DNA of 64,000 nucleotides, taken from Natronospirales bacterium (GTDB lineage Bacteria > Pseudomonadota > Gammaproteobacteria > Natronospirales > REEB76). The position numbers and the translations under genes are program-made. Positions within the stretch are counted from its first letter, which is position 1, and each line of letters starts with the position of its first letter. The DNA lies in the NCBI GenBank assembly GCA_021816765.1, contig JAKAXB010000003.1:1-64000 (forward strand), read 5' to 3'. Shown here in pieces: positions 1 through 64,000 of this stretch. The notes beneath the pieces are model-generated. The model saw only the letters and a list, made by a program, of their open reading frames with translations. It made no database searches and was not told where the DNA came from.

Positions 1-838
1 TGCCGATGGCGCCGATCTCCCAGTCGTTCTGACTGCTTCCGCCGCCTTCCCAGGCATGTTCGTAGGCCAGGCGCCAGTAGGGAGCGAGACCCGAGATGAC
101 ATTGGAAGAGGCGCTGGTGTAAGGCTGCGCGACCCCCAACTGGCTGGAACGGTACAGACTGACCTCGCCGTACATCGAATTGTTCATCCACACATAGGCG
201 CCCAAGCCCGCCACCTGCTGGGCCAGAGCACCCACCAGCATGGGGGTCGCACTGGGAGTGGGGGCGGACCCGGAACTCAAGAAAGGAAAGCCCCACGCAG
301 GCGTGCTGTTCCAGACATCCTGGACAGCCGGGTTATTATTAGCAGTCAGGCCCCAGACGATACTGTTGTCGCCCCATTTTGCATCACGGGCATACCGGAT
401 ATCGGTGTTATCCATGCTGAAGTGGTCCGAATCCGAGGCGTAGGTGATCTGCGCAAAGGCACCCATGTGTTCAGAGATGGCGCCGGCATAGAACAGGCTC
501 AATTGCTGCGGGAATGCCACGCTGCCATTCTGTGAGTCCGGCTGGGTTGTCTTGGTGAGCGTGTACGAAAGGACCGCCATGGCCGACAACGGCGGGACCT
601 TTTCTATGTTGAGTTTAGCGCTGCCACCATGCAGCTTGTTCGGCCCGAGCACGTAACCGTGCAGTTTGAAATACCGGCCAAAGGCGGTGAGTTGTGGCGC
701 TACCGTATGGCAGGCGGCGCAGGACATGCCCGTCTGCCTGGCAAAGCTCGGCACCGCCTGCGCCGGTGAGGACCACAGGGGCACGGTCGCAATAGTAACG
801 GGAACGATAACCAGTCGGACAAGATGCTTGAAGTACAT
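1..838 (-). CDS. Cyc2-like outer-membrane cytochrome-porin fusion (3' end cut by window edge)
   Basis: About 279 codons are open without a stop to the left edge. The protein starts MYFKHLVRL, has a signal peptide ending around PAQA, and then reads VPSFARQTGMSCAACH, one CXXCH haem site at about residues 39-43. FGRYFKLHGY follows, then alternating polar/aromatic stretches typical of outer-membrane beta strands (for example LSAMAVLSYTLTKTT, HMGAFAQITYASDSD). A single N-terminal haem motif in the FARQTG context followed by a barrel is the architecture of Cyc2-type cytochrome-porins, known as outer-membrane iron oxidases in neutrophilic and acidophilic iron oxidisers; related proteins of unknown substrate also exist. 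The ATG at 838 is preceded by GGGAGG at a good distance. It is divergent from the cytochrome gene at 1208. Membership of the general family is well supported; iron as substrate is not shown. Confidence 0.8.
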   Translation of the reverse strand, partial: MYFKHLVRLVIVPVTIATVPLWSSPAQAVPSFARQTGMSCAACHTVAPQLTAFGRYFKLHGYVLGPNKLHGGSAKLNIEKVPPLSAMAVLSYTLTKTTQPDSQNGSVAFPQQLSLFYAGAISEHMGAFAQITYASDSDHFSMDNTDIRYARDAKWGDNSIVWGLTANNNPAVQDVWNSTPAWGFPFLSSGSAPTPSATPMLVGALAQQVAGLGAYVWMNNSMYGEVSLYRSSQLGVAQPYTSASSNVISGLAPYWRLAYEHAWEGGGSSQNDWEIGAIG

Positions 839-933
839 ACCCAACCCTCCCAATTAAAGTTGGACGTCGAACGCAGACGCAGTCACGTGCATGTTCTACG
901 CGTGAAAGCATAAACCGTCTTGGCGGGGTCACC

Positions 934-947
934 ATGACCCAGATCAA
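934..947. promoter_or_regulatory. FNR/Anr-like box (ATGAC-CCAG-ATCAA)
   Basis: This imperfect inverted repeat matches 8 of 10 positions of the FNR/Anr consensus TTGAT-N4-ATCAA. It lies 96 bases upstream of the leftward cytochrome-porin start, inside the 369-base divergent spacer 839-1207. That spacer otherwise holds no convincing gene. Read on the other strand it is TTGATCTGGGTCAT, nearly the same as the box at 1022. Site assignment is by motif only. Confidence 0.4.
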
Positions 948-1021
948 CTTAATCAACTTCTCGTTTCGTACTGCAGTATCAACTACCAACACATTGCGGC
1001 GGCAGGCAAACACCGGTTCTC

Positions 1022-1035
1022 TTGATCCAGGTCAT
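1022..1035. promoter_or_regulatory. FNR/Anr-like box (TTGAT-CCAG-GTCAT)
   Basis: This is the second FNR/Anr-type half-palindrome in the same divergent spacer, about 175 bases before the GTG start at 1208. It differs from the reverse complement of the 934 box at only two positions and shares TTGATC-N3-GTCA with the box at 5677. Together they suggest oxygen- or redox-responsive control of both divergent cytochrome transcripts. This is inference from sequence only. Confidence 0.4.
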
Positions 1036-1207
1036 TCCGTCCACACTGGATTACGCGCAATATCATTCATTGGGAATAACTTGTTTAACAGCGCTGTTGC
1101 TGTTGAGGGGGGTTGTTGCTGCCGTACGGATGCCTGTTGGGGTCTGGTCGCTTGCAAGAGGCGCTGAGAACATGCCGTAACGTGCAAACTTCAAGTGGAG
1201 AACCAAG

Positions 1208-1945
1208 GTGAGTGGCAAAGCATCTTTTGTGGATTGTTCCATCAGCGAGAAACTCCTATACACCGCTTTTCTGTGCGTGGTGGGCATCGGTTATCTGATG
1301 GCGCTGACGCTCATTTATCTCACCGACGCCGGCCTGAACGGCAAGCCGGGAATTAACGTGCAGGACATCGCCATTTCGTATTACGGCAACCGCAGCGGCA
1401 CCAAGATGGAGGCCATGCTGCGGGGGCCGATGCGCATCTACAGCAAACCGCTCGATACTGCGTTGCTGGTGGATTGGCTCGAGTCGGGAGCGACCAAGAG
1501 CGGCTATGACGCCATCGCGCACCCCATCCTGCAGAAGGACTGCTTCGCCTGTCACTCCGGCGAAACCGCCAAGCGCATGGGGATACCCGACTATTCCACG
1601 TACGAGGGTGTGCGCGCCGTCACCCAGAGAAACACCGGAGCCTCCCTCGAGTCGCTGGTGAAACTATCGCACATACACCTATTCGGAGTCGGACTGCTGC
1701 TGTTTGCGGTGGGCTTTATCTTCAGGTTGGCGGTGCTGAACCGCTGGCTCAAATGGGCACTGATCGTGACGCCGTTCGCTTCGATCCTGGCGGACATCCT
1801 CGCCTGGTTTCTGACCAAGTGGGATCCGCTATATGCCTATGTGGTGGTCATCGCAGGCGCGGTCATGGGGGCAGCGTTCACCGCCCAGATACTGATTTCC
1901 CTTTACCAGATCTGGTTGTTGCACGTACCGCGCGAAGCTCCATGA
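1208..1945 (+). CDS. membrane-anchored monohaem cytochrome c, four predicted TM segments
   Basis: The 245-residue protein has a TM helix at about 17-38, then a periplasmic loop with one c-type haem site CFACH (112-116). Three more hydrophobic segments follow at about 157-176, 181-201 and 209-236. A HIH pair (155-157) at the membrane edge could serve as extra metal or haem ligands; that is speculative. The start is GTG, chosen because GGAG sits 7 bases before it and the first helix begins soon after. It is followed after 70 bases by a His-rich periplasmic protein and is divergent from the cytochrome-porin, so a role in passing electrons between periplasm and inner membrane is plausible. I recognise no named family. 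Confidence 0.75.
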   Translation: MSGKASFVDCSISEKLLYTAFLCVVGIGYLMALTLIYLTDAGLNGKPGINVQDIAISYYGNRSGTKMEAMLRGPMRIYSKPLDTALLVDWLESGATKSGYDAIAHPILQKDCFACHSGETAKRMGIPDYSTYEGVRAVTQRNTGASLESLVKLSHIHLFGVGLLLFAVGFIFRLAVLNRWLKWALIVTPFASILADILAWFLTKWDPLYAYVVVIAGAVMGAAFTAQILISLYQIWLLHVPREAP

Positions 1946-2015
1946 ACGAGGAACAAGATCAGCCGCAATGCGTGAAACCGTAACAGTTTTCTACACTACC
2001 TTGGGGAGGATTACC

Positions 2016-2501
2016 ATGACAACGCGACACACCACCGGATGGGTCTCCGCGCTATTGGCGCTGAGTGTGTTGGGCCTCAGCCACGGAGTATTTGCTCAGG
2101 ACCAGGGGCACGCCCACGTGATTGACGGCGTGGCTGTGTACCTCGGTGTCATTCCCGCCGAACTCATCTCCGAGGAATACCCGAAACAGGCTCCCGAGCA
2201 CCAGATGCACGGCGGCGTGCCGAGCGGGGATCACTGGCACCATGTAAACGTGGCTATCTACAACGATACCACCGGCCAGCGTATCACCAATGCGCGTGTG
2301 GTCGCGCAGGTATGGTCGCAGGAAGAGGTCAACCTGCCGATCCAGAAAAAACCACTGGAGCCTATGAGCATTGCGGGGGCTGAGACCTACGGCAACTATT
2401 TCCACATGCCCGGTACCGCAATGTACTTCATCAAGGTGGAAATTGACCGTCCCGGTCACACGCCGATTGTCACCACCTTCGAGTACTACCATCGATCCTA
2501 G
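2016..2501 (+). CDS. His-rich periplasmic protein of unknown function, possibly metal-binding
   Basis: The 161-residue protein has a clear signal peptide (hydrophobic core 9-24, likely cleavage after GVFA). The mature N-terminus is rich in His and Met: GHAH (31-34), EHQMH (61-65) and HWHH (73-76). The rest is beta-rich with a conserved-looking end, which suggests a small immunoglobulin-like fold; this is a guess. An upstream in-frame ATG at 1968 is rejected because TTGGGGAGGA lies just before the ATG at 2016. It is probably co-transcribed with the membrane cytochrome at 1208. The His/Met clusters suggest copper or another metal. No named family was recognised. Confidence 0.7.
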   Translation: MTTRHTTGWVSALLALSVLGLSHGVFAQDQGHAHVIDGVAVYLGVIPAELISEEYPKQAPEHQMHGGVPSGDHWHHVNVAIYNDTTGQRITNARVVAQVWSQEEVNLPIQKKPLEPMSIAGAETYGNYFHMPGTAMYFIKVEIDRPGHTPIVTTFEYYHRS

Positions 2502-2862
2502 CAAACGGCAGCACGGGGGTCGCGGTCAGACCGGACACCGGCACGGAGGGCGCGGCCAACTTGGGGAACCCACAACACCGGCGTAAACTGGTGGCCGTTC
2601 ACCGTGGACGGCTAAGCACATAGTGGCCGAGCGCCAATCTTGTGGAGCGGCTGGCGGCAAACTGATCACCACCCGAGTCCCTGCCTTGATATTGATGCCG
2701 GCATAACCGGGAGCGAACTGCTGTAGTCGTAATCATTGGCAAACATGCGCTTGGGCAGCACGGCGAGAGCTGCCCCTCCACGCCTCCACTGTCTTTCCGT
2801 CTGGACTCCGAAGTTCGGCAAGGGTTCGGCCGGATCGCGGGGATGGCTACCTTGGGACGCAC
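2502..2862. other. gene-free spacer
   Basis: No reading frame here has family resemblance, a credible ribosome site or consistent codon use. The 790-base gap between the genes at 2016 and 3292 also contains the dispersed repeat (2863-3000) and a transposase-like scrap (3145-3248), so it looks like a decayed insertion region. Confidence 0.5.
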
Positions 2863-3000
2863 GCAGCATACGATAGCATCACGGGACTCGGGACATGCGA
2901 TACGGTTCCGGTGCCCAAGTCTGGGACTTCCAAGGGGCTTCCCGCATTCTTGTCCTCGCGATATGAGCGGCCCCTCTCGCTGCGGTACGCCCCGGCACGG
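2863..3000 (+). repeat. dispersed intergenic repeat, copy A
   Basis: About 138 bases align by eye, with scattered mismatches and small gaps, to 24672-24807. Shared blocks include CGATAGC-N-TC-N-CGGGACT, TTCCAAGGG, TCGCGAT and TCGCTGCGG. Both copies lie in non-coding DNA and neither keeps a credible open frame. Copy A lies beside a transposase-like fragment. Confidence 0.55.
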
Positions 3001-3144
3001 AGACTCTGGCGTGCTACGCGCCGCGGGGCTATCGTGGACTCCTCGCCAAGGGCTTCACACCTTTCCTGGCATGCAGGATTCACCCAGCGCTTGGGTGTAG
3101 ATCCAAAGCGTCGGGGTGGAGAGACGTTCCTTGGCATTTGCCGG

Positions 3145-3248
3145 CGTAAGCCGGACAAACCGAAGTAACGCTGCACGGTGCTCTTGGACAGCCCGCTCGC
3201 GCGAACAAAGGAGCGGCGCGTCGTGTGGGTGGGTTTGCCGCGGGGCAT
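3145..3248 (-). pseudogene. IS630-type transposase N-terminal fragment
   Basis: The leftward frame reads KPTHTTRRSF followed by VRASGLSKSTVQRYFGLSGL. This resembles the helix-turn-helix of IS630-superfamily transposases (TH-x-STR ... GLSxSTVxR ... GL). The similarity stops after about 34 residues; in the next frame a weak LSTPTLW continuation may mark a frameshift. No DDE catalytic residues, terminal repeats or full-length frame are present, so this would be a dead remnant. The match is short and could be chance. Confidence 0.35.
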
Positions 3249-3291
3249 TTAACTGATATCCTGACCGCAAAAGGTCATTACGCGGGAAAGC

Positions 3292-3810
3292 ATGAAATAT
3301 TTTCTGGCTGGAGTACTGACAACGCTCGTCGCGTTGCTTGCCGGTGGTTACCTCTTGCTGCAGAGCGGGAGGATACCGGCGAATGCGGATGGCAAGCCGA
3401 GCCGGCTTGAACTCTGGATGGCACGCACCTCTCTGCGCGCGACACTGCGGCACCAAGCGCCCAAGGGTCCTGATCCGGTGCCGCTGACGAATGCCAATCT
3501 GATCGCTGGGATACGCCTTTATGGGGAGCATTGCGCGATCTGCCATGGCACATCACAGGGTACCGCGTCGGCCTCTCCCGTAGCGAAAGGTGAATACCCA
3601 AGGCCGCCGCAACTTGCGAGCTACGGCGTCGAGGATGATCCGCCGGGGTATTCCTTCTGGAAAATCAAACATGGCATTCGGTTAACCGGAATGCCTTCGT
3701 TCAAGGGCACGCTGACGGATCAGCAGATATGGACGATTGCGCTCTTTCTAGAGCATATGAGTACATTGCCGCCGACAGCCGAACATGCATGGCAACAAGT
3801 CAGGAACTGA
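3292..3810 (+). CDS. membrane-anchored monohaem cytochrome c
   Basis: The 172-residue protein has an uncleaved-looking N-terminal helix (3-23) and then one class I cytochrome c domain. The haem site is CAICH (81-85), with a likely distal Met in the LTGMPSF stretch near 134, followed by the usual C-terminal helix (LTDQQIWTIALFLEHM). The start ATG follows GGGAAAG. It stands alone on the plus strand, convergent with the dihaem cytochrome at 3962-4639. It most likely carries electrons at the periplasmic face of the inner membrane; the partner is unknown. Confidence 0.85.
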   Translation: MKYFLAGVLTTLVALLAGGYLLLQSGRIPANADGKPSRLELWMARTSLRATLRHQAPKGPDPVPLTNANLIAGIRLYGEHCAICHGTSQGTASASPVAKGEYPRPPQLASYGVEDDPPGYSFWKIKHGIRLTGMPSFKGTLTDQQIWTIALFLEHMSTLPPTAEHAWQQVRN

Positions 3811-3961
3811 TGCGCCGTGACCAGGAAATGCCGGACTGAATCCAATTACCGTCATCACACGCAACCGCATCCGTTGCGACAATGCTCTCGGTACTCTCCG
3901 AGGTAGTGATCGGTTCCCAGGCTAGTCGGATCGGATGCGCGGCTTCGAGCGGCGGTATGGC

Positions 3962-4639
3962 TCACTTGATGGCATGACGCTCAAACGTCTGACGAATATA
4001 CAAAATGACTCGGCGGATATCCTCGGGACTCAGTCGGCTGCCCCACGGGGCCATGGCGCTGCCCGGTTTGCCATACTCCACCACAAACATCAGCTGCTTG
4101 TCGCTGATGCCTGCCATGTCCATGCTGGTGAAATCCTTGGGATGGGGGAACAAGCCGCGGCCCAGCGGAGTTTGGCCGTTGCCCTTATCGCCGTGACAGA
4201 CGCTGCAGTATTTCCGGTAGACGTGTTCACCCACCAGAATATCGAGCTTGGCCTGGGTTATTCCCACAGGCAGCGGCTGTTGGAGACTGCGAATGTAATG
4301 TACCACATCGAACATATCCGTCGGGCTGAGGATTTCCCTCCAACTTGGCATGGCGGTCCCGGCGCGGCCCAGTTCGATGGCGGCAATGATCTGGCTGTCG
4401 TCCAACCGGGCCATGATGATCGGATCGGCGAAGTCGCGCGGGCGTGGCCTCAAAAGCCGGCCAATCGGCGTATCGGCACGGCCATCCGTGCCGTGACAAG
4501 CGGCACAATGCTTCTCGTAGATTGCCTTGCCCCGCAGGGTGCTTCGCTGGGAAACATTGCCGGCAGTGAGCGGCGTGATCCACACCAGACTGAGGATGAA
4601 CCAGGCGATCACAAAAGCTACAAGGCGGTAAGTTTTCAT
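3962..4639 (-). CDS. periplasmic dihaem cytochrome c (two tandem class I domains)
   Basis: The 225-residue protein has a signal peptide (to about ITPLTAG) and two homologous cytochrome domains. The haem sites are CAACH (45-49) and CSVCH (145-149), with likely distal Met ligands in GTAMPSW (97) and GSAMAPW (196). Each domain ends in a DVVHYIRSL- or RVILYIRQTF-type helix. I set the start at the ATG at 4639 because AAAGGA precedes it and the signal peptide begins there; the open frame extends 77 codons further without a signal. It is followed upstream, on the same strand, by the small cytochrome at 4901-5260, with similar FAD/FTS and YIRQTF features, so the two may be relatives and partners. Confidence 0.85.
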   Translation of the reverse strand: MKTYRLVAFVIAWFILSLVWITPLTAGNVSQRSTLRGKAIYEKHCAACHGTDGRADTPIGRLLRPRPRDFADPIIMARLDDSQIIAAIELGRAGTAMPSWREILSPTDMFDVVHYIRSLQQPLPVGITQAKLDILVGEHVYRKYCSVCHGDKGNGQTPLGRGLFPHPKDFTSMDMAGISDKQLMFVVEYGKPGSAMAPWGSRLSPEDIRRVILYIRQTFERHAIK

Positions 4640-4900
4640 CTTGAGTCCTTTGCCGTGTTTTCTGACAATCAATACGGCTGCTTCGCATGAGTACGATCTT
4701 GACAGCAACATGGTATCTTCCGGGTTCCCTCCTTTGATCCCCCAAGGGGGATGTTCAGCATGACGCCACAGAACCACAGAAAGGAACCGGTTTGATCCCA
4801 AACGTGAATGCCGGTCTTTACCCGCTCCGATGTGCAGCTCCGTCTGCCGGCAATCGTAAAAGAGCGTCACTTCCCTTGCGACGGTGCCACTCCTCCCGGT

Positions 4901-5260
4901 TCATTTGCCTTGCGCGCTAAACGTCTGCCGCATATAGGCCAGGACCGCCAGAATATCCTCCCGGCTGAGCGAGGGATTGCCGCCCTTGGCAGGCATTGCC
5001 ATGGGCGATCCCGGGCTCTGATAGCCGTTCATGATCCTGCCCACGAGCAGTTTGTCGGGACTGCTGAGCACGCCGCCCTTGGCGGTGAAATCCGGTGCCC
5101 CGGGGATGGTGCCCTTGCCGTTGGCGCCGTGACAGGCAACACAGTTCTGGTTATAGATATGCTCGCCGTTCGGGACATTCCCGGCGACAACACCGCCGGA
5201 TGCCATCATCAGTAGCAGGAACCCGAACCCCAGGCCGGCTGGCAAAGCACGTAAGCGCAT
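4901..5260 (-). CDS. small periplasmic monohaem cytochrome c
   Basis: The 119-residue protein has a signal peptide (core 10-26), the haem site CVACH (40-44) and a likely distal Met in the PMAMP stretch (87-89). Its end, ILAVLAYMRQTF, matches the last helix of the dihaem cytochrome downstream. The ATG at 5260 is chosen over an upstream in-frame codon because AGAGGAG lies 8 bases before it. About 260 bases without a gene separate it from the dihaem cytochrome. It is likely an electron shuttle; donor and acceptor are not shown. Confidence 0.85.
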   Translation of the reverse strand: MRLRALPAGLGFGFLLLMMASGGVVAGNVPNGEHIYNQNCVACHGANGKGTIPGAPDFTAKGGVLSSPDKLLVGRIMNGYQSPGSPMAMPAKGGNPSLSREDILAVLAYMRQTFSAQGK

Positions 5261-5323
5261 ATCGAATCTCCTCTGGTGCGCGGGTCGGTGGCCGGTCAAT
5301 GACGATGACGGGCCATGCCGTCC

Positions 5324-5604
5324 CTAGAAAGACAACATGACGTTGAAATAAAGCGTGCTGTTATCCGTGGCATTGCGACCGTTGCCGTCGTAATTGCTGG
5401 CAGCACCCCATTGAACCTGCTGTACAGGGTGTATTGTGTGGCGAACTTCAAGTTCTGCCAGGGTAGGTAGTCAAATTCGACGATATAACCCCTGCTGTTG
5501 GAACTGCCCGTCCGGCTTCCCGAAACGGCAGCGACTGTACCCACGCAGTCGATATTGCCATTGTAGAGCAGGCAGTCCGTAGTGCCCACGGTCATGCCAC
5601 GCAT
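5324..5604 (-). pseudogene. C-terminal remnant of a second cytochrome-porin, frameshifted
   Basis: The leftward frame encodes a porin-like C-terminal stretch: SSNSRGYIVEFDYLPWQN, then LKFATQYTLYSRFNG. There one extra base shifts the frame. In the neighbouring frame the normal barrel end follows: ASNYDGNGRNATDN, then STLYFNVMLSF with a stop at 5324-5326 and the terminal aromatic residue of outer-membrane barrels. The N-terminal haem domain is absent. The ATG at 5604 sits behind GGGGAGAGG, so promoter and translation start may have been fused to the tail by internal deletion. The tail style matches that expected for the Cyc2-like family at 1-838, whose own C-terminus is outside the window. Confidence 0.65.
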
Positions 5605-5676
5605 GGTTCCTCTCCCCGTGAGAAACAAGACGCAACCTTGCAATGATTAATAGACACCGATAAGGCAACGCGTACC

Positions 5677-5690
5677 TTGATCTAAGTCAA
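5677..5690. promoter_or_regulatory. FNR/Anr-like box (TTGAT-CTAA-GTCAA)
   Basis: It matches 9 of 10 positions of TTGAT-N4-ATCAA, the best of the three boxes in this island. It lies about 73 bases before the ATG (5604) of the truncated cytochrome-porin remnant. It was probably the control site of the original gene. Confidence 0.5.
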
Positions 5691-5707
5691 CTAACCGTGC
5701 GATGGAA

Positions 5708-5868
5708 TCAGGACTCGATGCTTATACACAGTCCACCTGCGATGGCAAAAGGCGCAAGTGTATAAATGCCGGGCACCAGCATGGCGCCGAGAAAACGGAG
5801 TGGCATCACCACGGGTTCACCGTCAGCCGCCCGCGCTGCGGTGCTCGTGTCTAAAGATCGGCACCAGC
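5708..5868 (-). pseudogene. C-terminal remnant of a second ccmB
   Basis: The leftward frame reads STAARAADGEP, PLRFLGAMLVPGIY and APFAIAGGLCISIES, then a stop. This parallels the end of the intact CcmB 1.6 kb away (STAARAASSEP, PLYFLGAMLVLAVTF, APYAIAGGLRVSLES). Upstream of STAARA an extra base breaks the frame near 5852, where the DNA still resembles the intact gene (ATCTTT). Nothing recognisable remains further upstream. The stretch 5869-6189 beyond it shows no gene I can support. Confidence 0.8.
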
Positions 5869-6189
5869 GGCGGAGAAATAGATGCTCATGATGCCATTGT
5901 GGGGTTGCGCCGATAAGTCACTGTCACTCGCTTTTCCGCACGTCGTTACCCTGCCCAGATCTCAATCTACTGACGCAGCTCGTGTGAACCTCCCTGTCTT
6001 CAGGTCGGTATCCAATCGCTCGCCACCACATATCACCGTCTCCAGAGTACTGTCACGGCCCCCAACATTTCTCCCCGTGACCATACCATTAGCTGCTCCA
6101 CGGTTCCCGTTACCCAGTCGTCCTCAATGCCGTATGGGTGATTTCCCCACTATCCGCTCAGCTCATTTTCAGAACTCAGAACGCTGCTG

Positions 6190-7200
6190 TCAGGCAATCC
6201 TCAATCGAGCGGCGCGCCGGCGTCGAGACAGTGGGCGTAAGGACTCATCCTGCACCCATCGGTGAAATACAATAAGCCCGGCAATCACCTCGGTCATCGA
6301 GCCATCAATCCAGGTGATGAGCCCGCCGAGCGTCTGATCCAGGTGTGGACTGATTCCCCAAGCGAGGGATAGCCGTGCATAGACCGGGTAAAGTTCCCGA
6401 TGTGTCAGCGCGATATATGCGTCACCCAGGATGCAGGCAAACATCGTGAGTGTAACGGCCGCAAGCCGCGTGGGGTACGACACGGCATTCGGTGTCGCCC
6501 TCGGATCAAGCAGCATCCACCAGAAAAAAAGTCCGCTGATGAGCATGGTCACATGTGCAAATTCGTCGAGAGAGTCGTTCAATGCGATAAGGTCCATGAA
6601 ATGCGGAATTTGCCAAAAATAGAGGGCGAAGACGAACAGCAAGGATGCACCTAATGGATGCACAAGCACTCTCCACACTCGCCGCAACGCCTGATTGCGA
6701 ACCAGCGGCTTCAGAAGCCTCCGCCGCAAGGGGTCCGGTAATCCCGCAATGAGTGGCGCGAGCGGAACTCCGAGCGCCAATAGAAGCGGTGCAACCATGT
6801 GCAGCAGCATGTGCTGAACCTGATGCACAAAGTAGAAGTCTCTGGCCAGCGTATCGATGGGCGGGACGACAGCCGCAAAGGCAGTGAATATGCCAAGATA
6901 GACGAAAACCTGATTTGCAGCACTGACTCCGCCCCTTTCTCCTGCCAAGCGCCGCACGCCGCGCCCGTACCACAGGACGACAAGCACAGTCAAAATGACG
7001 AGCCACCACGCCCATCCGGAAAATACCTCCCCTTGAAGTATCTGCCCATGTTTGGACGCGACCACAAAATAAATTGCAATTCCCGCCCCGAGCCAGTCTC
7101 CGAGGAAAAACAGCATCACCAAAGTGATAATTTGCCGCCGTCCAAAGCCGATCAATTGCTGCTTTGGTACCGCCAGTTCGGCATTCTCACTGGGGATCAT
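6190..7200 (-). CDS. ctaG: CtaG-type cytochrome c oxidase assembly factor
   Basis: The 336-residue polytopic membrane protein has about nine hydrophobic segments. It carries the family's histidine-rich hallmarks: FVHQVQHMLLHMVAPLLLALG (His cluster near 130-140), DEFAHVTMLISGLFFWW and the RHLR-like basic end. This is the caa3-type (CtaG/CtaG_Cox) family, which assists copper insertion in haem-copper oxidases; it is unrelated to Cox11. The ATG at 7200 follows TTGGAG; a TTG four codons upstream is also open. No oxidase subunits lie in the window. It is downstream of ccmAB on the same strand, so it fits a cytochrome-maturation neighbourhood. Confidence 0.85.
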   Translation of the reverse strand: MIPSENAELAVPKQQLIGFGRRQIITLVMLFFLGDWLGAGIAIYFVVASKHGQILQGEVFSGWAWWLVILTVLVVLWYGRGVRRLAGERGGVSAANQVFVYLGIFTAFAAVVPPIDTLARDFYFVHQVQHMLLHMVAPLLLALGVPLAPLIAGLPDPLRRRLLKPLVRNQALRRVWRVLVHPLGASLLFVFALYFWQIPHFMDLIALNDSLDEFAHVTMLISGLFFWWMLLDPRATPNAVSYPTRLAAVTLTMFACILGDAYIALTHRELYPVYARLSLAWGISPHLDQTLGGLITWIDGSMTEVIAGLIVFHRWVQDESLRPLSRRRRAARLRIA

Positions 7201-7290
7201 CTGTATCTCCAAGATAATGTGACGAATGGAATCGGCGGATGCGTGTTCGTCGCGCGCATCCCGGCCTCCGGCCGGTACCGCAGCGGGGAC

Positions 7291-7956
7291 TCAGGATTCG
7301 AGGCTGACCCGCAGGCCGCCGGCAATGGCATAGGGTGCGAACGTCACTGCCAGCACCAGCATCGCGCCGAGAAAATAAAGCGGTGCCGCCGTGGGCTCAC
7401 TGCTCGCCGCCCGTGCTGCGGTGCTCGCGCCAAAGATCAGCACCGGTACCGTCAGCGGCAATATCAGAACGGGCAGCAACATGCCGCTGCGCCGCAATCC
7501 CACCGTGAGGGCCGCGCCCACCGCACCGAGAAAACTCAGTATCGGTGTGCCCAGGAGCAGGCTCATGATGAGTGTCCACATGGCCGCGGCCGGGTAGTTC
7601 AGCAACAGACCCATAAGGGGTGACAGGATCACCAGCGGCAGACCGGTTACCAGCCAGTGGGTAAACACCCGCAGCAGTACCACAAATTCCAGTGGAGCCG
7701 GGCTCAACAGCAATTGCTCCAGGCTGCCATCCTCGTAATCACTCTTGAAGAGGCTTTCCTGGCCGATCAAGCCCGCCAGCAGCGCCGCCACCCACACCAC
7801 GCCCGGTGCAAGGGTACGCAACAGGGCCGGCTCCGGGCTCAAGGCCAGCGGAAACAGCCCCGTTACCATCACGAAAAAGATCAGAGGCGTCGCCAGCTCA
7901 CTCCGGCGCCGGTAAGCCAGGAGCAGGTCCCGTTGGATCAAGGCAGCGGGCTTCAA
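7291..7956 (-). CDS. ccmB: haem exporter permease CcmB
   Basis: The 221-residue protein has six hydrophobic helices, the N-terminal RDLLLAYRRRSE motif and the SLFKSDYEDGSLEQLLLSP region typical of CcmB. With CcmA it forms the ABC module that releases holo-CcmE during system I cytochrome c maturation. The start is TTG, overlapping the ccmA stop in TTGA, with GGGGGAGG just upstream, so the genes are translationally coupled. ccmC to ccmH are not adjacent; CtaG follows instead. A decayed second copy of its 3' end lies at 5708-5868. Confidence 0.92.
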   Translation of the reverse strand: MKPAALIQRDLLLAYRRRSELATPLIFFVMVTGLFPLALSPEPALLRTLAPGVVWVAALLAGLIGQESLFKSDYEDGSLEQLLLSPAPLEFVVLLRVFTHWLVTGLPLVILSPLMGLLLNYPAAAMWTLIMSLLLGTPILSFLGAVGAALTVGLRRSGMLLPVLILPLTVPVLIFGASTAARAASSEPTAAPLYFLGAMLVLAVTFAPYAIAGGLRVSLES

Positions 7957-8600
7957 ACCGCCTCCCCCAGTAACAGCGTCTTGACCGGAAACGGCTCTAG
8001 ACCCAGGGGCTGGTGACTGGCAAACACCGCCAGTCCACCGACAGCCAAATGCTCTTTGAGCATCCCGGCGAGCAACCCTACGCCCGACCTGTCCAGGCTG
8101 GTAAGCGGCTCATCCAGAAACCACACAGGCACTCGCACCAGCAGCAGTCGCGCCAGCGCCGCGCGCCGCCGCTGGCCCATGGACAGCATGCTGCAGGGGA
8201 GATCAGTCTGTTGCGCCAGTCCTACCCGCGCCAAGGCGGCTGCGGCGTCGGTTGCACCGGGAACCGCCAACAAGGCGCCGGCTGCCATCAGGTTCTCGCG
8301 GGGTGTGAGGCCGAGCTTCACGCCGCTGCTGTGGCCCAGGTAAGCCAGCGACGCACGGTACTCCGCTCCGCTTTCCCGTAGCGATTGTCCACGCCAGCGC
8401 AACTTGCCGCCATCCGCCCGGCCGAGACCCGTGAGCACGCGGATCAAAGTCGTTTTGCCTGCGCCGTTGGCACCTAAGAGATGCAGCGCTTCGCCACTGG
8501 TCACCTCAAAGCTGATGCCATGGCAAAGGCAGCGCTCACCGCGCCAGATATCCAGATTGCTGACGGAAAGTGCGTTGGGAGGTGCAATGGGAGCAATCAT
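7953..8600 (-). CDS. ccmA: haem exporter ATP-binding protein CcmA
   Basis: The 215-residue ABC ATPase has Walker A GANGAGKTTL, signature LSMGQRRR (usually LSAGQ), Walker B VWFLDEP and a following TSLD loop. The ATG at 8600 gives the standard CcmA length; the open frame extends upstream into tRNA-Leu and cannot be coding there. It is coupled to ccmB by a 4-base overlap. It powers the CcmAB(C) complex that recycles the haem chaperone CcmE, and so serves the many c-type cytochromes of this window. Confidence 0.93.
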   Translation of the reverse strand: MIAPIAPPNALSVSNLDIWRGERCLCHGISFEVTSGEALHLLGANGAGKTTLIRVLTGLGRADGGKLRWRGQSLRESGAEYRASLAYLGHSSGVKLGLTPRENLMAAGALLAVPGATDAAAALARVGLAQQTDLPCSMLSMGQRRRAALARLLLVRVPVWFLDEPLTSLDRSGVGLLAGMLKEHLAVGGLAVFASHQPLGLEPFPVKTLLLGEAV

Positions 8601-8612
8601 GGACCAGTCACA

Positions 8613-8701
8613 TGGTGCCCGGGGCCGGACTCGAACCGGCACGGCCGTTGCCGGCCAACGGATTTTAAGTCCGTTACGTCTACCTGTTCCGCCACCCGGG
8701 C
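8613..8701 (-). tRNA. leuZ: tRNA-Leu (anticodon TAA)
   Basis: The 89-base tRNA has acceptor stem GCCCGGG/CCCGGGC, encoded CCA, a long class II variable arm (GCCGGCAACGGC) and anticodon loop CTTAAAA. It is last in the Gly-Cys-Leu tRNA row behind pgsA, as in the enterobacterial glyW-cysT-leuZ locus. Confidence 0.97.
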
Positions 8702-8723
8702 CGGACAAGCGGCCCCATTATGA

Positions 8724-8797
8724 TGGAGGCTAGGGTCGGAATCGAACCGGCGTACACGGCTTTGCAGGCCGCTGCATGACCACTCTGCCACCTAGCC
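8724..8797 (-). tRNA. cysT: tRNA-Cys (anticodon GCA)
   Basis: The 74-base tRNA has acceptor GGCTAGG/CCTAGCC, the unpaired T and encoded CCA, T-loop GTTCGATTCC and anticodon loop CTGCAAA. It is the middle gene of the Gly-Cys-Leu row. Confidence 0.97.
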
Positions 8798-8878
8798 CAC
8801 CTAAAGCGTTAAAAACCCATGAAATTTACCACAATGTGGCTGCATCAGGCCGGAAGGCGCCGAAACCACACGGGGAAA

Positions 8879-8906
8879 CAAAAAACCCCGGCTGTGAACC
8901 GAGGTT
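8879..8906 (-). terminator. possible rho-independent terminator or attenuator after tRNA-Gly
   Basis: On the minus strand AACCTCGG and CCGGGGTT pair (one G-T wobble) around a 7-base loop and run into TTTTTT. It sits between tRNA-Gly and tRNA-Cys, so it may limit read-through from pgsA/tRNA-Gly into the Cys and Leu genes. Confidence 0.5.
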
Positions 8907-8911
8907 TGAAC

Positions 8912-8987
8912 TGGAGCGGGAAACGAGGCTCGAACTCGCGACCTCAACCTTGGCAAGGTTGCGCTCTACCAACTGAGCTATTCCCGC
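8912..8987 (-). tRNA. glyW: tRNA-Gly (anticodon GCC)
   Basis: The 76-base tRNA has acceptor GCGGGAA/TTCCCGC, encoded CCA, D-loop AGCTCAGTTGGTAGAGC and anticodon loop TTGCCAA. It starts 48 bases after the pgsA stop. Confidence 0.97.
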
Positions 8988-9035
8988 CTGAGCGAGCGAT
9001 ATTGTAGGGCGGGTACGCGCCCTGTCAAGCAATGA

Positions 9036-9596
9036 CTACGGTTCACGGCTCAGCTCCGGCCAGGCCGCCAGCAGATACAGACACATGGACCAAAGTGTCA
9101 GCGCCGCCGCCAGGAGTAACAATACGATACCTATGTCATAAACCGGCACCGCCTTGATGGGGTAACGATACAGTAACAGGACAATGGCCAGCATCTGTGC
9201 AGCCGTCTTGAATTTGCCGAGCCAGGTTACCGCCACGTGCTTGCGTGCACCCAGCTCCGCCATCCATTCGCGCAGTGCAGAAATAGTGATCTCGCGTCCG
9301 ATGATGATCATCACTGGGATTGCCACGGCCAGGCGTGGATCCGCCTGCAGGATCAGCACCAGTGCCACCGCCACCATGAGTTTGTCGGCGACTGGATCCA
9401 GGAATGCGCCAAAACGTGAGCTCTGCCGCAACTTGCGCGCGAGATAACCGTCCAGCCAGTCGGTGATGCCGGCCAACGCGAAAATTATCGCACTTGCGGG
9501 CGGCGCCCAGAAATAGGGAAGAAAGAACACCACAACGAACACAGGTATCAGCGCCAGGCGCAGCATTGTCAGCAGGTTTGGCCAGTTGAGTGTCAT
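9036..9596 (-). CDS. pgsA: phosphatidylglycerophosphate synthase PgsA
   Basis: The 186-residue integral membrane enzyme transfers phosphatidyl from CDP-diacylglycerol to glycerol-3-phosphate, the first committed step to phosphatidylglycerol and cardiolipin. The CDP-alcohol phosphotransferase signature D-G-x2-A-R-x8-G-x3-D-x3-D is intact (DWLDGYLAR, then GAFLDPVADK). Hydrophobic helices span the rest. It starts 9 bases after the uvrC stop and is followed by tRNA-Gly, the conserved gammaproteobacterial order. Confidence 0.96.
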   Translation of the reverse strand: MTLNWPNLLTMLRLALIPVFVVVFFLPYFWAPPASAIIFALAGITDWLDGYLARKLRQSSRFGAFLDPVADKLMVAVALVLILQADPRLAVAIPVMIIIGREITISALREWMAELGARKHVAVTWLGKFKTAAQMLAIVLLLYRYPIKAVPVYDIGIVLLLLAAALTLWSMCLYLLAAWPELSREP

Positions 9597-9605
9597 GTGC
9601 GCCGC

Positions 9606-11438
9606 TCAATCATCCGCATGAAACAGGTCATAGATCCGCCTGGCCAAGTCGTGACTGATGTTATGCACGCTGACGAGATCTTCCAGACCCGCGCGCGCCA
9701 CGCCTTGCAGCCCGCCGAACTGCTTCAGCAATTGTTGACGGCGCTTTGGGCCAAGACCCGGAATACTTTCCAATACCGATGTCGTGCGTGCCCGTGCGCG
9801 CCGCTGCCGGTGCCCGGTGATGGCAAACCGATGCGCCTCATCGCGAATCTGCTGGATCAGGTGCAAGGCCGGAGAATCCCCAGGCAGTATAAGTGGGCTG
9901 TTCCGTCCCCACAAGAAAAGCTGTTCCAGCCCCGGTTTGCGTGCCGCTCCCTTGGCGACACCTACCAGGGTTACATCATCCACTTGCAGTTCTTCCAGCA
10001 CTTTTCCGGCCTCGTGCAGTTGACCTTTGCCGCCATCAATGAATAGTACATCCGGCACGATGCCCTCGCCGCGCTTCAGACGGGTATATCGGCGGGTCAG
10101 TGCCTCGCGCATGGCGGCATAGTCATCGCCGGGTGTGACATCCTGAATATTGAAGCGGCGATAGTGGCCCTTGAGCGGACCATTCTCGTCAAATACCACA
10201 CAGGATGCGACGGGCCCCTCGCCCATGGTGTGGCTGACGTCAAAGCACTCCAAGCGTGTGGGCACTTGGTCCAGTTCCAGGGCTGCCTGCAAGGCTTCCA
10301 AGCGCTGATGCATGCCCGCATCCATTGCAAGCCGCATGTTCAGCGATTGCTCAACGTTGGCGCGGATTGAATCCAGCAGCCGTTTGCCCTCACCGCGCAG
10401 CGGATGACGGATGGCAATACGCCCGCCGGACTGCTTGGACAAGACGTCCTGCAGCAGTGCCTCATCCTCGACCTTTGCGGCAACCAGTATCTCTCTGGGA
10501 ATATCCCGGCCGAGATAATACTGCGGCACAAACGCCGACAGAATTTCCTGTGCCGAGGTTTCACCCATAACCTTTGGAAAGAAGACACGGCTGCCCAGAT
10601 TATGCCCGCCACGTACCAGCATAACGACCACGCAATGGACTCCGGCGCGTCCACCGGCGGCGATGACATCATAATCGCCGTTATCCGCACTGATATGCTG
10701 GTGCTCACTGGTCCTGCGCAGACTGCCAATCTGATCCCGATAGCGCGCCGCGATCTCGAAATCCAGACGTGCGGAAGCGTTTTCCATGCGGCTTACCATT
10801 GCGTCAATCACCTCCCGATTGCGCCCTTCCAGAAACATGACGGCATGGTGCACATCACGTGCATAGTCCTCTTCGCCGATTAACCCCACACAGGGCGCTG
10901 AACAGTGCTTGATCTGGTACTGCAAGCACGGCCGGCTGCGGTTCTTGAAAAAATTATCATCGCACTGGCGCAGTTGAAAAAGTTTTTGCAACAGATTGAC
11001 ACTTTCGCGTGCGGCATGAGCGCTCGGATAAGGACCGAAGTACCGCCCTGCCTCACGCCGCCGACCGCGATAGATGGTAAGCCTCGGGAATGGCTGAGCG
11101 ACAGTCAGGCGAATATAGGGATAACTCTTGTCGTCCCGCAACACCACGTTATAGCGCGGCCGATGCCTTTTGACTATATTGTTTTCCAGAAGCAGTGCTT
11201 CGGTTTCGGTGTGGGTGACAACTACTTCAATGGAAGCCAGATGTTGCAGCATCGCGAGTGTCTTGGGAGACGCACCACTTTTACGGAAGTAGCTGCTGAG
11301 ACGTTTCTTGAGATTGCCCGCCTTACCCACATAAAGAATCTCTCCACCTGCATCCAGCATGCGATATACCCCCGGCGCACTGGTGATGCTGCCAAGGAAC
11401 CGGGCGCTGTCGAATTTCGGTGTGTCCGCCGCCATCAT
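9606..11438 (-). CDS. uvrC: excinuclease ABC subunit C
   Basis: The 610-residue nucleotide-excision-repair nuclease makes both incisions around a UvrAB-marked lesion. It has an N-terminal GIY-YIG domain (APGVYRML ... ILYVGKAGNLKKRL), a Cys-containing middle (SRPCLQYQIKHCSAPC), a UVR region near 205-240, the RNase H-like nuclease (CFDVSHTMGE and later DGGKGQL) and C-terminal helix-hairpin-helices (SIPGLGPKRRQQLL). Length and order are normal. Its ATG overlaps the stop of the upstream glycosylase gene by 4 bases. Confidence 0.97.
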   Translation of the reverse strand: MMAADTPKFDSARFLGSITSAPGVYRMLDAGGEILYVGKAGNLKKRLSSYFRKSGASPKTLAMLQHLASIEVVVTHTETEALLLENNIVKRHRPRYNVVLRDDKSYPYIRLTVAQPFPRLTIYRGRRREAGRYFGPYPSAHAARESVNLLQKLFQLRQCDDNFFKNRSRPCLQYQIKHCSAPCVGLIGEEDYARDVHHAVMFLEGRNREVIDAMVSRMENASARLDFEIAARYRDQIGSLRRTSEHQHISADNGDYDVIAAGGRAGVHCVVVMLVRGGHNLGSRVFFPKVMGETSAQEILSAFVPQYYLGRDIPREILVAAKVEDEALLQDVLSKQSGGRIAIRHPLRGEGKRLLDSIRANVEQSLNMRLAMDAGMHQRLEALQAALELDQVPTRLECFDVSHTMGEGPVASCVVFDENGPLKGHYRRFNIQDVTPGDDYAAMREALTRRYTRLKRGEGIVPDVLFIDGGKGQLHEAGKVLEELQVDDVTLVGVAKGAARKPGLEQLFLWGRNSPLILPGDSPALHLIQQIRDEAHRFAITGHRQRRARARTTSVLESIPGLGPKRRQQLLKQFGGLQGVARAGLEDLVSVHNISHDLARRIYDLFHADD

Positions 11439-12085
11439 GCGTGTTTCAAATCGTCAAGATAGCGGCGTGCACCGGCCACGATTTTCTCGAACATGGCCGG
11501 TGTAAGCCGGCGTGTCTGCGTGTTATAGCGGCTGCAATGGTAGGAATCCAGCAGAGTCCTGTACGCATCAAGCTTGTGCATCGCACCGTGACGAAAGGCG
11601 AACTGACCGGGCTTCCGCTCCAGCGCACGCAGCACAGACCCATGGGCGATGCGGCCAAGCGCCAGGATTAGGGCGTTCGCAGGCAGTTCTTCCAGCTCCG
11701 TCCGCAAATAGCGGTTGCAGGTTGCAATTTCACTGCTATTCGGTTTGTTCTGTGGAGGTACGCATTTCACCGCATTGGTGATGCGGCAATCCAGCAGCTG
11801 CAACCGGTCACTTGCCGCGATGGATTCCGGTGCGCTGGCAAAGCCGAACTTGTGCAACGTGCGATACAAGAGGATACCGGCGTAATCCCCGGTGAACGGC
11901 CGCCCGGTGGCGTTGGCACCGTGTAAACCCGGAGCCAGACCGACAATCAGCAGCCGTGCACGTATGTCCCCGAATGCAGGCACAGGGCGCGCATGATACG
12001 CCGGATGAGATTTACGCACTTTTCTGAGGAATTCCGCCAGGCGCGGACAGCGGTTACAACGGGGATTAAAGCAGGTTGGGTGCAT
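11435..12085 (-). CDS. uracil-DNA glycosylase, family 5 (UdgB) type
   Basis: The 216-residue protein has the active-site motif GLAPGLHGANATGRPFTGD, typical of family 5 and lacking the acidic residue used by family 4. Cysteines fit Fe-S ligation (CFNPRCNRC at the start, AVKCVPP, and CNRYL). It also has the LALGRIAHGSVL DNA-binding loop. It removes uracil or other deaminated bases from DNA. It overlaps uvrC by 4 bases, so two repair genes share a transcript. In E. coli uvrY directly precedes uvrC; here this gene is inserted between them. Confidence 0.88.
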   Translation of the reverse strand: MHPTCFNPRCNRCPRLAEFLRKVRKSHPAYHARPVPAFGDIRARLLIVGLAPGLHGANATGRPFTGDYAGILLYRTLHKFGFASAPESIAASDRLQLLDCRITNAVKCVPPQNKPNSSEIATCNRYLRTELEELPANALILALGRIAHGSVLRALERKPGQFAFRHGAMHKLDAYRTLLDSYHCSRYNTQTRRLTPAMFEKIVAGARRYLDDLKHA

Positions 12086-12139
12086 GTAGCAAGTGTATCC
12101 GTGACTGTGCCGCGTGACGAGCCGCGTCCGCTGGGCTGA

Positions 12140-12802
12140 TCATCCGCGCGGAGGATGTGTCCCGGTTTTCTCCTCAATTACGCCGTAACGCATGGCGAGG
12201 CGCATCAATTCCACGTCGTTACTGACAGCCAGCTTCTGAAACAGGCGTGTACGGTAGGTGCTCACCGTCTTGGGACTCAGGTGCAACCTGTTTGCGATAG
12301 TCTGCGGCGACTGGCCAGCGGTGATCATGAGCATCACCTGAGTTTCGCGCTGCGAAAGCTGCTCGAAAGGCGAGCCATCGCTGCCGCTTACCGCAGAGAG
12401 TGCCAACTGCTGGGCGATGGCGGGGGTAATGTATCGCTCACCGGCATGTACCCGCCGGATGGCAGTGACAATCTCGTCGGCAGCGCAGTCCTTGGTGAGA
12501 TAGCCGTGGGCGCCCGCCTCCAGCAGCCTCAAGGGATACGGCTCGGTGGCATGCACGGAAACGATGATGATTTTCAGGGAAGGATTTCGGGCCAGCAGCT
12601 TGCGGGTGGCCTCAAGACCGCCGATGCCGGGCATGCTTACATCCATCAGCACCACGTCGGGCTTGAGCGCGCGGCTCTGTTCGATGGCTTCCTCGCCGGA
12701 ACCGGCTTCGCCCACAATGCGCACATCGGAGGTTTCTTCCAATATCAGGCGCACGCCGGTACGGACCAGCTTGTGGTCATCCACGAGCAATACCCCGATC
12801 AC
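12140..12802 (-). CDS. uvrY: LuxR/NarL-family response regulator UvrY (GacA)
   Basis: The 220-residue protein has a receiver domain (LLVDDHKLVRTG, phospho-acceptor Asp in VVLMDVSMPG, Lys in YLTKD) and a C-terminal LuxR helix-turn-helix (LSQRETQVMLMI ... SPKTVSTYRTRLFQKL). It pairs with a BarA/GacS kinase and acts through small RNAs that titrate CsrA. I use the GTG at 12802 because it places VIGVLLVDDH where UvrY begins; a TTG at 12844 is also open. The partner kinase is not in the window. Confidence 0.92.
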   Translation of the reverse strand: MIGVLLVDDHKLVRTGVRLILEETSDVRIVGEAGSGEEAIEQSRALKPDVVLMDVSMPGIGGLEATRKLLARNPSLKIIIVSVHATEPYPLRLLEAGAHGYLTKDCAADEIVTAIRRVHAGERYITPAIAQQLALSAVSGSDGSPFEQLSQRETQVMLMITAGQSPQTIANRLHLSPKTVSTYRTRLFQKLAVSNDVELMRLAMRYGVIEEKTGTHPPRG

Positions 12803-12900
12803 CGCCCCTGCCCCGCCTTGTTTGTGTTTTGGGTTGAGTCTCAAAGATACGGCAATTTATCCGCCTTGCACAGGGCGCTTATAAAAGCCGGGGTCAAGCG

Positions 12901-14232
12901 TCAGTCCATATGAGCGATGACCGCTTTGCCGAAGCCCGAACAGCCCACCAGCGAGGCGCCGGGAATGAGCTTCTGCATCTTCTCTTCCACATTCTTGCGC
13001 GCGGCGATATCGCGCTTGGACACGCGGATGGCTTGGCGCAGACGTGCCAGGTCGTAAGTCATGACCTTGGCGGCAATGGTCCTGGCCACCCCATGCAGGA
13101 TACGGTCGGCTGCCTCGCTCCAGCCGAGATAGCGCAGCATCATCTCCGCCGACAGGATCAGCGAGCCAGGGTTCACCTGATCCTTGCCGGCGAAACCCGG
13201 CGCCGTACCATGGGTGGCCTCGAACACCGCCACAGCGTCGGAGATATTGGCGCCCGGCGCGATACCGATGCCCCCCACCTGTGCCGCCAGTGCGTCGGAA
13301 ATATAGTCGCCATTGAGGTTCAGCGTGGCAATAACATCGTAATCTTCCGGCCGCATGAGGATCTGCTGCAGAAAGTTGTCGGCGATGACATCCTTCACCA
13401 CAATATCATGGCCGGTTTTGGGATTACGAAATCGGCACCAGGGACCGCCATCAATGTCCACCGCACCGAATTCCTCCTTCGCCACCTGGTAACCCCAGTT
13501 GCGGAACGCACCTTCGGTGAACTTCATGATGTTTCCCTTATGCACCAGCGCCACGGATACGCGGTCGCTATCAATGGCGTAGCGGATGGCCTTGCGCACC
13601 AGGCGCTGCGAGCCTTCCTTGGATACCGGTTTGATACCGATGCCGGAGCTGTTGGGGAAGCGAATGGCGTTGACGCCCATTTCGCGCTGCAGAAATTCAA
13701 TAATCTTGTGCACCTCGGGTGTACCGGCGGCCCACTCGATGCCGGCGTAGATGTCCTCGGTATTCTCGCGGAATACCACCATGTCGGTGAGCTCCGAGTC
13801 CTTCATGGGCGTGGACACACCGGGGAAATAGCGGATGGGCCGCACACAGGCATACAGATCCAGGGTCTGACGGATGGTCACGTTCAGGGAACGGATACCA
13901 CCGCCCACGGGCGTACCCAGCGGGCCCTTGATGGATACGACATAGTCGTGCATGGCGTGCAACGTCTCATCCGGCAGATAGATATCCTTACCATATTTGT
14001 GCGCGGCTTTCTCACCGGCGAAGACCTCCATCCAGACGATCCGGCGCTCGCCCCCGTAGGCTTTCTGCACCGCCGCTTCCACTACGGCCTGCATCACCGG
14101 CGTCACATCAATACCGATACCGTCGCCCACGATGAACGGGATGATCGGATGACCCGGTACATTGATGCTGGAGTCCATGTTGACGCTAATGCGCTCACCG
14201 CCGGCGGGCGGTACGATCTTGTCGAATTTCAT
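12901..14232 (-). CDS. icd: isocitrate dehydrogenase
   Basis: The 443-residue TCA enzyme converts isocitrate to 2-oxoglutarate. It has the substrate loop [12 protein letters not shown] with the regulatory Ser, [20 protein letters not shown], the NxNGDYISD metal site and [19 protein letters not shown]. The E. coli NADP-selecting Lys344-Tyr345 pair is replaced by Gly-Phe, while equivalents of Tyr391 and Arg395 (TYDLARL) are kept. Cofactor choice is therefore uncertain, with NADP favoured. It is slightly longer than the usual 416 residues because of an extra N-terminal stretch. It is divergent from rluE. Confidence 0.95.
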
Positions 14233-14295
14233 TCAGATAAAGCCTCATGCAGGAGAGGTAAAACAATGCAGCGTCGCCGCAGCGGCGCGCGCATA

Positions 14296-14304
14296 ATCAT
14301 AGCA
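14296..14304 (-). promoter_or_regulatory. probable icd promoter, extended -10
   Basis: The minus strand reads TGC-TATGAT about 64 bases upstream of the icd ATG, an extended -10 element. No good -35 was seen, which is usual for this promoter class. Confidence 0.4.
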
Positions 14305-14341
14305 TGCACCATCCGGTGACCCTGCGAGAACTACCGCGGCA

Positions 14342-14881
14342 GTGTCAGTCATCCTCTTTAATAAACCCCATGGAGTCATCTGCCAGTTCAGCGGCAATGG
14401 CAACCGTCCTACCCTTGCCGATTTCATTCCGGTAAAAAACATCTACCCTGCCGGACGCCTGGATACGGACAGTGAAGGGCTGGTGGTGCTGACGGATGAC
14501 GGCCGCTTGCAGAGCCGCATCAGCCATCCGCGCCACAAGCTGCCGAAGACTTATTGGGTGCAGGTGGAACGCAACCCCACCGCGGATGACCTGGAGCGCT
14601 TGCGTGGTGGTATTACGCTGAACGACGGCCCTACCCTGCCCGCGGAAGCGCGGCCGATTCCTGAACCGGAAAACCTCTGGCCCCGTGATCCACCCATCCG
14701 TTTCCGCAAGAGCATTCCCACTGTCTGGATCGAATTGATACTGCGGGAAGGCCGCAACCGGCAGGTACGGCGCATGACTGCGGCGATGGGCTACCCGACG
14801 CTGCGATTGATCCGTTGGCAGATCGGCGATTGGACACTTGCCGGGCTTAATCCCGGCGAATGGCGGCGGCTGCCCACATAG
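14342..14881 (+). CDS. rluE: 23S rRNA pseudouridine synthase RluE
   Basis: The 179-residue RsuA-family enzyme has the catalytic motif [17 protein letters not shown] (Asp in RLD) and the [19 protein letters not shown] end. It lacks an S4 domain, as RluE does, and isomerises a single uridine of 23S rRNA. The start is GTG, with [10 protein letters not shown] at once, the family's typical beginning. It is divergent from icd, the same arrangement as in E. coli. Confidence 0.92.
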
Positions 14882-14896
14882 GCACTCTTGCATGCT

Positions 14897-16022
14897 TCAT
14901 GCCCAGCCATCAGCCAGAAGCGCGGCTTGCTCCAGCACGGTCTGAGTGGCCTTTTCCTGTTTATCGGGAGGGTAACCGTATTTGCGTAGAATTCGCTTCA
15001 CCAAAACCCGTAACTGAGCGCGCACGTTCTCGCGGATAGTCCAGTCTATGGTGACGTTTTTACGCACAGTCTCTACAAGCTCGCGAGCGATCTGCTTCAG
15101 CGTTGGCTCGCCGAGCACCTTGACGGCACTATCGTTGGTTTCAAGCGCATCGTAAAAGGCGATCTCGTCCTCTGTAAGCCTTGAGGTCGGGGTGTGCGTC
15201 CTTGTGGAAGGTGTCGCCGTGGGCGATCTGCGCATCAATACCGCGGATGGCAAGGTTCATCTTGGCCAGGCGCCAGGTGGTGTAGTTGGACTCCTGGCCG
15301 TAGATGGAGATGTCGCCGATCTTGCCGCTGTGGGCCTCGATGAATTTCTCGCTGCTGACAAACATGCCGCCGGAGCCGCAGCAGGGGTCATACACGCGGC
15401 CCTTGTAGGGCGCGAGCATCTCGACCAGCACGCGCACCACGCGCGAGGGCGTGTAGAACTGGCCGCCGCTCTTGCCCTCGGCGCTGGCGAAGCGCGCGAG
15501 GAAGTATTCGTACACGCGACCGAGCGCGTCCTTGGCGCGGTCCGCGGCGCTGCCGAGCGCGATGTCGCTCACCAGATTGATAATCTGACCGAGTCGCTGT
15601 TTGTCCAAGCCGGGTCGGGCGTAATCCTTGGGCAACACGCCCTTAAGCGAAGGGTTGTCGCGCTCAACAGCGGTCATCGCATCATCCACGATTCTGCCGA
15701 TTGTCGACTGCGGAGCACTTGCCTTGAGGTGCTGCCAACGCGCCTCTTTCGGAACCCAGAAAATGCTGGCGGCGCGGTACTCGTCCGGATCCTCGGGGTC
15801 GGCGCCTTGCTTCTTGTGCGCTACGAGTTCCGCGTGCTTGGCTTCGAAGGCATCGGAAATATATTTGAGGAAGATCAGCCCCAGGACGACGTGTTTGTAT
15901 TCCGCCGCGTCCATGTTGTTGCGCAGCGCATCGGCGGTGGCCCACAGCTTGGCTTCGAAGCCCTGATTCGCCGCACTGCCGTTTTTTGCCTGTTTCGGGT
16001 CTCCGGCTTTACGCTTGGGCAT
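14897..16022 (-). pseudogene. collapsed type I restriction-modification locus (hsdM' fused to 'hsdR tail)
   Basis: From the ATG at 16022 (GAGG upstream) about 280 codons encode the N-terminal part of the HsdM methyltransferase. The AdoMet motif [10 protein letters not shown] is present, but the frame breaks off at AHPDLKA, just before where the catalytic NPPF motif should follow. The next bases encode the extreme C-terminus of the HsdR endonuclease subunit ([13 protein letters not shown] ... [14 protein letters not shown] ... [12 protein letters not shown]) in another frame. A single deletion with its junction near 15178-15182 removed the rest of hsdM, any hsdS and most of hsdR. Neither modification nor restriction activity can remain. 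Confidence 0.92.
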
Positions 16023-16162
16023 TTTGGGAAACCTCAACGATCAAATCGTGAATTCACGCGGAGACTCTGATCAATTGCCTCGTTCGCCCATAGCGTGTCA
16101 ATGGGCGAATCCATCAGATTGATTTGGTACATTCCCCGCAATACAAACCTTTCGCGTCTGGA

Positions 16163-17515
16163 TTACTTCTTTGCTTTCCTCGCCACGATACGCATGCCCA
16201 TCTCCAGAGCCTGCTCATAGTTGAGCCGTGGATCCACCTGCGACTTGTAGGCACGCTCCAGATCGGTGTCGGTAAGCCCGCGGGCGCCGCCGGTGCATTC
16301 GGTGACATCGTCGCCGGTGAGTTCGAAATGCACGCCGGCGAGAATACTGCCCAATTGCTCGTGCAGCGCGAAAGCCGCTTCCAGTTCCTCGAGAATATTC
16401 TCGAAGCGCCGGGTTTTGATGCCACTGGCGGTGGTCTCCGTATTGCCGTGCATGGGATCGCAAATCCACAACACGTGTTTGCCAGCCTTGCGGACGGCTT
16501 CCACCAGGACGGGTAGTTTGTCATTGATATTTTTCGCACCGAAGCGGTGTATCAGCGTAAGTCGCCCCAGTTCGTTATTCGGGTTGAGCAGCGTGCAAAG
16601 CTCCAGCAAATGCTCCGCGCTCATGCCTGATCCCACCTTGACGGCGATGGGATTGGCAATGCCGCGAAAGTATTCCACATGGGCGCCGCTCACATCCGCG
16701 GTACGCATGCCGATCCAGGGAAAATGGGTCGAGAGGTTGTACCAGCGGCCGGTTTCCGCCACGAACGTGGTCTGGGCCTGCTCATATAAAAGGTGCAGAC
16801 CTTCGTGGCTGGTGAAGAAATCAATGCTGCCGCTCTCGGACAACGGCTGACCGGAAATGGTCTCCATGAAAGTGAGGGAGTCCACGATGGACTGCACGAT
16901 GCGCCGGTATTCCGCCTCCAACGGCGAGTTGCGCACGAAATCCAGGTCCCAGTATTCGGGATGGTGCAGATCGGCAAAGCCGCCGTCCACCAGTGCGCGC
17001 ACGTAATTCAGTGTCAATGCGGCGTGCTCGTAACCACGCAACATGAGGTTGGGATCAGCGGTGCGTTCCGCAGCCGTGAAACCCGAACGGTTGATGAGAT
17101 CGCCGCGATAGCTCGGCAGCATCACGCCGTTGCGCGTCTCATGATCCGCTGAGCGGGGCTTGGCGTACTGGCCGGCCATCCGGCCTACGCGGATGACGCG
17201 CTTCTTGAGCCCGTGTACCAGCACCAAGCTCATCTGCAACAGTATCTTGAGCTTATTGGCGATGGGCTCGGCGGTGCAGTCATCGAAGCTCTCGGCGCAA
17301 TCACCGCCCTGCAAAACGAAGCGCTCGCCGCGTCCGGCTTCCGCCAGTTGACGGCGCAGTTTGTCCACCTCGCCCCAGGTGACCAAAGGCGGACGCCGGT
17401 GGATTTCCGCCAGCACCCGGTCAACGGCCAGCGCATCGGAATACAGCGGCTGCTGGTCAGCGATGAGTGACTGCCAGCTGTGCGGCTGCCATTTTTGTGC
17501 GAGTTTATGCTCCAT
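16163..17515 (-). CDS. class II 3-deoxy-7-phosphoheptulonate (DAHP) synthase
   Basis: The 450-residue enzyme condenses phosphoenolpyruvate and erythrose-4-phosphate, the first shikimate step. Class II signatures are intact: FVLQGGDCAESF (metal Cys), RVGRMAGQYAKPRS, LPSYRGD, WIGMRT, KVGSGM, WICDPMHGN and HFELTGDDVTEC. The ATG at 17515 gives the normal start; an upstream GTG at 17545 is open too. Class II enzymes are typical of plants, actinobacteria and some proteobacteria, unlike the class I AroFGH of E. coli. It is divergent from the lysine-catabolism pair. Confidence 0.95.
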   Translation of the reverse strand: MEHKLAQKWQPHSWQSLIADQQPLYSDALAVDRVLAEIHRRPPLVTWGEVDKLRRQLAEAGRGERFVLQGGDCAESFDDCTAEPIANKLKILLQMSLVLVHGLKKRVIRVGRMAGQYAKPRSADHETRNGVMLPSYRGDLINRSGFTAAERTADPNLMLRGYEHAALTLNYVRALVDGGFADLHHPEYWDLDFVRNSPLEAEYRRIVQSIVDSLTFMETISGQPLSESGSIDFFTSHEGLHLLYEQAQTTFVAETGRWYNLSTHFPWIGMRTADVSGAHVEYFRGIANPIAVKVGSGMSAEHLLELCTLLNPNNELGRLTLIHRFGAKNINDKLPVLVEAVRKAGKHVLWICDPMHGNTETTASGIKTRRFENILEELEAAFALHEQLGSILAGVHFELTGDDVTECTGGARGLTDTDLERAYKSQVDPRLNYEQALEMGMRIVARKAKK

Positions 17516-17705
17516 GGTTGCGTGACATGCTACACGGGCAGTCACATTGGGAAAAGCATAACTGGCGCCGGACAGGTTAAATTCGCTAAAATCATCGTTT
17601 TACGGACGTATCGCCCGCCTCTTTCCCCAGTGTGCTTTCGCATGGCATCGCATAGGGCTCGGTCCGCCTGGACGGATGCCCTTTGAACTGACAGGAGCTT
17701 TATAC

Positions 17706-18863
17706 ATGCATCGTGTTCTCGTACTCGGAGCCGGCAAGATCGGCTCCCTGCTCTCCGGCCTGCTGGCTGCATCGGGTGATTACCAGGTGGATGTGGGTGA
17801 CGTGAATGCTCACGCAGCCCAGGCGATCACCGACGGCTATAAGCTGGCCAACATCAGGGCCCATCAGGTGGATGCCACCAGCAAAGAGGCTTTGGAAAAG
17901 CATCTTAAGGTCCATGCCGTGGATGCGGTGATCTCCAGCCTGCCGTATTTTTGCAACCCGCCGGTGGCGGAAGTGGCCCGCAAGCTCAAGTTGCATTACT
18001 TTGATCTCACCGAGGACGTGGAGGTAACCCACGCAGTCACCAAAATCAGCCAGGGCGCCGACACGACCTTTGCACCCCAGTGCGGTCTGGCCCCCGGTTT
18101 CATCAGCATCGCCGCCAATGAACTCATGAGCCACTTTGATGCCATCCGCGATGTGAAACTGCGCGTGGGTGCCCTGCCTCAAAATCCCGGCAACATGACC
18201 AAGTATGCACTCACCTGGTCGTCGGACGGGGTAATCAACGAATACGGCAATCTCTGCTATGGAGTGGCTGACGGCAAACCCGCCACCTTGATGCCGTTGG
18301 AAGGATTGGAAACCATCCAGTTGGAAGGCAGATTGTACGAGGCCTTCAATACCTCAGGCGGCCTGGGCTCACTGGCCGAAACCTACGCAGGCAAACTGCG
18401 CAATCTCACCTACAAGACCATGCGCTATCCGGGACATTGTGAACTCATGCGGATACTCATGAATGACCTGCGCATGAACGAACACCGGGATGAACTCAAG
18501 CGGATCCTGGAACGCGCGGTACCGCGCACCGTGCAGGATATCGTTCTGGTATATGTCTCCGTCACCGGCATGCAGCATGCCAAATTCATGGAAGAGAATT
18601 ACGTGAATCAGATTTATCCGCAGCAGATTGCCGGCAAGCTCTGGTCGGCTATCCAGGTAACGACCAGCGCCGGCGTGTGTGCGGTGGTGGACCTGGTGTT
18701 GAAAAAGCCTGAGGCCTACAAAGGCCTGGTGAAACAGGAGCAGTTCCAGCTCGGTGAGGTATTGGCCAACCGCTTTGGCAAAGCATACGCCCAGGCGGAA
18801 ACCGCGGAATTATCGGCGCGGCTGGTGCACAGCGGCGAAGCTGCCAAACAGTTTGTGGCCTGA
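17706..18863 (+). CDS. saccharopine-dehydrogenase-family oxidoreductase (lysine catabolism)
   Basis: The 385-residue protein has an N-terminal Rossmann fold ([18 protein letters not shown]) and the saccharopine dehydrogenase catalytic half ([32 protein letters not shown]). The family includes saccharopine dehydrogenase and lysine 6-dehydrogenase. It is followed after only 10 bases by an ALDH7-type aminoadipate-semialdehyde dehydrogenase, so it most likely produces that semialdehyde from lysine or saccharopine. No lysine-ketoglutarate reductase domain is fused or adjacent, which favours direct lysine 6-dehydrogenase activity, but this is inference. The ATG at 17706 has AGGAG upstream. Confidence 0.85.
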
Positions 18864-18873
18864 GGAGAGCTCG

Positions 18874-20412
18874 ATGGCAAAAGCGACTATTGCCGGGATA
18901 TTGAAATCGTTGGGGCTGGAAAAGACCAATGTCGGCGTATGGTCCGCCACTGGCGGCTGGCACAAGAGCCGCGGCGGCGAACTGCTGGAATCCATCAATC
19001 CGGCAACCGGCAAGGTTATCGCGCGCGTTGTCTGTGCCACCGAAAGCGACTACGAACAGGTCATCGAAGATGCGCAAGCGGCATTTCGTGCCTGGCGCGA
19101 AGTTCCTGCGCCCAAACGCGGTGAAGCGGTACGGCTGATCGCCGAGGCCCTGCGCAAGCACAAAGACGCCCTGGGTAATTTGGTCTCCCTGGAAATGGGT
19201 AAAATCAAGGCCGAGGGCGACGGCGAAGTGCAGGAAATGATAGACATCGCCGATTTCGCCGTGGGTCAATCGCGCATGCTCTATGGAAATAGCATGCACT
19301 CGGAGCGCCCGCATCACCGCATGTATGAGCAGTGGCACCCTTATGGCGTGGTGGGTGTCATCAGCGCTTTCAATTTTCCGGTGGCAGTGTGGTCCTGGAA
19401 CGCTTTCCTGTCCGCCATTTGCGGCAATGCCACGGTCTGGAAACCCTCGCCGCGCACCCCGTTATGCGCGATTGCAGTGCAGCATATCTGCAACCGGGTG
19501 CTGAAAAAGCACGGTTATCCGGCCATCTTTTCCCTCTTCGTGGACAAAAGCGTACGGCTTGCGGAGAAATTTGCCAAAGACCCGCGCGTGTCGCTCATCT
19601 CCTTCACCGGTTCTTCGGCGGTTGGCCGCAAGGTCGGCGAGATGGTGGCGGCCCGCTTGGGCCGTGCACTGCTGGAACTGGGCGGCAATAACGCGGTCAT
19701 CGTGGATGAAAGCGCCGACCTGAAGCTGGTGGTGCCGGCCGTTGTGTTTGGCGCCGTGGGTACCGCCGGCCAACGCTGCACTTCCACGCGCCGCCTCATC
19801 GTGCATGAAAATATCGTGGATGAACTGGTGGATAAGCTCGCGCATGCCTATAAACAGGTGCCCATCGGCGATCCATTGGCGGAAAACACGCTCATGGGCC
19901 CGCTCTGCAGCGAAGCTGCGGTGAAACATTATCGCGCGGCTATCAGCGCCATCAAAAAAGCCGGCGGTGAAATTGTCTGCGGCGGCAAGGTACTGAACCG
20001 CCCCGGTTACTTCGTGGAGCCCACCATCGTGCGTGCCGACAACGGTTGGGATATCGTCAAAACCGAAACCTTTGCTTCGATCCTGTATGTCATGTCATTC
20101 CATACGCTCGAAGAAGCAGTGCGTATGCACAACGACGTGCCCCAGGGCCTATCCTCCGCCATCTTCACTCGCAACCTGAAGAACGCGGAGCATTTCCTCT
20201 CCGCAGTCGGTAGCGATTGCGGCATCGCCAACGTGAACATCGGCACCTCCGGCGCCGAGATCGGCGGCGCCTTCGGTGGCGAGAAGGAAACCGGCGGCGG
20301 GCGCGAATCCGGCTCGGATGCCTGGAAGCAATACATGCGGCGCCAGACCAACACCATCAACTGGAGCGACCAACTGCCGCTGGCTCAAGGCATCAAATTC
20401 GATCTGGCTTGA
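18874..20412 (+). CDS. alpha-aminoadipic semialdehyde dehydrogenase (ALDH7 family)
   Basis: The 512-residue NAD(P)-dependent aldehyde dehydrogenase has the general-base Glu in [12 protein letters not shown] and the catalytic Cys in [12 protein letters not shown]. The family-specific end ([20 protein letters not shown], then [16 protein letters not shown]) closely follows the antiquitin/ALDH7 pattern. It oxidises 2-aminoadipate-6-semialdehyde to 2-aminoadipate. TGAGGAGAGC places the start at 18874. It forms an operon with the saccharopine-dehydrogenase-like gene. Confidence 0.92.
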
Positions 20413-20498
20413 TACCATCGCAAGCCAGATCATGTTAACAAAGCAGCGCCAGCCCCGCGCGACGCTGTTTTGCAAGCCATATTGAAAAGGAGTCCACT

Positions 20499-21335
20499 GT
20501 GCTCTCTCTGCACCTTCTGCTGCTCGCCATCCTCCAGGGCATCAGCGAGCTGTTCCCCATCAGCAGTCTTGGCCACAGCATTCTAGTACCGGCGGTGCTG
20601 CACTGGCCTATCAACCGCGAAGCGCCCTGGTTCCTGCCCTACATCGTGGTGCTGCACCTGGGCACCGCCGCTGCGTTGTTCCTCTACTTCTGGCGCGACT
20701 GGTTCACAATGCTCGGCAACACCTGGAAGGCCCGCGGCCGGACCAGCAATCCGCATGCACGGCTGTTCTGGCTGCTGGTGCTGGGCACCATCCCGGCCGG
20801 CATCATCGGTCTCGTGCTGGAACACAGGATTCGTGAGTTGTTCGGCAGCTTCACGGTGGCGGCAGTGTTTCTGATGGTAAATGGCGTGATTTTGTTGATC
20901 GGCGATGCACTCAAGAAACGTAGCGCGCGTCACGAGCTGGAAAAAATGGGCTGGTGGCGGGCCTTCGGCATCGGCTGTGCCCAGGCGCTGGCACTCATTC
21001 CCGGCATCTCCCGCTCCGGGGCGACGCTCGTGGCCGGCGTATGGTCAGGGCTGGACTACGCTGCCTCGGCACGCTTTTCCTTTCTGCTTGCCACACCCAT
21101 CATCGGTGCAGCCGGACTTCTGGAAGTGCCCAAGCTATTCCTGCACCGCGCCTCCATGCCTACCGGATTGCTGCTGTCCATTTTCACGGGCGGCATTCTG
21201 GCTGGTATCTTCGCCTGGCTCAGTATCTGGTTCCTGATGAAATACTTCAGGCGTCACGAAGTTACGGCACTGCGGCCTTTCGGCTTCTATTGTCTGCTGG
21301 CAGGGGCGGTGGCCCTGCTGATACATTTCCTGTAA
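20499..21335 (+). CDS. uppP: undecaprenyl-diphosphatase UppP (BacA)
   Basis: The 278-residue polytopic membrane enzyme recycles undecaprenyl diphosphate for peptidoglycan and O-antigen synthesis. Active-site regions are QGISELFPISSLGH (commonly QGxTEFLPISSxGH) and PGISRSGATL. The GTG start follows AAAAGGAG. No terminator or partner gene is obvious nearby. Confidence 0.95.
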   Translation: MLSLHLLLLAILQGISELFPISSLGHSILVPAVLHWPINREAPWFLPYIVVLHLGTAAALFLYFWRDWFTMLGNTWKARGRTSNPHARLFWLLVLGTIPAGIIGLVLEHRIRELFGSFTVAAVFLMVNGVILLIGDALKKRSARHELEKMGWWRAFGIGCAQALALIPGISRSGATLVAGVWSGLDYAASARFSFLLATPIIGAAGLLEVPKLFLHRASMPTGLLLSIFTGGILAGIFAWLSIWFLMKYFRRHEVTALRPFGFYCLLAGAVALLIHFL

Positions 21336-21481
21336 CCAGGTGTTACAAAGACCCTCACCTGACACTTTTCAATTTGATACCGATTACCTCCTGGGATCGG
21401 ACCAGCCCGCTCCCACTCCTGCAAGAGGCGGCTGATACTGAACTGAACGTCGTCCGCCGATCAGGTTACCTTGCGCCTCCA

Positions 21482-22195
21482 TCACAGGGAGGTGAGATAT
21501 TCCGCCAGGGCATGCATCTCCTTCCCAGTGAGGGATTTTGCAATGGGCTGCATGATCGCGGCGCGTTTGTCCCGGCGCAAGCCGTTCTTGAAGTAATGCA
21601 ACTGGATGAGGAGATAGAGGGGATCCTGCCCGGCAAGCCGGGGGTAAATGCCTTGACCTTGAGCCCGGCTGCCATGGCAACTTGAGCAGGCGGGTACGCC
21701 TTTTTGCGGCAGACCGTGCCTGAAAATTCCGCGGGCAAGGTTCAACGACCCCTCTGCCGGTATCGGGGAAGGTGGCGGTTCGGCGGCGTACCGTTGTGCC
21801 GCTTGCTCAATCTCGCTGTCGCTGAGGGAGCTGGCCACCCGCGGCATCATATCCCACATCATTTGCCTCATTCCGGAGATCTCTGGCGGGGGCGGGTCGG
21901 CACGGCTACCGTCACGAAATGCCCTGAGCTGCTCCGTTAAGTACGGTATCGTCTGGGCAGCCAGACGGGGGATAAAATCAAATTTCGGGTGATCACCATG
22001 TTCACCATGACACATGACGCAAGCCTGTAGCCCCCGCATGCCCATCATGGGCATCTGCCCCATATCCGACATCATTGACCCGCGGCTGCCGGATGACTCG
22101 CTGCCCATCCTCTCGGGTGCCTTCTGCCGTTTCGCGCAAGCCACCGCGCCAAACAACAGGAGTAAAGCAGCGAACGCGGTTAAGGCGAATCGCAT
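21482..22195 (-). CDS. dihaem cytochrome c with Met-rich linker (c4-like)
   Basis: The 237-residue exported protein has a signal peptide ending near GAVAC, which could be a weak lipobox. A Met-rich stretch (eight Met between residues 30 and 53) follows, then two cytochrome domains with CVMCH (59-63) and CSSCH (170-174). The repeats IPYLTEQLRAFRDGSR and LYLLIQLHYFKNGLRRD are hallmarks of c4/c553-type dihaem proteins, which carry electrons to terminal oxidases. The Met-rich segment could bind copper; this is inferred. It is divergent from the ArsR-rhodanese/DsrE/SQR-like operon, with 153 bases between, so it may be the electron acceptor chain of that sulfur locus. Confidence 0.88.
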   Translation of the reverse strand: MRFALTAFAALLLLFGAVACAKRQKAPERMGSESSGSRGSMMSDMGQMPMMGMRGLQACVMCHGEHGDHPKFDFIPRLAAQTIPYLTEQLRAFRDGSRADPPPPEISGMRQMMWDMMPRVASSLSDSEIEQAAQRYAAEPPPSPIPAEGSLNLARGIFRHGLPQKGVPACSSCHGSRAQGQGIYPRLAGQDPLYLLIQLHYFKNGLRRDKRAAIMQPIAKSLTGKEMHALAEYLTSL

Positions 22196-22311
22196 GGTCA
22201 GCCCATCCGAAGACAAATGGCCCGGTCCCGCAGTGTGGTGATGGTATTGGGGGCCCGGCTGATTTTCGAATACGCGTGAGTCCATACAGCTCTTGCGGCC
22301 GGGAGCCCGCC

Positions 22312-22341
22312 CTTGACTAATCAAGTGTTATATTGAATAGT
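22312..22341 (+). promoter_or_regulatory. promoter with overlapping palindrome for the sulfur operon
   Basis: TTGACT (22313-22318), a 17-base spacer and AATAGT (22336-22341) would start transcription at about 22348, essentially at the ATG at 22349. No Shine-Dalgarno sequence is present, so the message is probably leaderless. The perfect arms CTTGA-CTAA-TCAAG (22312-22325) overlap the -35, and an AT-rich TATTGAATA lies in the spacer. Either is a candidate operator for the ArsR-type regulator encoded directly downstream. Confidence 0.5.
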
Positions 22342-22348
22342 TTATCAT

Positions 22349-23023
22349 ATGCCATCGTCACAACGCCTCTATAAGGACAGCATTTACGAGCAGTTCGCCC
22401 GGATTGGGAAGGCGGTCTCCGCCCCGAAGCGCCTGGAATTGCTCGATTTGCTCGCCCAGGGTCCGCGCACCGTTGAAGCACTCGCCCAACAAGCCGCTGG
22501 CTCGGTGGCGAATGTATCCCGGCACCTGCAGGTTCTCCGGACGGCGCGACTGGTCAAAGCCGAAAAAAAGGGTCTGCATGTCGAATACCGGCTGGCCGAT
22601 GAGCAGGTGGCCGGCTTTTTCCGCGCCTTGCGTGGGCTCGCGGAATCCCGCCTCGCCGAAATCGCGCAGGTGACGCATGCCTATCTCCGTGAGCGCGGAG
22701 CGCTGGAGGCGGTCTGCGGCGAAGAGCTGCTCCGTCGCGTCAAAAATGGCGAGGTGACCGTGCTTGACGTGCGTCCCACCGAGGAATACCGCGCAGGCCA
22801 TATTCCGGGCGCCCTCTCCGTACCTCTTGCCGAACTCAAGAACCGCCTCCACGAGCTGCCGAAGAACCGGGAGATCGCCGCGTATTGCCGGGGCCCATAC
22901 TGTGTCATGGCCATCGAGGCAGTCGAATTGCTGCGCAGAAAGGGTTACCGGGCCTACCGCATGGAGCAGGGTGTGATGGAGTGGCGTGCGCGCAGTTGGC
23001 GTGTTGCGGCCGGCGACAAATAA
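22349..23023 (+). CDS. ArsR-family regulator fused to a rhodanese domain
   Basis: The 224-residue protein has a winged helix at about 10-95 (AQGPRTVEALAQQA ... VANVSRHLQVLRTARLV) and a rhodanese domain at about 120-220. The active-site loop is CRGPYC (Cys180 and Cys185), after VLDVRPTEEYRAGHIPGA. Such fusions are known; an obvious reading is a transcription factor that senses sulfane sulfur or persulfides through the rhodanese Cys. It heads an operon with a DsrE protein and an SQR-like flavoprotein, which supports that role. The ATG has no ribosome site and sits at the predicted transcription start. Confidence 0.92.
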   Translation: MPSSQRLYKDSIYEQFARIGKAVSAPKRLELLDLLAQGPRTVEALAQQAAGSVANVSRHLQVLRTARLVKAEKKGLHVEYRLADEQVAGFFRALRGLAESRLAEIAQVTHAYLRERGALEAVCGEELLRRVKNGEVTVLDVRPTEEYRAGHIPGALSVPLAELKNRLHELPKNREIAAYCRGPYCVMAIEAVELLRRKGYRAYRMEQGVMEWRARSWRVAAGDK

Positions 23024-23124
23024 GAATCGCCATGAGTTTCCGATCCTGTCAGCCGCATCGAGCTTCGCTTCCATTCGTTGCCTGCGCGACGGTACGCGCA
23101 CGTTCTACACCAGGAGCATGACAC

Positions 23125-23478
23125 ATGGCACAAGTTCTATTTGTCCTGAACGATCCTCCCTACGGTACCGAGCGCAGCTACAACGCGTTGCGCCTCGCCG
23201 GCGCGCTGGCAAAGCGCGAAGGCGAACAGGTAAGGCTCTTTCTGTTGGGCGATGCCGCCAGCTGCGCCAAGGCGAACCAGAAGGTTCCGCAGGGCTACTA
23301 TCACCTTGAAACGATGATCCGTGCCGTTATCAGGCATGGCGCCGAGGTAGGCGTATGCGGGACCTGTATGGACGCCCGCGGTATCGCCGAAGCCGAGTTG
23401 ACCGAGGGGGCTCACCGAGGCACGCTCGAACAGCTCGCTGACTGGACGCAATGGGCGGACAAGGTTCTGGTGTTCTGA
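23125..23478 (+). CDS. DsrE-family sulfur-carrier-like protein
   Basis: The 117-residue soluble protein has the DsrE fold pattern: VLFVLNDPPYGTERSYNALRLA, then LFLLGDAASCAK, then GVCGTCMDARG with two Cys (78 and 81) where sulfur-relay members carry their active Cys. Its stop directly abuts the ATG of the SQR-like gene (TGAATG), so both are probably translated together. It is inferred to accept or pass persulfide sulfur produced by the downstream flavoprotein. The substrate is not shown. Confidence 0.9.
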   Translation: MAQVLFVLNDPPYGTERSYNALRLAGALAKREGEQVRLFLLGDAASCAKANQKVPQGYYHLETMIRAVIRHGAEVGVCGTCMDARGIAEAELTEGAHRGTLEQLADWTQWADKVLVF

Positions 23479-24636
23479 ATGAGTGAGACGAAAACAGTCG
23501 TTATTTTGGGTGGCGGTGTGGGCGGTGTCGTCGCCGCCGCCGAGTTGCGCAAGCGCCTGCCCAGTCCTCACCGGGTTATCCTCGTGGATCGGGAGCACGA
23601 GCACCTCTTCGCGCCGTCGCTCCTCTGGCTTATGGTTGGGCTGCGCAAGGCGAAGTCCATCCAGCGCCCGCTCGCCCGGCTTGCACGCAAAGGCATCGAA
23701 GTGCGCTTCGGCGAGGTGGAGAAGATTGATCCTGCCAGCCGGCGCGTGGTCGTGTCCGGCGAGATCCTTGACGCCGACTACCTGGTGGTCTCCCTCGGGG
23801 CTGAACTCGCGCCGGAAACCGTGCCCGGCCTTCGGGAGGGCGGGCATAACTTCTACACCTTGCCAGGCGCTGAAAGCCTCCATGTCGCTCTCCGGAAATT
23901 GCAAAAGGGGCGCATCGTCCTACTCACCGCGGCACCGATCTACAAGTGTCCGGCGGCGCCCTACGAGGCGGCCCTGCTCATTGACGCGTTCTACCGCAAG
24001 CGCGGCCTTCGTCACGCGGTCAGCATCGAGGTCTTTGCCGCAGAACCGGCGCCGATGGGCGTGGCGGGTCCTGAAGTATCCTCAGCAGTGAAACAGTTGC
24101 TCACCGCCAAGGGCGTCCTCTACCACCCGGAACACCAAGTAATTTCGGCTGATGCCGCAGCGAAGCGGCTCAGCTTTGCGAACGGCGCACAAGCGGACTT
24201 CGACCTCCTGGCCTACGTTCCGCCCCACCGCGCGCCGCGCGTCATTCGCGAGAGTGCGCTGGCCGGCAAAACCGGCTGGATCTCCGTGGATAGACATACC
24301 TTGGAAACCTGCTTCCCTCAGGTCTATGCGATCGGCGATGTCGTTTCGATCCCCTTGAGGCTCGGCAAGCCTCTTCCCAAAGCCGGCGTGTTTGCGCATG
24401 GTCAGGCCGAAGTCGTGGCGGAAACCATCACCCTTGCCGTCACCGGCCGGGGTGTATCCAAGAGGTTCAACGGCCACGGTGAGTGCTTTATCGAAATCGG
24501 CGGAGGACGGGCGGGGCTCGGCAGTGGGGATTTCTACGCGGAGCCCATGCCTGTTGTGAAGCTTCACGCACCCGCACATCGCTGGCACCTGGGGAAGGTG
24601 CTCTTTGAGAAGTCGTGGCTCTATCTCAGGCTATAG
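23479..24636 (+). CDS. sulfide:quinone-oxidoreductase-like flavoprotein
   Basis: The 385-residue protein has the FAD-binding VVILGGGVGGVVAA motif, the second FAD site FPQVYAIGDV, the KCPAAPYEAA segment (Cys157) corresponding to a redox Cys of sulfide:quinone reductases, and another Cys (336) in GECFIEIGGG. KAGVFAHGQAE, near the quinone site of the family, is present. A hydrophobic or amphipathic C-terminus (VLFEKSWLYLRL) fits peripheral membrane binding. It probably oxidises sulfide or a persulfide with quinone as acceptor, but the exact SQR type was not assigned and flavocytochrome-like relatives exist. Confidence 0.85.
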   Translation: MSETKTVVILGGGVGGVVAAAELRKRLPSPHRVILVDREHEHLFAPSLLWLMVGLRKAKSIQRPLARLARKGIEVRFGEVEKIDPASRRVVVSGEILDADYLVVSLGAELAPETVPGLREGGHNFYTLPGAESLHVALRKLQKGRIVLLTAAPIYKCPAAPYEAALLIDAFYRKRGLRHAVSIEVFAAEPAPMGVAGPEVSSAVKQLLTAKGVLYHPEHQVISADAAAKRLSFANGAQADFDLLAYVPPHRAPRVIRESALAGKTGWISVDRHTLETCFPQVYAIGDVVSIPLRLGKPLPKAGVFAHGQAEVVAETITLAVTGRGVSKRFNGHGECFIEIGGGRAGLGSGDFYAEPMPVVKLHAPAHRWHLGKVLFEKSWLYLRL

Positions 24637-24671
24637 CCAGATGACGACGTTTGCCGGTTCCATTTCCAGGT

Positions 24672-24807
24672 GCAGCGGCGATAGCGTCGCGGGACTTGGT
24701 CTGTACGGTACGATCCCGGCGCCCCACACCCTGGATTTCCAAGGGTCGTCCCTACCCGCTTCGTCGCGATGACCGATTCCTGTCGCTGCGGCACATCCGG
24801 TGCCCGG
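24672..24807 (+). repeat. dispersed intergenic repeat, copy B
   Basis: This is homologous to 2863-3000 in the same orientation. It sits in the 385-base spacer 24637-25021, which otherwise holds only the promoter region of the gene at 25022. The minus-strand translations of the two copies share fragments such as a PSP-x2-LS end, but neither has a believable gene structure. Confidence 0.55.
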
Positions 24808-24980
24808 CTTTGATAATGACTGAATTTCAGTCCAGTTCGGTCCGCTCCTCCTAAAGAGCGTCTTCAAATACCCCGTCATTCAACATATAGCATGGCTACC
24901 GTGATGCAGGGTGCGCTGTCGTATCCCGGTCACTGCCAAGCTATACATATACTACGTACTGGCCCGATGGCCGACGCGTG

Positions 24981-24986
24981 TATGAT
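24981..24986 (+). promoter_or_regulatory. -10 element upstream of the first TPR gene
   Basis: TATGAT lies 36 bases before the ATG at 25022. The same GTATGATG/TATATGATGG context occurs before the paralogous gene (26964-26969), there preceded by TTGACC with a 15-base spacer. This suggests that the duplication carried its promoter. Confidence 0.4.
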
Positions 24987-25021
24987 GAGGCGCGCAAAAC
25001 CGGGCGGTTGCTGATGTACGT

Positions 25022-26800
25022 ATGAGCAACAAATCACCGCGTTTCCTTGAGCGGCTTAAAAATCACCATATTTTCCGGGTGGCAACTGTCTATGCAGTCG
25101 GAGCCTGGGTATTGATCCAGGCATGCAACAGCATTTTTCCCGATATTGGTCTATCCAAACAGAGCGTGCGCCTGGTGATTACGCTGGTGGCGTTCGGCTT
25201 TCCTGTAGTGCTGGCATTGGCCTGGATGCTGATCAAGCCACCTGCCACGGATCCGGTAAAACTTTCCCGCTGGCAGCGTTTTCATTGGACCGTCGGCTCG
25301 CTGCTCTCCATAACGGTCATTGCGCTGGTGAGCGTTTCAGGCTGGTATCTGTGGAAGCTGGGCGCGTACACAACGGACAGCACGCAAGCTATCGCAGTTT
25401 CGGCAGTGAATGCCGGCCATTTCAGTCCACCGTCCCACTCCATCGCGGTGTTGCCATTTGCAAATCTCAGCAATGACAACAAGCAGCAGTATTTCTGCGA
25501 TGGCATTACCGAGGAACTCACGGATGCGCTGGGCCGGGTTGCCGGCATGGAAGTGATTGCCTGGCAGTCCGCCACCATCTATCGGAATAGCAGCCAGTCG
25601 TTAAAGGCTATCGGCAAGAGCTTGAACGTGGCTAACGTGCTGGTAGGCAGCATCATGAGAGACGGTAATATGCTGCGCGTTTCCGCCGAACTGGTGAGCA
25701 CCCAGACAGGCTATCAACTCTGGTCATCACATTATGACCGGGAACTCAAAGATGTATTCGCCATCCAGGATGACATATCCAGGTCCATTATTGATGCATT
25801 GCAGGTGCAACTTGCCGGCAGCAGTCCTCTCGTCGTTCCCGCCACCACCAACCTGTCGGCCTACGATGCCTACCTCAGGGGGCTTGCAGCATTCAATCTG
25901 CGTACCGCCGCGGGACTCAAGGCATCCATCAAGGATTTCACCCACGCAACCCGCCTCGATCCGGATTATGCCGGCGCCTATGCGAGCCTGGCGCATGCTT
26001 ACTACCTGCTGCACCAATACACGCCGGTTTCCCTGAAAATATCCCTTGAAAATGCGAATCAGGCGGCCCGCAAGGCCCTGGGGTTGAATGCAGATCTTGT
26101 GGAAGCTCACGTTGTGCTCGGGCTGGTTTATTTCACGGAACACAAGAAAGAATTGGCGAACGACGAATTGCGTCTGGCACTCAGACTGGATCCAAACAGT
26201 TATGCGGCCCATCAGGCTTATGGTTTTTTCATGTTCCCAACCCGTGGCGCGCTGACCCAATTCAAAATGGCCGCCGCCCTGGATCCTGCCGCACCGATTG
26301 CGTGGATTGATATCGCCAACACCTATGCCGATCTGGGTGATTACCCCCATGCACTGGAAGCGCTAACTACCGCGCTGCCGCTGGCCCCAAGCCTGACTTA
26401 TATCGCACTTGACATGGCTTATCTCCATCATCTCATGTCAGATGACAAAAAAGCGATTGCCATGGTCACGGGAATAAAACCCCAGGGCAGGCTCCAGACC
26501 AGCCTTGTGACAGTTGCACGTCTGACTTATGGCAGCCTGCTGGATTCAGCCCTCAAAGACCACGCACTCGCGGCTGCAAATAAAATTGATGCTGATAGAT
26601 TGGGACAGGTGGATGCCGAGCAACTCGCCACGTACTACCAGCTTCTGGGGCAGAAAGACCGTGCCGTCCATCTGGTGGCACAGCTCTGCGCCAACGGACC
26701 GGAATATTGCAGCGACATCGCCCAGGACCCCCATTATCTGTTGCTGCGCAGCGAACCGGCATTCAGGAAGCTGGCGGACCGGTACGGTACTATTCATTGA
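25022..26800 (+). CDS. membrane-anchored TolB-like/TPR protein, paralog 1
   Basis: The 592-residue protein begins with a basic cytoplasmic tip (RFLERLKNHHIFRVAT) and a hydrophobic region (about 22-68). A further TM helix lies near 93-113. Then comes a TolB/FlgO-like domain (HSIAVLPFANLSNDNKQQYF ... GITEELTDALGRV ... QLWSSHYDRELKDVFAIQDDIS), and from about 280 several tetratricopeptide repeats (PDYAGAYASLAHAYYLL, PNSYAAHQAYGF). The same architecture without the usual N-terminal cyclase or winged-helix domain is seen in many proteobacterial signalling proteins of unknown role. No function can be assigned. It stands directly before a tandem paralog. Confidence 0.85.
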   Translation: MSNKSPRFLERLKNHHIFRVATVYAVGAWVLIQACNSIFPDIGLSKQSVRLVITLVAFGFPVVLALAWMLIKPPATDPVKLSRWQRFHWTVGSLLSITVIALVSVSGWYLWKLGAYTTDSTQAIAVSAVNAGHFSPPSHSIAVLPFANLSNDNKQQYFCDGITEELTDALGRVAGMEVIAWQSATIYRNSSQSLKAIGKSLNVANVLVGSIMRDGNMLRVSAELVSTQTGYQLWSSHYDRELKDVFAIQDDISRSIIDALQVQLAGSSPLVVPATTNLSAYDAYLRGLAAFNLRTAAGLKASIKDFTHATRLDPDYAGAYASLAHAYYLLHQYTPVSLKISLENANQAARKALGLNADLVEAHVVLGLVYFTEHKKELANDELRLALRLDPNSYAAHQAYGFFMFPTRGALTQFKMAAALDPAAPIAWIDIANTYADLGDYPHALEALTTALPLAPSLTYIALDMAYLHHLMSDDKKAIAMVTGIKPQGRLQTSLVTVARLTYGSLLDSALKDHALAAANKIDADRLGQVDAEQLATYYQLLGQKDRAVHLVAQLCANGPEYCSDIAQDPHYLLLRSEPAFRKLADRYGTIH

Positions 26801-27016
26801 CACACGGCAGCTCCGCGGATATCGCCTCTACGCCGAGCGTCATGAAAGTCACGGCACTCCGTGCCTTTCTGATTCTGCTGCCTGTCGCATGGCAGGCGAT
26901 GCTCCCTTGGTTCGCGAAATATGCGGCCCGCGCGTCTCTTGCTTGACCATGTGCGAGCGAGTATATGATGGAAACCTTCCATGGAATGGGAGCGTCGGCT
27001 CTCTGGCGATGCGCAT

Positions 27017-28792
27017 ATGCCCCACGTGACACCGGGTTTTCTTGACCGGCTCAAGCGTCACCATGTTTTCCGGGTGGCGGCCATCTATGCGGTCGCGGCC
27101 TGGGTCTTGATCCAGGCTTCCAGTAGCATTTTACCTAACCTTGGGTTTCCCGCCGACAGCGTGCGCGTGGTCATAGCCGTGATGTTGCTGGGCTGCCCCC
27201 TCGTGTTGGTGCTCGCCTGGATGTTCATCCGGCCTGCCGCCGTGAGCCGGGCCAAACTGTCCCGCTGGAAACGTCTGCGCTGGCGCCTGGGGCCAGCTCT
27301 GTCGATCACCGTCATCGTGCTGGTGGGCATTTCCGGCTGGTATCTGTGGCAACTCGACGAACATCATATCCATACCGCTCCGCGAGTTGCCGCCGATAAA
27401 AAGGATCGGGTTCCCTTTAACCCATCGCCTTATTCCATCGCCGTGCTGCCATTCGCAAATCTGAGCAACGACACAAAGCAACAGTATTTCAGCGATGGCA
27501 TGGCCCAGGAACTGACCAATGCGCTGGGTCAGGTACCCGGCTTGCAGGTCATCGCCTGGCAGTCATCGGCACCCTACAGGGACAAAACCGCTTCCATACA
27601 GGTAATCGGCCGGGATCTGGGAGTGGCCAGCATTCTCACCGGCAGCACAATGCATGAAGGCGATACCGTGCGCATTACCGTTGAGTTGGTGAATACGGTT
27701 ACGGGCTATCAGCTATGGTCGTCCCATTATGACAGGCCATTCAAGGATGTATTCGCCACGCAGGACGATATCTCGAAGGCCGTGGTCACCGCCTTGCAGG
27801 TCAAACTCGCCTATGACAACCCTCTGGTACGAACCGCCACTGCCAATCCTGCTGCCCATGACGCTTACCTGAAAGGTCTCGCAGCCCTGAACCAACGCAC
27901 CCCCTTGAGCCTTTATAAGGCCATCAGGGAGTTCAAGCGCGCGACTGCACTCGATAGCCGATACGCCGCAGCCTATGTGGAATTGGCGCGCACTTATACG
28001 ATCCTCCCGGAATCCACACCCCTGCCGTTGCATAAAGCCAATGCCAAAGCCAAGCGTGCACTGCAGCAGGCTCTGGTCCTGAATCCAAACCTGCCTTCGG
28101 CCCATTCAGTGTTGGGTGCAATCTACCTGTCGGAAAACAGACCGGATCTCGCAAAAGGCCAATTGCTGCGTGCACTGGCCCTGAATCCTAATGATGCTGC
28201 GGCTCACAACTATTATGCATTCCTGCTGCCGCTGAAGGATGCTATCACGCAATATCAGGAAGCCGCCAAGTTACTTCCCAATTCCTGGGCAGTACAGATG
28301 AACCTTGGAACCGCCTATGCGGAACTGGGCGAGTATGACCATGCCCTGCAGGCTTTCACTGCCGCACAACATCTCGCACCGGAGAATATAGACGCGCCCC
28401 TGGAAATTGCCTTCCTGTATCATTTGCAGTCCCGGGATGACGCGGCCGTCAGAATATTGAGCCAGGTCAGCACCCGGGACAAAACCGATGCAAGAACCGT
28501 GGAGATATCCCGCCTGACTTATGTCGCGCTGCAGGATACCAATCTCCGGAACCAGGTGCTAAGCGCCCTTACCAAGTTGAAATCCGACAATAACAGTTCT
28601 TTCAGCCAGTACTACCTTGCCACGTCCTATGTGCTTTTAGGGGAGCATGCACAAGCCATCCAGTCCATAGCCAGATTCTGTGCCAGCATACCGGATTCTT
28701 GCAACGACATCGCTCTGGACCGCCATTACCTGCCGTTACACAACGACCCCGGATTCCAGAAGCTGGTCGCAGAATACAACATTAAACGTTGA
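27017..28792 (+). CDS. membrane-anchored TolB-like/TPR protein, paralog 2
   Basis: The 591-residue protein is colinear with the upstream paralog: FLDRLKRHHVFRVAAIYAV, TM region, YSIAVLPFANLSNDTKQQYF, QLWSSHYDRPFKDVFATQDDIS, TPRs and a closing NDIALDRHYLPLHNDPGFQKL like SDIAQDPHYLLLRSEPAFRKL. I choose the ATG at 27017 because it aligns with the paralog's first residues; an ATG 12 codons earlier is open. It has its own probable promoter in the 200-base spacer. The two likely arose by tandem duplication and have diverged substantially. Function unknown. Confidence 0.85.
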   Translation: MPHVTPGFLDRLKRHHVFRVAAIYAVAAWVLIQASSSILPNLGFPADSVRVVIAVMLLGCPLVLVLAWMFIRPAAVSRAKLSRWKRLRWRLGPALSITVIVLVGISGWYLWQLDEHHIHTAPRVAADKKDRVPFNPSPYSIAVLPFANLSNDTKQQYFSDGMAQELTNALGQVPGLQVIAWQSSAPYRDKTASIQVIGRDLGVASILTGSTMHEGDTVRITVELVNTVTGYQLWSSHYDRPFKDVFATQDDISKAVVTALQVKLAYDNPLVRTATANPAAHDAYLKGLAALNQRTPLSLYKAIREFKRATALDSRYAAAYVELARTYTILPESTPLPLHKANAKAKRALQQALVLNPNLPSAHSVLGAIYLSENRPDLAKGQLLRALALNPNDAAAHNYYAFLLPLKDAITQYQEAAKLLPNSWAVQMNLGTAYAELGEYDHALQAFTAAQHLAPENIDAPLEIAFLYHLQSRDDAAVRILSQVSTRDKTDARTVEISRLTYVALQDTNLRNQVLSALTKLKSDNNSSFSQYYLATSYVLLGEHAQAIQSIARFCASIPDSCNDIALDRHYLPLHNDPGFQKLVAEYNIKR

Positions 28793-28818
28793 CACAATTC
28801 ATAAAAGCATCTTGACCC

Positions 28819-29304
28819 TCATAGGTCCTCAAAGCGGTTCTTTTCCCGGTTCTTGCGCACCTTGAATGCCTCGAACACGCGGCCGTTCATGACGATATAA
28901 GTGCCAGGCGACAGAGATTGGGCTGCCACCACGGCTCCGCCTATGTTAAAGATGGCGTCACTACCACGGAAGCGTGCCGGGTTAAGCGCACCCGTGAGCA
29001 CGACGGTCTTGTCCGGAATGTCCTGCAATTTCACGGCGGTCTCGACCATGGTATCCGTACCGTGGGTAATCAAGACATGTTTCTCCCGGCAATCCTGAAT
29101 AGCTTGACGTATCAGCTCCCTGTCCGCATCTGTCATATCAAGGCTGTCCTTGCGCATCAGTGGTGTGATCTCGAATGGAAAACCTACGTCGGTTTCCCGC
29201 AGAATATCTCCGATCTGCGGTCCCCCAACTTCATATTCACTTTTGGCGTCAAAGTAAATCTTGTCGATGGTGCCGCCGGTGGTGAAAACACGCAGTTTGT
29301 TCAT
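28819..29304 (-). CDS. single-domain asparaginase-like protein
   Basis: The 161-residue protein matches only the N-terminal domain of L-asparaginases. It has the first catalytic Thr in VFTTGGTIDK and the THGTDTMVETA motif with the second Thr-Asp pair, then VVLTGALNPARF. Full enzymes have about 330 residues and a C-terminal domain contributing to dimer active sites. The neat ends suggest a genuine short family member rather than a truncation. It is convergent with the TPR gene and follows the patatin gene by 23 bases. Activity is unproven. Confidence 0.85.
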   Translation of the reverse strand: MNKLRVFTTGGTIDKIYFDAKSEYEVGGPQIGDILRETDVGFPFEITPLMRKDSLDMTDADRELIRQAIQDCREKHVLITHGTDTMVETAVKLQDIPDKTVVLTGALNPARFRGSDAIFNIGGAVVAAQSLSPGTYIVMNGRVFEAFKVRKNREKNRFEDL

Positions 29305-29327
29305 GAGATTTTCACGACTTGTGCCGT

Positions 29328-31598
29328 TCAGTTGTTGAATGAAGGTGCGAGCGTGTAAGCAGTGATGGGGACGCCAAGATACAGGAAAAACGACTGTTTT
29401 CCTGACTGGGAGAGCCCTGCGCCGAGGTACAGTGGTCCCAGCGATGTATCAAGGCCGAGGAAAAGCGACGCGCCATATAGCAGTCCGCTGGCACTGATGC
29501 GCTGGCTGCCGGCCCACACATTGCCCGCATCCAGACTGCCGCCGAGATACAATCCCTTGCCGATTCCCGCCGGCAGACTGGCAATCCGCTGCGCATAGAT
29601 CATGTGAGCATCGAACACCTTGTCGCCGCGCAACTGTCCTGGCCGCAGACCATCAAGCGACAGGAATCCACCCAGCGGAAACTGGTCGTATACCGGTAGC
29701 GTCGAACCAAAAGAGCTGCCCGCCTCGGCCAAGAGCAGCAGGTTGTGGACGCCGTCGCCGAACGCCTGGCCGGCAGTCACGTCAAACTTGCTGTAAGTGA
29801 TGTCGCCGCCCAGGGAGCGTCGCGGGAAAAACCCATTCATCATCAAATAAGTTCCGGAACTGGGGAACCCGGCTACATTATTGAGCGTGTCGATACCGAG
29901 CCGCAGAGTTGTCGCGCTCAGGGTATTCCGGTAACTTGGCAGTGTAAGCGCACCGATGCGCGGCTGCGAGACCGCGTGTCCGTAGGAAAATCCGACGCGC
30001 AGTTCACCTGCATTACCGAGTTTGCCGCCAAATTCAAAGCCGGCGTGCGGATAGACGGTGCCGTACTCGGCAAGACGCTCCTCGCCGGAAAACAGATCGA
30101 ACGTATCGTTGAGATACTCCATCTGTGGAGCGAAAAACAGAGAACCGCTGTAGTTCAACGGCTGATACAATTCGGTATAGTAGAGTCGCGTCTTGCCTAT
30201 TTCAAACTCGTTGCGCCATTCCCCTCCCAACTGGTTGAGTTCCGTCAGAGAATAGGCTCCCAGCAACTCATAATAACTGTCACCTTCAAAATCGTCGGTC
30301 AGACGCAGGCCGAATTGCAGATAGTTTGGCCGCCAGGGTTTCTCCTTGACATCAAGCTTTATGCCCGTGCGAGAGCCGCGTCGTACCAGCGACACATCCA
30401 GTCGTTGAAAGTAGCCGAGCGCATAAACACGGCGCAGTCCTGCATCAATGGTGCCGAGATTCCAGGGAGTACCGGGTGATATGGCGAAGCGGCTTTCGAT
30501 GAGGCGTGTCAATATCCGGCGATTGCCCCGAATCTCTACGAAGTCCACCCGCACCGGTGGGCTCAGCACGGAGCGATGGCGTTTGACGTACTCGGCATAG
30601 GCAACGGGTGTCAGCATTAGATTCGTGTGCGGCGCTAGCACCTTGAGAGCCGCCTGTTCACCAATGCGGATCGCCGCACCCATGTGATTGAAATCCGTGG
30701 GCGAGATATCGCCCAGGTTCGGTTCAATCAACACATCGCCGGAACTAAGCGTGGCGATGGATCGGGTCACGTTCTGGTAACCGAGGATTTTGATAACCTG
30801 CAGCGACACTCCCACCACGTTGTTCAGATTTTGACCGTTTGACAGCGGCGTGGTGATGTTAACTGCAATAATCACGTCTGCACCCATGGCGCGCGCCACG
30901 TCCACCGGCAGATTGTCCACCAACCCTCCATCCACCAGCAGATGTCCTTGATAGCGCACCGGCGGGTACACGCCCGGTACCGACATGCTGGCGCGCATGG
31001 CTTCGGTGAGATTGCCATGCTCCAGCACCACTTCCTGGCCGGTATCAATATCGGTTGCCACCGCGCGGAACGGTATCGGCAGTTTGCTGAAATCCGTGGA
31101 CGGGTTGCTGGCAAGCGCCAGCACGTTGAGCACGCGGCTTGGATCATTGCCGCTGATGACGCCTTGGGGCAGGAAGAAGCGGCCACCGGCATAACCGAAC
31201 TCCACACGCAACAGATATTTGAGCTGATCCTCCTTCTGCCGGTAGCTCAGCGCGCTGCGTGGTGTGTTATCACTCATTTCCGCCTGCACCTTGGGATCCA
31301 TCAGCACGCTACGCAACGCCCGTGCGGGCATGCCCGCGGCGTACAACCCTCCGACAATGGCGCCCATGCTGGTGCCGGCGATACAGTCCACGGGAATACG
31401 CAGTTTTTTGAGGGCAAGCAGCACCCCCACGTGAGCGGCACCGCGTGCCCCACCGCCCGACAGCACCAGGCAGATGCGCGGATGGCGTACCATAGCCGCA
31501 TCCGGCGCCGATGCGGTATCGGCCCGTACCGGTGAAAGCAGGATGCAGGCCAAAAGCCATGCATAGGCAATCCGTATGGCCATGGTCTTGGACATCAT
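29328..31598 (-). CDS. patatin-like phospholipase with POTRA and outer-membrane barrel (type Vd autotransporter)
   Basis: The 756-residue protein has a signal peptide, then a patatin domain with oxyanion loop GGGARGAAHVG, nucleophile GTSMG and catalytic DGG (LVDGGLVDNLP). A POTRA-like domain follows near 355-430 (VRVDFVEIRGNRRI ... LGYFQRLDVSLV), then a C-terminal barrel ending in a hydrophobic/aromatic stretch. This is the PlpD-type architecture in which the lipase may be carried to the surface by its own barrel. Two adjacent ATGs (31598, 31595) start the signal peptide; no strong ribosome site is visible, so the start is uncertain. Divergent from nfeD. Confidence 0.88.
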   Translation of the reverse strand: MMSKTMAIRIAYAWLLACILLSPVRADTASAPDAAMVRHPRICLVLSGGGARGAAHVGVLLALKKLRIPVDCIAGTSMGAIVGGLYAAGMPARALRSVLMDPKVQAEMSDNTPRSALSYRQKEDQLKYLLRVEFGYAGGRFFLPQGVISGNDPSRVLNVLALASNPSTDFSKLPIPFRAVATDIDTGQEVVLEHGNLTEAMRASMSVPGVYPPVRYQGHLLVDGGLVDNLPVDVARAMGADVIIAVNITTPLSNGQNLNNVVGVSLQVIKILGYQNVTRSIATLSSGDVLIEPNLGDISPTDFNHMGAAIRIGEQAALKVLAPHTNLMLTPVAYAEYVKRHRSVLSPPVRVDFVEIRGNRRILTRLIESRFAISPGTPWNLGTIDAGLRRVYALGYFQRLDVSLVRRGSRTGIKLDVKEKPWRPNYLQFGLRLTDDFEGDSYYELLGAYSLTELNQLGGEWRNEFEIGKTRLYYTELYQPLNYSGSLFFAPQMEYLNDTFDLFSGEERLAEYGTVYPHAGFEFGGKLGNAGELRVGFSYGHAVSQPRIGALTLPSYRNTLSATTLRLGIDTLNNVAGFPSSGTYLMMNGFFPRRSLGGDITYSKFDVTAGQAFGDGVHNLLLLAEAGSSFGSTLPVYDQFPLGGFLSLDGLRPGQLRGDKVFDAHMIYAQRIASLPAGIGKGLYLGGSLDAGNVWAGSQRISASGLLYGASLFLGLDTSLGPLYLGAGLSQSGKQSFFLYLGVPITAYTLAPSFNN

Positions 31599-31717
31599 GG
31601 TGAAAACGTAAGAAAAACCGCTGCGTGGCTGCAGACGCTGCATGTTAGCGGAACCCGTTGGCAGCAGCCAGAGCAAGGTCGGTTGCCTTTATCCTCTGCG
31701 TCTGCTTACATGGGTCC

Positions 31718-33064
31718 ATGTCACATGCCGTCCAATGGATTCTCGCTGTCTGTCTGGTTGGCACGATGAGCATGCTGGCGCCGCGACCGGTATCGGCCGC
31801 CGCGGCCAACGAGGCTCTGGTGCTGCACGTGGATGGCGCCATCGGCCCCGCCATGGCGGATTATGTGGTGCAAGGCCTGGACGCGGCCGCCGACCGGAAC
31901 GCCGAACTGGTCATATTGGAAATGGATACTCCCGGCGGTCTCGACAGCGCCATGCGCCGCATCATCAAGGCGATACTGGCTTCCCCCGTGCCGGTCGTGA
32001 CCTATGTGGCACCCAGCGGTTCACGGGCCGCCAGTGCCGGCACCTATATTTTGTATGCCAGTCACATTGCGGCCATGGCACCGGCCACCAATCTGGGCGC
32101 GGCTACACCGGTCGAGCTGATGGGTGGAAGCTCGCCCACACCCGCTGTGCCCAAGACCGCTGAAGAGCGCAAGGTACTGAATGACGCAATCGCCTACATA
32201 CGCGGGCTCGCCATGCAGCGTGGCCGCAATGCCGATTGGGCGGAACAAGCGGTACGTAATGCGGCGAGCCTAACGGCTGAGCAGGCGCTGCAACAGCATG
32301 TCATAGACCTCATGGCCACTAATGTCCCTGACCTGCTCACCAAACTCAACGGCCGCAGCGTCGTGACGGAAGCCGGTACCGTCACACTGCACACCGCCGG
32401 TATCAGAATATTCGAGTACCGGCGCGACTTTCGCGTCAAATTTCTGGCGGCGCTTACCGATCCTACTGTAGCCTACATCCTGCTGCTGATCGGCATCTAT
32501 GGCCTGATGTTTGAAGGCTTTAATCCGGGTGGCGTGCTACCCGGGGTTGCGGGTGCCATTGCGCTGCTGCTTGCCCTCTACGCCTTTCATGCGCTACCGG
32601 TCAATTTTGCCGGTCTGGCACTTATCATTCTGGGCATTATTCTGTTCGTGACTGAAACTTTTGTGCCGGCTTACGGCACACTCAGCATTGGCGGCCTCAC
32701 TGCTTTCGTGATCGGCTCCATCATTCTGATGGATACTCATGTGCCGGGTTTCGCCATTTCCCGCAGCCTCATTGGCGGCTTGAGTACCACCGCCGCCCTA
32801 GTCATCATCGGTACTCTCTGGTTTGCGGTGCACGCGCGTCGGAGACCTGTGGTCACCGGCGCGGAAGAGTTGGTGGGCAGCAGCGGCCATGTACTCACCG
32901 ATTTCATCGAAGGCGGCGGCACCATACGCGTACACAGTGAAATCTGGAACGCCGAAAGCCGTGTGCCGCTTCATGCCGGCGACACCGTCAGAGTCATCGG
33001 ACGGGAAGGACTCAAATTAATCGTAGAACCAGTTCGGTCATCCATCGAGGAGGATCGCCAATGA
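31718..33064 (+). CDS. NfeD-family membrane serine protease
   Basis: The 448-residue protein has a signal peptide, a ClpP-like protease domain ([31 protein letters not shown] with the Ser) and several TM helices at about 245-370. A C-terminal NfeD OB-fold follows ([32 protein letters not shown]). Long NfeD proteins cleave hydrophobic C-termini of stomatin partners. Its stop overlaps the slipin ATG (ATGA), the classic NfeD-stomatin pair. The ATG at 31718 opens the signal peptide; an upstream TTG at 31658 is possible. Confidence 0.93.
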
Positions 33065-33810
33065 GTATTTTTATACTTGTCATCGTCGTTATTTTTGCCA
33101 TCATCGTCTTCAGTGCTCTCAGGATACTGAAGGAATACGAGCGTGGCGTCATCTTCACCTTCGGACGCTTCGATAAGGTCAAGGGACCGGGCATCATCCT
33201 CGTCATCCCCGTCGTGCAACAAATGAGCAAGGTGGATCTGCGTACCGTGGTCATGGAGGTGCCCCCGCAGGACGTGATTACCCGCGACAATGTCCCCGTG
33301 AAGGTGAATGCAGTCATTTATTTCCGCATCATTGACCCGGAAAAGGCCATCATTCAGGTAGCGGATGTTTACGATGCCACCAGCCAGCTCGCGCAGACAA
33401 CGCTGCGCGCGGTACTCGGCCAGCACGAACTGGATGACATGCTGGCTGCCCGCGACAAGCTGAACACCGACATCCAGGGCATCCTCGACCGGCATACCGA
33501 CGCCTGGGGCATGAAGGTTACCAACGTGGAAATCAAGCAGGTGGATCTGGATGAAAATATGATCCGTGCCATTGCACGGCAGGCGGAAGCCGAGCGCTCA
33601 CGCCGCGCCAAGGTCATCAACGCAGAAGGCGAGCTGCAAGCCTCGCAGAAACTCATGGAAGCGGCGCAGACCCTGGTACAGCAGCCCCAGGCCATCCAGC
33701 TGCGCTACCTGCAAACGCTGGTGGAAGTGGCGGGCGACAAGAGCTCAACCATCGTTTTCCCCCTGCCCATAGATCTTTTCGAGCCTTTACTGAAAAAGCT
33801 GCAAAAATAG
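33061..33810 (+). CDS. slipin (stomatin/SPFH-family membrane protein)
   Basis: The 249-residue protein has an N-terminal membrane hairpin (2-20), the SPFH domain ([35 protein letters not shown]) and a coiled region ([24 protein letters not shown]). The C-terminal hydrophobic end ([16 protein letters not shown]) is the part cut by NfeD-type proteases in archaeal homologues. It is probably a membrane-microdomain scaffold, translationally coupled to nfeD. Confidence 0.95.
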
Positions 33811-33830
33811 ACAGCACGAGACACCATAAC

Positions 33831-33863
33831 AAGACCAAGGGTCGCTTTGCAGCCCTTGGTCTT
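33831..33863. terminator. perfect 11-bp hairpin between convergent genes
   Basis: AAGACCAAGGG and CCCTTGGTCTT form a perfect stem with an 11-base loop, 20 bases after the slipin stop and 20 before the degV stop. It has short T tracts on both sides, so it probably ends both transcripts. Confidence 0.85.
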
Positions 33864-33883
33864 TATCGAGAGTCTGATTCCGC

Positions 33884-34822
33884 TTACTTGGACGCGTACG
33901 CCAGGCTGAAGGCGCCCGGCCCCACATGAATGCCCGCCGTGGTGCTCATGACCGACAGCAGCGTCTCCACTTTATTGCTCATGGCACACTGGATAAAGTC
34001 GCTGTAGCCCGGGAAGGATTTCACTTCTTCCGGGTTACCCGCATAGCTCATGCACACCACTTTGCTCAACAGGCCGTGTTCTATGGCTTCAATGGCCATA
34101 TCGAACAACTTGTGCACGGCATTATCGTAGCCACGCACCGTGGTAACGGCCTCCGTTTCACCACGGTAGGACTTGAGGATGGGTTTGATATCAAACATGG
34201 TTCCCATCTGATACTTGAACCAGCCGACGCTTTTATCGCCTTTCTGATGAGCACGCGTGCGCACATAGAAAAGATCCTGGGGTACCACGTATGCGTGCAC
34301 GTGCTGCGAAAAGTTTTCCACATGCTGGCGCAGTTTGTCGAACATGATGTCCTCCTGCCCTCGCACGGCGCGCAATGCCTCGTACACCACTACCGCCTGT
34401 CCGGTAAACAGCGTCTTGCTGTCAATCACGCGCAAACCGAACTGCTCGTCCAAACCCGCAGCGCGACGGCGCTCCTTGTAACCGGAGAGAATCATGAAGG
34501 ACGCCTGGGTCGCGTTCTCGAACACCGGGCTGCGGCGGCTGGATACGGTTATGACCAGCACACGGTCATACTTGAGCACCAACTGGTCCAGGAACAGATC
34601 ACGGATAGCTTTGGTTGACAGTGGTGTGGTGGAAATTTCCAGATCCTTCTCCGCCACGAAACGGCGGTAAAAATCCATGGTCTGCTCCGGGTCGCGCATG
34701 TCTTTGAATGTCATGTTGCCAAAGTGCAACACGACCGGCATGATCTCCAGACCCTGCTGCTCGATGAACGAACGCGGCAGATCGCAGGCGGAATCAATGA
34801 CAAGGCCGATTTTTTGTGGCAT
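33884..34822 (-). CDS. DegV-family fatty-acid-binding protein
   Basis: The 312-residue protein has the DegV signature (GLVIDSACDLP, then STTPLSTKAI and VITVSSRRSPVFENA). DegV/FakB-like proteins bind a fatty acid; in Gram-positives they present it to a FakA kinase, but no fakA lies nearby. Role in this organism unknown. It is a single gene flanked by a shared terminator and a 178-base spacer without a recognisable gene. Confidence 0.88.
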   Translation of the reverse strand: MPQKIGLVIDSACDLPRSFIEQQGLEIMPVVLHFGNMTFKDMRDPEQTMDFYRRFVAEKDLEISTTPLSTKAIRDLFLDQLVLKYDRVLVITVSSRRSPVFENATQASFMILSGYKERRRAAGLDEQFGLRVIDSKTLFTGQAVVVYEALRAVRGQEDIMFDKLRQHVENFSQHVHAYVVPQDLFYVRTRAHQKGDKSVGWFKYQMGTMFDIKPILKSYRGETEAVTTVRGYDNAVHKLFDMAIEAIEHGLLSKVVCMSYAGNPEEVKSFPGYSDFIQCAMSNKVETLLSVMSTTAGIHVGPGAFSLAYASK

Positions 34823-35000
34823 GAACTGCGCTCCTGAGGCTGAATTCTGCGCCTATACTGCTTGTCTCTCCCCAGCCCCTGGATGGCCGGGTGCCCTTAA
34901 AGCATAGCCTAAATTAGCATAGCTCCGGTAAATTATCTTGATCTTTCCTGAGCTTGCCCATCTTTATTGAATCCATGTGCGAGCTGTGGCCCCCTAAATC

Positions 35001-35873
35001 TTATGGGCGTTTGCTTTTCCCGGTGCCGGGGACTTCCTGCACGATGCGCACCGGAAACGGCTCCGCCAGACTGCCCGTGGTCAGGGAACGGTAGGGATAC
35101 GGCAGTTCGATACCATGGCGGTCAAAGGTTCTTTTGATGTCTTCCGCCAGACCCGTACGCGTAACCGTATAATTCTCACTCTGTGTCCAGACCGAAAACT
35201 GCAGATTGAGGGAGGAATCTCCGAACTGCTGGAACAAGATCGTGGGCCGCGGCTCGATCAGACACAGCGGATGATTGTCAGCCACCTCCAAAAGTACCTC
35301 GCGCACCCGACCGAGATCCTCCTTGTAACCCACACCGATCTGCAAATCGATCCGACGGATGGGAAAGCGGGTCAGATTGGTGATCTCAGATTTCACCAGC
35401 GTCTCGTTAGGTACGCGCACAAACAAATTATCGAAAGTACGCAGTTTCACGGATAACAGATCAATTGACAGTACCTCACCGGTGGTATCCCCGATTTTTA
35501 TGACGTCGCCGAGGGCAAAGGATTTTTCGCCAATGAGGAACAAGCCGCTTATAAGATTGGATGCCGAAGTCTGTGAGGCAAAGCCCAGTGCCACCGTAAG
35601 GATACCGGCAGCACCCAGAAAGATGTTGCTGATGTCATGGCTTACCTGCCGTAATCCCAGCACGATAGCAAGTATCAATATCGAATAAAATACCAGGCGG
35701 CGTGTGAGTACACCACGGTGTCTGTCCATACGACGCATGGCCATACGGCCCACAAGACGTGCACAAATCTGCGCAATCAGCAAACCAATCGCCATGACAA
35801 TGATGGCGCGCACCCAGGCAAGCGCAGCTGCGCTGTCAATAAAATCCAGAAAATGCATCAAATCGCGCTGCAT
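35001..35873 (-). CDS. MscS-type mechanosensitive channel
   Basis: The 290-residue protein has three N-terminal TM helices, the pore-lining Gly/Ala helix (LGAAGILTVALGFASQTSASNL), the beta domain (FALGDVIKIGDTTGEVLSI, VRVPNETLVKSEITN) and the cytoplasmic vestibule. It relieves turgor on hypo-osmotic shock. It starts 3 bases after the stop of a DUF432-type gene, so the two are probably expressed together and may act together. Confidence 0.93.
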   Translation of the reverse strand: MQRDLMHFLDFIDSAAALAWVRAIIVMAIGLLIAQICARLVGRMAMRRMDRHRGVLTRRLVFYSILILAIVLGLRQVSHDISNIFLGAAGILTVALGFASQTSASNLISGLFLIGEKSFALGDVIKIGDTTGEVLSIDLLSVKLRTFDNLFVRVPNETLVKSEITNLTRFPIRRIDLQIGVGYKEDLGRVREVLLEVADNHPLCLIEPRPTILFQQFGDSSLNLQFSVWTQSENYTVTRTGLAEDIKRTFDRHGIELPYPYRSLTTGSLAEPFPVRIVQEVPGTGKSKRP

Positions 35874-35876
35874 GGG

Positions 35877-36689
35877 CTACCCAAAAAAACGGCTCAGGGC
35901 ACGCAGCACAGTTTTGTCTTCCTGCATCTGCCGCGGACCACCAACGCGCTGCACCTGCGCTGCGCCTGGCAGACTTATATCGCCGAGTTGCAGCGTGGCC
36001 TCCTCCCTGTGCGTACGTCGCTCTAGTGTCACCGACTGGGTCCAGAAATGTCCGCGCTCATTCACACTCAAGCTGAGTAACGGCATCGGTACACTCAGGC
36101 GTTCCACCGCCAAGGTATCACTGCCATGATTGTGTATATGCACTGGCGTCACGGCGCGGTGCGGACGCGGCACAATATCTTCAACGCGCAATTGTGCCAG
36201 CGTGCGGCTGGCATAACACATCTCTCCATGGCGTGTGTCGGGTCCGAACCAGGTATCAGAAGGTCGCAATGTCGGCAGTTCTACCAACGGCGTGGAACTA
36301 TGCCCCACAAACACTTGCACCCAAAGCGGGGTGCTGACGAAGAGCATGATTTCCTCTCCACCGGGAATATATAGCGGCATTTCCGGTCGCACCACCATGG
36401 ACCGGTCCGCCGACGCCGGAACCAGCCGCAAGGGCTTGCCGGTTTCGCGAAAGCTGAAACGGCAGGCTGCCATGCCATCTGCGGGTTTCTCGACGGGCAG
36501 GGGCATTTCCACCTGCGCCACGGGCCGCATAAGTTCTTCACCGGAACGCCAAGCTATACGCCATTCCTTCTCCAGCCGTTGTGCCCACAGCACCAGGGGG
36601 CCCACATACCAGCGCGCCATGGTATTGGCCGCAAGAATATATTCGCCCCACCATGGTTGCAGGGAAGCATGGTCATCAGGTTTCATCAT
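35877..36689 (-). CDS. DUF432-like protein next to MscS
   Basis: The 270-residue protein has no signal peptide or clear membrane helix. It is beta-rich with proline turns (EMPLYIPGGEEIMLFVSTPLWVQVFVG, VTPVHIHNHGSDTLAVERL). I recognise it, from memory and with caution, as resembling DUF432 proteins, which often neighbour MscS-like channels. Position supports this: it overlaps mazG by 14 bases and abuts the channel gene. Two adjacent ATGs (36689, 36686) follow GGA; either may be used. It may be an accessory or regulatory subunit of the channel, not demonstrated. Confidence 0.7.
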   Translation of the reverse strand: MMKPDDHASLQPWWGEYILAANTMARWYVGPLVLWAQRLEKEWRIAWRSGEELMRPVAQVEMPLPVEKPADGMAACRFSFRETGKPLRLVPASADRSMVVRPEMPLYIPGGEEIMLFVSTPLWVQVFVGHSSTPLVELPTLRPSDTWFGPDTRHGEMCYASRTLAQLRVEDIVPRPHRAVTPVHIHNHGSDTLAVERLSVPMPLLSLSVNERGHFWTQSVTLERRTHREEATLQLGDISLPGAAQVQRVGGPRQMQEDKTVLRALSRFFG

Positions 36690-37461
36690 GCTTTATCCGT
36701 TCCCAGATGGCATCCATTTCCTCAAGCGTGGCTTCTTCGGGGCGTTTACCGCAGTTTGCCAATTCTGTTTCCACCCTGGCAAAGCGCCGCTCGAACTTGC
36801 GGTTGGTGCCGCGCAAGGCCTGTTCGGGATCCACTTCCAGCTTGCGCGCCAGATTGGCCACTGCGAACAGGACATCACCCAATTCATCCACGACGCGTGT
36901 ATGCGGCGCACCGCACGTGATCTCGGTTTCCAGTTCAGAAATCTCTTCGCGGATCTTGGCCAGTACCGGTGTCATCTCCGGCCAATCAAAACCCACACGG
37001 GCGGCACGTTGCTGCAATTTCACGGCGCGCGTCAATCCCGGCAGCCCGGTGGGCACGCTGCCCAACACATCGTTATTTCCACTTTTCTGCCTGCGTTCTC
37101 CAACCTTACACATCTCCCAATCTTGCTTCTGCTCGTACAAGTCGGCGAATGTGACCTTCCCAAATACATGTGGGTGACGGGCTAACAACTTGTCGTTGAT
37201 AACTTGCACCACATCCGCGAATGCAAAAATACCCCGTTCCTCGGCCATGCGTGCATGGAATACCACCTGCAACAGCAGGTCACCCAACTTGTCCCGCAAC
37301 GCTTGCATGTCCTGGCGTTCGATGGCATCCGCCACCTCATAGGCTTCTTCCACCGTGCAGGGGGCAATGCTGTGGAAATCCTGCTGCCGGTCCCCGGGAC
37401 AGCCTGTGCGCGCATCCCGCAAAGCCGCCATGATTTCCAACAGGCGCTGCATGTCTTTCAT
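36676..37461 (-). CDS. mazG: nucleoside triphosphate pyrophosphohydrolase MazG, degenerate N-domain
   Basis: The 261-residue protein has two MazG domains. The C-terminal domain keeps its metal motif (EEISELETEI ... DELGDVLFAVANLAR). In the N-terminal domain the usual CPWD is CPGD, APYT is APCT, and the ExxD acidic motif normally read as ELGD is KLGDLLLQ. In E. coli the C-domain carries the activity, so the enzyme may still work. It hydrolyses NTPs, lowering (p)ppGpp or removing damaged nucleotides. ATGA overlap with the nudix gene. Confidence 0.92.
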   Translation of the reverse strand: MKDMQRLLEIMAALRDARTGCPGDRQQDFHSIAPCTVEEAYEVADAIERQDMQALRDKLGDLLLQVVFHARMAEERGIFAFADVVQVINDKLLARHPHVFGKVTFADLYEQKQDWEMCKVGERRQKSGNNDVLGSVPTGLPGLTRAVKLQQRAARVGFDWPEMTPVLAKIREEISELETEITCGAPHTRVVDELGDVLFAVANLARKLEVDPEQALRGTNRKFERRFARVETELANCGKRPEEATLEEMDAIWERIKHDET

Positions 37462-38090
37462 GCGGCCTCCATGTGCTCCAGCTTGTTCAGAAAATTGACC
37501 AGCATGGCCGCTGTAGCCCCCCAGATAGTGTGGTGATCGTACTCAAATGCGTAATACCCCACATCGCGGCCGACCAGTTGGCTTTGTCGTAGCTGGCGGT
37601 TGCGCGGATCACTCAGGAAAACCAGCGGCACCTCGAAGACCGCCGCTACTTCCAGCGGGTCCGGATCGAGATGGAAATCGGGTTTTATCAAGCCCACCAC
37701 CGGTGTGACCGCATACCCGGTGATGGTCAGGTAACCGTCCAGGAAACCCACCACCTCCACGAAACGTCGTTGCAGACCAGTTTCTTCCTCGGTTTCCCGC
37801 AATGCCGTCTGCACCGGGTCCGAATCCGTCACTTCCCGGCTGCCGCCGGGGAAACTCACCTGACCCGCATGATCCTGCAGCCGATCCGTGCGCTGGGTAA
37901 GCAAAATGGTCGGGCCTTGAGGGCGTGCCACCACCGGCACCAGAACCGCAGCGGGTTTCCAGGGCGGCTTCGGCCGCATATCAGGCGGCAGATCGCCCCC
38001 TGCGCGTCGCGACGTGAAATTGAGGGGTGGTTGTGAGCCCCTGAGACAGAGGCGGATAAGTGATTCAAAATCTTCAGAAGATTTTTGCAT
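37458..38090 (-). CDS. Nudix hydrolase, CoA pyrophosphatase (NudL) type
   Basis: The 210-residue protein has the Nudix box GGSREVTDSDPVQTALRETEEETGL and the preceding LLTQRTDRLQDHAGQVSFPGG, the UPF0035/CoA-diphosphatase signature. It probably cleaves CoA or acyl-CoA to 4'-phosphopantetheine and ADP. It starts 39 bases beyond the fumC stop and overlaps mazG, forming a run of housecleaning hydrolases. Confidence 0.9.
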   Translation of the reverse strand: MQKSSEDFESLIRLCLRGSQPPLNFTSRRAGGDLPPDMRPKPPWKPAAVLVPVVARPQGPTILLTQRTDRLQDHAGQVSFPGGSREVTDSDPVQTALRETEEETGLQRRFVEVVGFLDGYLTITGYAVTPVVGLIKPDFHLDPDPLEVAAVFEVPLVFLSDPRNRQLRQSQLVGRDVGYYAFEYDHHTIWGATAAMLVNFLNKLEHMEAA

Positions 38091-38128
38091 ATCAACAAGT
38101 TATAAGCTATTTCTCATAAAATATCTCA

Positions 38129-39517
38129 CTACTTCTTGATACCGCCCTGGGTGAGATCCAGCGGATCCAGAAGCGCCTTCAGGCGCGCTTCGGAAAGCCC
38201 GGTCATTTCCTTGGCCACCTCCAGAATGGGGCGTTGCTGTTTATAGGCCTGCTTGGCAATGGCAGCACCTTTCTCGTAACCGATCACCGGATTCAAAGCC
38301 GTCACCAGGATGGGGTTCTTGTCCAGGGTTTCCTTGAGATGGGCTTGGTTGACTACGAAACCCGTGATGGCGTTGTCCGCCAGAATCCGTGCCGCATTCG
38401 CCAGCAGTTCCATGCTTTGCAGCAGGTTATAGGCGATCACCGGGAGCATTACGTTCAATTGGAAATTGCCTGCCTGGCCCGCCACTGTGATGCTCACGTC
38501 ATTGCCAATGACATGCGCCGCCACCATGGTCACGGCTTCCGGAATCACCGGGTTCACCTTGCCTGGCATGATGCTGGAGCCGGGCTGGAGCACCGGCAGG
38601 GCGATCTCACCGAGACCCGCCAGCGGGCCGCTGTTCATCCAGCGCAGATCATTGGAAATTTTCATCAGGCTCACGGCAACGGTCTTCAGTTGCCCGGAAA
38701 GCTCCACTGCCGTGTCCTGGCAGCTCAGGGACTCGAAATAATTTTCACTGGTTCGGAACGGGATTCCGGTGCGTTTGCCGAGTTCGCCGGCGATACGTTT
38801 GCCAAACTCCGGATGCGCATTGATCCCGGTCCCCACCGCCGTGCCGCCCTGTGCCAGCGCTTGCAACCGGGGCAATACCGCTTCCACGCGGGAAATGCCA
38901 TGGCGTATCTGGGTTGCCCAACCGGACAGCTCCTGGCTCATGCGTACCGGCATGGCATCCATGAGGTGCGTGCGACCGGTTTTCACTACCTGATCGCTTT
39001 CCCTGGCCTTGGCTTCGATAGTTTCCGCCAAATGGACAAGCGCCGGTAACAGTTTTTCTTTCACTTCCAGTGCCGCGCTTACATGGATTGCTGTGGGAAT
39101 GGAATCATTGCTGCTTTGGCCCATATTCACATGGTCATTGGGGTGTACCGGCTGCCTGGCCTTTTCCGTGGCCAAGTGTGCAATCACCTCATTGGCATTC
39201 ATGTTGGTGCTGGTACCGGAACCGGTCTGAAACACATCAATGGGGAAATGTCTGTCATGCCCGCCCTCCGCCACCTCCAGCGCCGCGGCCTCAATGGCTT
39301 GGGCACGCACCCCATCCAGCATTCCCAACCCGTGATTGACGCTGGCGGCAGAAGCCTTGATGAGACCCAGTGCACGAATGAAGGCACGGGGTAAAACCAG
39401 GCCGCTGATGGGGAAGTTCTGTACAGCACGCTGGGTCTGGGCGCCCCACAATGCATCAGCGGGCACCTTCAGCTCACCCATGCTGTCGTGTTCCACACGG
39501 TAGGGTTTTTCTGACAT
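38129..39517 (-). CDS. fumC: fumarate hydratase class II
   Basis: The 462-residue Fe-independent fumarase has TGSGTSTNMNANEV, KTGRTHLMDA and the family signature GSSIMPGKVNP. It converts fumarate to malate. The ATG at 39517 follows GGGAGAGG; the frame extends 9 codons upstream. It heads a leftward gene run and is divergent from purB, another member of the same fumarase/aspartase superfamily. Confidence 0.96.
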   Translation of the reverse strand: MSEKPYRVEHDSMGELKVPADALWGAQTQRAVQNFPISGLVLPRAFIRALGLIKASAASVNHGLGMLDGVRAQAIEAAALEVAEGGHDRHFPIDVFQTGSGTSTNMNANEVIAHLATEKARQPVHPNDHVNMGQSSNDSIPTAIHVSAALEVKEKLLPALVHLAETIEAKARESDQVVKTGRTHLMDAMPVRMSQELSGWATQIRHGISRVEAVLPRLQALAQGGTAVGTGINAHPEFGKRIAGELGKRTGIPFRTSENYFESLSCQDTAVELSGQLKTVAVSLMKISNDLRWMNSGPLAGLGEIALPVLQPGSSIMPGKVNPVIPEAVTMVAAHVIGNDVSITVAGQAGNFQLNVMLPVIAYNLLQSMELLANAARILADNAITGFVVNQAHLKETLDKNPILVTALNPVIGYEKGAAIAKQAYKQQRPILEVAKEMTGLSEARLKALLDPLDLTQGGIKK

Positions 39518-39570
39518 AGGCCTCTCCCGGAGAGATGAATTCAAATTCCCTACATAACACCCTGATCTGA

Positions 39571-41042
<1,472 letters not shown>

Positions 41043-41045
41043 TGC

Positions 41046-42215
41046 ATGAGCGGCATGACCCTTCTGGGTGGTCTCACGCCACGTGCGTTCCTGCACCGTC
41101 ATTGGCAAAAAACACCCTGTCTTATCCGCAAGGCGGTGCCCGGATTCATTCCACAGATTTCACCGAATGAACTGGCGGGACTGGCCTGTGAAGAGACTGT
41201 CGGATCCAGGCTGATAATCAAAATCCGCACGCTGGCTGGTTGGCGGGTACGTCATGGTCCTTTCAAGAAAGAGGACTTCCGCACTTTACCGGCAAGAAAC
41301 CAGGCGCTGCTGGTACAGGACACGGACAAGCATCTGCCGACGCTTGCTGGATTCCTGGATAATTTCCGTTTCATTCCCAGTTGGCGCATCGATGATCTCA
41401 TGGTCAGTTATGCCACGGACGGTGGTTCCGTCGGTGCACACGTGGATGCCTACGATGTATTTCTGTTGCAGGCCCAGGGCCGGCGGCGATGGGCGATCAG
41501 CAGCAAACCCCAACGTAAGGCTCATCAGATGCCGGGGTTGGAACTGCAGCAAGTGCGCGCCTTCAAGCCGCAACATACCTGGGTGCTGGAACCGGGTGAC
41601 ATGCTGTATCTGCCGCCGGGCGTAGCGCATCATGGAGTGGCCATCGGTAAATGCATGACTTTTTCCATCGGTTGCCGTGCGCCCACGGACGCGGAAATGC
41701 TTGCCGACCCGAGCAGCTTGTTGCTGGAACGCACGCATAATGCACGGCGTTACTCCGATCCTGATCTGGCGCCGGCCACCAGCGACCCCGGCCTCATTTC
41801 GGAAAAACTCCATGCCGCCATCCGCCGCAGGCTGCGCAGCGCCCTGCATCCAAGTGATGCTGAACTGGATGACTGGTTTGGACGCTTCATCACCGAGTCG
41901 AAATCCTGGCTGTCGCCGATCCCGGCGCGACGGCCGCTTGCGACCGCCCTGCTGCGCCAGAGGCTTGCCTCCGGCCGAGGGTTGGTGTGCGATCTGGCTA
42001 TGAACATGGCCTGGTGCCACGCCAAATCGCATACTGTAAAACTATTTGTAAACGGTCATTGCCAGTCGCTCCCCACTCGGCTGTCGGGATTGGCGCAACT
42101 GCTGTGCGGGCATCGCCACTATGCCACCAACAAGCTAAAATTCTATTTGATCCACAAGGAAGCCGTTGAGACTCTCGCCGACCTATACAACATGGGAATG
42201 CTGCACTTCCAATGA
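41046..42215 (+). CDS. roxA: ribosomal protein uL16 3-hydroxylase (RoxA/YcfD family)
   Basis: The 389-residue Fe(II)/2-oxoglutarate oxygenase has a JmjC/cupin core with the iron triad HVDAYD (His and Asp) and PPGVAHHGV (His). A C-terminal winged-helix-like part follows. It hydroxylates Arg81 of uL16 in E. coli. It starts 3 bases after the purB stop, and its own stop overlaps the next gene by 4 bases. Confidence 0.92.
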   Translation: MSGMTLLGGLTPRAFLHRHWQKTPCLIRKAVPGFIPQISPNELAGLACEETVGSRLIIKIRTLAGWRVRHGPFKKEDFRTLPARNQALLVQDTDKHLPTLAGFLDNFRFIPSWRIDDLMVSYATDGGSVGAHVDAYDVFLLQAQGRRRWAISSKPQRKAHQMPGLELQQVRAFKPQHTWVLEPGDMLYLPPGVAHHGVAIGKCMTFSIGCRAPTDAEMLADPSSLLLERTHNARRYSDPDLAPATSDPGLISEKLHAAIRRRLRSALHPSDAELDDWFGRFITESKSWLSPIPARRPLATALLRQRLASGRGLVCDLAMNMAWCHAKSHTVKLFVNGHCQSLPTRLSGLAQLLCGHRHYATNKLKFYLIHKEAVETLADLYNMGMLHFQ

Positions 42216-42630
42216 ATGTCCGTCCCTACTCCGTGCGCAAAGCGGACTGGCACTCTGATCGTACAGCGATTCGTCGCGTACGTCTTGATGTCTTCGTGCA
42301 TGAGCAGCACGCACCCGAGAAATTCGAGTGGGATGGCCTGGATGAATCTTGCTTGCATGCGCTGGCATCGGATGCCGGTGACAGGCCCATCAGAACCGGA
42401 CGGCTGCTCGACAATGGCCAGATCGGCCGCATGGCGGTGCTGGCTTCCTGGCGCGGCACCGGCGGACGAAGCGCATGCATATAGTCATGCAGAATGTTCC
42501 CTGCACGCCCAAGTGCAGATCACTCCCTATCTATGAGCGCTACGGCTTCGCGACTCAAGGCGGCAAGTCCATGGATGCCAATATCCCGCATCGTCACATG
42601 ATACCGGACTTCAGGACCGCGCCGCCGTGA
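42212..42630 (+). pseudogene. GNAT acetyltransferase broken by deletion and frameshift
   Basis: The first frame encodes a normal GNAT N-terminal half (RRVRLDVFVHEQ ... ESCLHALA ... IGRMAVLASWRGTG) and then stops. Further on, other frames give the expected later pieces: AECSLHAQVQITP, then YERYGF and GKSMDANIPHRHMIPDF. About a dozen residues of the acetyl-CoA-binding helix are missing between them, and a second shift lies in the CCCTATCTATGAG stretch. It overlaps roxA by 4 bases and its final stop still overlaps the next GTG start, so it sits in an otherwise intact operon. Confidence 0.85.
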
Positions 42631-43118
42631 ACAAAAATTCTGTCAGTTACCGTGAGCTGGCCACATCCGCAGATAATTGCCGAGCCGCTGCGGCATTGGC
42701 TGCAGGCGCACGCAGAACACTTGCCCTATTCACACGGGATATGGAACGGACGATCTATGACACCACCGAGTTTGCGACGGCGGTACAGCAGCTTGCCCTG
42801 CGCAGCCGCTTTTCGCGTATCCGCATCGCAGTCATTGATCCGCTTCCTGCCATCAAAGACGGCCACCGCTTGATTGAACTGGGAAGGCGGCTCAGCAGCT
42901 TCATCGAGTTTCGCCGACCAGCGGCGGAACATGCCACGCTTGCCGATGCATTCCTGATTGCCGATGAAAGCGGTCTGCTCTACCGTCCCCTGGCCAGCCA
43001 TTATGAAGGCTACATGGATACCGACGATCCTCATGCCGCCCGCACGCACCTGCATGCTTTTGAAGTGATATGGGAACTGGCGGAACCGGAGCCTGAATTC
43101 CGCCGCCTCAGCCCGTAG
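42627..43118 (+). CDS. conserved protein of unknown function following the acetyltransferase
   Basis: The 163-residue soluble protein has no signal peptide. It has a pattern of alternating strands and helices (RRTLALFTRDMERTIYDTTEF, FSRIRIAVIDPLPAIKDGHRLIEL, DAFLIADESGLLYRP) like a phospholipase-D-like or nuclease-type fold without visible HKD motifs. The GTG start overlaps the stop of the broken acetyltransferase. Its companion is a pseudogene, yet this frame is intact. Function not recognised. Confidence 0.7.
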   Translation: MNKNSVSYRELATSADNCRAAAALAAGARRTLALFTRDMERTIYDTTEFATAVQQLALRSRFSRIRIAVIDPLPAIKDGHRLIELGRRLSSFIEFRRPAAEHATLADAFLIADESGLLYRPLASHYEGYMDTDDPHAARTHLHAFEVIWELAEPEPEFRRLSP

Positions 43119-43172
43119 CCGTGTCACAGCCTGCCGCCACGGGCCTGAGGAAACCACAGCAATGGTGACACT

Positions 43173-43652
43173 ATGACCTGGAAACCACACGTTACGGTGG
43201 CCGCAATCGCGGAACATGATGGCAGATTCCTGCTGGTGGAAGAGCGGGTCCACGATACACTGGTCATCAACAATCCTGCCGGTCACCTGGAAGAGTCGGA
43301 GAATTTCATTGACGCCGTGCGCCGCGAAACCCTGGAAGAAACCGGCTGGGAGTTTGAACCCGATGCGGTGACCGGCATTTATCTGCTTAAAAACCTCAGC
43401 CTGGATGCCACGTTTCTGCGCATCGCTTTCTGCGGCCACTGCACCCGGCATCATCCTGACCGGCCGCTGGACCGGGGTATCATCGGTTCCAGATGGTTAA
43501 CGCGCGCGGAGCTCGACAGCGCCAGCCTGAGCCTGCGCAGCCCCCTGGTCACACGCTGCATTGATGATTACCTGGCTGGCCGGAGATTTCCTCTGGACAT
43601 CCTCACCTGCATCGCTCCGGTCGCCATCCCGTGCCGCGACACCCGCACATGA
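43173..43652 (+). CDS. nudJ: phosphatase NudJ (Nudix)
   Basis: The 159-residue Nudix enzyme has the box GHLEESENFIDAVRRETLEETGWE. NudJ hydrolyses thiamin pyrophosphate precursors and nucleotide phosphates in E. coli. It is followed after 28 bases by mnmA and then hflD, exactly the E. coli order, which supports the assignment. Confidence 0.9.
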   Translation: MTWKPHVTVAAIAEHDGRFLLVEERVHDTLVINNPAGHLEESENFIDAVRRETLEETGWEFEPDAVTGIYLLKNLSLDATFLRIAFCGHCTRHHPDRPLDRGIIGSRWLTRAELDSASLSLRSPLVTRCIDDYLAGRRFPLDILTCIAPVAIPCRDTRT

Positions 43653-43680
43653 TATCCGGCGCAACGCGTAAAATAATCAT

Positions 43681-44829
43681 ATGAATAATCTCGCCAGAGC
43701 CCGGGTGATCGTCGGTCTGTCAGGCGGCGTGGATTCCGCCGTAGCTGCCCTGCTGTTGCAGGAGCAGGGCTATACCGTGGAAGGTTTGTTCATGGACAAT
43801 TGGGAAGATGATGAAGCAGAGACTTATTGCACGGCGGCACAGGATTTCCTGGATGCACGCCAGATATGCGAACAGCTCGACATCCCCCTGCATAAGGTAA
43901 ATTTCGCTGCCGCATACCGTGAGCGCGTGTTTCAAGATTTTCTCGATGAATACGCTGCGGGCCGCACGCCCAACCCCGATGTGCTGTGCAACAATGAAAT
44001 CAAATTCAAGGCGTTCCTTGACTACGCGCTGCGACTGGGAGCGGATTATATCGCTACCGGGCATTATGCCCGCACCCGGCGGATCGGGAATGAAGTGCGG
44101 CTTCTGCGCGCCCGTGATGAAAGTAAGGATCAGACATATTTTCTGCATGCCGTTGCACAAACTGCGTTGGCAAAAACCCTGTTCCCCGTGGGGGAATTGC
44201 TCAAAAATGAAGTACGCCGGCGGGCGCGGCAGGCCGGGTTTTCCAATCATGCAAAAAAAGACAGCACCGGCATCTGTTTCATCGGCGAACGAAAATTCAG
44301 CAATTTCCTCGGCAAATATCTGCCGGCGCAGCCAGGATACATTGAAACGCCGGAAGGGACGCTTGTCGGCACGCATCGCGGGCTCATGTATTACACCCTT
44401 GGTCAGCGGCAGGGACTCGGTATCGGCGGACGGCGCGATGCGGCAGAAACCCCCTGGTATGTAGCCGCCAAGGATATCAAACGCAATGTTCTGGTTGTGG
44501 TACAGGGCCATGAACATCCTATGTTGATGCAGCAGTCGCTGATCGCCGACAAACTCCATTGGATTTCGACCGCGCCGTCCGCACCTGGTTTCGACTGCAC
44601 GGCGAGATGCCGCTACCGTCAGGCGGATCAGCTCTGTCATGTGACGCTCCCGGATGCACACCGCTGTCATGTGGAATTCCTAACACCACAGCGCGCATTG
44701 ACACCCGGCCAGTATGTGGTCTTCTACTGCGGCGATGAATGCCTTGGAGGTGGAGTGATCGCCGATGTGGGAGGAACAATAATGAAAAATGAGGTGATAG
44801 CCAGCCTGCCCATATGGAGTGTGGCATGA
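43681..44829 (+). CDS. mnmA: tRNA-specific 2-thiouridylase MnmA
   Basis: The 382-residue enzyme has the PP-loop [15 protein letters not shown], catalytic Cys in [10 protein letters not shown] and the persulfide Cys in [12 protein letters not shown], followed by a beta-barrel C-domain. It thiolates U34 of tRNA-Lys, Glu and Gln using sulfur relayed from IscS/Tus. It overlaps hflD by 4 bases. Confidence 0.97.
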
Positions 44830-45461
44830 CCCGGCCGTTGGCGGATCGGGTACTGGCCCTGGCGGGAGTCGTTCAGGCCGCGACCCTGGTCAATGATGTG
44901 GCCACGGCCGGCCATACCGACGAGATGTCCATCCATACCACCATCAGCAGCATCATCAAAACAGAAGCGGCGGATGTGCCCGAGGTTTTTGGCGGCTTGC
45001 GCGGTCTAGGCTGCGGCTTGCAGACGCTTGCCCGCCTGCTAGGCCAGGAACACCAGCCCGCAGACGTGGCCGTACTGCGTTACACCTTGAGCCTGCTGCA
45101 ATTGCAGGGAAAGGTGATGCGACGCCAGGCACTCAAGGAAGTTCTCGAAGGCGGGATCAGACGGGCACAGGATCAAATCCTGCATTTCGGACCCACCCAT
45201 GCCAACGTTCTGGCTGGGCTGGCGGACACGTACTTGCACAGTGCCGGCGCTGTTCAGCCTCGCATCATGGTCACGGGGGATGTGGCGCACCTGCAAAACC
45301 AGAGAGTCATCAATCTGGTGCGCAGTTTGCTACTCGGCGGCTTGCGCGCGGCGGTATTGTGGCGCCAGTGCGGTGGTTCTCGCTGGGCACTGTTGTTCAT
45401 GCGTGCCAGCCTGCACAAGGAAGCTCAGCGGCTGCTGCGTGAAAGCGGCCGCTATGCCTGA
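44826..45461 (+). CDS. hflD: HflD homologue
   Basis: The 211-residue protein of the HflD (YcfC) family is a peripheral membrane protein known as a lysogenization regulator in E. coli, with no clear general role. Typical segments are [34 protein letters not shown] and [15 protein letters not shown]. The ATG in the ATGA overlap with mnmA is preferred over one four codons earlier. Confidence 0.92.
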
Positions 45462-45487
45462 ACTGCCACGGCTGCAGCGCTTCCCTT

Positions 45488-45493
45488 ATAATA
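45488..45493 (+). promoter_or_regulatory. probable acnA -10 element
   Basis: TATAAT lies 83 bases before the acnA start in the hflD-acnA spacer, with only a weak CTGCCA as -35. No other element is clear in the spacer. Confidence 0.4.
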
Positions 45494-45576
45494 GTTGCAC
45501 GAGATATCAGATCTGTACCTCAAGCGCCGCCACCTGACGACGGACGAGTATATTTCCCTTCCCTTCCGGAGATGCC

Positions 45577-48318
45577 ATGAACGACAGCTTCGAATCACGC
45601 ACCATGCTGAATGTCGGCACTAAAACCTACGAAATTTTCAGACTGGACGCGCTGGAAAACAAGTACAACGTCTCGCGCCTGCCCTATTCTCTCAAGATTC
45701 TGCTGGAAAATCTGCTGCGTCTGGAGGACGGTACCACAGTCACGCCTGAGGATATCGAGGCACTGGCCAACTGGGACCCTAAAATCGAATCTGACAAGGA
45801 AATCGCCTTCACGCCTGCGCGCGTGCTCATGCAGGATTTCACCGGCGTGCCCGCGGTGGTGGACCTCGCCGCCATGCGCGAAGCAATGCAGCAACTGGCC
45901 GGTGACGCAAAGAAGATCAATCCGCTGGTGCCGGCGGAACTGGTCATTGACCACTCTGTACAAGTGGATTTCTACGCCCAACCGGATGCACTAAACAAAA
46001 ACGGTGAAATGGAATTCGCACGCAATAAGGAACGTTACTCCTTTCTACGCTGGGGCCAGAAGGCCTTCCATAATTTCAAGGTGGTGCCGCCGGATACCGG
46101 TATCTGCCATCAAGTAAACCTGGAATATCTCTCGCGCGTGGTATTCGAACGGCAAGTGAATGGCACGCTGCAGGCCTATCCGGATACGCTGGTGGGCACC
46201 GACTCCCACACTACCATGGTGAACGGTCTGGGCGTGCTGGGTTGGGGCGTGGGCGGCATTGAGGCGGAAGCCGCCATGCTCGGCCAGGCTTCCACCATGC
46301 TCATCCCACAGGTAATCGGTGTACGGTTGTCCGGCAAGCTGCCGGAAGGCACCACCGCCACAGACCTGGTGCTCACCATTGCCGAGCTGCTGCGCAAAAA
46401 GGGAGTCGTAGGCAAGTTCGTGGAATACTTCGGTCCGGGCGTGCCGAACCTACCGCTGGCCAATCGTGCGACGCTTGGCAACATGTCGCCCGAGTTCGGT
46501 TCCACCTGTGCCATCTTTCCCATAGACCAGGAAACCCTGAATTATCTGCGCTTGAGTGGGCGCAGTGAGGAACATATTCAGTTGGTGGAGACTTATGCCA
46601 AAACCCAGGGGCTGTGGCATGAAGCGCAGCATGTAGCTGCCGAATACAGCGACGTGCTGGAGCTTGACCTTTCCAGAATCGAACCGAGTCTTGCCGGCCC
46701 GAAACGCCCGCAGGATCGTATCCCGCTTGGATCCGCCAAGAACCTGATTGCAAAACACATGGCCAGCATGGCGGCAGAGCGTGTGCAAAAGGTCAGCGAG
46801 GAACCCCGTTTTGAAGACGAAGGCGGCGCAATTACTGTGAATGCACACAACATGGATGGCAACGCCGGTGTCGCCACTGTGTCCATGGATGGACAAACCT
46901 TCAAACTGAAGGATGGCGATACGGTGATTGCTGCCATTACCAGCTGCACCAACACCTCTAATCCAGAGGTGATGCTCGGCGCGGGCCTGCTGGCACGCAA
47001 AGCACGAACTGAAGGCATCAAGGTCAAGCCGTGGGTAAAAACCAGCCTGGCACCGGGCTCCAAGGTTGTCACGGATTATCTGCGTAAGGCCAATCTGCTG
47101 GATGATTTGTCGGCTCTGGGCTTCAACTTGGTGGGCTACGGCTGCACCACCTGTATCGGAAATTCAGGACCATTGCGTCCCGAGATCAGCGAGGGCCTCC
47201 GTAAAAGCGATCTGATAGCAAGCGCGGTGTTATCCGGCAACCGCAACTTCGAGGGCCGCATCCACCCGGAAGTCAAGATGAACTTCCTGGCATCGCCGCC
47301 GCTGGTAGTGGCCTATGCACTTGCCGGCACCATGAACATTGATCTGCTGCATGAACCGCTGGGCGCAGGCAAGAATGGCAGGCCGGTATATCTCAAGGAT
47401 ATCTGGCCAAGCCAGAAGGAAATATCGGATATCATCGCCGGCAATATTGATTCCGGCATGTTCAAAAAAGTCTACGATCAGGTGTTCGATGGTGACAAAA
47501 ACTGGAATAGTCTCAAGGTGCCCGATGGGGAAATCTATCATTGGGAAAAGAATTCAACTTATGTGCGCAATCCACCCTATTTTACCGGCATGCGTAAACA
47601 GCCCGATGCGGTACAAGACATCCACAACGCGCGCGTGCTGGCATTGCTCGGAGATTCAGTCACCACCGATCACATCTCGCCAGCCGGCAACATCAAGAAG
47701 GACAGTCCTGCGGGTAGATACCTCATGGAAAACGGCGTGCAACCTAAAGACTTCAACTCCTATGGCTCGCGCCGTGGCAACCATGAAGTGATGATGCGTG
47801 GCACTTTCGCCAATATCCGTCTACGCAACCTGCTGGCTCCGGGCACTGAAGGTGGCGTCACTACCTACATCCCCAGTGGGGAGGTCATGTCCATCTATGA
47901 CGCTTCGGTTAAATATCAACGGGATAAGACACCACTCTTGGTCATGGCTGGTGAGGAATACGGAAGCGGTTCCTCACGGGACTGGGCCGCCAAGGGCACT
48001 CTGCTGCTTGGCGTGCACGCCGTCATCGCCAAAAGTTTCGAGCGCATCCACCGCTCCAACCTCATCGGCATGGGCGTGCTGCCATTGCAGTTCCACAAGG
48101 GTGAGGATGCCGGGTCACTGGGTCTTAGCGGCAAGGAGAAATACACTATTGCAGGCCTTGACGGCGCCAAAGCCCGGGAAGTGTCTGTAAAAGCCCAAGG
48201 CGAAGACGGCAAGTCCATCACCTTCAAAGTCCGCGTGCGTCTCGATACGCCCAGGGAGCGGGATTACTATCGCAATGGCGGCATCCTGCAGTATGTATTG
48301 CGGCAGCTTGCCGCATAA
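45577..48318 (+). CDS. acnA: aconitate hydratase A
   Basis: The 913-residue monomeric aconitase/IRP-type enzyme has [4Fe-4S] Cys ligands in [15 protein letters not shown] and [14 protein letters not shown]. Substrate motifs are [22 protein letters not shown] and, in the swivel domain, [16 protein letters not shown]. It interconverts citrate and isocitrate and feeds Icd at 12.9 kb. GGAG precedes the ATG. Full length. The cluster is presumably supplied by the SUF system at the right end. Confidence 0.97.
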
Positions 48319-48321
48319 AAA

Positions 48322-48351
48322 ACCGCCATCATCTTAGCGGATGATGGCGGT
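48322..48351 (-). terminator. strong terminator, 12-bp perfect stem
   Basis: ACCGCCATCATC and GATGATGGCGGT pair perfectly around a 6-base loop. On the minus strand the stem is followed by TTTTT, so it terminates the leftward gene at 48375. It lies 3 bases after the acnA stop and may also end acnA. Confidence 0.88.
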
Positions 48352-48374
48352 ATAACTTGTTGGTGTCGCTGGTA

Positions 48375-48809
48375 TCAATATCTGGCTTTTGCGATCTTCC
48401 ACACCACCGGCTGCCATTTTCCGGCCGCTTGGAATTTTGCGCCGATGTAATAGGCCTTGCCGGCTGCCACACTGACCTTCAATTCATGTTCTGCCTGACC
48501 GTACCGGGTACTGCGTTGCAGGCCCGGTAAATCGGCCAGGTTCACGCTTCGGCTTACCCTGACCCTGAAAGTATATTTGCCGGGTTTGATCCACAGCACC
48601 CCTTGATCCGAGCGGTTCGTGAGCCTGCCGTCCACAGCCCAGATTTCCACGGGCCATATCTGCCGCGCTGTCTCGTTGACGTTCAGATACAGCACGGCAT
48701 GGGGTTTGCTGGGGGAACCCACGAAGGGCGAAGCCACCGCCGCGGCACATACCGCCGCAAGCAGAAGCCCTGCTGCCCACCCAAGAGAATTTTGTATCGC
48801 AGTTTTCAT
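48375..48809 (-). CDS. small exported protein of unknown function
   Basis: The 144-residue protein has a signal peptide (LLLAAVCAAAVAS) and a beta-rich mature part (VLYLNVNETARQIWPVEIWAVDG, WIKPGKYTFRVRVS, VAAGKAYYIGAKF). The pattern (PGKYTF followed by GKAYYIGA) resembles small periplasmic or lipid-exposed domains, but I cannot name the family. GGAGG sits 6 bases before the ATG at 48809. It is a single gene with its own terminator. Confidence 0.8.
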   Translation of the reverse strand: MKTAIQNSLGWAAGLLLAAVCAAAVASPFVGSPSKPHAVLYLNVNETARQIWPVEIWAVDGRLTNRSDQGVLWIKPGKYTFRVRVSRSVNLADLPGLQRSTRYGQAEHELKVSVAAGKAYYIGAKFQAAGKWQPVVWKIAKARY

Positions 48810-48878
48810 CGGTTGCCTCCTGTATGCCCGCACAGACATTGTTGCAAGTATAGTTCAAGAATACCCGGCTTTCCGTTG

Positions 48879-49730
48879 CTACTCTCCCCGCGCCACCGGC
48901 CGCTGCGGGTCGCAGATCCATTCGCTCCAGGAACCGGCGTACAACCGGGCGCCCGTGAGACCCGCCACCTCCATGGCCAGCAGGTTGTGGCAGGCGGTGA
49001 CTCCGGAACCGCACATGCACACCGCTTGCTCCACCGACATGCCTGCCAACAGCGGTTCGAAACGGCGGCGTAATTCCTGCGGGCTGCGGAAACGGCCATT
49101 AATTTCAACGTTTTCATCATAGGGAAGGTTGACAGCCCCGGGTATATGGCCGGCCACCGCATCTAGGGGCTCCACCTCTCCCCGGAAGCGGGCCGGTGTG
49201 CGTGCATCCAGCAGCCGGCCGGAGCGATGGCCGTTGACCAAAGCCATGATTTCTGTGCTGTTGACCCAGAGCCGGTCATCGGGGGGCAGGTATCGGAATG
49301 ACCGGGGTCGGTGTGGCGAGACGGAAGCCGTTACCGGCCGGCCTTCCGCTGTCCAGCGTTTCCAACCGCCATCCAGCACTGCGGTGTGCGGATGTCCCAG
49401 CCAGCGGGTCAACCACCACAGCCGGGCCGCGAATGCACCCATGGCATCGTCGTAGGCCACAAGTTGGGTGTCGGCATCCGCCCCGGCGCGGCCAAGTTTG
49501 GCGGCCAGCGTGGCCGGATCCGGCAGCGGGTGCCGGCCGCTCGCCGGAGTCACCGGACCCGCCAGATCATGATCGAGATGAAAATAGCTGGCGCCGGAGA
49601 TGTGTGCGTCAGCAAAGGCCCGCTCCCCCGCCGCCGAATCCACCAGCGAAAAACGGCAATCCACCACCACCCACAGTGGATCGTGCAGGTGAGCAGCAAG
49701 CATAGAAGTATCAACCAGCGTGTCAAACAT
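48879..49730 (-). CDS. sseA: 3-mercaptopyruvate sulfurtransferase (two rhodanese domains)
   Basis: The 283-residue protein has an inactive N-terminal rhodanese domain and a C-terminal catalytic one whose loop reads CGSGVTA. The CG[ST]GVT loop marks mercaptopyruvate sulfurtransferases, as opposed to the CRxGxR/T loop of thiosulfate rhodaneses. It transfers sulfur from mercaptopyruvate to thiols or cyanide. The ATG at 49730 gives the normal start; the open frame upstream is not credible. Confidence 0.9.
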   Translation of the reverse strand: MFDTLVDTSMLAAHLHDPLWVVVDCRFSLVDSAAGERAFADAHISGASYFHLDHDLAGPVTPASGRHPLPDPATLAAKLGRAGADADTQLVAYDDAMGAFAARLWWLTRWLGHPHTAVLDGGWKRWTAEGRPVTASVSPHRPRSFRYLPPDDRLWVNSTEIMALVNGHRSGRLLDARTPARFRGEVEPLDAVAGHIPGAVNLPYDENVEINGRFRSPQELRRRFEPLLAGMSVEQAVCMCGSGVTACHNLLAMEVAGLTGARLYAGSWSEWICDPQRPVARGE

Positions 49731-49879
49731 GCACGTAGTATAAAATACCCGGGTGTCACGGCGGCGCCGTAAGCACCACGCCCGCATCTCGCCACGCTGG
49801 TGGACAAGCCCGGCTGCAGCAGTATCCTCATCGGCATGCGCGACCGTATCGAAGCCGCAGTCAGGCGTGATTCCCCAGA

Positions 49880-50584
49880 CTAGGGCATTTCGACCCACGC
49901 CGGGATATCGCGCCACGCTTCTCCCAGCTCCTCATCCAGTAACTGCCAGCGCGGCTCGTAACGCGCCACCAGTTCCCAGAAGCGCGGCGAGTGATCGAGA
50001 ACCCGGGTATGTGAAAGTTCGTGGATCAGCAGGTAGCGCACCAGTTCAGGTTCCAGAAACAGTAATTTGTAGTTGAGACTCAGCGTGCCGCTGGAAGAAC
50101 AGCTGCCCCAGCGGCTTTTCTGGCCACGGATTTGCAGACGGCGATAGCTGAATCCGGTGACCGCACTCATGCGTCGTGCCTTTGCACCCAGATATTCACG
50201 TGCATGGCACGCCAACCAGCGGCGCAGTGCTTCGCGACAGGCGGATTCGTCATCCCCGGCATGGTAAACCGTTATTGCATGCGCGCCGGTAGCGGTATGT
50301 ACATGTGCATCCGGACAGCGCCGATAATGAACCTGCCAATATTCACCGATGGCACACAAATCCAGCGCCGCCGGCAAGGCGCGGCCCGCATCCACAATCT
50401 GAGATTGCATGCGCTGCCAAGTGTCTTGTATCCAATGTTGTTGCTTGGCAAGAAATGAGCGCACACGCTGCTTGCTCGTGTGCGGTGGTATCACAACTTC
50501 TATACCCTGCCAGGGCGTAATACGCACCTGTAGCTGCCTGGCGCGAGGGCTATGACGCCAATGGTAGGCCATCAGATCCGACAT
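49880..50584 (-). CDS. YgjP-like zinc metallopeptidase (DUF45/M48-type)
   Basis: The 234-residue cytosolic protein has the zinc motif LIHELSHTRVLDHSPRFW and the preceding RGQKSRWGSCSSSGTLSLNYKL, the YgjP/WLM signature. Substrate unknown; the family often accompanies restriction or stress genes, not so here. Confidence 0.88.
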   Translation of the reverse strand: MSDLMAYHWRHSPRARQLQVRITPWQGIEVVIPPHTSKQRVRSFLAKQQHWIQDTWQRMQSQIVDAGRALPAALDLCAIGEYWQVHYRRCPDAHVHTATGAHAITVYHAGDDESACREALRRWLACHAREYLGAKARRMSAVTGFSYRRLQIRGQKSRWGSCSSSGTLSLNYKLLFLEPELVRYLLIHELSHTRVLDHSPRFWELVARYEPRWQLLDEELGEAWRDIPAWVEMP

Positions 50585-50653
50585 ATTTTACTCCCAGGTT
50601 AATCAATTCCGGGTTCGCGATGTTCCCAAGTGACACCTGCCTGAGCCCGCCGG

Positions 50654-51916
50654 TTAACCTGCCAGCGGTTCGCGCACACCAACGATGGTGGATTCCGACT
50701 CAAAGTATTCCGGGATCATGAATTCAAATTCATGCCGGTGAATGGCGACGATATCGCCATGTTTCAATGCCCGGTCAGCGGTAATGTGCTCACTATTCAC
50801 AAACGTGCCGTTGATGCTGCCTTGATCCATGATCCAGAAAGAATGGCCGCGGCGCTCAATGACGGCGTGGCAACGCCCTACGGTTTTCTCCTTGACCAGA
50901 ACGTATTGAACTTCGGGGTCATAACCGGCCACCCGCCCTATGACGGTGGCCTTTTCCCCAAGCTCGAAGCGTTTGATGTCATTGGGATTGCTGATGTCAT
51001 ACAGTACTGCCCGCGGCCCCTCTGTATGTGGCATCTCAGGCCTGAGTGATTTTTGCGGCCCTTTGATGAGTCGCATATTCCAGGCCGCATGAATGCCAAA
51101 TGCCGCTGCGATCAGAGCCAGCAGGCCCGCCAGCCATAACCACCCGGTATTCGCCGGCTGGCTGGATGGATGGGTGAGTGGTGTATTGAATTTCGATGAT
51201 ATCACCGGCCTGATAGGCGGTAACTGGGCGGCATTTGGCGCAAGCATCCCCGGCAAAGCAGGCGTGGCGGCCACGCCCCCTGCCGCCAATGTCGCACTGA
51301 TGCGCTTGAATATGCCGTCAAGATCGTGCGCGTGCAGCGCCTGGAAATAGTTACCGCCGGTTGTTTCCGTCAGGGTTTGCAGCAACTTGTCATCAGCCCC
51401 TTGTGCGACTGCGACGCAGAATATCCGTATATGGTTGTACACCGCGGCTGGCAATAGTGATTGCATGATCCAGCGTGTTTTCTCCCGGTCAACGGTCTTG
51501 TTGTCTGCATGCACCAAGCCGTCACTTATCAGGATGACGCTTTTCTGCGCCCCGCTGCTTCCCTGGCCGACAAGTTCGTATAGCGCCTGCTCCAACCCGC
51601 TGGCGACATCCGTTGAGTGTCCACGATAGTCAAGATGCGTGAGTGCGTCGCGGACGTGTTCGCGATTTACATCATTGACCGGTATCAGCGGCACCAGCGG
51701 GGTTGCCGTGGCGGCGAAAACAATGATGGCGATGCGGGTGTCGGGGCCACGGCGGTTGACGAAATCAACGGCTGCCGGTACAACGAGATGTTGCGGGTCG
51801 CTGCTGCGCATGCTGCCGGAATTATTCAGCAGCAACACAACGTCCTGACTGGCCCACGCCGTCAGGTGGAGCATGCACAGCATTCCCGCCAGCAGGCCTG
51901 TCAGCACGTACCGCAT
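50654..51916 (-). CDS. exported VWA-FHA protein with altered MIDAS
   Basis: The 420-residue protein has a signal peptide and a von Willebrand A domain (about 25-215). A TM helix lies near 255-278 and a cytoplasmic FHA domain near 325-400 (ATVIGRVAGYDPEVQYVLV ... VGRCHAVIERRGHSFWIMDQGSINGTFVN). The first metal-site motif, normally DxSxS, reads NNSGSM, while the later Thr and Asp (GHSTDVA, LISDG) remain. Such a layout could link an outside ligand to phospho-threonine signalling. No kinase gene is adjacent. AGAAGG precedes the ATG at 51916. Confidence 0.85.
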   Translation of the reverse strand: MRYVLTGLLAGMLCMLHLTAWASQDVVLLLNNSGSMRSSDPQHLVVPAAVDFVNRRGPDTRIAIIVFAATATPLVPLIPVNDVNREHVRDALTHLDYRGHSTDVASGLEQALYELVGQGSSGAQKSVILISDGLVHADNKTVDREKTRWIMQSLLPAAVYNHIRIFCVAVAQGADDKLLQTLTETTGGNYFQALHAHDLDGIFKRISATLAAGGVAATPALPGMLAPNAAQLPPIRPVISSKFNTPLTHPSSQPANTGWLWLAGLLALIAAAFGIHAAWNMRLIKGPQKSLRPEMPHTEGPRAVLYDISNPNDIKRFELGEKATVIGRVAGYDPEVQYVLVKEKTVGRCHAVIERRGHSFWIMDQGSINGTFVNSEHITADRALKHGDIVAIHRHEFEFMIPEYFESESTIVGVREPLAG

Positions 51917-52002
51917 CGGAAACCTTCTTGTCATCGGCGCTTGCCCCCCCTCATCACGTACCTTGCCCGGAAGCCAATTCTATTGGCCGGGCCGGAATGG
52001 GG

Positions 52003-52407
52003 CTAGACCAGCACCGCAAGGGCCATGGCTAGCAGATAGATCGTCGCTACAAAACCCGCCAGCCAGCTCAAAGTGCGCAACCAGGGTATGCCGATAATAT
52101 ACGCTGGCATATGCACCAATCGGGCGACCAGAAACACCAGAGCGGCTGCGGCGGTATACCGGGTAAAGCCGCCACTGAACGCCAGCAGCAGTACTGCCAC
52201 TGCAAAGCCGGGATAATTTTCCTTGAGGTTGTCATGCGCACGCATTGCCCGCTGTCCCCACTCCGGCAATGGCGGCAAGCCTTCGGTATCACGATTGAAA
52301 ATCAGCCAACCTGCGCCATAGGCCTGATATTTAGCCAGCGAGACCGGCAACCAGGAAAACATGAAAAATAATGTCATCAGCCCGAGTATCAGCATCTCAT
52401 AGGACAT
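52003..52407 (-). CDS. MAPEG-family membrane protein
   Basis: The 134-residue protein has four hydrophobic helices and the MAPEG pattern (QRAMRAHDNLKENYPGFAVAVLL, RLVHMPAYIIG). Family members are glutathione-dependent or eicosanoid-type enzymes; bacterial roles are mostly unknown. GGGAGA lies upstream of the ATG. Confidence 0.88.
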   Translation of the reverse strand: MSYEMLILGLMTLFFMFSWLPVSLAKYQAYGAGWLIFNRDTEGLPPLPEWGQRAMRAHDNLKENYPGFAVAVLLLAFSGGFTRYTAAAALVFLVARLVHMPAYIIGIPWLRTLSWLAGFVATIYLLAMALAVLV

Positions 52408-52513
52408 GATTCATCTCCCACAGTCAGCGAATGTGCGCTCCTGAAGAGCAGCTCGACAGCGCCGGTACCAGCATTGATAATGACCACCTCCAGCAGGCTA
52501 TTACTGCAGCACA

Positions 52514-53398
52514 ATGCCAGATATTCTTGAGGTAAGCCATCTCGTCAAAAATTATCCAACCGTAAAAGCGGTGGATGACATCAGCTTTTTAGTACGTAGC
52601 GGAGAGTGTTTTGGCATGCTCGGCCCCAACGGTGCGGGCAAGACCACCACCGTTGAGATCATGGAAGGCCTCACACCGGCCACCAACGGCTCAGTCCGCT
52701 ACCAGGGCGAACCCATGGGACCGCGTTTCCGCTCGGAAGTGGGCATCCAGTTCCAATCCACCGCGCTACAGGATTTTCTCACGGTGCGCGAAACCTTGCA
52801 TCTGTTCCGCAACTTCTACCCGCGAGGCATGCACCTGGAAGAATTGGCCAAACTCTGCGCGCTGGAAGACTATCTGGATCGGGATGCACGCAAACTTTCC
52901 GGCGGCCAGCGTCAGCGGTTGTTGCTGGCGCTGGCGCTGGTGAACGACCCGGTACTATTGTTTCTCGATGAGCCTACCACTGGATTGGATCCGCAAGCAC
53001 GGCACAACTTCTGGGGCCTGATACGTGATGTTAAAGCGCGCGGCAAGACCGTGATCCTCACCACCCATTACATGGAAGAAGCCTATCTGCTTTGCGATCG
53101 CATTATCATCATGGATCACGGCCGCATCATTGCGGAGGGCAAGCCCGCTACCCTGATGGCGCACCACTTCCAGGATGCGGTGCTGCAGTTGCCGCATGAG
53201 GATTTTCGTCCGGCACGCGATGCACTCACGGAGAAGGTCATGAATGTGGGCGAATACGTGGAAATTTCCACGGCCGATATCAACGCCACCATAGAATCGC
53301 TATTGAGCCATCAGGTCTCATTGGCACATCTGCAAATCCGGGCGAGAACTCTGGAAGATTTGTTTCTGGAACTCACGGGCCGGGAGCTGCGAGCGTGA
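52514..53398 (+). CDS. ABC exporter ATP-binding subunit
   Basis: The 294-residue ATPase has Walker A GPNGAGKTTT, signature LSGGQRQRLLLA, Walker B VLLFLDEPTTGLD and switch His TTHYMEEA. A C-terminal extension of about 80 residues is typical of drug or antibiotic ABC-2 ATPases (CcmA/DrrA-like group). It overlaps the permease gene by 4 bases. The substrate cannot be told. Confidence 0.93.
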   Translation: MPDILEVSHLVKNYPTVKAVDDISFLVRSGECFGMLGPNGAGKTTTVEIMEGLTPATNGSVRYQGEPMGPRFRSEVGIQFQSTALQDFLTVRETLHLFRNFYPRGMHLEELAKLCALEDYLDRDARKLSGGQRQRLLLALALVNDPVLLFLDEPTTGLDPQARHNFWGLIRDVKARGKTVILTTHYMEEAYLLCDRIIIMDHGRIIAEGKPATLMAHHFQDAVLQLPHEDFRPARDALTEKVMNVGEYVEISTADINATIESLLSHQVSLAHLQIRARTLEDLFLELTGRELRA

Positions 53399-54417
53399 TC
53401 AAACGTTTTCTGGCGGTGCTCCACGCCCGCAACCTTGAATTTGTACGCGACCGCTCGGCGCTTGGCTGGAATATCGTGTTACCGGTGCTGATCGTGCTGG
53501 GCATGTGGTTTCTGTTTTCCGGCGGCGAGCAGCCCCTGTTCAAAGTAGCGGTATTCAGCGGTGACAAATCGCTTGCCAGCCTGCACAATGAGTTTCTTGA
53601 AACCCGTTTCATCCAGTACTACAGCGTACCGGATATTCAATCCGCCATCCGCAAAGTCGAGCACGACCAGAGCGACATGTTGCTGGATCTGCACGATCCT
53701 GCCCATCCCCATTATTGGGTGAACGAAAGCTCCCCCAAGGGCTACATCCTGGAAAAAATTCTTAGTGGTGAGAAGGATGTGCACTACACCCGCGAATCCG
53801 TCAGCGGCCGCGCGATTCGCTATGTGGATTGGCTGGTGCCGGGTGTTTTGGGTATGAACATGATGTTCTCCTGCCTCTTCGGTGTCGGCTATGTAATCGT
53901 ACGCTACCGCAAGAACGGCTTCCTCAAGCGTCTCAACGCCACGCCCCTGAAAGCTGTCGAATTCATCGCCGCACAGGTAGTTTCCCGGCTCATCCTCATC
54001 ATGTTCATCACCATCGCGGTATTCATCGGCACAGATTTGCTCGTGGGTTTTTACATGTCCGGCAGTTACCTGGCACTGCTGCTGGTGGCGATCCTGGGGG
54101 CAACCTCCATGATCTCGCTCGGATTGCTGATCGCGGCACGGGTCACCAGCGAGGAACTCGCCGGCGGACTGCTCAACCTGCTGTCCTGGCCCATGATGTT
54201 TCTCTCTGGCGTTTGGTTTTCCCTGGAAGGCACCCCTCCCTGGCTGCAGCATGCCGCCGCCATTCTGCCTCTCACCCAACTGCTGGAAGGCGCCCGCGCC
54301 GTGATGCTGGACGGTGCCGGTGTGGTGCAAATTCTGCCAAATCTCCTGGCTCTGGCCGGCATGACCATCCTGTTCCTGGCCTTGGGCGCATTCAGCTTCA
54401 AATGGAAAAATGATTGA
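53395..54417 (+). CDS. ABC-2-type permease
   Basis: The 340-residue protein has one N-terminal TM helix, a large extracytoplasmic domain (about 45-140) and five C-terminal helices ending with the ABC-2 motif (LSWPMMFLSGVWFSLEG). It pairs with the preceding ATPase as a two-gene exporter. The GTG start lies in the GTGA overlap with the stop. Confidence 0.92.
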   Translation: MIKRFLAVLHARNLEFVRDRSALGWNIVLPVLIVLGMWFLFSGGEQPLFKVAVFSGDKSLASLHNEFLETRFIQYYSVPDIQSAIRKVEHDQSDMLLDLHDPAHPHYWVNESSPKGYILEKILSGEKDVHYTRESVSGRAIRYVDWLVPGVLGMNMMFSCLFGVGYVIVRYRKNGFLKRLNATPLKAVEFIAAQVVSRLILIMFITIAVFIGTDLLVGFYMSGSYLALLLVAILGATSMISLGLLIAARVTSEELAGGLLNLLSWPMMFLSGVWFSLEGTPPWLQHAAAILPLTQLLEGARAVMLDGAGVVQILPNLLALAGMTILFLALGAFSFKWKND

Positions 54418-54484
54418 CGGCGATACACTTGCTTTTCAGCATCACAAACCCCAGTGATATTCATACCAATCAACGACGCAAAGC

Positions 54485-55246
54485 ATGCTCGGATATTTCA
54501 GAAAATGGCGCGAGCGCCGCATCCTCCAGCGCCATCCGATTCTGGAACCGGCGTGGCAGTATGCCCTTGCCCGCTGTGGGCCGGCACGCCGCCTTCCGGC
54601 CACCGCTCAGGCACGCCTGCGGGTGCTGGCAACCCTGTTTCTGCGGGATAAATCTCTCGAGCCGGTCCAGGGTCTGGAACTGACCGATGACATGCGGACA
54701 TTGCTGGCTGCCCAGGCGTGTCTGCCCATCTTCAATCTTGGCCTCACCTGGTATGCGGGCTGGCATTCCTTCGTAATCTATCCCGGCCTGTTCGCGCCCA
54801 ACCGCCAGACCGTGGATGCGGCCGGTGTCGTGCATCACCATCGCAGCGTCATGGCCGGGGAATCCTGGCAACGCGGCCCGGTAATACTGTCCTGGGAATC
54901 CATCCTGCAGGCGGGTTCTCCGCCCGGCCATAACGTGGCGATCCATGAGTGCGCCCATAAACTGGATATGCTGAACGGTGAGGCTAATGGTTTTCCACCG
55001 TTGCATATGGGTATGGACATGGCGCGCTGGACGCAGGTATTCCATGCGGCCTATGCACAGCTACAAAGTCTGCACAGCGCGGGCGAGCCGCTGCCCATCA
55101 ACGTTTACGCATTGGAAAATCCTGCGGAATTCTTTGCGGTCGCCAGCGAAGCATTTTTCGAAATCCCGGCTGAATTGCAGGCAGCCCTGCCGGAGGTTTA
55201 CCGGCAGCTATGCCTGTTTTATCGCCAGGATCCCCTAAACCACTAG
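54485..55246 (+). CDS. mtfA: MtfA-type zinc peptidase
   Basis: The 253-residue protein has the zinc site IHECAHKLDMLNG and the downstream Glu region NPAEFFAVASEAFFE. In E. coli MtfA binds the repressor Mlc and so affects the glucose PTS; it is an aminopeptidase distantly related to the anthrax lethal factor. It stands alone, 67 bases after the permease. Confidence 0.93.
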   Translation: MLGYFRKWRERRILQRHPILEPAWQYALARCGPARRLPATAQARLRVLATLFLRDKSLEPVQGLELTDDMRTLLAAQACLPIFNLGLTWYAGWHSFVIYPGLFAPNRQTVDAAGVVHHHRSVMAGESWQRGPVILSWESILQAGSPPGHNVAIHECAHKLDMLNGEANGFPPLHMGMDMARWTQVFHAAYAQLQSLHSAGEPLPINVYALENPAEFFAVASEAFFEIPAELQAALPEVYRQLCLFYRQDPLNH

Positions 55247-55324
55247 GTCGTTCGCCGACGCCGGATGCATTTTCTGATTCAGCCTTAATATTAAACTCTG
55301 GACATTGCACTTGTAGAAATTATC

Positions 55325-56173
55325 ATGCCACCCGCTCTCATTGATATCGGCGCAAATCTCACCCACGACAGCTTTGATACCGACCGTGAGGCGGTGATTC
55401 AGCGTGCCCAGGCGGTGGGGGTGGCAGGCTTCATCGTCACCGGCAGCGATGTGGAACACAGCCGCAAGGCATTGGAGCTCTGCCAAGGTTGGCCTAAGGT
55501 GCTGTTTTGCACCGCTGGCACCCACCCGCATCATGCGAAAGATTTCGATACTGAGACACCGACAAGGCTGCGTGAGCTGCTTGCAAATGCCGAAATGGTG
55601 GCCGTGGGTGAATGCGGTCTGGACTATTTCAGAAATTTTTCTCCACAGGCGGCGCAATTGGCATGTTTTGAAGCACAATTGCAACTTGCGGTGGAAACCG
55701 GCAAGCCGGTATTCCTGCACCAGCGGGATGCGCATACAGATTTCATGACTATCCTGAAACGTTACCGGAATCGCTTAAACGCCGGCGTGCTGCATTGTTT
55801 CACCGGCAATGAAGCGGAATTGCAGGATTATCTGTCGCTGGATCTGCATATCGGGATCACCGGCTGGATCTGCGATGAACGCCGCGGCAGACACCTGCGC
55901 GAGCTCGTAAAACAAATTCCTGAAGACCGGCTGATGCTGGAAACCGATGCACCCTATCTTTTGCCGCGTGACATTCAGCCACGCCCCGCCCATCATCGCA
56001 ACGAACCCATGTGCCTGACACATATTTGTGAGACAGTTGCGGCTTGTATAGGCAAGCCGAGCGCGCAGCTTGCCGCTGAAACCACGGCTAATGCACAGCG
56101 TTTCTTCGGCCTGCCGCCGGTTAAGCTAAAATTAATACACACGCCTAAAGTCGCAACCTGGAGTTGTGAATGA
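55325..56173 (+). CDS. tatD: TatD-family metal-dependent DNase
   Basis: The 282-residue TIM-barrel nuclease begins LIDIGANLTHDSF and has the metal residues of the family (AGTHPHHAKD, VGECGLDYF, FLHQRDAH, VLHCFTGN, LETDAPYL). The ATG has little ribosome site. Its stop overlaps the M20 gene by 4 bases. Confidence 0.94.
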   Translation: MPPALIDIGANLTHDSFDTDREAVIQRAQAVGVAGFIVTGSDVEHSRKALELCQGWPKVLFCTAGTHPHHAKDFDTETPTRLRELLANAEMVAVGECGLDYFRNFSPQAAQLACFEAQLQLAVETGKPVFLHQRDAHTDFMTILKRYRNRLNAGVLHCFTGNEAELQDYLSLDLHIGITGWICDERRGRHLRELVKQIPEDRLMLETDAPYLLPRDIQPRPAHHRNEPMCLTHICETVAACIGKPSAQLAAETTANAQRFFGLPPVKLKLIHTPKVATWSCE

Positions 56174-57579
56174 ATACTGAAAAAATCAAAAACTTTGTGG
56201 ATACAACCTGGGATAGCTCCATCCTTCCGGTGCTCCAGGACTACATCCGCATCCCCAACAAATCGGTGATCTTCGACCGCCAGTGGCAGCCGCATGGTTA
56301 CATGGAGAAAGCCGTGCAGCTGGCCGCCAACTGGTGCCGCGGGCATGCGGTTAACGGCATGCAGCTGGAAATCATGCGGCTCGAAGGCCGCACACCGCTG
56401 TTGTTCATCGAGGTTCCCGGCAGTGGCAAGGACACGGTGCTGCTGTACGGACATCTGGACAAGCAGCCGGAATTCAGCGGCTGGGAATCCGGCCTGGATC
56501 CCTGGACGCCGGTGCGTCGCGGCGACAAACTCTATGGACGCGGCGGCGCCGACGACGGTTACGCGGTGTTCTCCTCACTCACCGCCATTCGCGCCCTGCA
56601 GGAACAGAACATTCCTCACGCCCGCTGCGTACTGGTGATCGAATGCTGCGAGGAGTCCGGCAGTTTCGATCTGCCTTTCCATATCCAGCAACTCGGCTCG
56701 CGTCTCGGCGACGTGAGTCTGGTGGTATGCCTGGATGCGGAATGCGGCAACTACGACCAGCTTTGGACCACCACCACCCTGCGCGGCAATCTGGTGGGCA
56801 CGTTGACGGCGGACGTGCTCACGGAAGGCGTGCATTCCGGCGCCGCCAGCGGCATCGTGCCATCCAGTTTCCGTATCCTGCGCACCTTGCTGGAGCGCGT
56901 GGAGAACAACGTCACCGGTGCCACCAAGGTCAAAAGCCTCAAACCTATCATCCCCGCACAGCGCCGCCAGCAGATCCGCCGCGCAGCGAAGGTGCTGGGC
57001 AAGAGCATATACGGCAAATTCCCCATGGTGAAAGGCATACAGCCTCTGTCCCGCGATCCGGTGAAACTCATAACCGACAACACCTGGGGCGCGACGCTCT
57101 CCGTCACCGGCGCCGATGGCATGCCGGCGCTGGCCGATGCCGGCAACGTGCTGCGGCCGTGCACCGCGTTGAAACTCTCGTTCCGCCTGCCGCCCACGGC
57201 CGATGCGCGCAAAGTCAGCGCCGAGGTGAAACGTCTGCTGGAGAAGAGTCCACCCTACCAAGCGCGGGTAAAGTTCAACGTGGAATCCGCCATGGGCGGC
57301 TGGAATGCCCCGGCGGTGGCAGGCTGGCTGGAAACTTCCATGCGCAACGCTTCGAAAAGCTTCTTCGGCGCGGACGCCATGTACATGGGTACCGGCGGCA
57401 GCATCCCCTTCATGGGTATGCTCGGCAAGAAATTCCCCAAGGCCCAGTTCCTGGTAACCGGTCTATTAGGCCCGCATTCCAACGCCCACGGGCCCAACGA
57501 GTTCCTGCACATCCCGACGGCCAAAAAATTGACGGCCTGTGTCGCGCAAGTGCTCGCTGATCACCGGCAGCGTAAATAA
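56170..57579 (+). CDS. M20-family dipeptidase/carboxypeptidase
   Basis: The 469-residue metallopeptidase has the di-zinc residues LLYGHLDKQPE, GRGGADDGY and IECCEESGS, and the EGVHSG turn of the lid-domain hinge. It resembles carnosinase-like M20 members that cleave dipeptides. It ends about 175 bases before the repeat-flanked ankyrin cassette. Confidence 0.92.
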   Translation: MNTEKIKNFVDTTWDSSILPVLQDYIRIPNKSVIFDRQWQPHGYMEKAVQLAANWCRGHAVNGMQLEIMRLEGRTPLLFIEVPGSGKDTVLLYGHLDKQPEFSGWESGLDPWTPVRRGDKLYGRGGADDGYAVFSSLTAIRALQEQNIPHARCVLVIECCEESGSFDLPFHIQQLGSRLGDVSLVVCLDAECGNYDQLWTTTTLRGNLVGTLTADVLTEGVHSGAASGIVPSSFRILRTLLERVENNVTGATKVKSLKPIIPAQRRQQIRRAAKVLGKSIYGKFPMVKGIQPLSRDPVKLITDNTWGATLSVTGADGMPALADAGNVLRPCTALKLSFRLPPTADARKVSAEVKRLLEKSPPYQARVKFNVESAMGGWNAPAVAGWLETSMRNASKSFFGADAMYMGTGGSIPFMGMLGKKFPKAQFLVTGLLGPHSNAHGPNEFLHIPTAKKLTACVAQVLADHRQRK

Positions 57580-57650
57580 AACTGACGATTATAAATTTCA
57601 CGTCGACAAAAGAATGGATATTGAGCTAGTTTTAGTGTTGTACGCATTTA

Positions 57651-57685
57651 ACTGCCGAACGGCTGCTTCCGACCCAAAGCAGCAT
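57651..57685 (-). repeat. palindromic repeat, left copy, flanking the ankyrin gene
   Basis: On the minus strand GATGCTGCTT-TGGGTCGG-AAGCAGC forms a 7-bp hairpin. An inverted, more degenerate copy lies at 58603-58637. Their common form is ATGTCTGCTT-TGGG-CG-AGC-CATTC. The surrounding 175-base spacer is AT-rich and has no gene. Confidence 0.55.
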
Positions 57686-57754
57686 CTCAAGCTTACATTC
57701 TAATAACTACCGATTAACTGTCTATTGAACTGGGAGCAGTCCACATGACAGGAA

Positions 57755-58558
57755 CTAATTGGAAGACTGGAGTACGTGACAGGTAAGGTGTTGAATCAAA
57801 CTAGTAGGCAAGCCCGAACTGACGCCGATATCTGAGATGGTGCGCTTGGGTAAATGATAGTCTTTGGCATTGTCGGCGAGTCGCCGATCTTCCAAGCAAG
57901 GATCTGCGCCGTGATCAAGAAAGCCTTGGATGATATCCCCATCTCCGTCAACGACAGCTGTGATAAACGGATCCGCACCGTGCGTCCTCAGCTGGCGCAT
58001 CGGATTTGCGCCATGTCGTAGCAGCACTTTTACCATGGCCAAATCGTCGCAGTCGATAGCCATGTAGATCGCGGGTCCAGTTTGTTTGGCCTCATTGTTC
58101 ATGAGGCCGGCAGCCTGCAGCCCTTTGACAGCTTTCTGGCCAATTTGGGGGTCGTTTGCCAATTGTTCTACGCTGCGGTTGTAAAACGCCGACTTCAGCG
58201 GCGGGACCAGAGCCGAGCCGTCGGCTTTGGCACCATCGTCCAGCAACGCATCCACGACATCCGTCCGTCCTACCAACACAGCCTCGTTCATCGCCAGTTG
58301 TCGCCATCGTTTGATGTTTTCCGCATTCATGCCAGTAAGTGCCTTGCGTACTGCCGCAGTCTTACCGTCTATCGCATCGACCATGATCGATGATATGGCA
58401 GGTGGAACGGCATAAAGATCTAGTTGCCACATTCGGCGCGCAAGCGACCGTTCCGAATGGCAGAGGTTCAGAGTTGACTGTTGCATGCTGGTCGCGGCGA
58501 AGGCAGGTGCTATGCAACAGAGCATCAACAATCCAGACAGTTTCAGGGTCGAGCTCAC
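57755..58558 (-). CDS. exported ankyrin-repeat protein
   Basis: The 267-residue protein has a signal peptide (LKLSGLLMLCCIAPAFAA) and at least three ankyrin-like repeats (AMNEAVLVGRTDVVDALLDDGAKAD, AIYMAIDCDDLAMVKVLLRHGANP, FITAVVDGDGDIIQGFLDHGADP); the rest between them is helical. The GTG at 58558 starts the signal peptide; a TTG nine codons earlier is open. Its DNA and spacers look more AT-rich than those of its neighbours, and it is bracketed by inverted palindromic repeats, so it may be a mobile or acquired gene. Function unknown. Confidence 0.8.
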   Translation of the reverse strand: MSSTLKLSGLLMLCCIAPAFAATSMQQSTLNLCHSERSLARRMWQLDLYAVPPAISSIMVDAIDGKTAAVRKALTGMNAENIKRWRQLAMNEAVLVGRTDVVDALLDDGAKADGSALVPPLKSAFYNRSVEQLANDPQIGQKAVKGLQAAGLMNNEAKQTGPAIYMAIDCDDLAMVKVLLRHGANPMRQLRTHGADPFITAVVDGDGDIIQGFLDHGADPCLEDRRLADNAKDYHLPKRTISDIGVSSGLPTSLIQHLTCHVLQSSN

Positions 58559-58602
58559 AATGTCGCCATCATTGTCGTTACACAACCAATTTTAGAAATA
58601 TT

Positions 58603-58637
58603 CATGTCTGCTTTTGGGCGTTAGCTGCCATTCAGTT
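58603..58637 (+). repeat. palindromic repeat, right copy, flanking the ankyrin gene
   Basis: The plus strand reads CATGTCTGCTTTTGGGCG-TTAGCTGCCATTCAGTT, an imperfect hairpin. It is the inverted counterpart of 57651-57685, with which it also shares the outer CAGTTA-type bases. Confidence 0.5.
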
Positions 58638-58646
58638 ACATATATT

Positions 58647-59252
58647 TTAAGAACTTAACGCCAGCGTTTCCTTTCCCTGTGGCACGCCGGCGGCCTCGCA
58701 CAAGTGCGACCAGATGATTTCCAACTGCACGTCCAATTCCGGTTCCGGGGTCTTCTTCGGGCGGCGCAGCGGTTTGGCAAACTCCGCCAGCAATTCCACG
58801 CCTTCGGGACGCCCTTTGGGAAAGTGCGCATGCCGGGTGAAGATGATGCGCGGTTCGATAGTCAGCCCCGGCACCAGCGTGCGTATCGCCAGGGTTTGAT
58901 TCTGCATGAGATGCAACGGATTGCGAAAGTTGAACCGCCGATGCCGGCTGATGGCGGTCCATTGATCCATTTTCTCCGCGCCGAAGATCGCACCCTCCGC
59001 GTCACGCAGTATCAGTACATAGAGCCGGCCATCGCGCAGCAACAACGCATCAATGCCGATATGGCCCCCTATCCCATCGGGCAAAACCACATTACGCAGC
59101 AGCCGGTCGGAGATGTTTCTTAGAGTCGCCAGCACTCGCCGGCGTGGTGCTGTCAGGCGCAACCAGATGAACAATGCCATCAACCCAGCCATCAGAAATG
59201 CGGCCGGCACCACCAGCAGCCAAAACCAGCCGTCGTCAAACCAACGATGCAT
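58647..59252 (-). CDS. membrane-anchored NERD-domain protein
   Basis: The 201-residue protein has one TM helix (8-32) and then a domain with the nuclease-related pattern: LLRNVVLPDGIGGHIGIDALLL, LYVLILRDAEGAIFG, FRNPLHLMQNQTLAI. Catalytic residues of NERD domains are not obvious beyond the IDALLL Asp. The ATG at 59252 is preferred; a GTG three codons earlier is possible. Confidence 0.75.
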   Translation of the reverse strand: MHRWFDDGWFWLLVVPAAFLMAGLMALFIWLRLTAPRRRVLATLRNISDRLLRNVVLPDGIGGHIGIDALLLRDGRLYVLILRDAEGAIFGAEKMDQWTAISRHRRFNFRNPLHLMQNQTLAIRTLVPGLTIEPRIIFTRHAHFPKGRPEGVELLAEFAKPLRRPKKTPEPELDVQLEIIWSHLCEAAGVPQGKETLALSS

Positions 59253-59354
59253 GTGGAACACTCTTGCCTGAGTTTGTGGATTTATTGCGTAGCGGCCGGA
59301 TAATCATTTTCGACCCGGCTATTTTAGCTTAGTCCGTGGGGACTCTGGAATCAG

Positions 59355-59660
59355 CTAGAAGCGAATGCGCCCCAGGAGAATGTCACGGAACATGACCCAA
59401 TCGCCCATGAAACTGTAGAAAGGATGGGTGAACGTCGCGGGACGGTTATGCTCGAAGAAGAAATGGCCTATCCAGGCGAATCCATAGCCGAAGAGCGGTA
59501 TCAGGATGATTCCCCACCACCAGTGGGTAATCAATACAAAGATGAGCGTCAACAGCACCAGGCAACTTCCGATGAAATGCAGGCGCCGGCAGGTCCGATT
59601 GCTGTGTTCGCCCAGATAGAAAGGATAGAACTCACGAAAATTTGCAAAGCGTCCAGACAT
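59355..59660 (-). CDS. Mpo1-like (DUF962) membrane protein
   Basis: The 101-residue protein has two or three hydrophobic helices and the family's conserved His pattern (LHFIGSCLV, GYGFAWIGHFFFEHNRPATF, HPFYSFMGDW). The yeast member is an Fe-dependent dioxygenase of fatty-acid alpha-oxidation; bacterial roles are unknown. GGAGG precedes the ATG at 59660. Confidence 0.88.
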   Translation of the reverse strand: MSGRFANFREFYPFYLGEHSNRTCRRLHFIGSCLVLLTLIFVLITHWWWGIILIPLFGYGFAWIGHFFFEHNRPATFTHPFYSFMGDWVMFRDILLGRIRF

Positions 59661-59684
59661 GGGGACCTCCTGCGGCCGGTGCAT

Positions 59685-60080
59685 TCAACCGGCAAGCGCG
59701 AATATGCCGCGAGGATCGTGCAATATGGCAATGCTGACAATAAAAGCAAACAGCAGGATGGCGGCGCCAAACAAGCCCAGTTTCAGCCAGCGCGGGCGGC
59801 GGAGCCGGAAAGCCAGCACCCCCAGTACGATATAACCGATCACGCACAGCAACTTCACGCCCAGCCAGGTGATGTGCAGCGGGTTGAGCCGCAGCATGAT
59901 GGCCAGCCACACGCCCAAGGCCAGCAGTAGCGTATCCACCACGTGAGGAAGAATTTTCCACACGCGATGGGTCAAAGGTCTTGCGGCTACCAGCGTGAAA
60001 GCACCGCGCAGCACAAACAAGAAGATACTCAAGCCCGCGAATACCACATGCGCCAGTTTTGCATCGAAATAAAACATCAT
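59685..60080 (-). CDS. SirB2-like membrane protein
   Basis: The 131-residue protein has four hydrophobic helices and the SirB family start (DAKLAHVVFAGLSIFLFVLRG) and middle (LPHVVDTLLLALGVWLAI). Function is poorly known despite the name, an invasion-gene regulator in Salmonella. AAAGG lies upstream of two adjacent ATGs. Divergent from the SUF operon. Confidence 0.85.
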   Translation of the reverse strand: MMFYFDAKLAHVVFAGLSIFLFVLRGAFTLVAARPLTHRVWKILPHVVDTLLLALGVWLAIMLRLNPLHITWLGVKLLCVIGYIVLGVLAFRLRRPRWLKLGLFGAAILLFAFIVSIAILHDPRGIFALAG

Positions 60081-60222
60081 CGGTTGAACCTTTGTCCTGC
60101 GGCACGTAAGGATCAAGCATGCCCCTCACGGGTCGGTCCCGATGGCAGCGATTTCCTGCGGCTTCCAACCGCTGCATAATAGGACTAAAATGGTCCCAAT
60201 TGAAGCAACCCGGTCCGCACCC

Positions 60223-60690
60223 ATGTTGCGCCTCAGCAAACTCACGGATTACGGCACGGTGGTGCTGGCCCAGATGGCCCGCGACCCTGGTACGGTACAC
60301 ACCGCCACGGATCTAGCCAGCGCCACCCGCGTGGCGCTGCCCACGGTCAGTAAACTCCTCAAGCTCTTTGCCCGGGCGGGGTTGGTCACCTCCTACCGCG
60401 GTGCCCGCGGTGGCTACACCCTGGCGCGTCCGCCGCGTGCCATTACCGCGGTGCAGATCATAGACGCGGTGGAAGGACCAGTAGCCATTACCCAGTGCAG
60501 CCTTGATCACTCGCATTGCAGCATCGAGATGGTATGCGGCGTGGGCCACAATTGGCAGCGTATCAGTCTCGCCATCCGCGATGCCCTCAAGAGCGTAACG
60601 CTGGCGCAGCTGGCACGGCCGGTAACCTTCAGCACGCCGCTCGTGGATCTGAGCTCGGCGATCATCCACGAGCGAGAGCGCCATACATGA
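60223..60690 (+). CDS. Rrf2-family regulator of the SUF operon
   Basis: The 155-residue protein begins [19 protein letters not shown], with a winged helix ([18 protein letters not shown]) and three Cys that fit Fe-S ligation ([14 protein letters not shown]) followed by the family Trp. Such Rrf2/IscR relatives repress suf genes when they carry a cluster. ATGA overlap with sufB confirms the operon. Upstream codons (from 60142) are rejected because family homology begins here. Confidence 0.93.
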
Positions 60691-62153
60691 ACGAGGCAGC
60701 CCCCGTGGTCACGAAAACCAGCGACGTGGAGAACCTGGTACGCAGCGAATACCGCCACGGCTTCGTCACCGATATTGAAGCCGACACGGTGGCGCCCGGC
60801 CTGAGCGAAGACGTGATCCGCCTCATCTCCGTCAAGAAGAACGAACCGCAGTTCATGCTGGACTGGCGCCTCAAGGCTTTTCGCCACTGGCTCACCCTGG
60901 AGGAACCGCATTGGGCGCATGTGCGGCATCCACCCATTGATTACCAGGCCATCTCCTACTACTCCGCGCCGAAATCAAAAAAAAATGCGCCCAAGAGTCT
61001 CGACGAGGTGGATCCCAAACTGTTGGAAACCTATGAAAAGCTGGGTGTACCGCTGCACGAGCGCGCCAAGCTCGCTGGTGTGGCCGTGGATGCGGTCTTC
61101 GACAGCGTTTCCGTGGCCACCACCTTCCGCAAGAAACTGGCGGAAGCCGGCATCATCTTCTGCGCGTTCTCTGAAGCCGTGAAGAGCCATCCGGAACTGG
61201 TGGAAAAATACCTGGGTTCCGTGGTGCCCTACTCCGACAATTTCTTCGCCACCCTCAACTCAGCGGTATTTACCGACGGCTCCTTCGTTTTCATTCCCAG
61301 AGACGTACGTTGTCCCATGGAACTGTCCACTTATTTCCGCATCAACGCTGCCAACACCGGCCAATTCGAGCGCACCTTGATCGTCGCGGAGGAAGGTGCC
61401 TATGTAAGTTACCTGGAAGGCTGCACTGCGCCCATGCGTGACGAAAACCAGTTGCATGCCGCGGTGGTGGAGCTCATTGCGCTGGAAGGCGCACAGATCA
61501 AATACTCCACGGTACAGAACTGGTATCCCGGCGATGAAAACGGGGTCGGCGGCATTTATAATTTCGTCACCAAGCGCGGCGAATGCCGCGGAGCCGATTC
61601 AAGAATTTCCTGGACACAGGTGGAGACCGGCTCGGCCATTACCTGGAAATACCCCAGTGTGTTGCTACGTGGCGACAACTCCATCGGGGAATTCTACTCG
61701 GTGGCGGTGGCCAACCATTACCAGCAGGCGGATACCGGCACCAAGATGATCCATATCGGCAGAAACACCAGGAGCACCATCGTCTCCAAGGGCATCTCCG
61801 CCGGTCACGGACAGAACAGTTACCGTGGCTTGGTCAAAGTATTGGCAAAAGCCGAGAACGCGCGCAACCACACCCAATGCGACTCACTGCTCATGAGCGA
61901 CCGCTGCGGCGCCCACACTTTCCCTTATATGGAAGTGAAGAATCCTACGGCAAAAGTGGAACACGAAGCCACCACCTCCAGGATCAGCGATGATCAGCTG
62001 TTCTATTGCCGCAGCCGCGGCGTTTCTACGGAGGACGCCGTCAATATGATCGTGAGCGGCTTCTGCAAGGACGTGTTCAAGGAACTGCCCATGGAGTTCG
62101 CGGTAGAGGCACAGCGCCTTTTGGCGGTAACGCTGGAAGGAACGGTGGGATAA
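60687..62153 (+). CDS. sufB: Fe-S cluster assembly scaffold SufB
   Basis: The 488-residue SufB has [14 protein letters not shown]-type start motifs (here [18 protein letters not shown]), [72 protein letters not shown] and the C-terminal [11 protein letters not shown]. It is the [4Fe-4S] scaffold in the SufBC2D complex. The start at 60687 is in the overlap with the regulator. Confidence 0.97.
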
Positions 62154-62199
62154 GCGGTGCGGCATACTGCACAAAGAGAAAATCAATCTGGAAACATTT

Positions 62200-62952
62200 A
62201 TGCTGAGCATCAAGAATCTGCATGCCAAGGTCGAAGACCGCGAAATCCTCAGAGGCCTTGATCTTGAGGTCAAAGCCGGGGAAATCCATGCAATCATGGG
62301 CCCCAACGGCTCCGGCAAGAGCACCCTCGCCTACATCCTCGCCGGCCGCGAAGGTTATGCAGTCACCAACGGCAGTGTCACCTACCTCGGCAAGGACTTG
62401 TTGGCCATGCCGCCTGAAGAACGCGCCCGCGAAGGCCTGTTCCTGGCTTTCCAGTATCCGGTGGAAATCCCCGGCGTCAACAACGTCTATCTCCTCAAGG
62501 CCGCCTATAACGCCATCCGCAAGCACCGCGGTGAGGAAGAGCTGGATGCGGTGGATTTTCTGGCCTTGGTTAGAACCAGAATGCAACTCATGGAGATGGA
62601 TGCCGGCATGCTCAGCCGCGCCGTGAACGAGGGCTTTTCCGGCGGCGAAAAAAAGCGCAATGAGATCCTGCAGATGCTGGTGCTGGAACCGAAACTCGCG
62701 TTGCTGGATGAAACCGATTCGGGTCTCGACATTGATGCCCTCAAGGTGGTAGCCAAGGGTATCAACAAACTGCGCAGCCCGGAGCGCGCCATACTCATGA
62801 TTACCCATTACCAGCGGCTGCTGGATTATATCGAACCGGATTTTGTGCATGTGCTGGCCGGCGGCCGCATCCTCAAGTCCGGTGACAGGAAACTGGCCCT
62901 GGAACTGGAACGGCGCGGTTATGACTGGGTGCTGGCTGAGGCAGCGGCATGA
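62200..62952 (+). CDS. sufC: Fe-S assembly ATPase SufC
   Basis: The 250-residue ABC ATPase has GPNGSGKSTL, the SufC signature SGGEKKRNEILQM and Walker B LALLDETDSGLDID. It drives SufB2C2/SufBC2D conformational change. Its stop overlaps the sufD ATG. Confidence 0.97.
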   Translation: MLSIKNLHAKVEDREILRGLDLEVKAGEIHAIMGPNGSGKSTLAYILAGREGYAVTNGSVTYLGKDLLAMPPEERAREGLFLAFQYPVEIPGVNNVYLLKAAYNAIRKHRGEEELDAVDFLALVRTRMQLMEMDAGMLSRAVNEGFSGGEKKRNEILQMLVLEPKLALLDETDSGLDIDALKVVAKGINKLRSPERAILMITHYQRLLDYIEPDFVHVLAGGRILKSGDRKLALELERRGYDWVLAEAAA

Positions 62953-64000
62953 ATGCAATGAGTACAGCCATCCGCCCGTATGCCGAGGGCTTCAAGAGCC
63001 TTGAACCGGCGCTCACACGCAGCGCGCCCGCATGGCTCACGGCCTTGCGTCGCGAAGCCTTTGCGCGCTTCGCCAACCGCGGTTTCCCCGGTGAGCGTGA
63101 GGAAGACTGGAAATATACCAGCACCCGGCCGCTGGAAAAGCGCGGGTTCGCTCCAAGCCTGACCGCGTCAGGCGCCATGGATGCGGACGTAATCGAACCG
63201 GTATTCCTGCGGGAGATGCCGGTGCATACGCTGATTTTCATAAATGGTCGGCATACGCCGGCGCTCGGTACGGACGGGCCTGACATCGCCGGCCTGCACA
63301 TCACCAGCCTGGCTAAAGCTCTGCAACAGGCGACAGACAAGCTGCAAGCATATTTCGCTCCCGTATCAGCATGGAGTGATGACCCGTTCACCGCCCTGAA
63401 CACGGCATTTCTGCAGGATGGCGTCATCATCGAGATTGATGACGGCATGCGGCTGGAACAGCCCCTGCAGTTGATATTCCTGTCCACCAAACAGGCCCAG
63501 CCCGGTGCCTGCCACCCGCGCATCCTGGTACGTCTCGGCAGGCATGCTCATGCGACGCTCCTGGAAACCTATCATGGTCTTGAAGAAGCGGCCAACCTCA
63601 CCAACGGTTATACACAGATTCATCTCGGCGAAAACGCGCAACTCGAACATCTGCGGGTGCAACGGGAAAGCGCAGAGGACTTCCACGTGAGCCGCGTGCG
63701 GGTCGCCCAGCAGCAGGGCAGTCGCTATGTTTCCCACACGCTCAACCTCGGGGGCCTGTGGGTGCGCACTGACCTGAGCACGCGTCTGGAAGCACCAGAA
63801 GCCGAAGCGGTATTCAACGGCCTGTACTGGACGGATCAGGGCCGGCACGTGGACAACCACACTCGTATTGACCACCTGGCACCCGGCACACGCAGCGATG
63901 AGTTGTACCGCGGCATCATCGGCGGCCACAGTCGTGCCGTGTTCAACGGCAAGGTGGTAGTGGCGAAACACGCGGTGAAAACCGATGCGGCCCAGATCAA
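62949..64000 (+). CDS. sufD: Fe-S assembly protein SufD (cut by right edge)
   Basis: The ATG at 62949, in ATGA overlap with sufC, opens a frame without a stop to the window end. It has the SufD pattern: FPGEREEDWKYTSTRPLEKR near the start, LVRLGRHAHATLLETYHG, LGENAQLEHLRVQRES, LNLGGLWVRTDLS and FNGLYWTDQGRHVDNHTRIDH. About 350 codons are present. The downstream suf genes (sufS, sufE/U or sufT) would lie outside. Confidence 0.96.
   Translation, partial: MNAMSTAIRPYAEGFKSLEPALTRSAPAWLTALRREAFARFANRGFPGEREEDWKYTSTRPLEKRGFAPSLTASGAMDADVIEPVFLREMPVHTLIFINGRHTPALGTDGPDIAGLHITSLAKALQQATDKLQAYFAPVSAWSDDPFTALNTAFLQDGVIIEIDDGMRLEQPLQLIFLSTKQAQPGACHPRILVRLGRHAHATLLETYHGLEEAANLTNGYTQIHLGENAQLEHLRVQRESAEDFHVSRVRVAQQQGSRYVSHTLNLGGLWVRTDLSTRLEAPEAEAVFNGLYWTDQGRHVDNHTRIDHLAPGTRSDELYRGIIGGHSRAVFNGKVVVAKHAVKTDAAQI

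Follow-up and report, generated by a model that had tools for sequence, protein, structure and literature searches.

The gene cyc2 serves as a marker for microbial iron oxidation, and the rus-type operons of Acidithiobacillus have similar counterparts described for Acidihalobacter and Acidiferrobacter. Cyc2 proteins are defined by (i) an AXPXFAR[Q/K][T/Y] motif, (ii) a CXXCH motif, (iii) a PXL motif, (iv) a length of at least 365 aa, and (v) a porin domain, with OprO and OprP as the structures named for Cyc2PV-1 and the cytochrome pictured as a periplasmic plug, such that an ion would have to enter the pore (Keffer et al. 2021, PMC8406198). During anaerobic growth of At. ferrooxidans on Fe3+, the rus products rise together with the paralogues Cyc1B and Cyc2B, and Cyc2 has been proposed as a terminal ferric reductase in this organism (PMC7735108, PMC8790237). 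In addition, Acidobacterium and Acidiphilium are among the acidophilic heterotrophs described to reduce Fe(III) when oxygen is limiting (PMC8790237), and Cyc2 homologues are known from Acidocella and related Acetobacteraceae (PMC10715153).

The stretch of DNA analysed here, so-called the window, comprises the opening 64 kb, counted from the first base, of a contig of 220,780 bases in a Natronospirales draft genome of 2.58 Mb with an estimated completeness of 99%. Its relevant features, together with the complete orthologue from a congener, the MAG Natronospirales bacterium DX4.bin23 (G001), are:

1-838, minus strand: Cyc2-family cytochrome-porin, first 279 codons, truncated by the contig end
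935-947, minus strand: FNR-type site TTGATCTGGGTCA, matching the full box at 8/10, some 109 bp upstream of where the cytochrome-porin starts
1022-1034, plus strand: FNR-type site TTGATCCAGGTCA, 8/10, oriented towards the divergent four-TM gene
1208-1945, plus strand: four-TM monohaem (CFACH) inner-membrane-type cytochrome, with HIHLFG opening TM2
2016-2501, plus strand: His-rich exported protein
3292-3810, plus strand: monohaem cytochrome c, membrane-anchored or exported
3962-4639, minus strand: dihaem cytochrome c with two Cytochrome_CBB3-type domains
4901-5260, minus strand: monohaem cytochrome c
5326-5605, minus strand: what remains of a second cyc2-like gene, which the congener keeps intact (L026:13508-14854)
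5677-5690, unstranded: FNR-type box TTGATCTAAGTCAA, 9/10, retained upstream of the remnant
6190-7212, minus strand: Caa3_CtaG, island neighbour
7291-7956, minus strand: CcmB, of a cytochrome c maturation operon split by the island
L026:7899-9257, minus strand (the same as L039:8001-9359, plus strand): complete congener orthologue, 452 aa

The cytochrome-porin opens with an ATG at 836-838 on the minus strand, and its frame stays open up to the contig edge. The minus-strand reading contains QAVPSFARQTGMSCAACHTVAPQLTAFGRYFKLHGY and a sole CXXCH in the context AVPSFARQTGMSCAACHTVAPQL, in agreement with the single N-terminal CXXCH after FARQTG described in the earlier note, and the N-terminus reads as hydrophobic, ending in AQA. 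A 90% identical paralogue occupies a contig of 4,407 bases and ends at the identical codon; the assembly breaks there, which is why the gene is cut at the contig start; the terminal 127 bases of both contigs are identical, and the 3′ third of both genes is missing from the assembly. Such identical ends indicate that the assembler halted at a repeat, and the gene is thus truncated by an assembly edge rather than by a lesion. The place at the head of a cytochrome island, which the earlier note had given to the gene, is therefore an artefact of a window that starts at contig base 1 with a gene cut by this paralogue-induced break; in the congener, ccmC and ccmB flank the island. That the gene has decayed or been mis-assembled and is functionless in the source organism might be suspected from the cut at the contig end and from the remnant state of the second cyc2-like gene of the island. 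We consider this very improbable: the two copies share a repeat of 127 bases or more at the break, on which ground a pseudogene was rejected; both keep an open frame, and homologues that are 96% and 86% identical have it in full.

The complete gene could be followed through the congener orthologue, which is intact, 96% identical to the window protein over the shared part and located at the same place in an island whose DNA is 94-95% identical, with gene order kept. Whole or partial, the cytochrome-porin is present in 10 of the 11 genomes of the genus, its own included. Since at least 570 of the 593 candidate stretches listed from public genomes encode a relative, and since the order is conserved at this DNA identity in the congener, the observation of a cytochrome-porin is confirmed as lying far beyond chance. 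In the congener, a second copy that shares 86% identity with the window protein adjoins hemN and a Crp/Fnr gene, and the island itself contains a third cyc2-like gene, 43% identical. Along the first two copies (L026:7899-9257 and L027:8358-9707), stretches of ~73-90% identity alternate with stretches of nearly 100%, the pattern expected from gene conversion. Five cyc2-like profile matches occur in a single genome of another family (G343; L187, L188, L189), and tandem cyc2-like pairs are found in Gemmatimonadetes and Bacteroidetes MAGs (L114:282-3467, L072:5372-8763). A plasmid recorded as Acidithiobacillus ferrooxidans YQ-N3 (L176, CP084173.1) displays the cyc2-like region of Acidiphilium cryptum pACRY03 (L178, NC_009469.1) with identical gene order and spacing, suggesting plasmid transfer or a mixed culture. 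Among the nearest relatives, many bear MAG names of a series that we take to originate from acid-mine drainage sediment. A cultured bacterium, Acidipila rosea DSM 103428 (L044), encodes a homologue as well.

By its motifs and predicted fold, the window protein is an ordinary member of the Cyc2 family. Both the window protein and the orthologue carry AVPSFARQT, matching the defining motif, and the single CXXCH is followed by PXL in CAACHTVAPQL; the 452-aa orthologue exceeds the minimal length, the window copy itself being truncated. The AlphaFold2 model, built from an alignment of 53 natural homologues, begins with a short helical haem segment at the N-terminus, which exactly 16 strands follow (pLDDT 86.6, pTM 0.83), the haem being absent from the model and the segment beside its site being of low confidence. 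Foldseek relates the model to general porins including OmpF (E about 1e-9), and VIA-align gives Z values of 21-22 to porins including OmpF, OprO, and OprP, with 21.3 for OprO (4rjw) and OprP (2o4v); the predicted model and these matches together point to a 16-strand porin domain. Neither Pfam nor NCBIfam assigns the cytochrome-porin, the four-TM protein, or the His-rich protein of the window to a family, and sequence searches of the PDB return relatives for neither the porin nor the His-rich protein.

The phylogenetic tree comprises 105 rows, computed by a quick method without bootstrap and with SH-aLRT supports, and takes as reference the four cyc2 genes directly beside a rusticyanin-like cup gene, accompanied in one genome (G279) by cox genes. 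A clade with an SH-aLRT support of 97 unites the window genus, the four rus-operon Cyc2 proteins, and homologues from Acidobacteriota, Bacteroidota, and Gemmatimonadota, within which the rus-operon proteins form their own subclade (SH-aLRT 89) that excludes the window clade. This shared clade suggests that the window protein may belong to published cluster 2. Two sequences of another Cyc2 type (L019, L174) are placed far from the window clade, and a plasmid search with one of them (L174) yielded no match. The earlier note had recognised the architecture of Cyc2 outer-membrane iron oxidases, leaving the substrate open, to be checked by barrel prediction and phylogenetic placement. Its family call is right, because motif and length, the predicted 16-strand barrel, and the clade with rus-operon Cyc2 all agree; neither the missing barrel nor the grouping with an unrelated periplasmic cytochrome family that would have spoken against it was found.

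The neighbourhood contains, as previously described, a divergent four-TM cytochrome with one CXXCH and four hydrophobic segments, followed by three further cytochromes within 6 kb. The remnant at 5326-5605, absent from the earlier list of island cytochromes, has lost about 1.06 kb by an internal deletion between window positions 5588 and 5593, its remaining end being out of frame; the corresponding gene is shortened in another genome as well (G008). From ccmC to ccmB, the congener island comprises the cytochrome-porin (minus strand), the four-TM and His-rich genes and a monohaem cytochrome (plus strand), the dihaem and monohaem cytochromes and the second cyc2-like gene (minus strand), CtaG, CcmB, and CcmA. 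In the source genome, a Crp/Fnr gene and hemN adjoin the paralogous copy. A genome of another family (G165) displays one contiguous row of Crp/Fnr, hemN, a small cytochrome, a cyc2-like gene, and ccmABC, uniting the two contexts, ccm and hemN/FNR, that stand apart in the window genus. More broadly, a same-strand mono- or dihaem cytochrome adjoins 24 of 73 homologues, versus 2.3% of other ORFs; a Caballeronia plasmid carries HiPIP, cytochrome-porin, and cytochrome c in this order, and Ideonella and Methylocystis plasmids carry the cytochrome-porin and then cytochrome c. Outside the island, the window encodes an ORF with two CXXCH motifs (21482-22324, minus strand) and an FAD-dependent oxidoreductase (23479-24636) with an N-terminus like that of sulfide:quinone oxidoreductase or NDH-2, which could provide an alternative electron source.

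Of the 369 genomes sampled from the class, 58 encode the four-TM protein, and the HIHLFG at the start of its TM2 might form a b-haem or metal site. Among the loci checked, its gene adjoins a cyc2-like gene only in the window genus and in one further lineage (that of G039), and it was rejected as a constant cyc2-like partner. Its relatives often reside in heavy-metal resistance islands, surrounded by YHS proteins, P-type ATPases, and RND pumps, and in one genome (G217) a Cyc2 of the other type lies near, these gene types being read by eye. The four-TM gene also occurs in the gammaproteobacterial clusters L220, L221, L224, L225, L226, and L229, where genes like 2-oxoacid:acceptor oxidoreductases are found too. 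Some His-rich homologues show sub-threshold similarity to PF10634 (Fe2+ transport protein), which stays a weak lead because the AlphaFold2 model of the His-rich protein, made from two sequences, was worthless (pLDDT 38.1) and was set aside. The four-TM and His-rich pair may represent an independent metal-handling addition, or might form the inner-membrane end of the electron route. Extended to the cytochrome-porin itself, the metal association would make the conduit a metal-stress electron valve, operating with both proteins on copper or another metal at the envelope and not in iron respiration. This would fit the cyc2-like genes that follow an RND efflux operon in two genomes (G039 and G186), the four-TM gene directly followed by a His-rich homologue near an RND pump in another (G148), and the heavy-metal P-type ATPase within 6 kb of plasmid-borne His-rich homologues in 4/4 annotated neighbourhoods read. 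The valve is nevertheless improbable, considering that close relatives within the genus adjoin hemN/FNR without the four-TM and His-rich genes, that most homologues have neither gene, and that FNR-type sites, the motif searched for, are conserved.

These sites concern the best matches to TTGAT-N4-ATCAA, which lie 52-109 bp upstream of the start in every window-clade gene. Scoring boxes of at least 9/10 within 380 bp upstream of the mature start, 7 of 9 genes of the window group (eight clade genes plus the second cyc2-like gene of G001) carry one, versus about 6% of random stretches taken from these loci, a comparison to be read knowing that the FNR consensus was picked after viewing the sequence, that the clade members scored are related, and that the two sites of the window at the cytochrome-porin reach only 8/10. 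Such boxes precede 16 of 59 other proteobacterial homologues, 1 of 52 in Acidobacteriota, Bacteroidota, and Gemmatimonadota (1.7% at random), and none of the four rus-operon cyc2 genes (0/4); a second Cyc2 of the G279 family, not beside cup, shows box matches in 2 of 3 cases, but far upstream. Relatives have boxes of 9/10 and 10/10 where the window has its site at 935-947. The window contains the pattern TTGATNNNNGTCA three times, versus 0.52 expected, all three in island promoter regions: those of the cytochrome-porin, the four-TM gene, and the remnant. The regulator beside the paralogue displays the N-terminal cysteine row CSSCSLAELC, as read in its sequence; a row of this kind is a feature of oxygen-sensing FNR proteins.

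Family, fold, neighbours, and conserved regulatory sites are thus computational results, and the physiological setting comes from searches for single families in the source genome. These detect a bc1-type cytochrome b, a cytochrome bd oxidase, and one haem-copper oxidase; no RuBisCO is found, the sole carbon-fixation route covered, and no rusticyanin match exceeds the family cut-off, in contrast to the rus-operon bearer G279, in which RuBisCO is present. Neither the window nor the C39 and G001 neighbourhoods contain cup/rusticyanin and cox genes beside the cytochrome-porin. It is here that an iron-oxidase function, the one tied to this architecture in the earlier note, loses ground, with RuBisCO and rusticyanin missing from these searches and FNR-type boxes upstream. 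The cytochrome-porin would act as a Cyc2-family outer-membrane conduit with a 16-strand porin and one N-terminal c-type haem, made under oxygen scarcity through an FNR-type regulator acting at the predicted sites. A dissolved metal ion, most likely iron, would enter the barrel, and the barrel haem would exchange electrons with small periplasmic c-type cytochromes, for instance the mono- and dihaem ones of the island, so that the outer-to-inner-membrane electron route envisaged earlier is plausible. In this RuBisCO-less organism the flow may lead outward, from quinol through bc1 and the periplasmic cytochromes to the haem and on to Fe(III). From sequence and model, a low-oxygen conduit of this kind, under FNR-type control, with iron as the most likely partner and a leaning to Fe(III) export, is the reading we hold with moderate confidence. 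Export under low oxygen appears at least as likely as iron oxidation because RuBisCO and rusticyanin are missing and the FNR-type boxes are unlike rus-operon cyc2, and the lean is strengthened by the induction on Fe3+ in At. ferrooxidans, by the Fe(III)-reducing acidophilic heterotrophs, and by the Cyc2 homologues of Acetobacteraceae.

Both directions are possible, and Fe(II) oxidation is a close rival to the favoured Fe(III) export. To our knowledge, the Cyc2 proteins tested so far are Fe(II) oxidisers, which counts against export. A classical Fe(II) oxidase would take electrons from dissolved Fe(II) at the barrel haem and hand them, via periplasmic cytochromes, to the bd or the haem-copper oxidase, as an extra energy source for a low-oxygen heterotroph. 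The clade common to the window protein and rus-operon Cyc2, both oxidases in the genome, and the CtaG gene adjoining the island, a protein for copper delivery to haem-copper oxidase, are consistent with this scheme, and low-oxygen control is also compatible with microaerophilic iron oxidation; still, a genome lacking RuBisCO, rusticyanin over the cut-off, and a rus-type operon, and the lack of FNR-type boxes at the rus-operon genes examined, render it the less likely of the two.

Returning to the favoured export, we tentatively extend it, with less than even confidence, to a whole Cyc2 branch with FNR-type promoters and ccm/hemN or small-cytochrome neighbours, which might function mainly as a low-oxygen ferric reductase in heterotrophs. 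If so, the presence of cyc2 alone would not signify iron oxidation, and an overlooked route of ferric reduction in heterotrophs would become testable starting at the promoters; it is the regulatory twist of the FNR-type boxes that renders the electron direction testable. Homologues of the window-protein kind are common in Acidobacteriota, Bacteroidota, and Proteobacteria MAGs, and metagenomic counts of iron oxidisers would be inflated if one branch is induced without oxygen and runs outward.

Compared with known systems, the window protein resembles MtrAB, MtoAB, and PioAB in predicted outer-membrane electron transfer through a barrel, yet these comprise a multihaem cytochrome of about ten haems in a 26-strand barrel, whereas the window type displays 16 predicted strands and one haem site and does not belong to them. 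With Cyc2PV-1 of Mariprofundus ferrooxydans (Cluster 1) it shares the Cyc2 motif, the fused cytochrome-porin, and an OprO/OprP-like 16-strand barrel, whereas its grouping with rus-operon Cyc2 suggests another cluster. Rus-operon Cyc2 proteins display the same single N-terminal CXXCH, PSFARQ context, porin domain, and similar length within a well-supported clade; in contrast to these, the window gene has no adjoining rusticyanin, cyc1, or cox genes, so that it stands outside the rus-operon iron-oxidation system, and its genus displays the ccm or hemN/FNR context and FNR-type boxes in an organism without RuBisCO. By published description, it can be likened to Cyc2B of Acidithiobacillus ferrooxidans (PMC7735108), with which it would share a low-oxygen iron metabolism and a small cytochrome partner.
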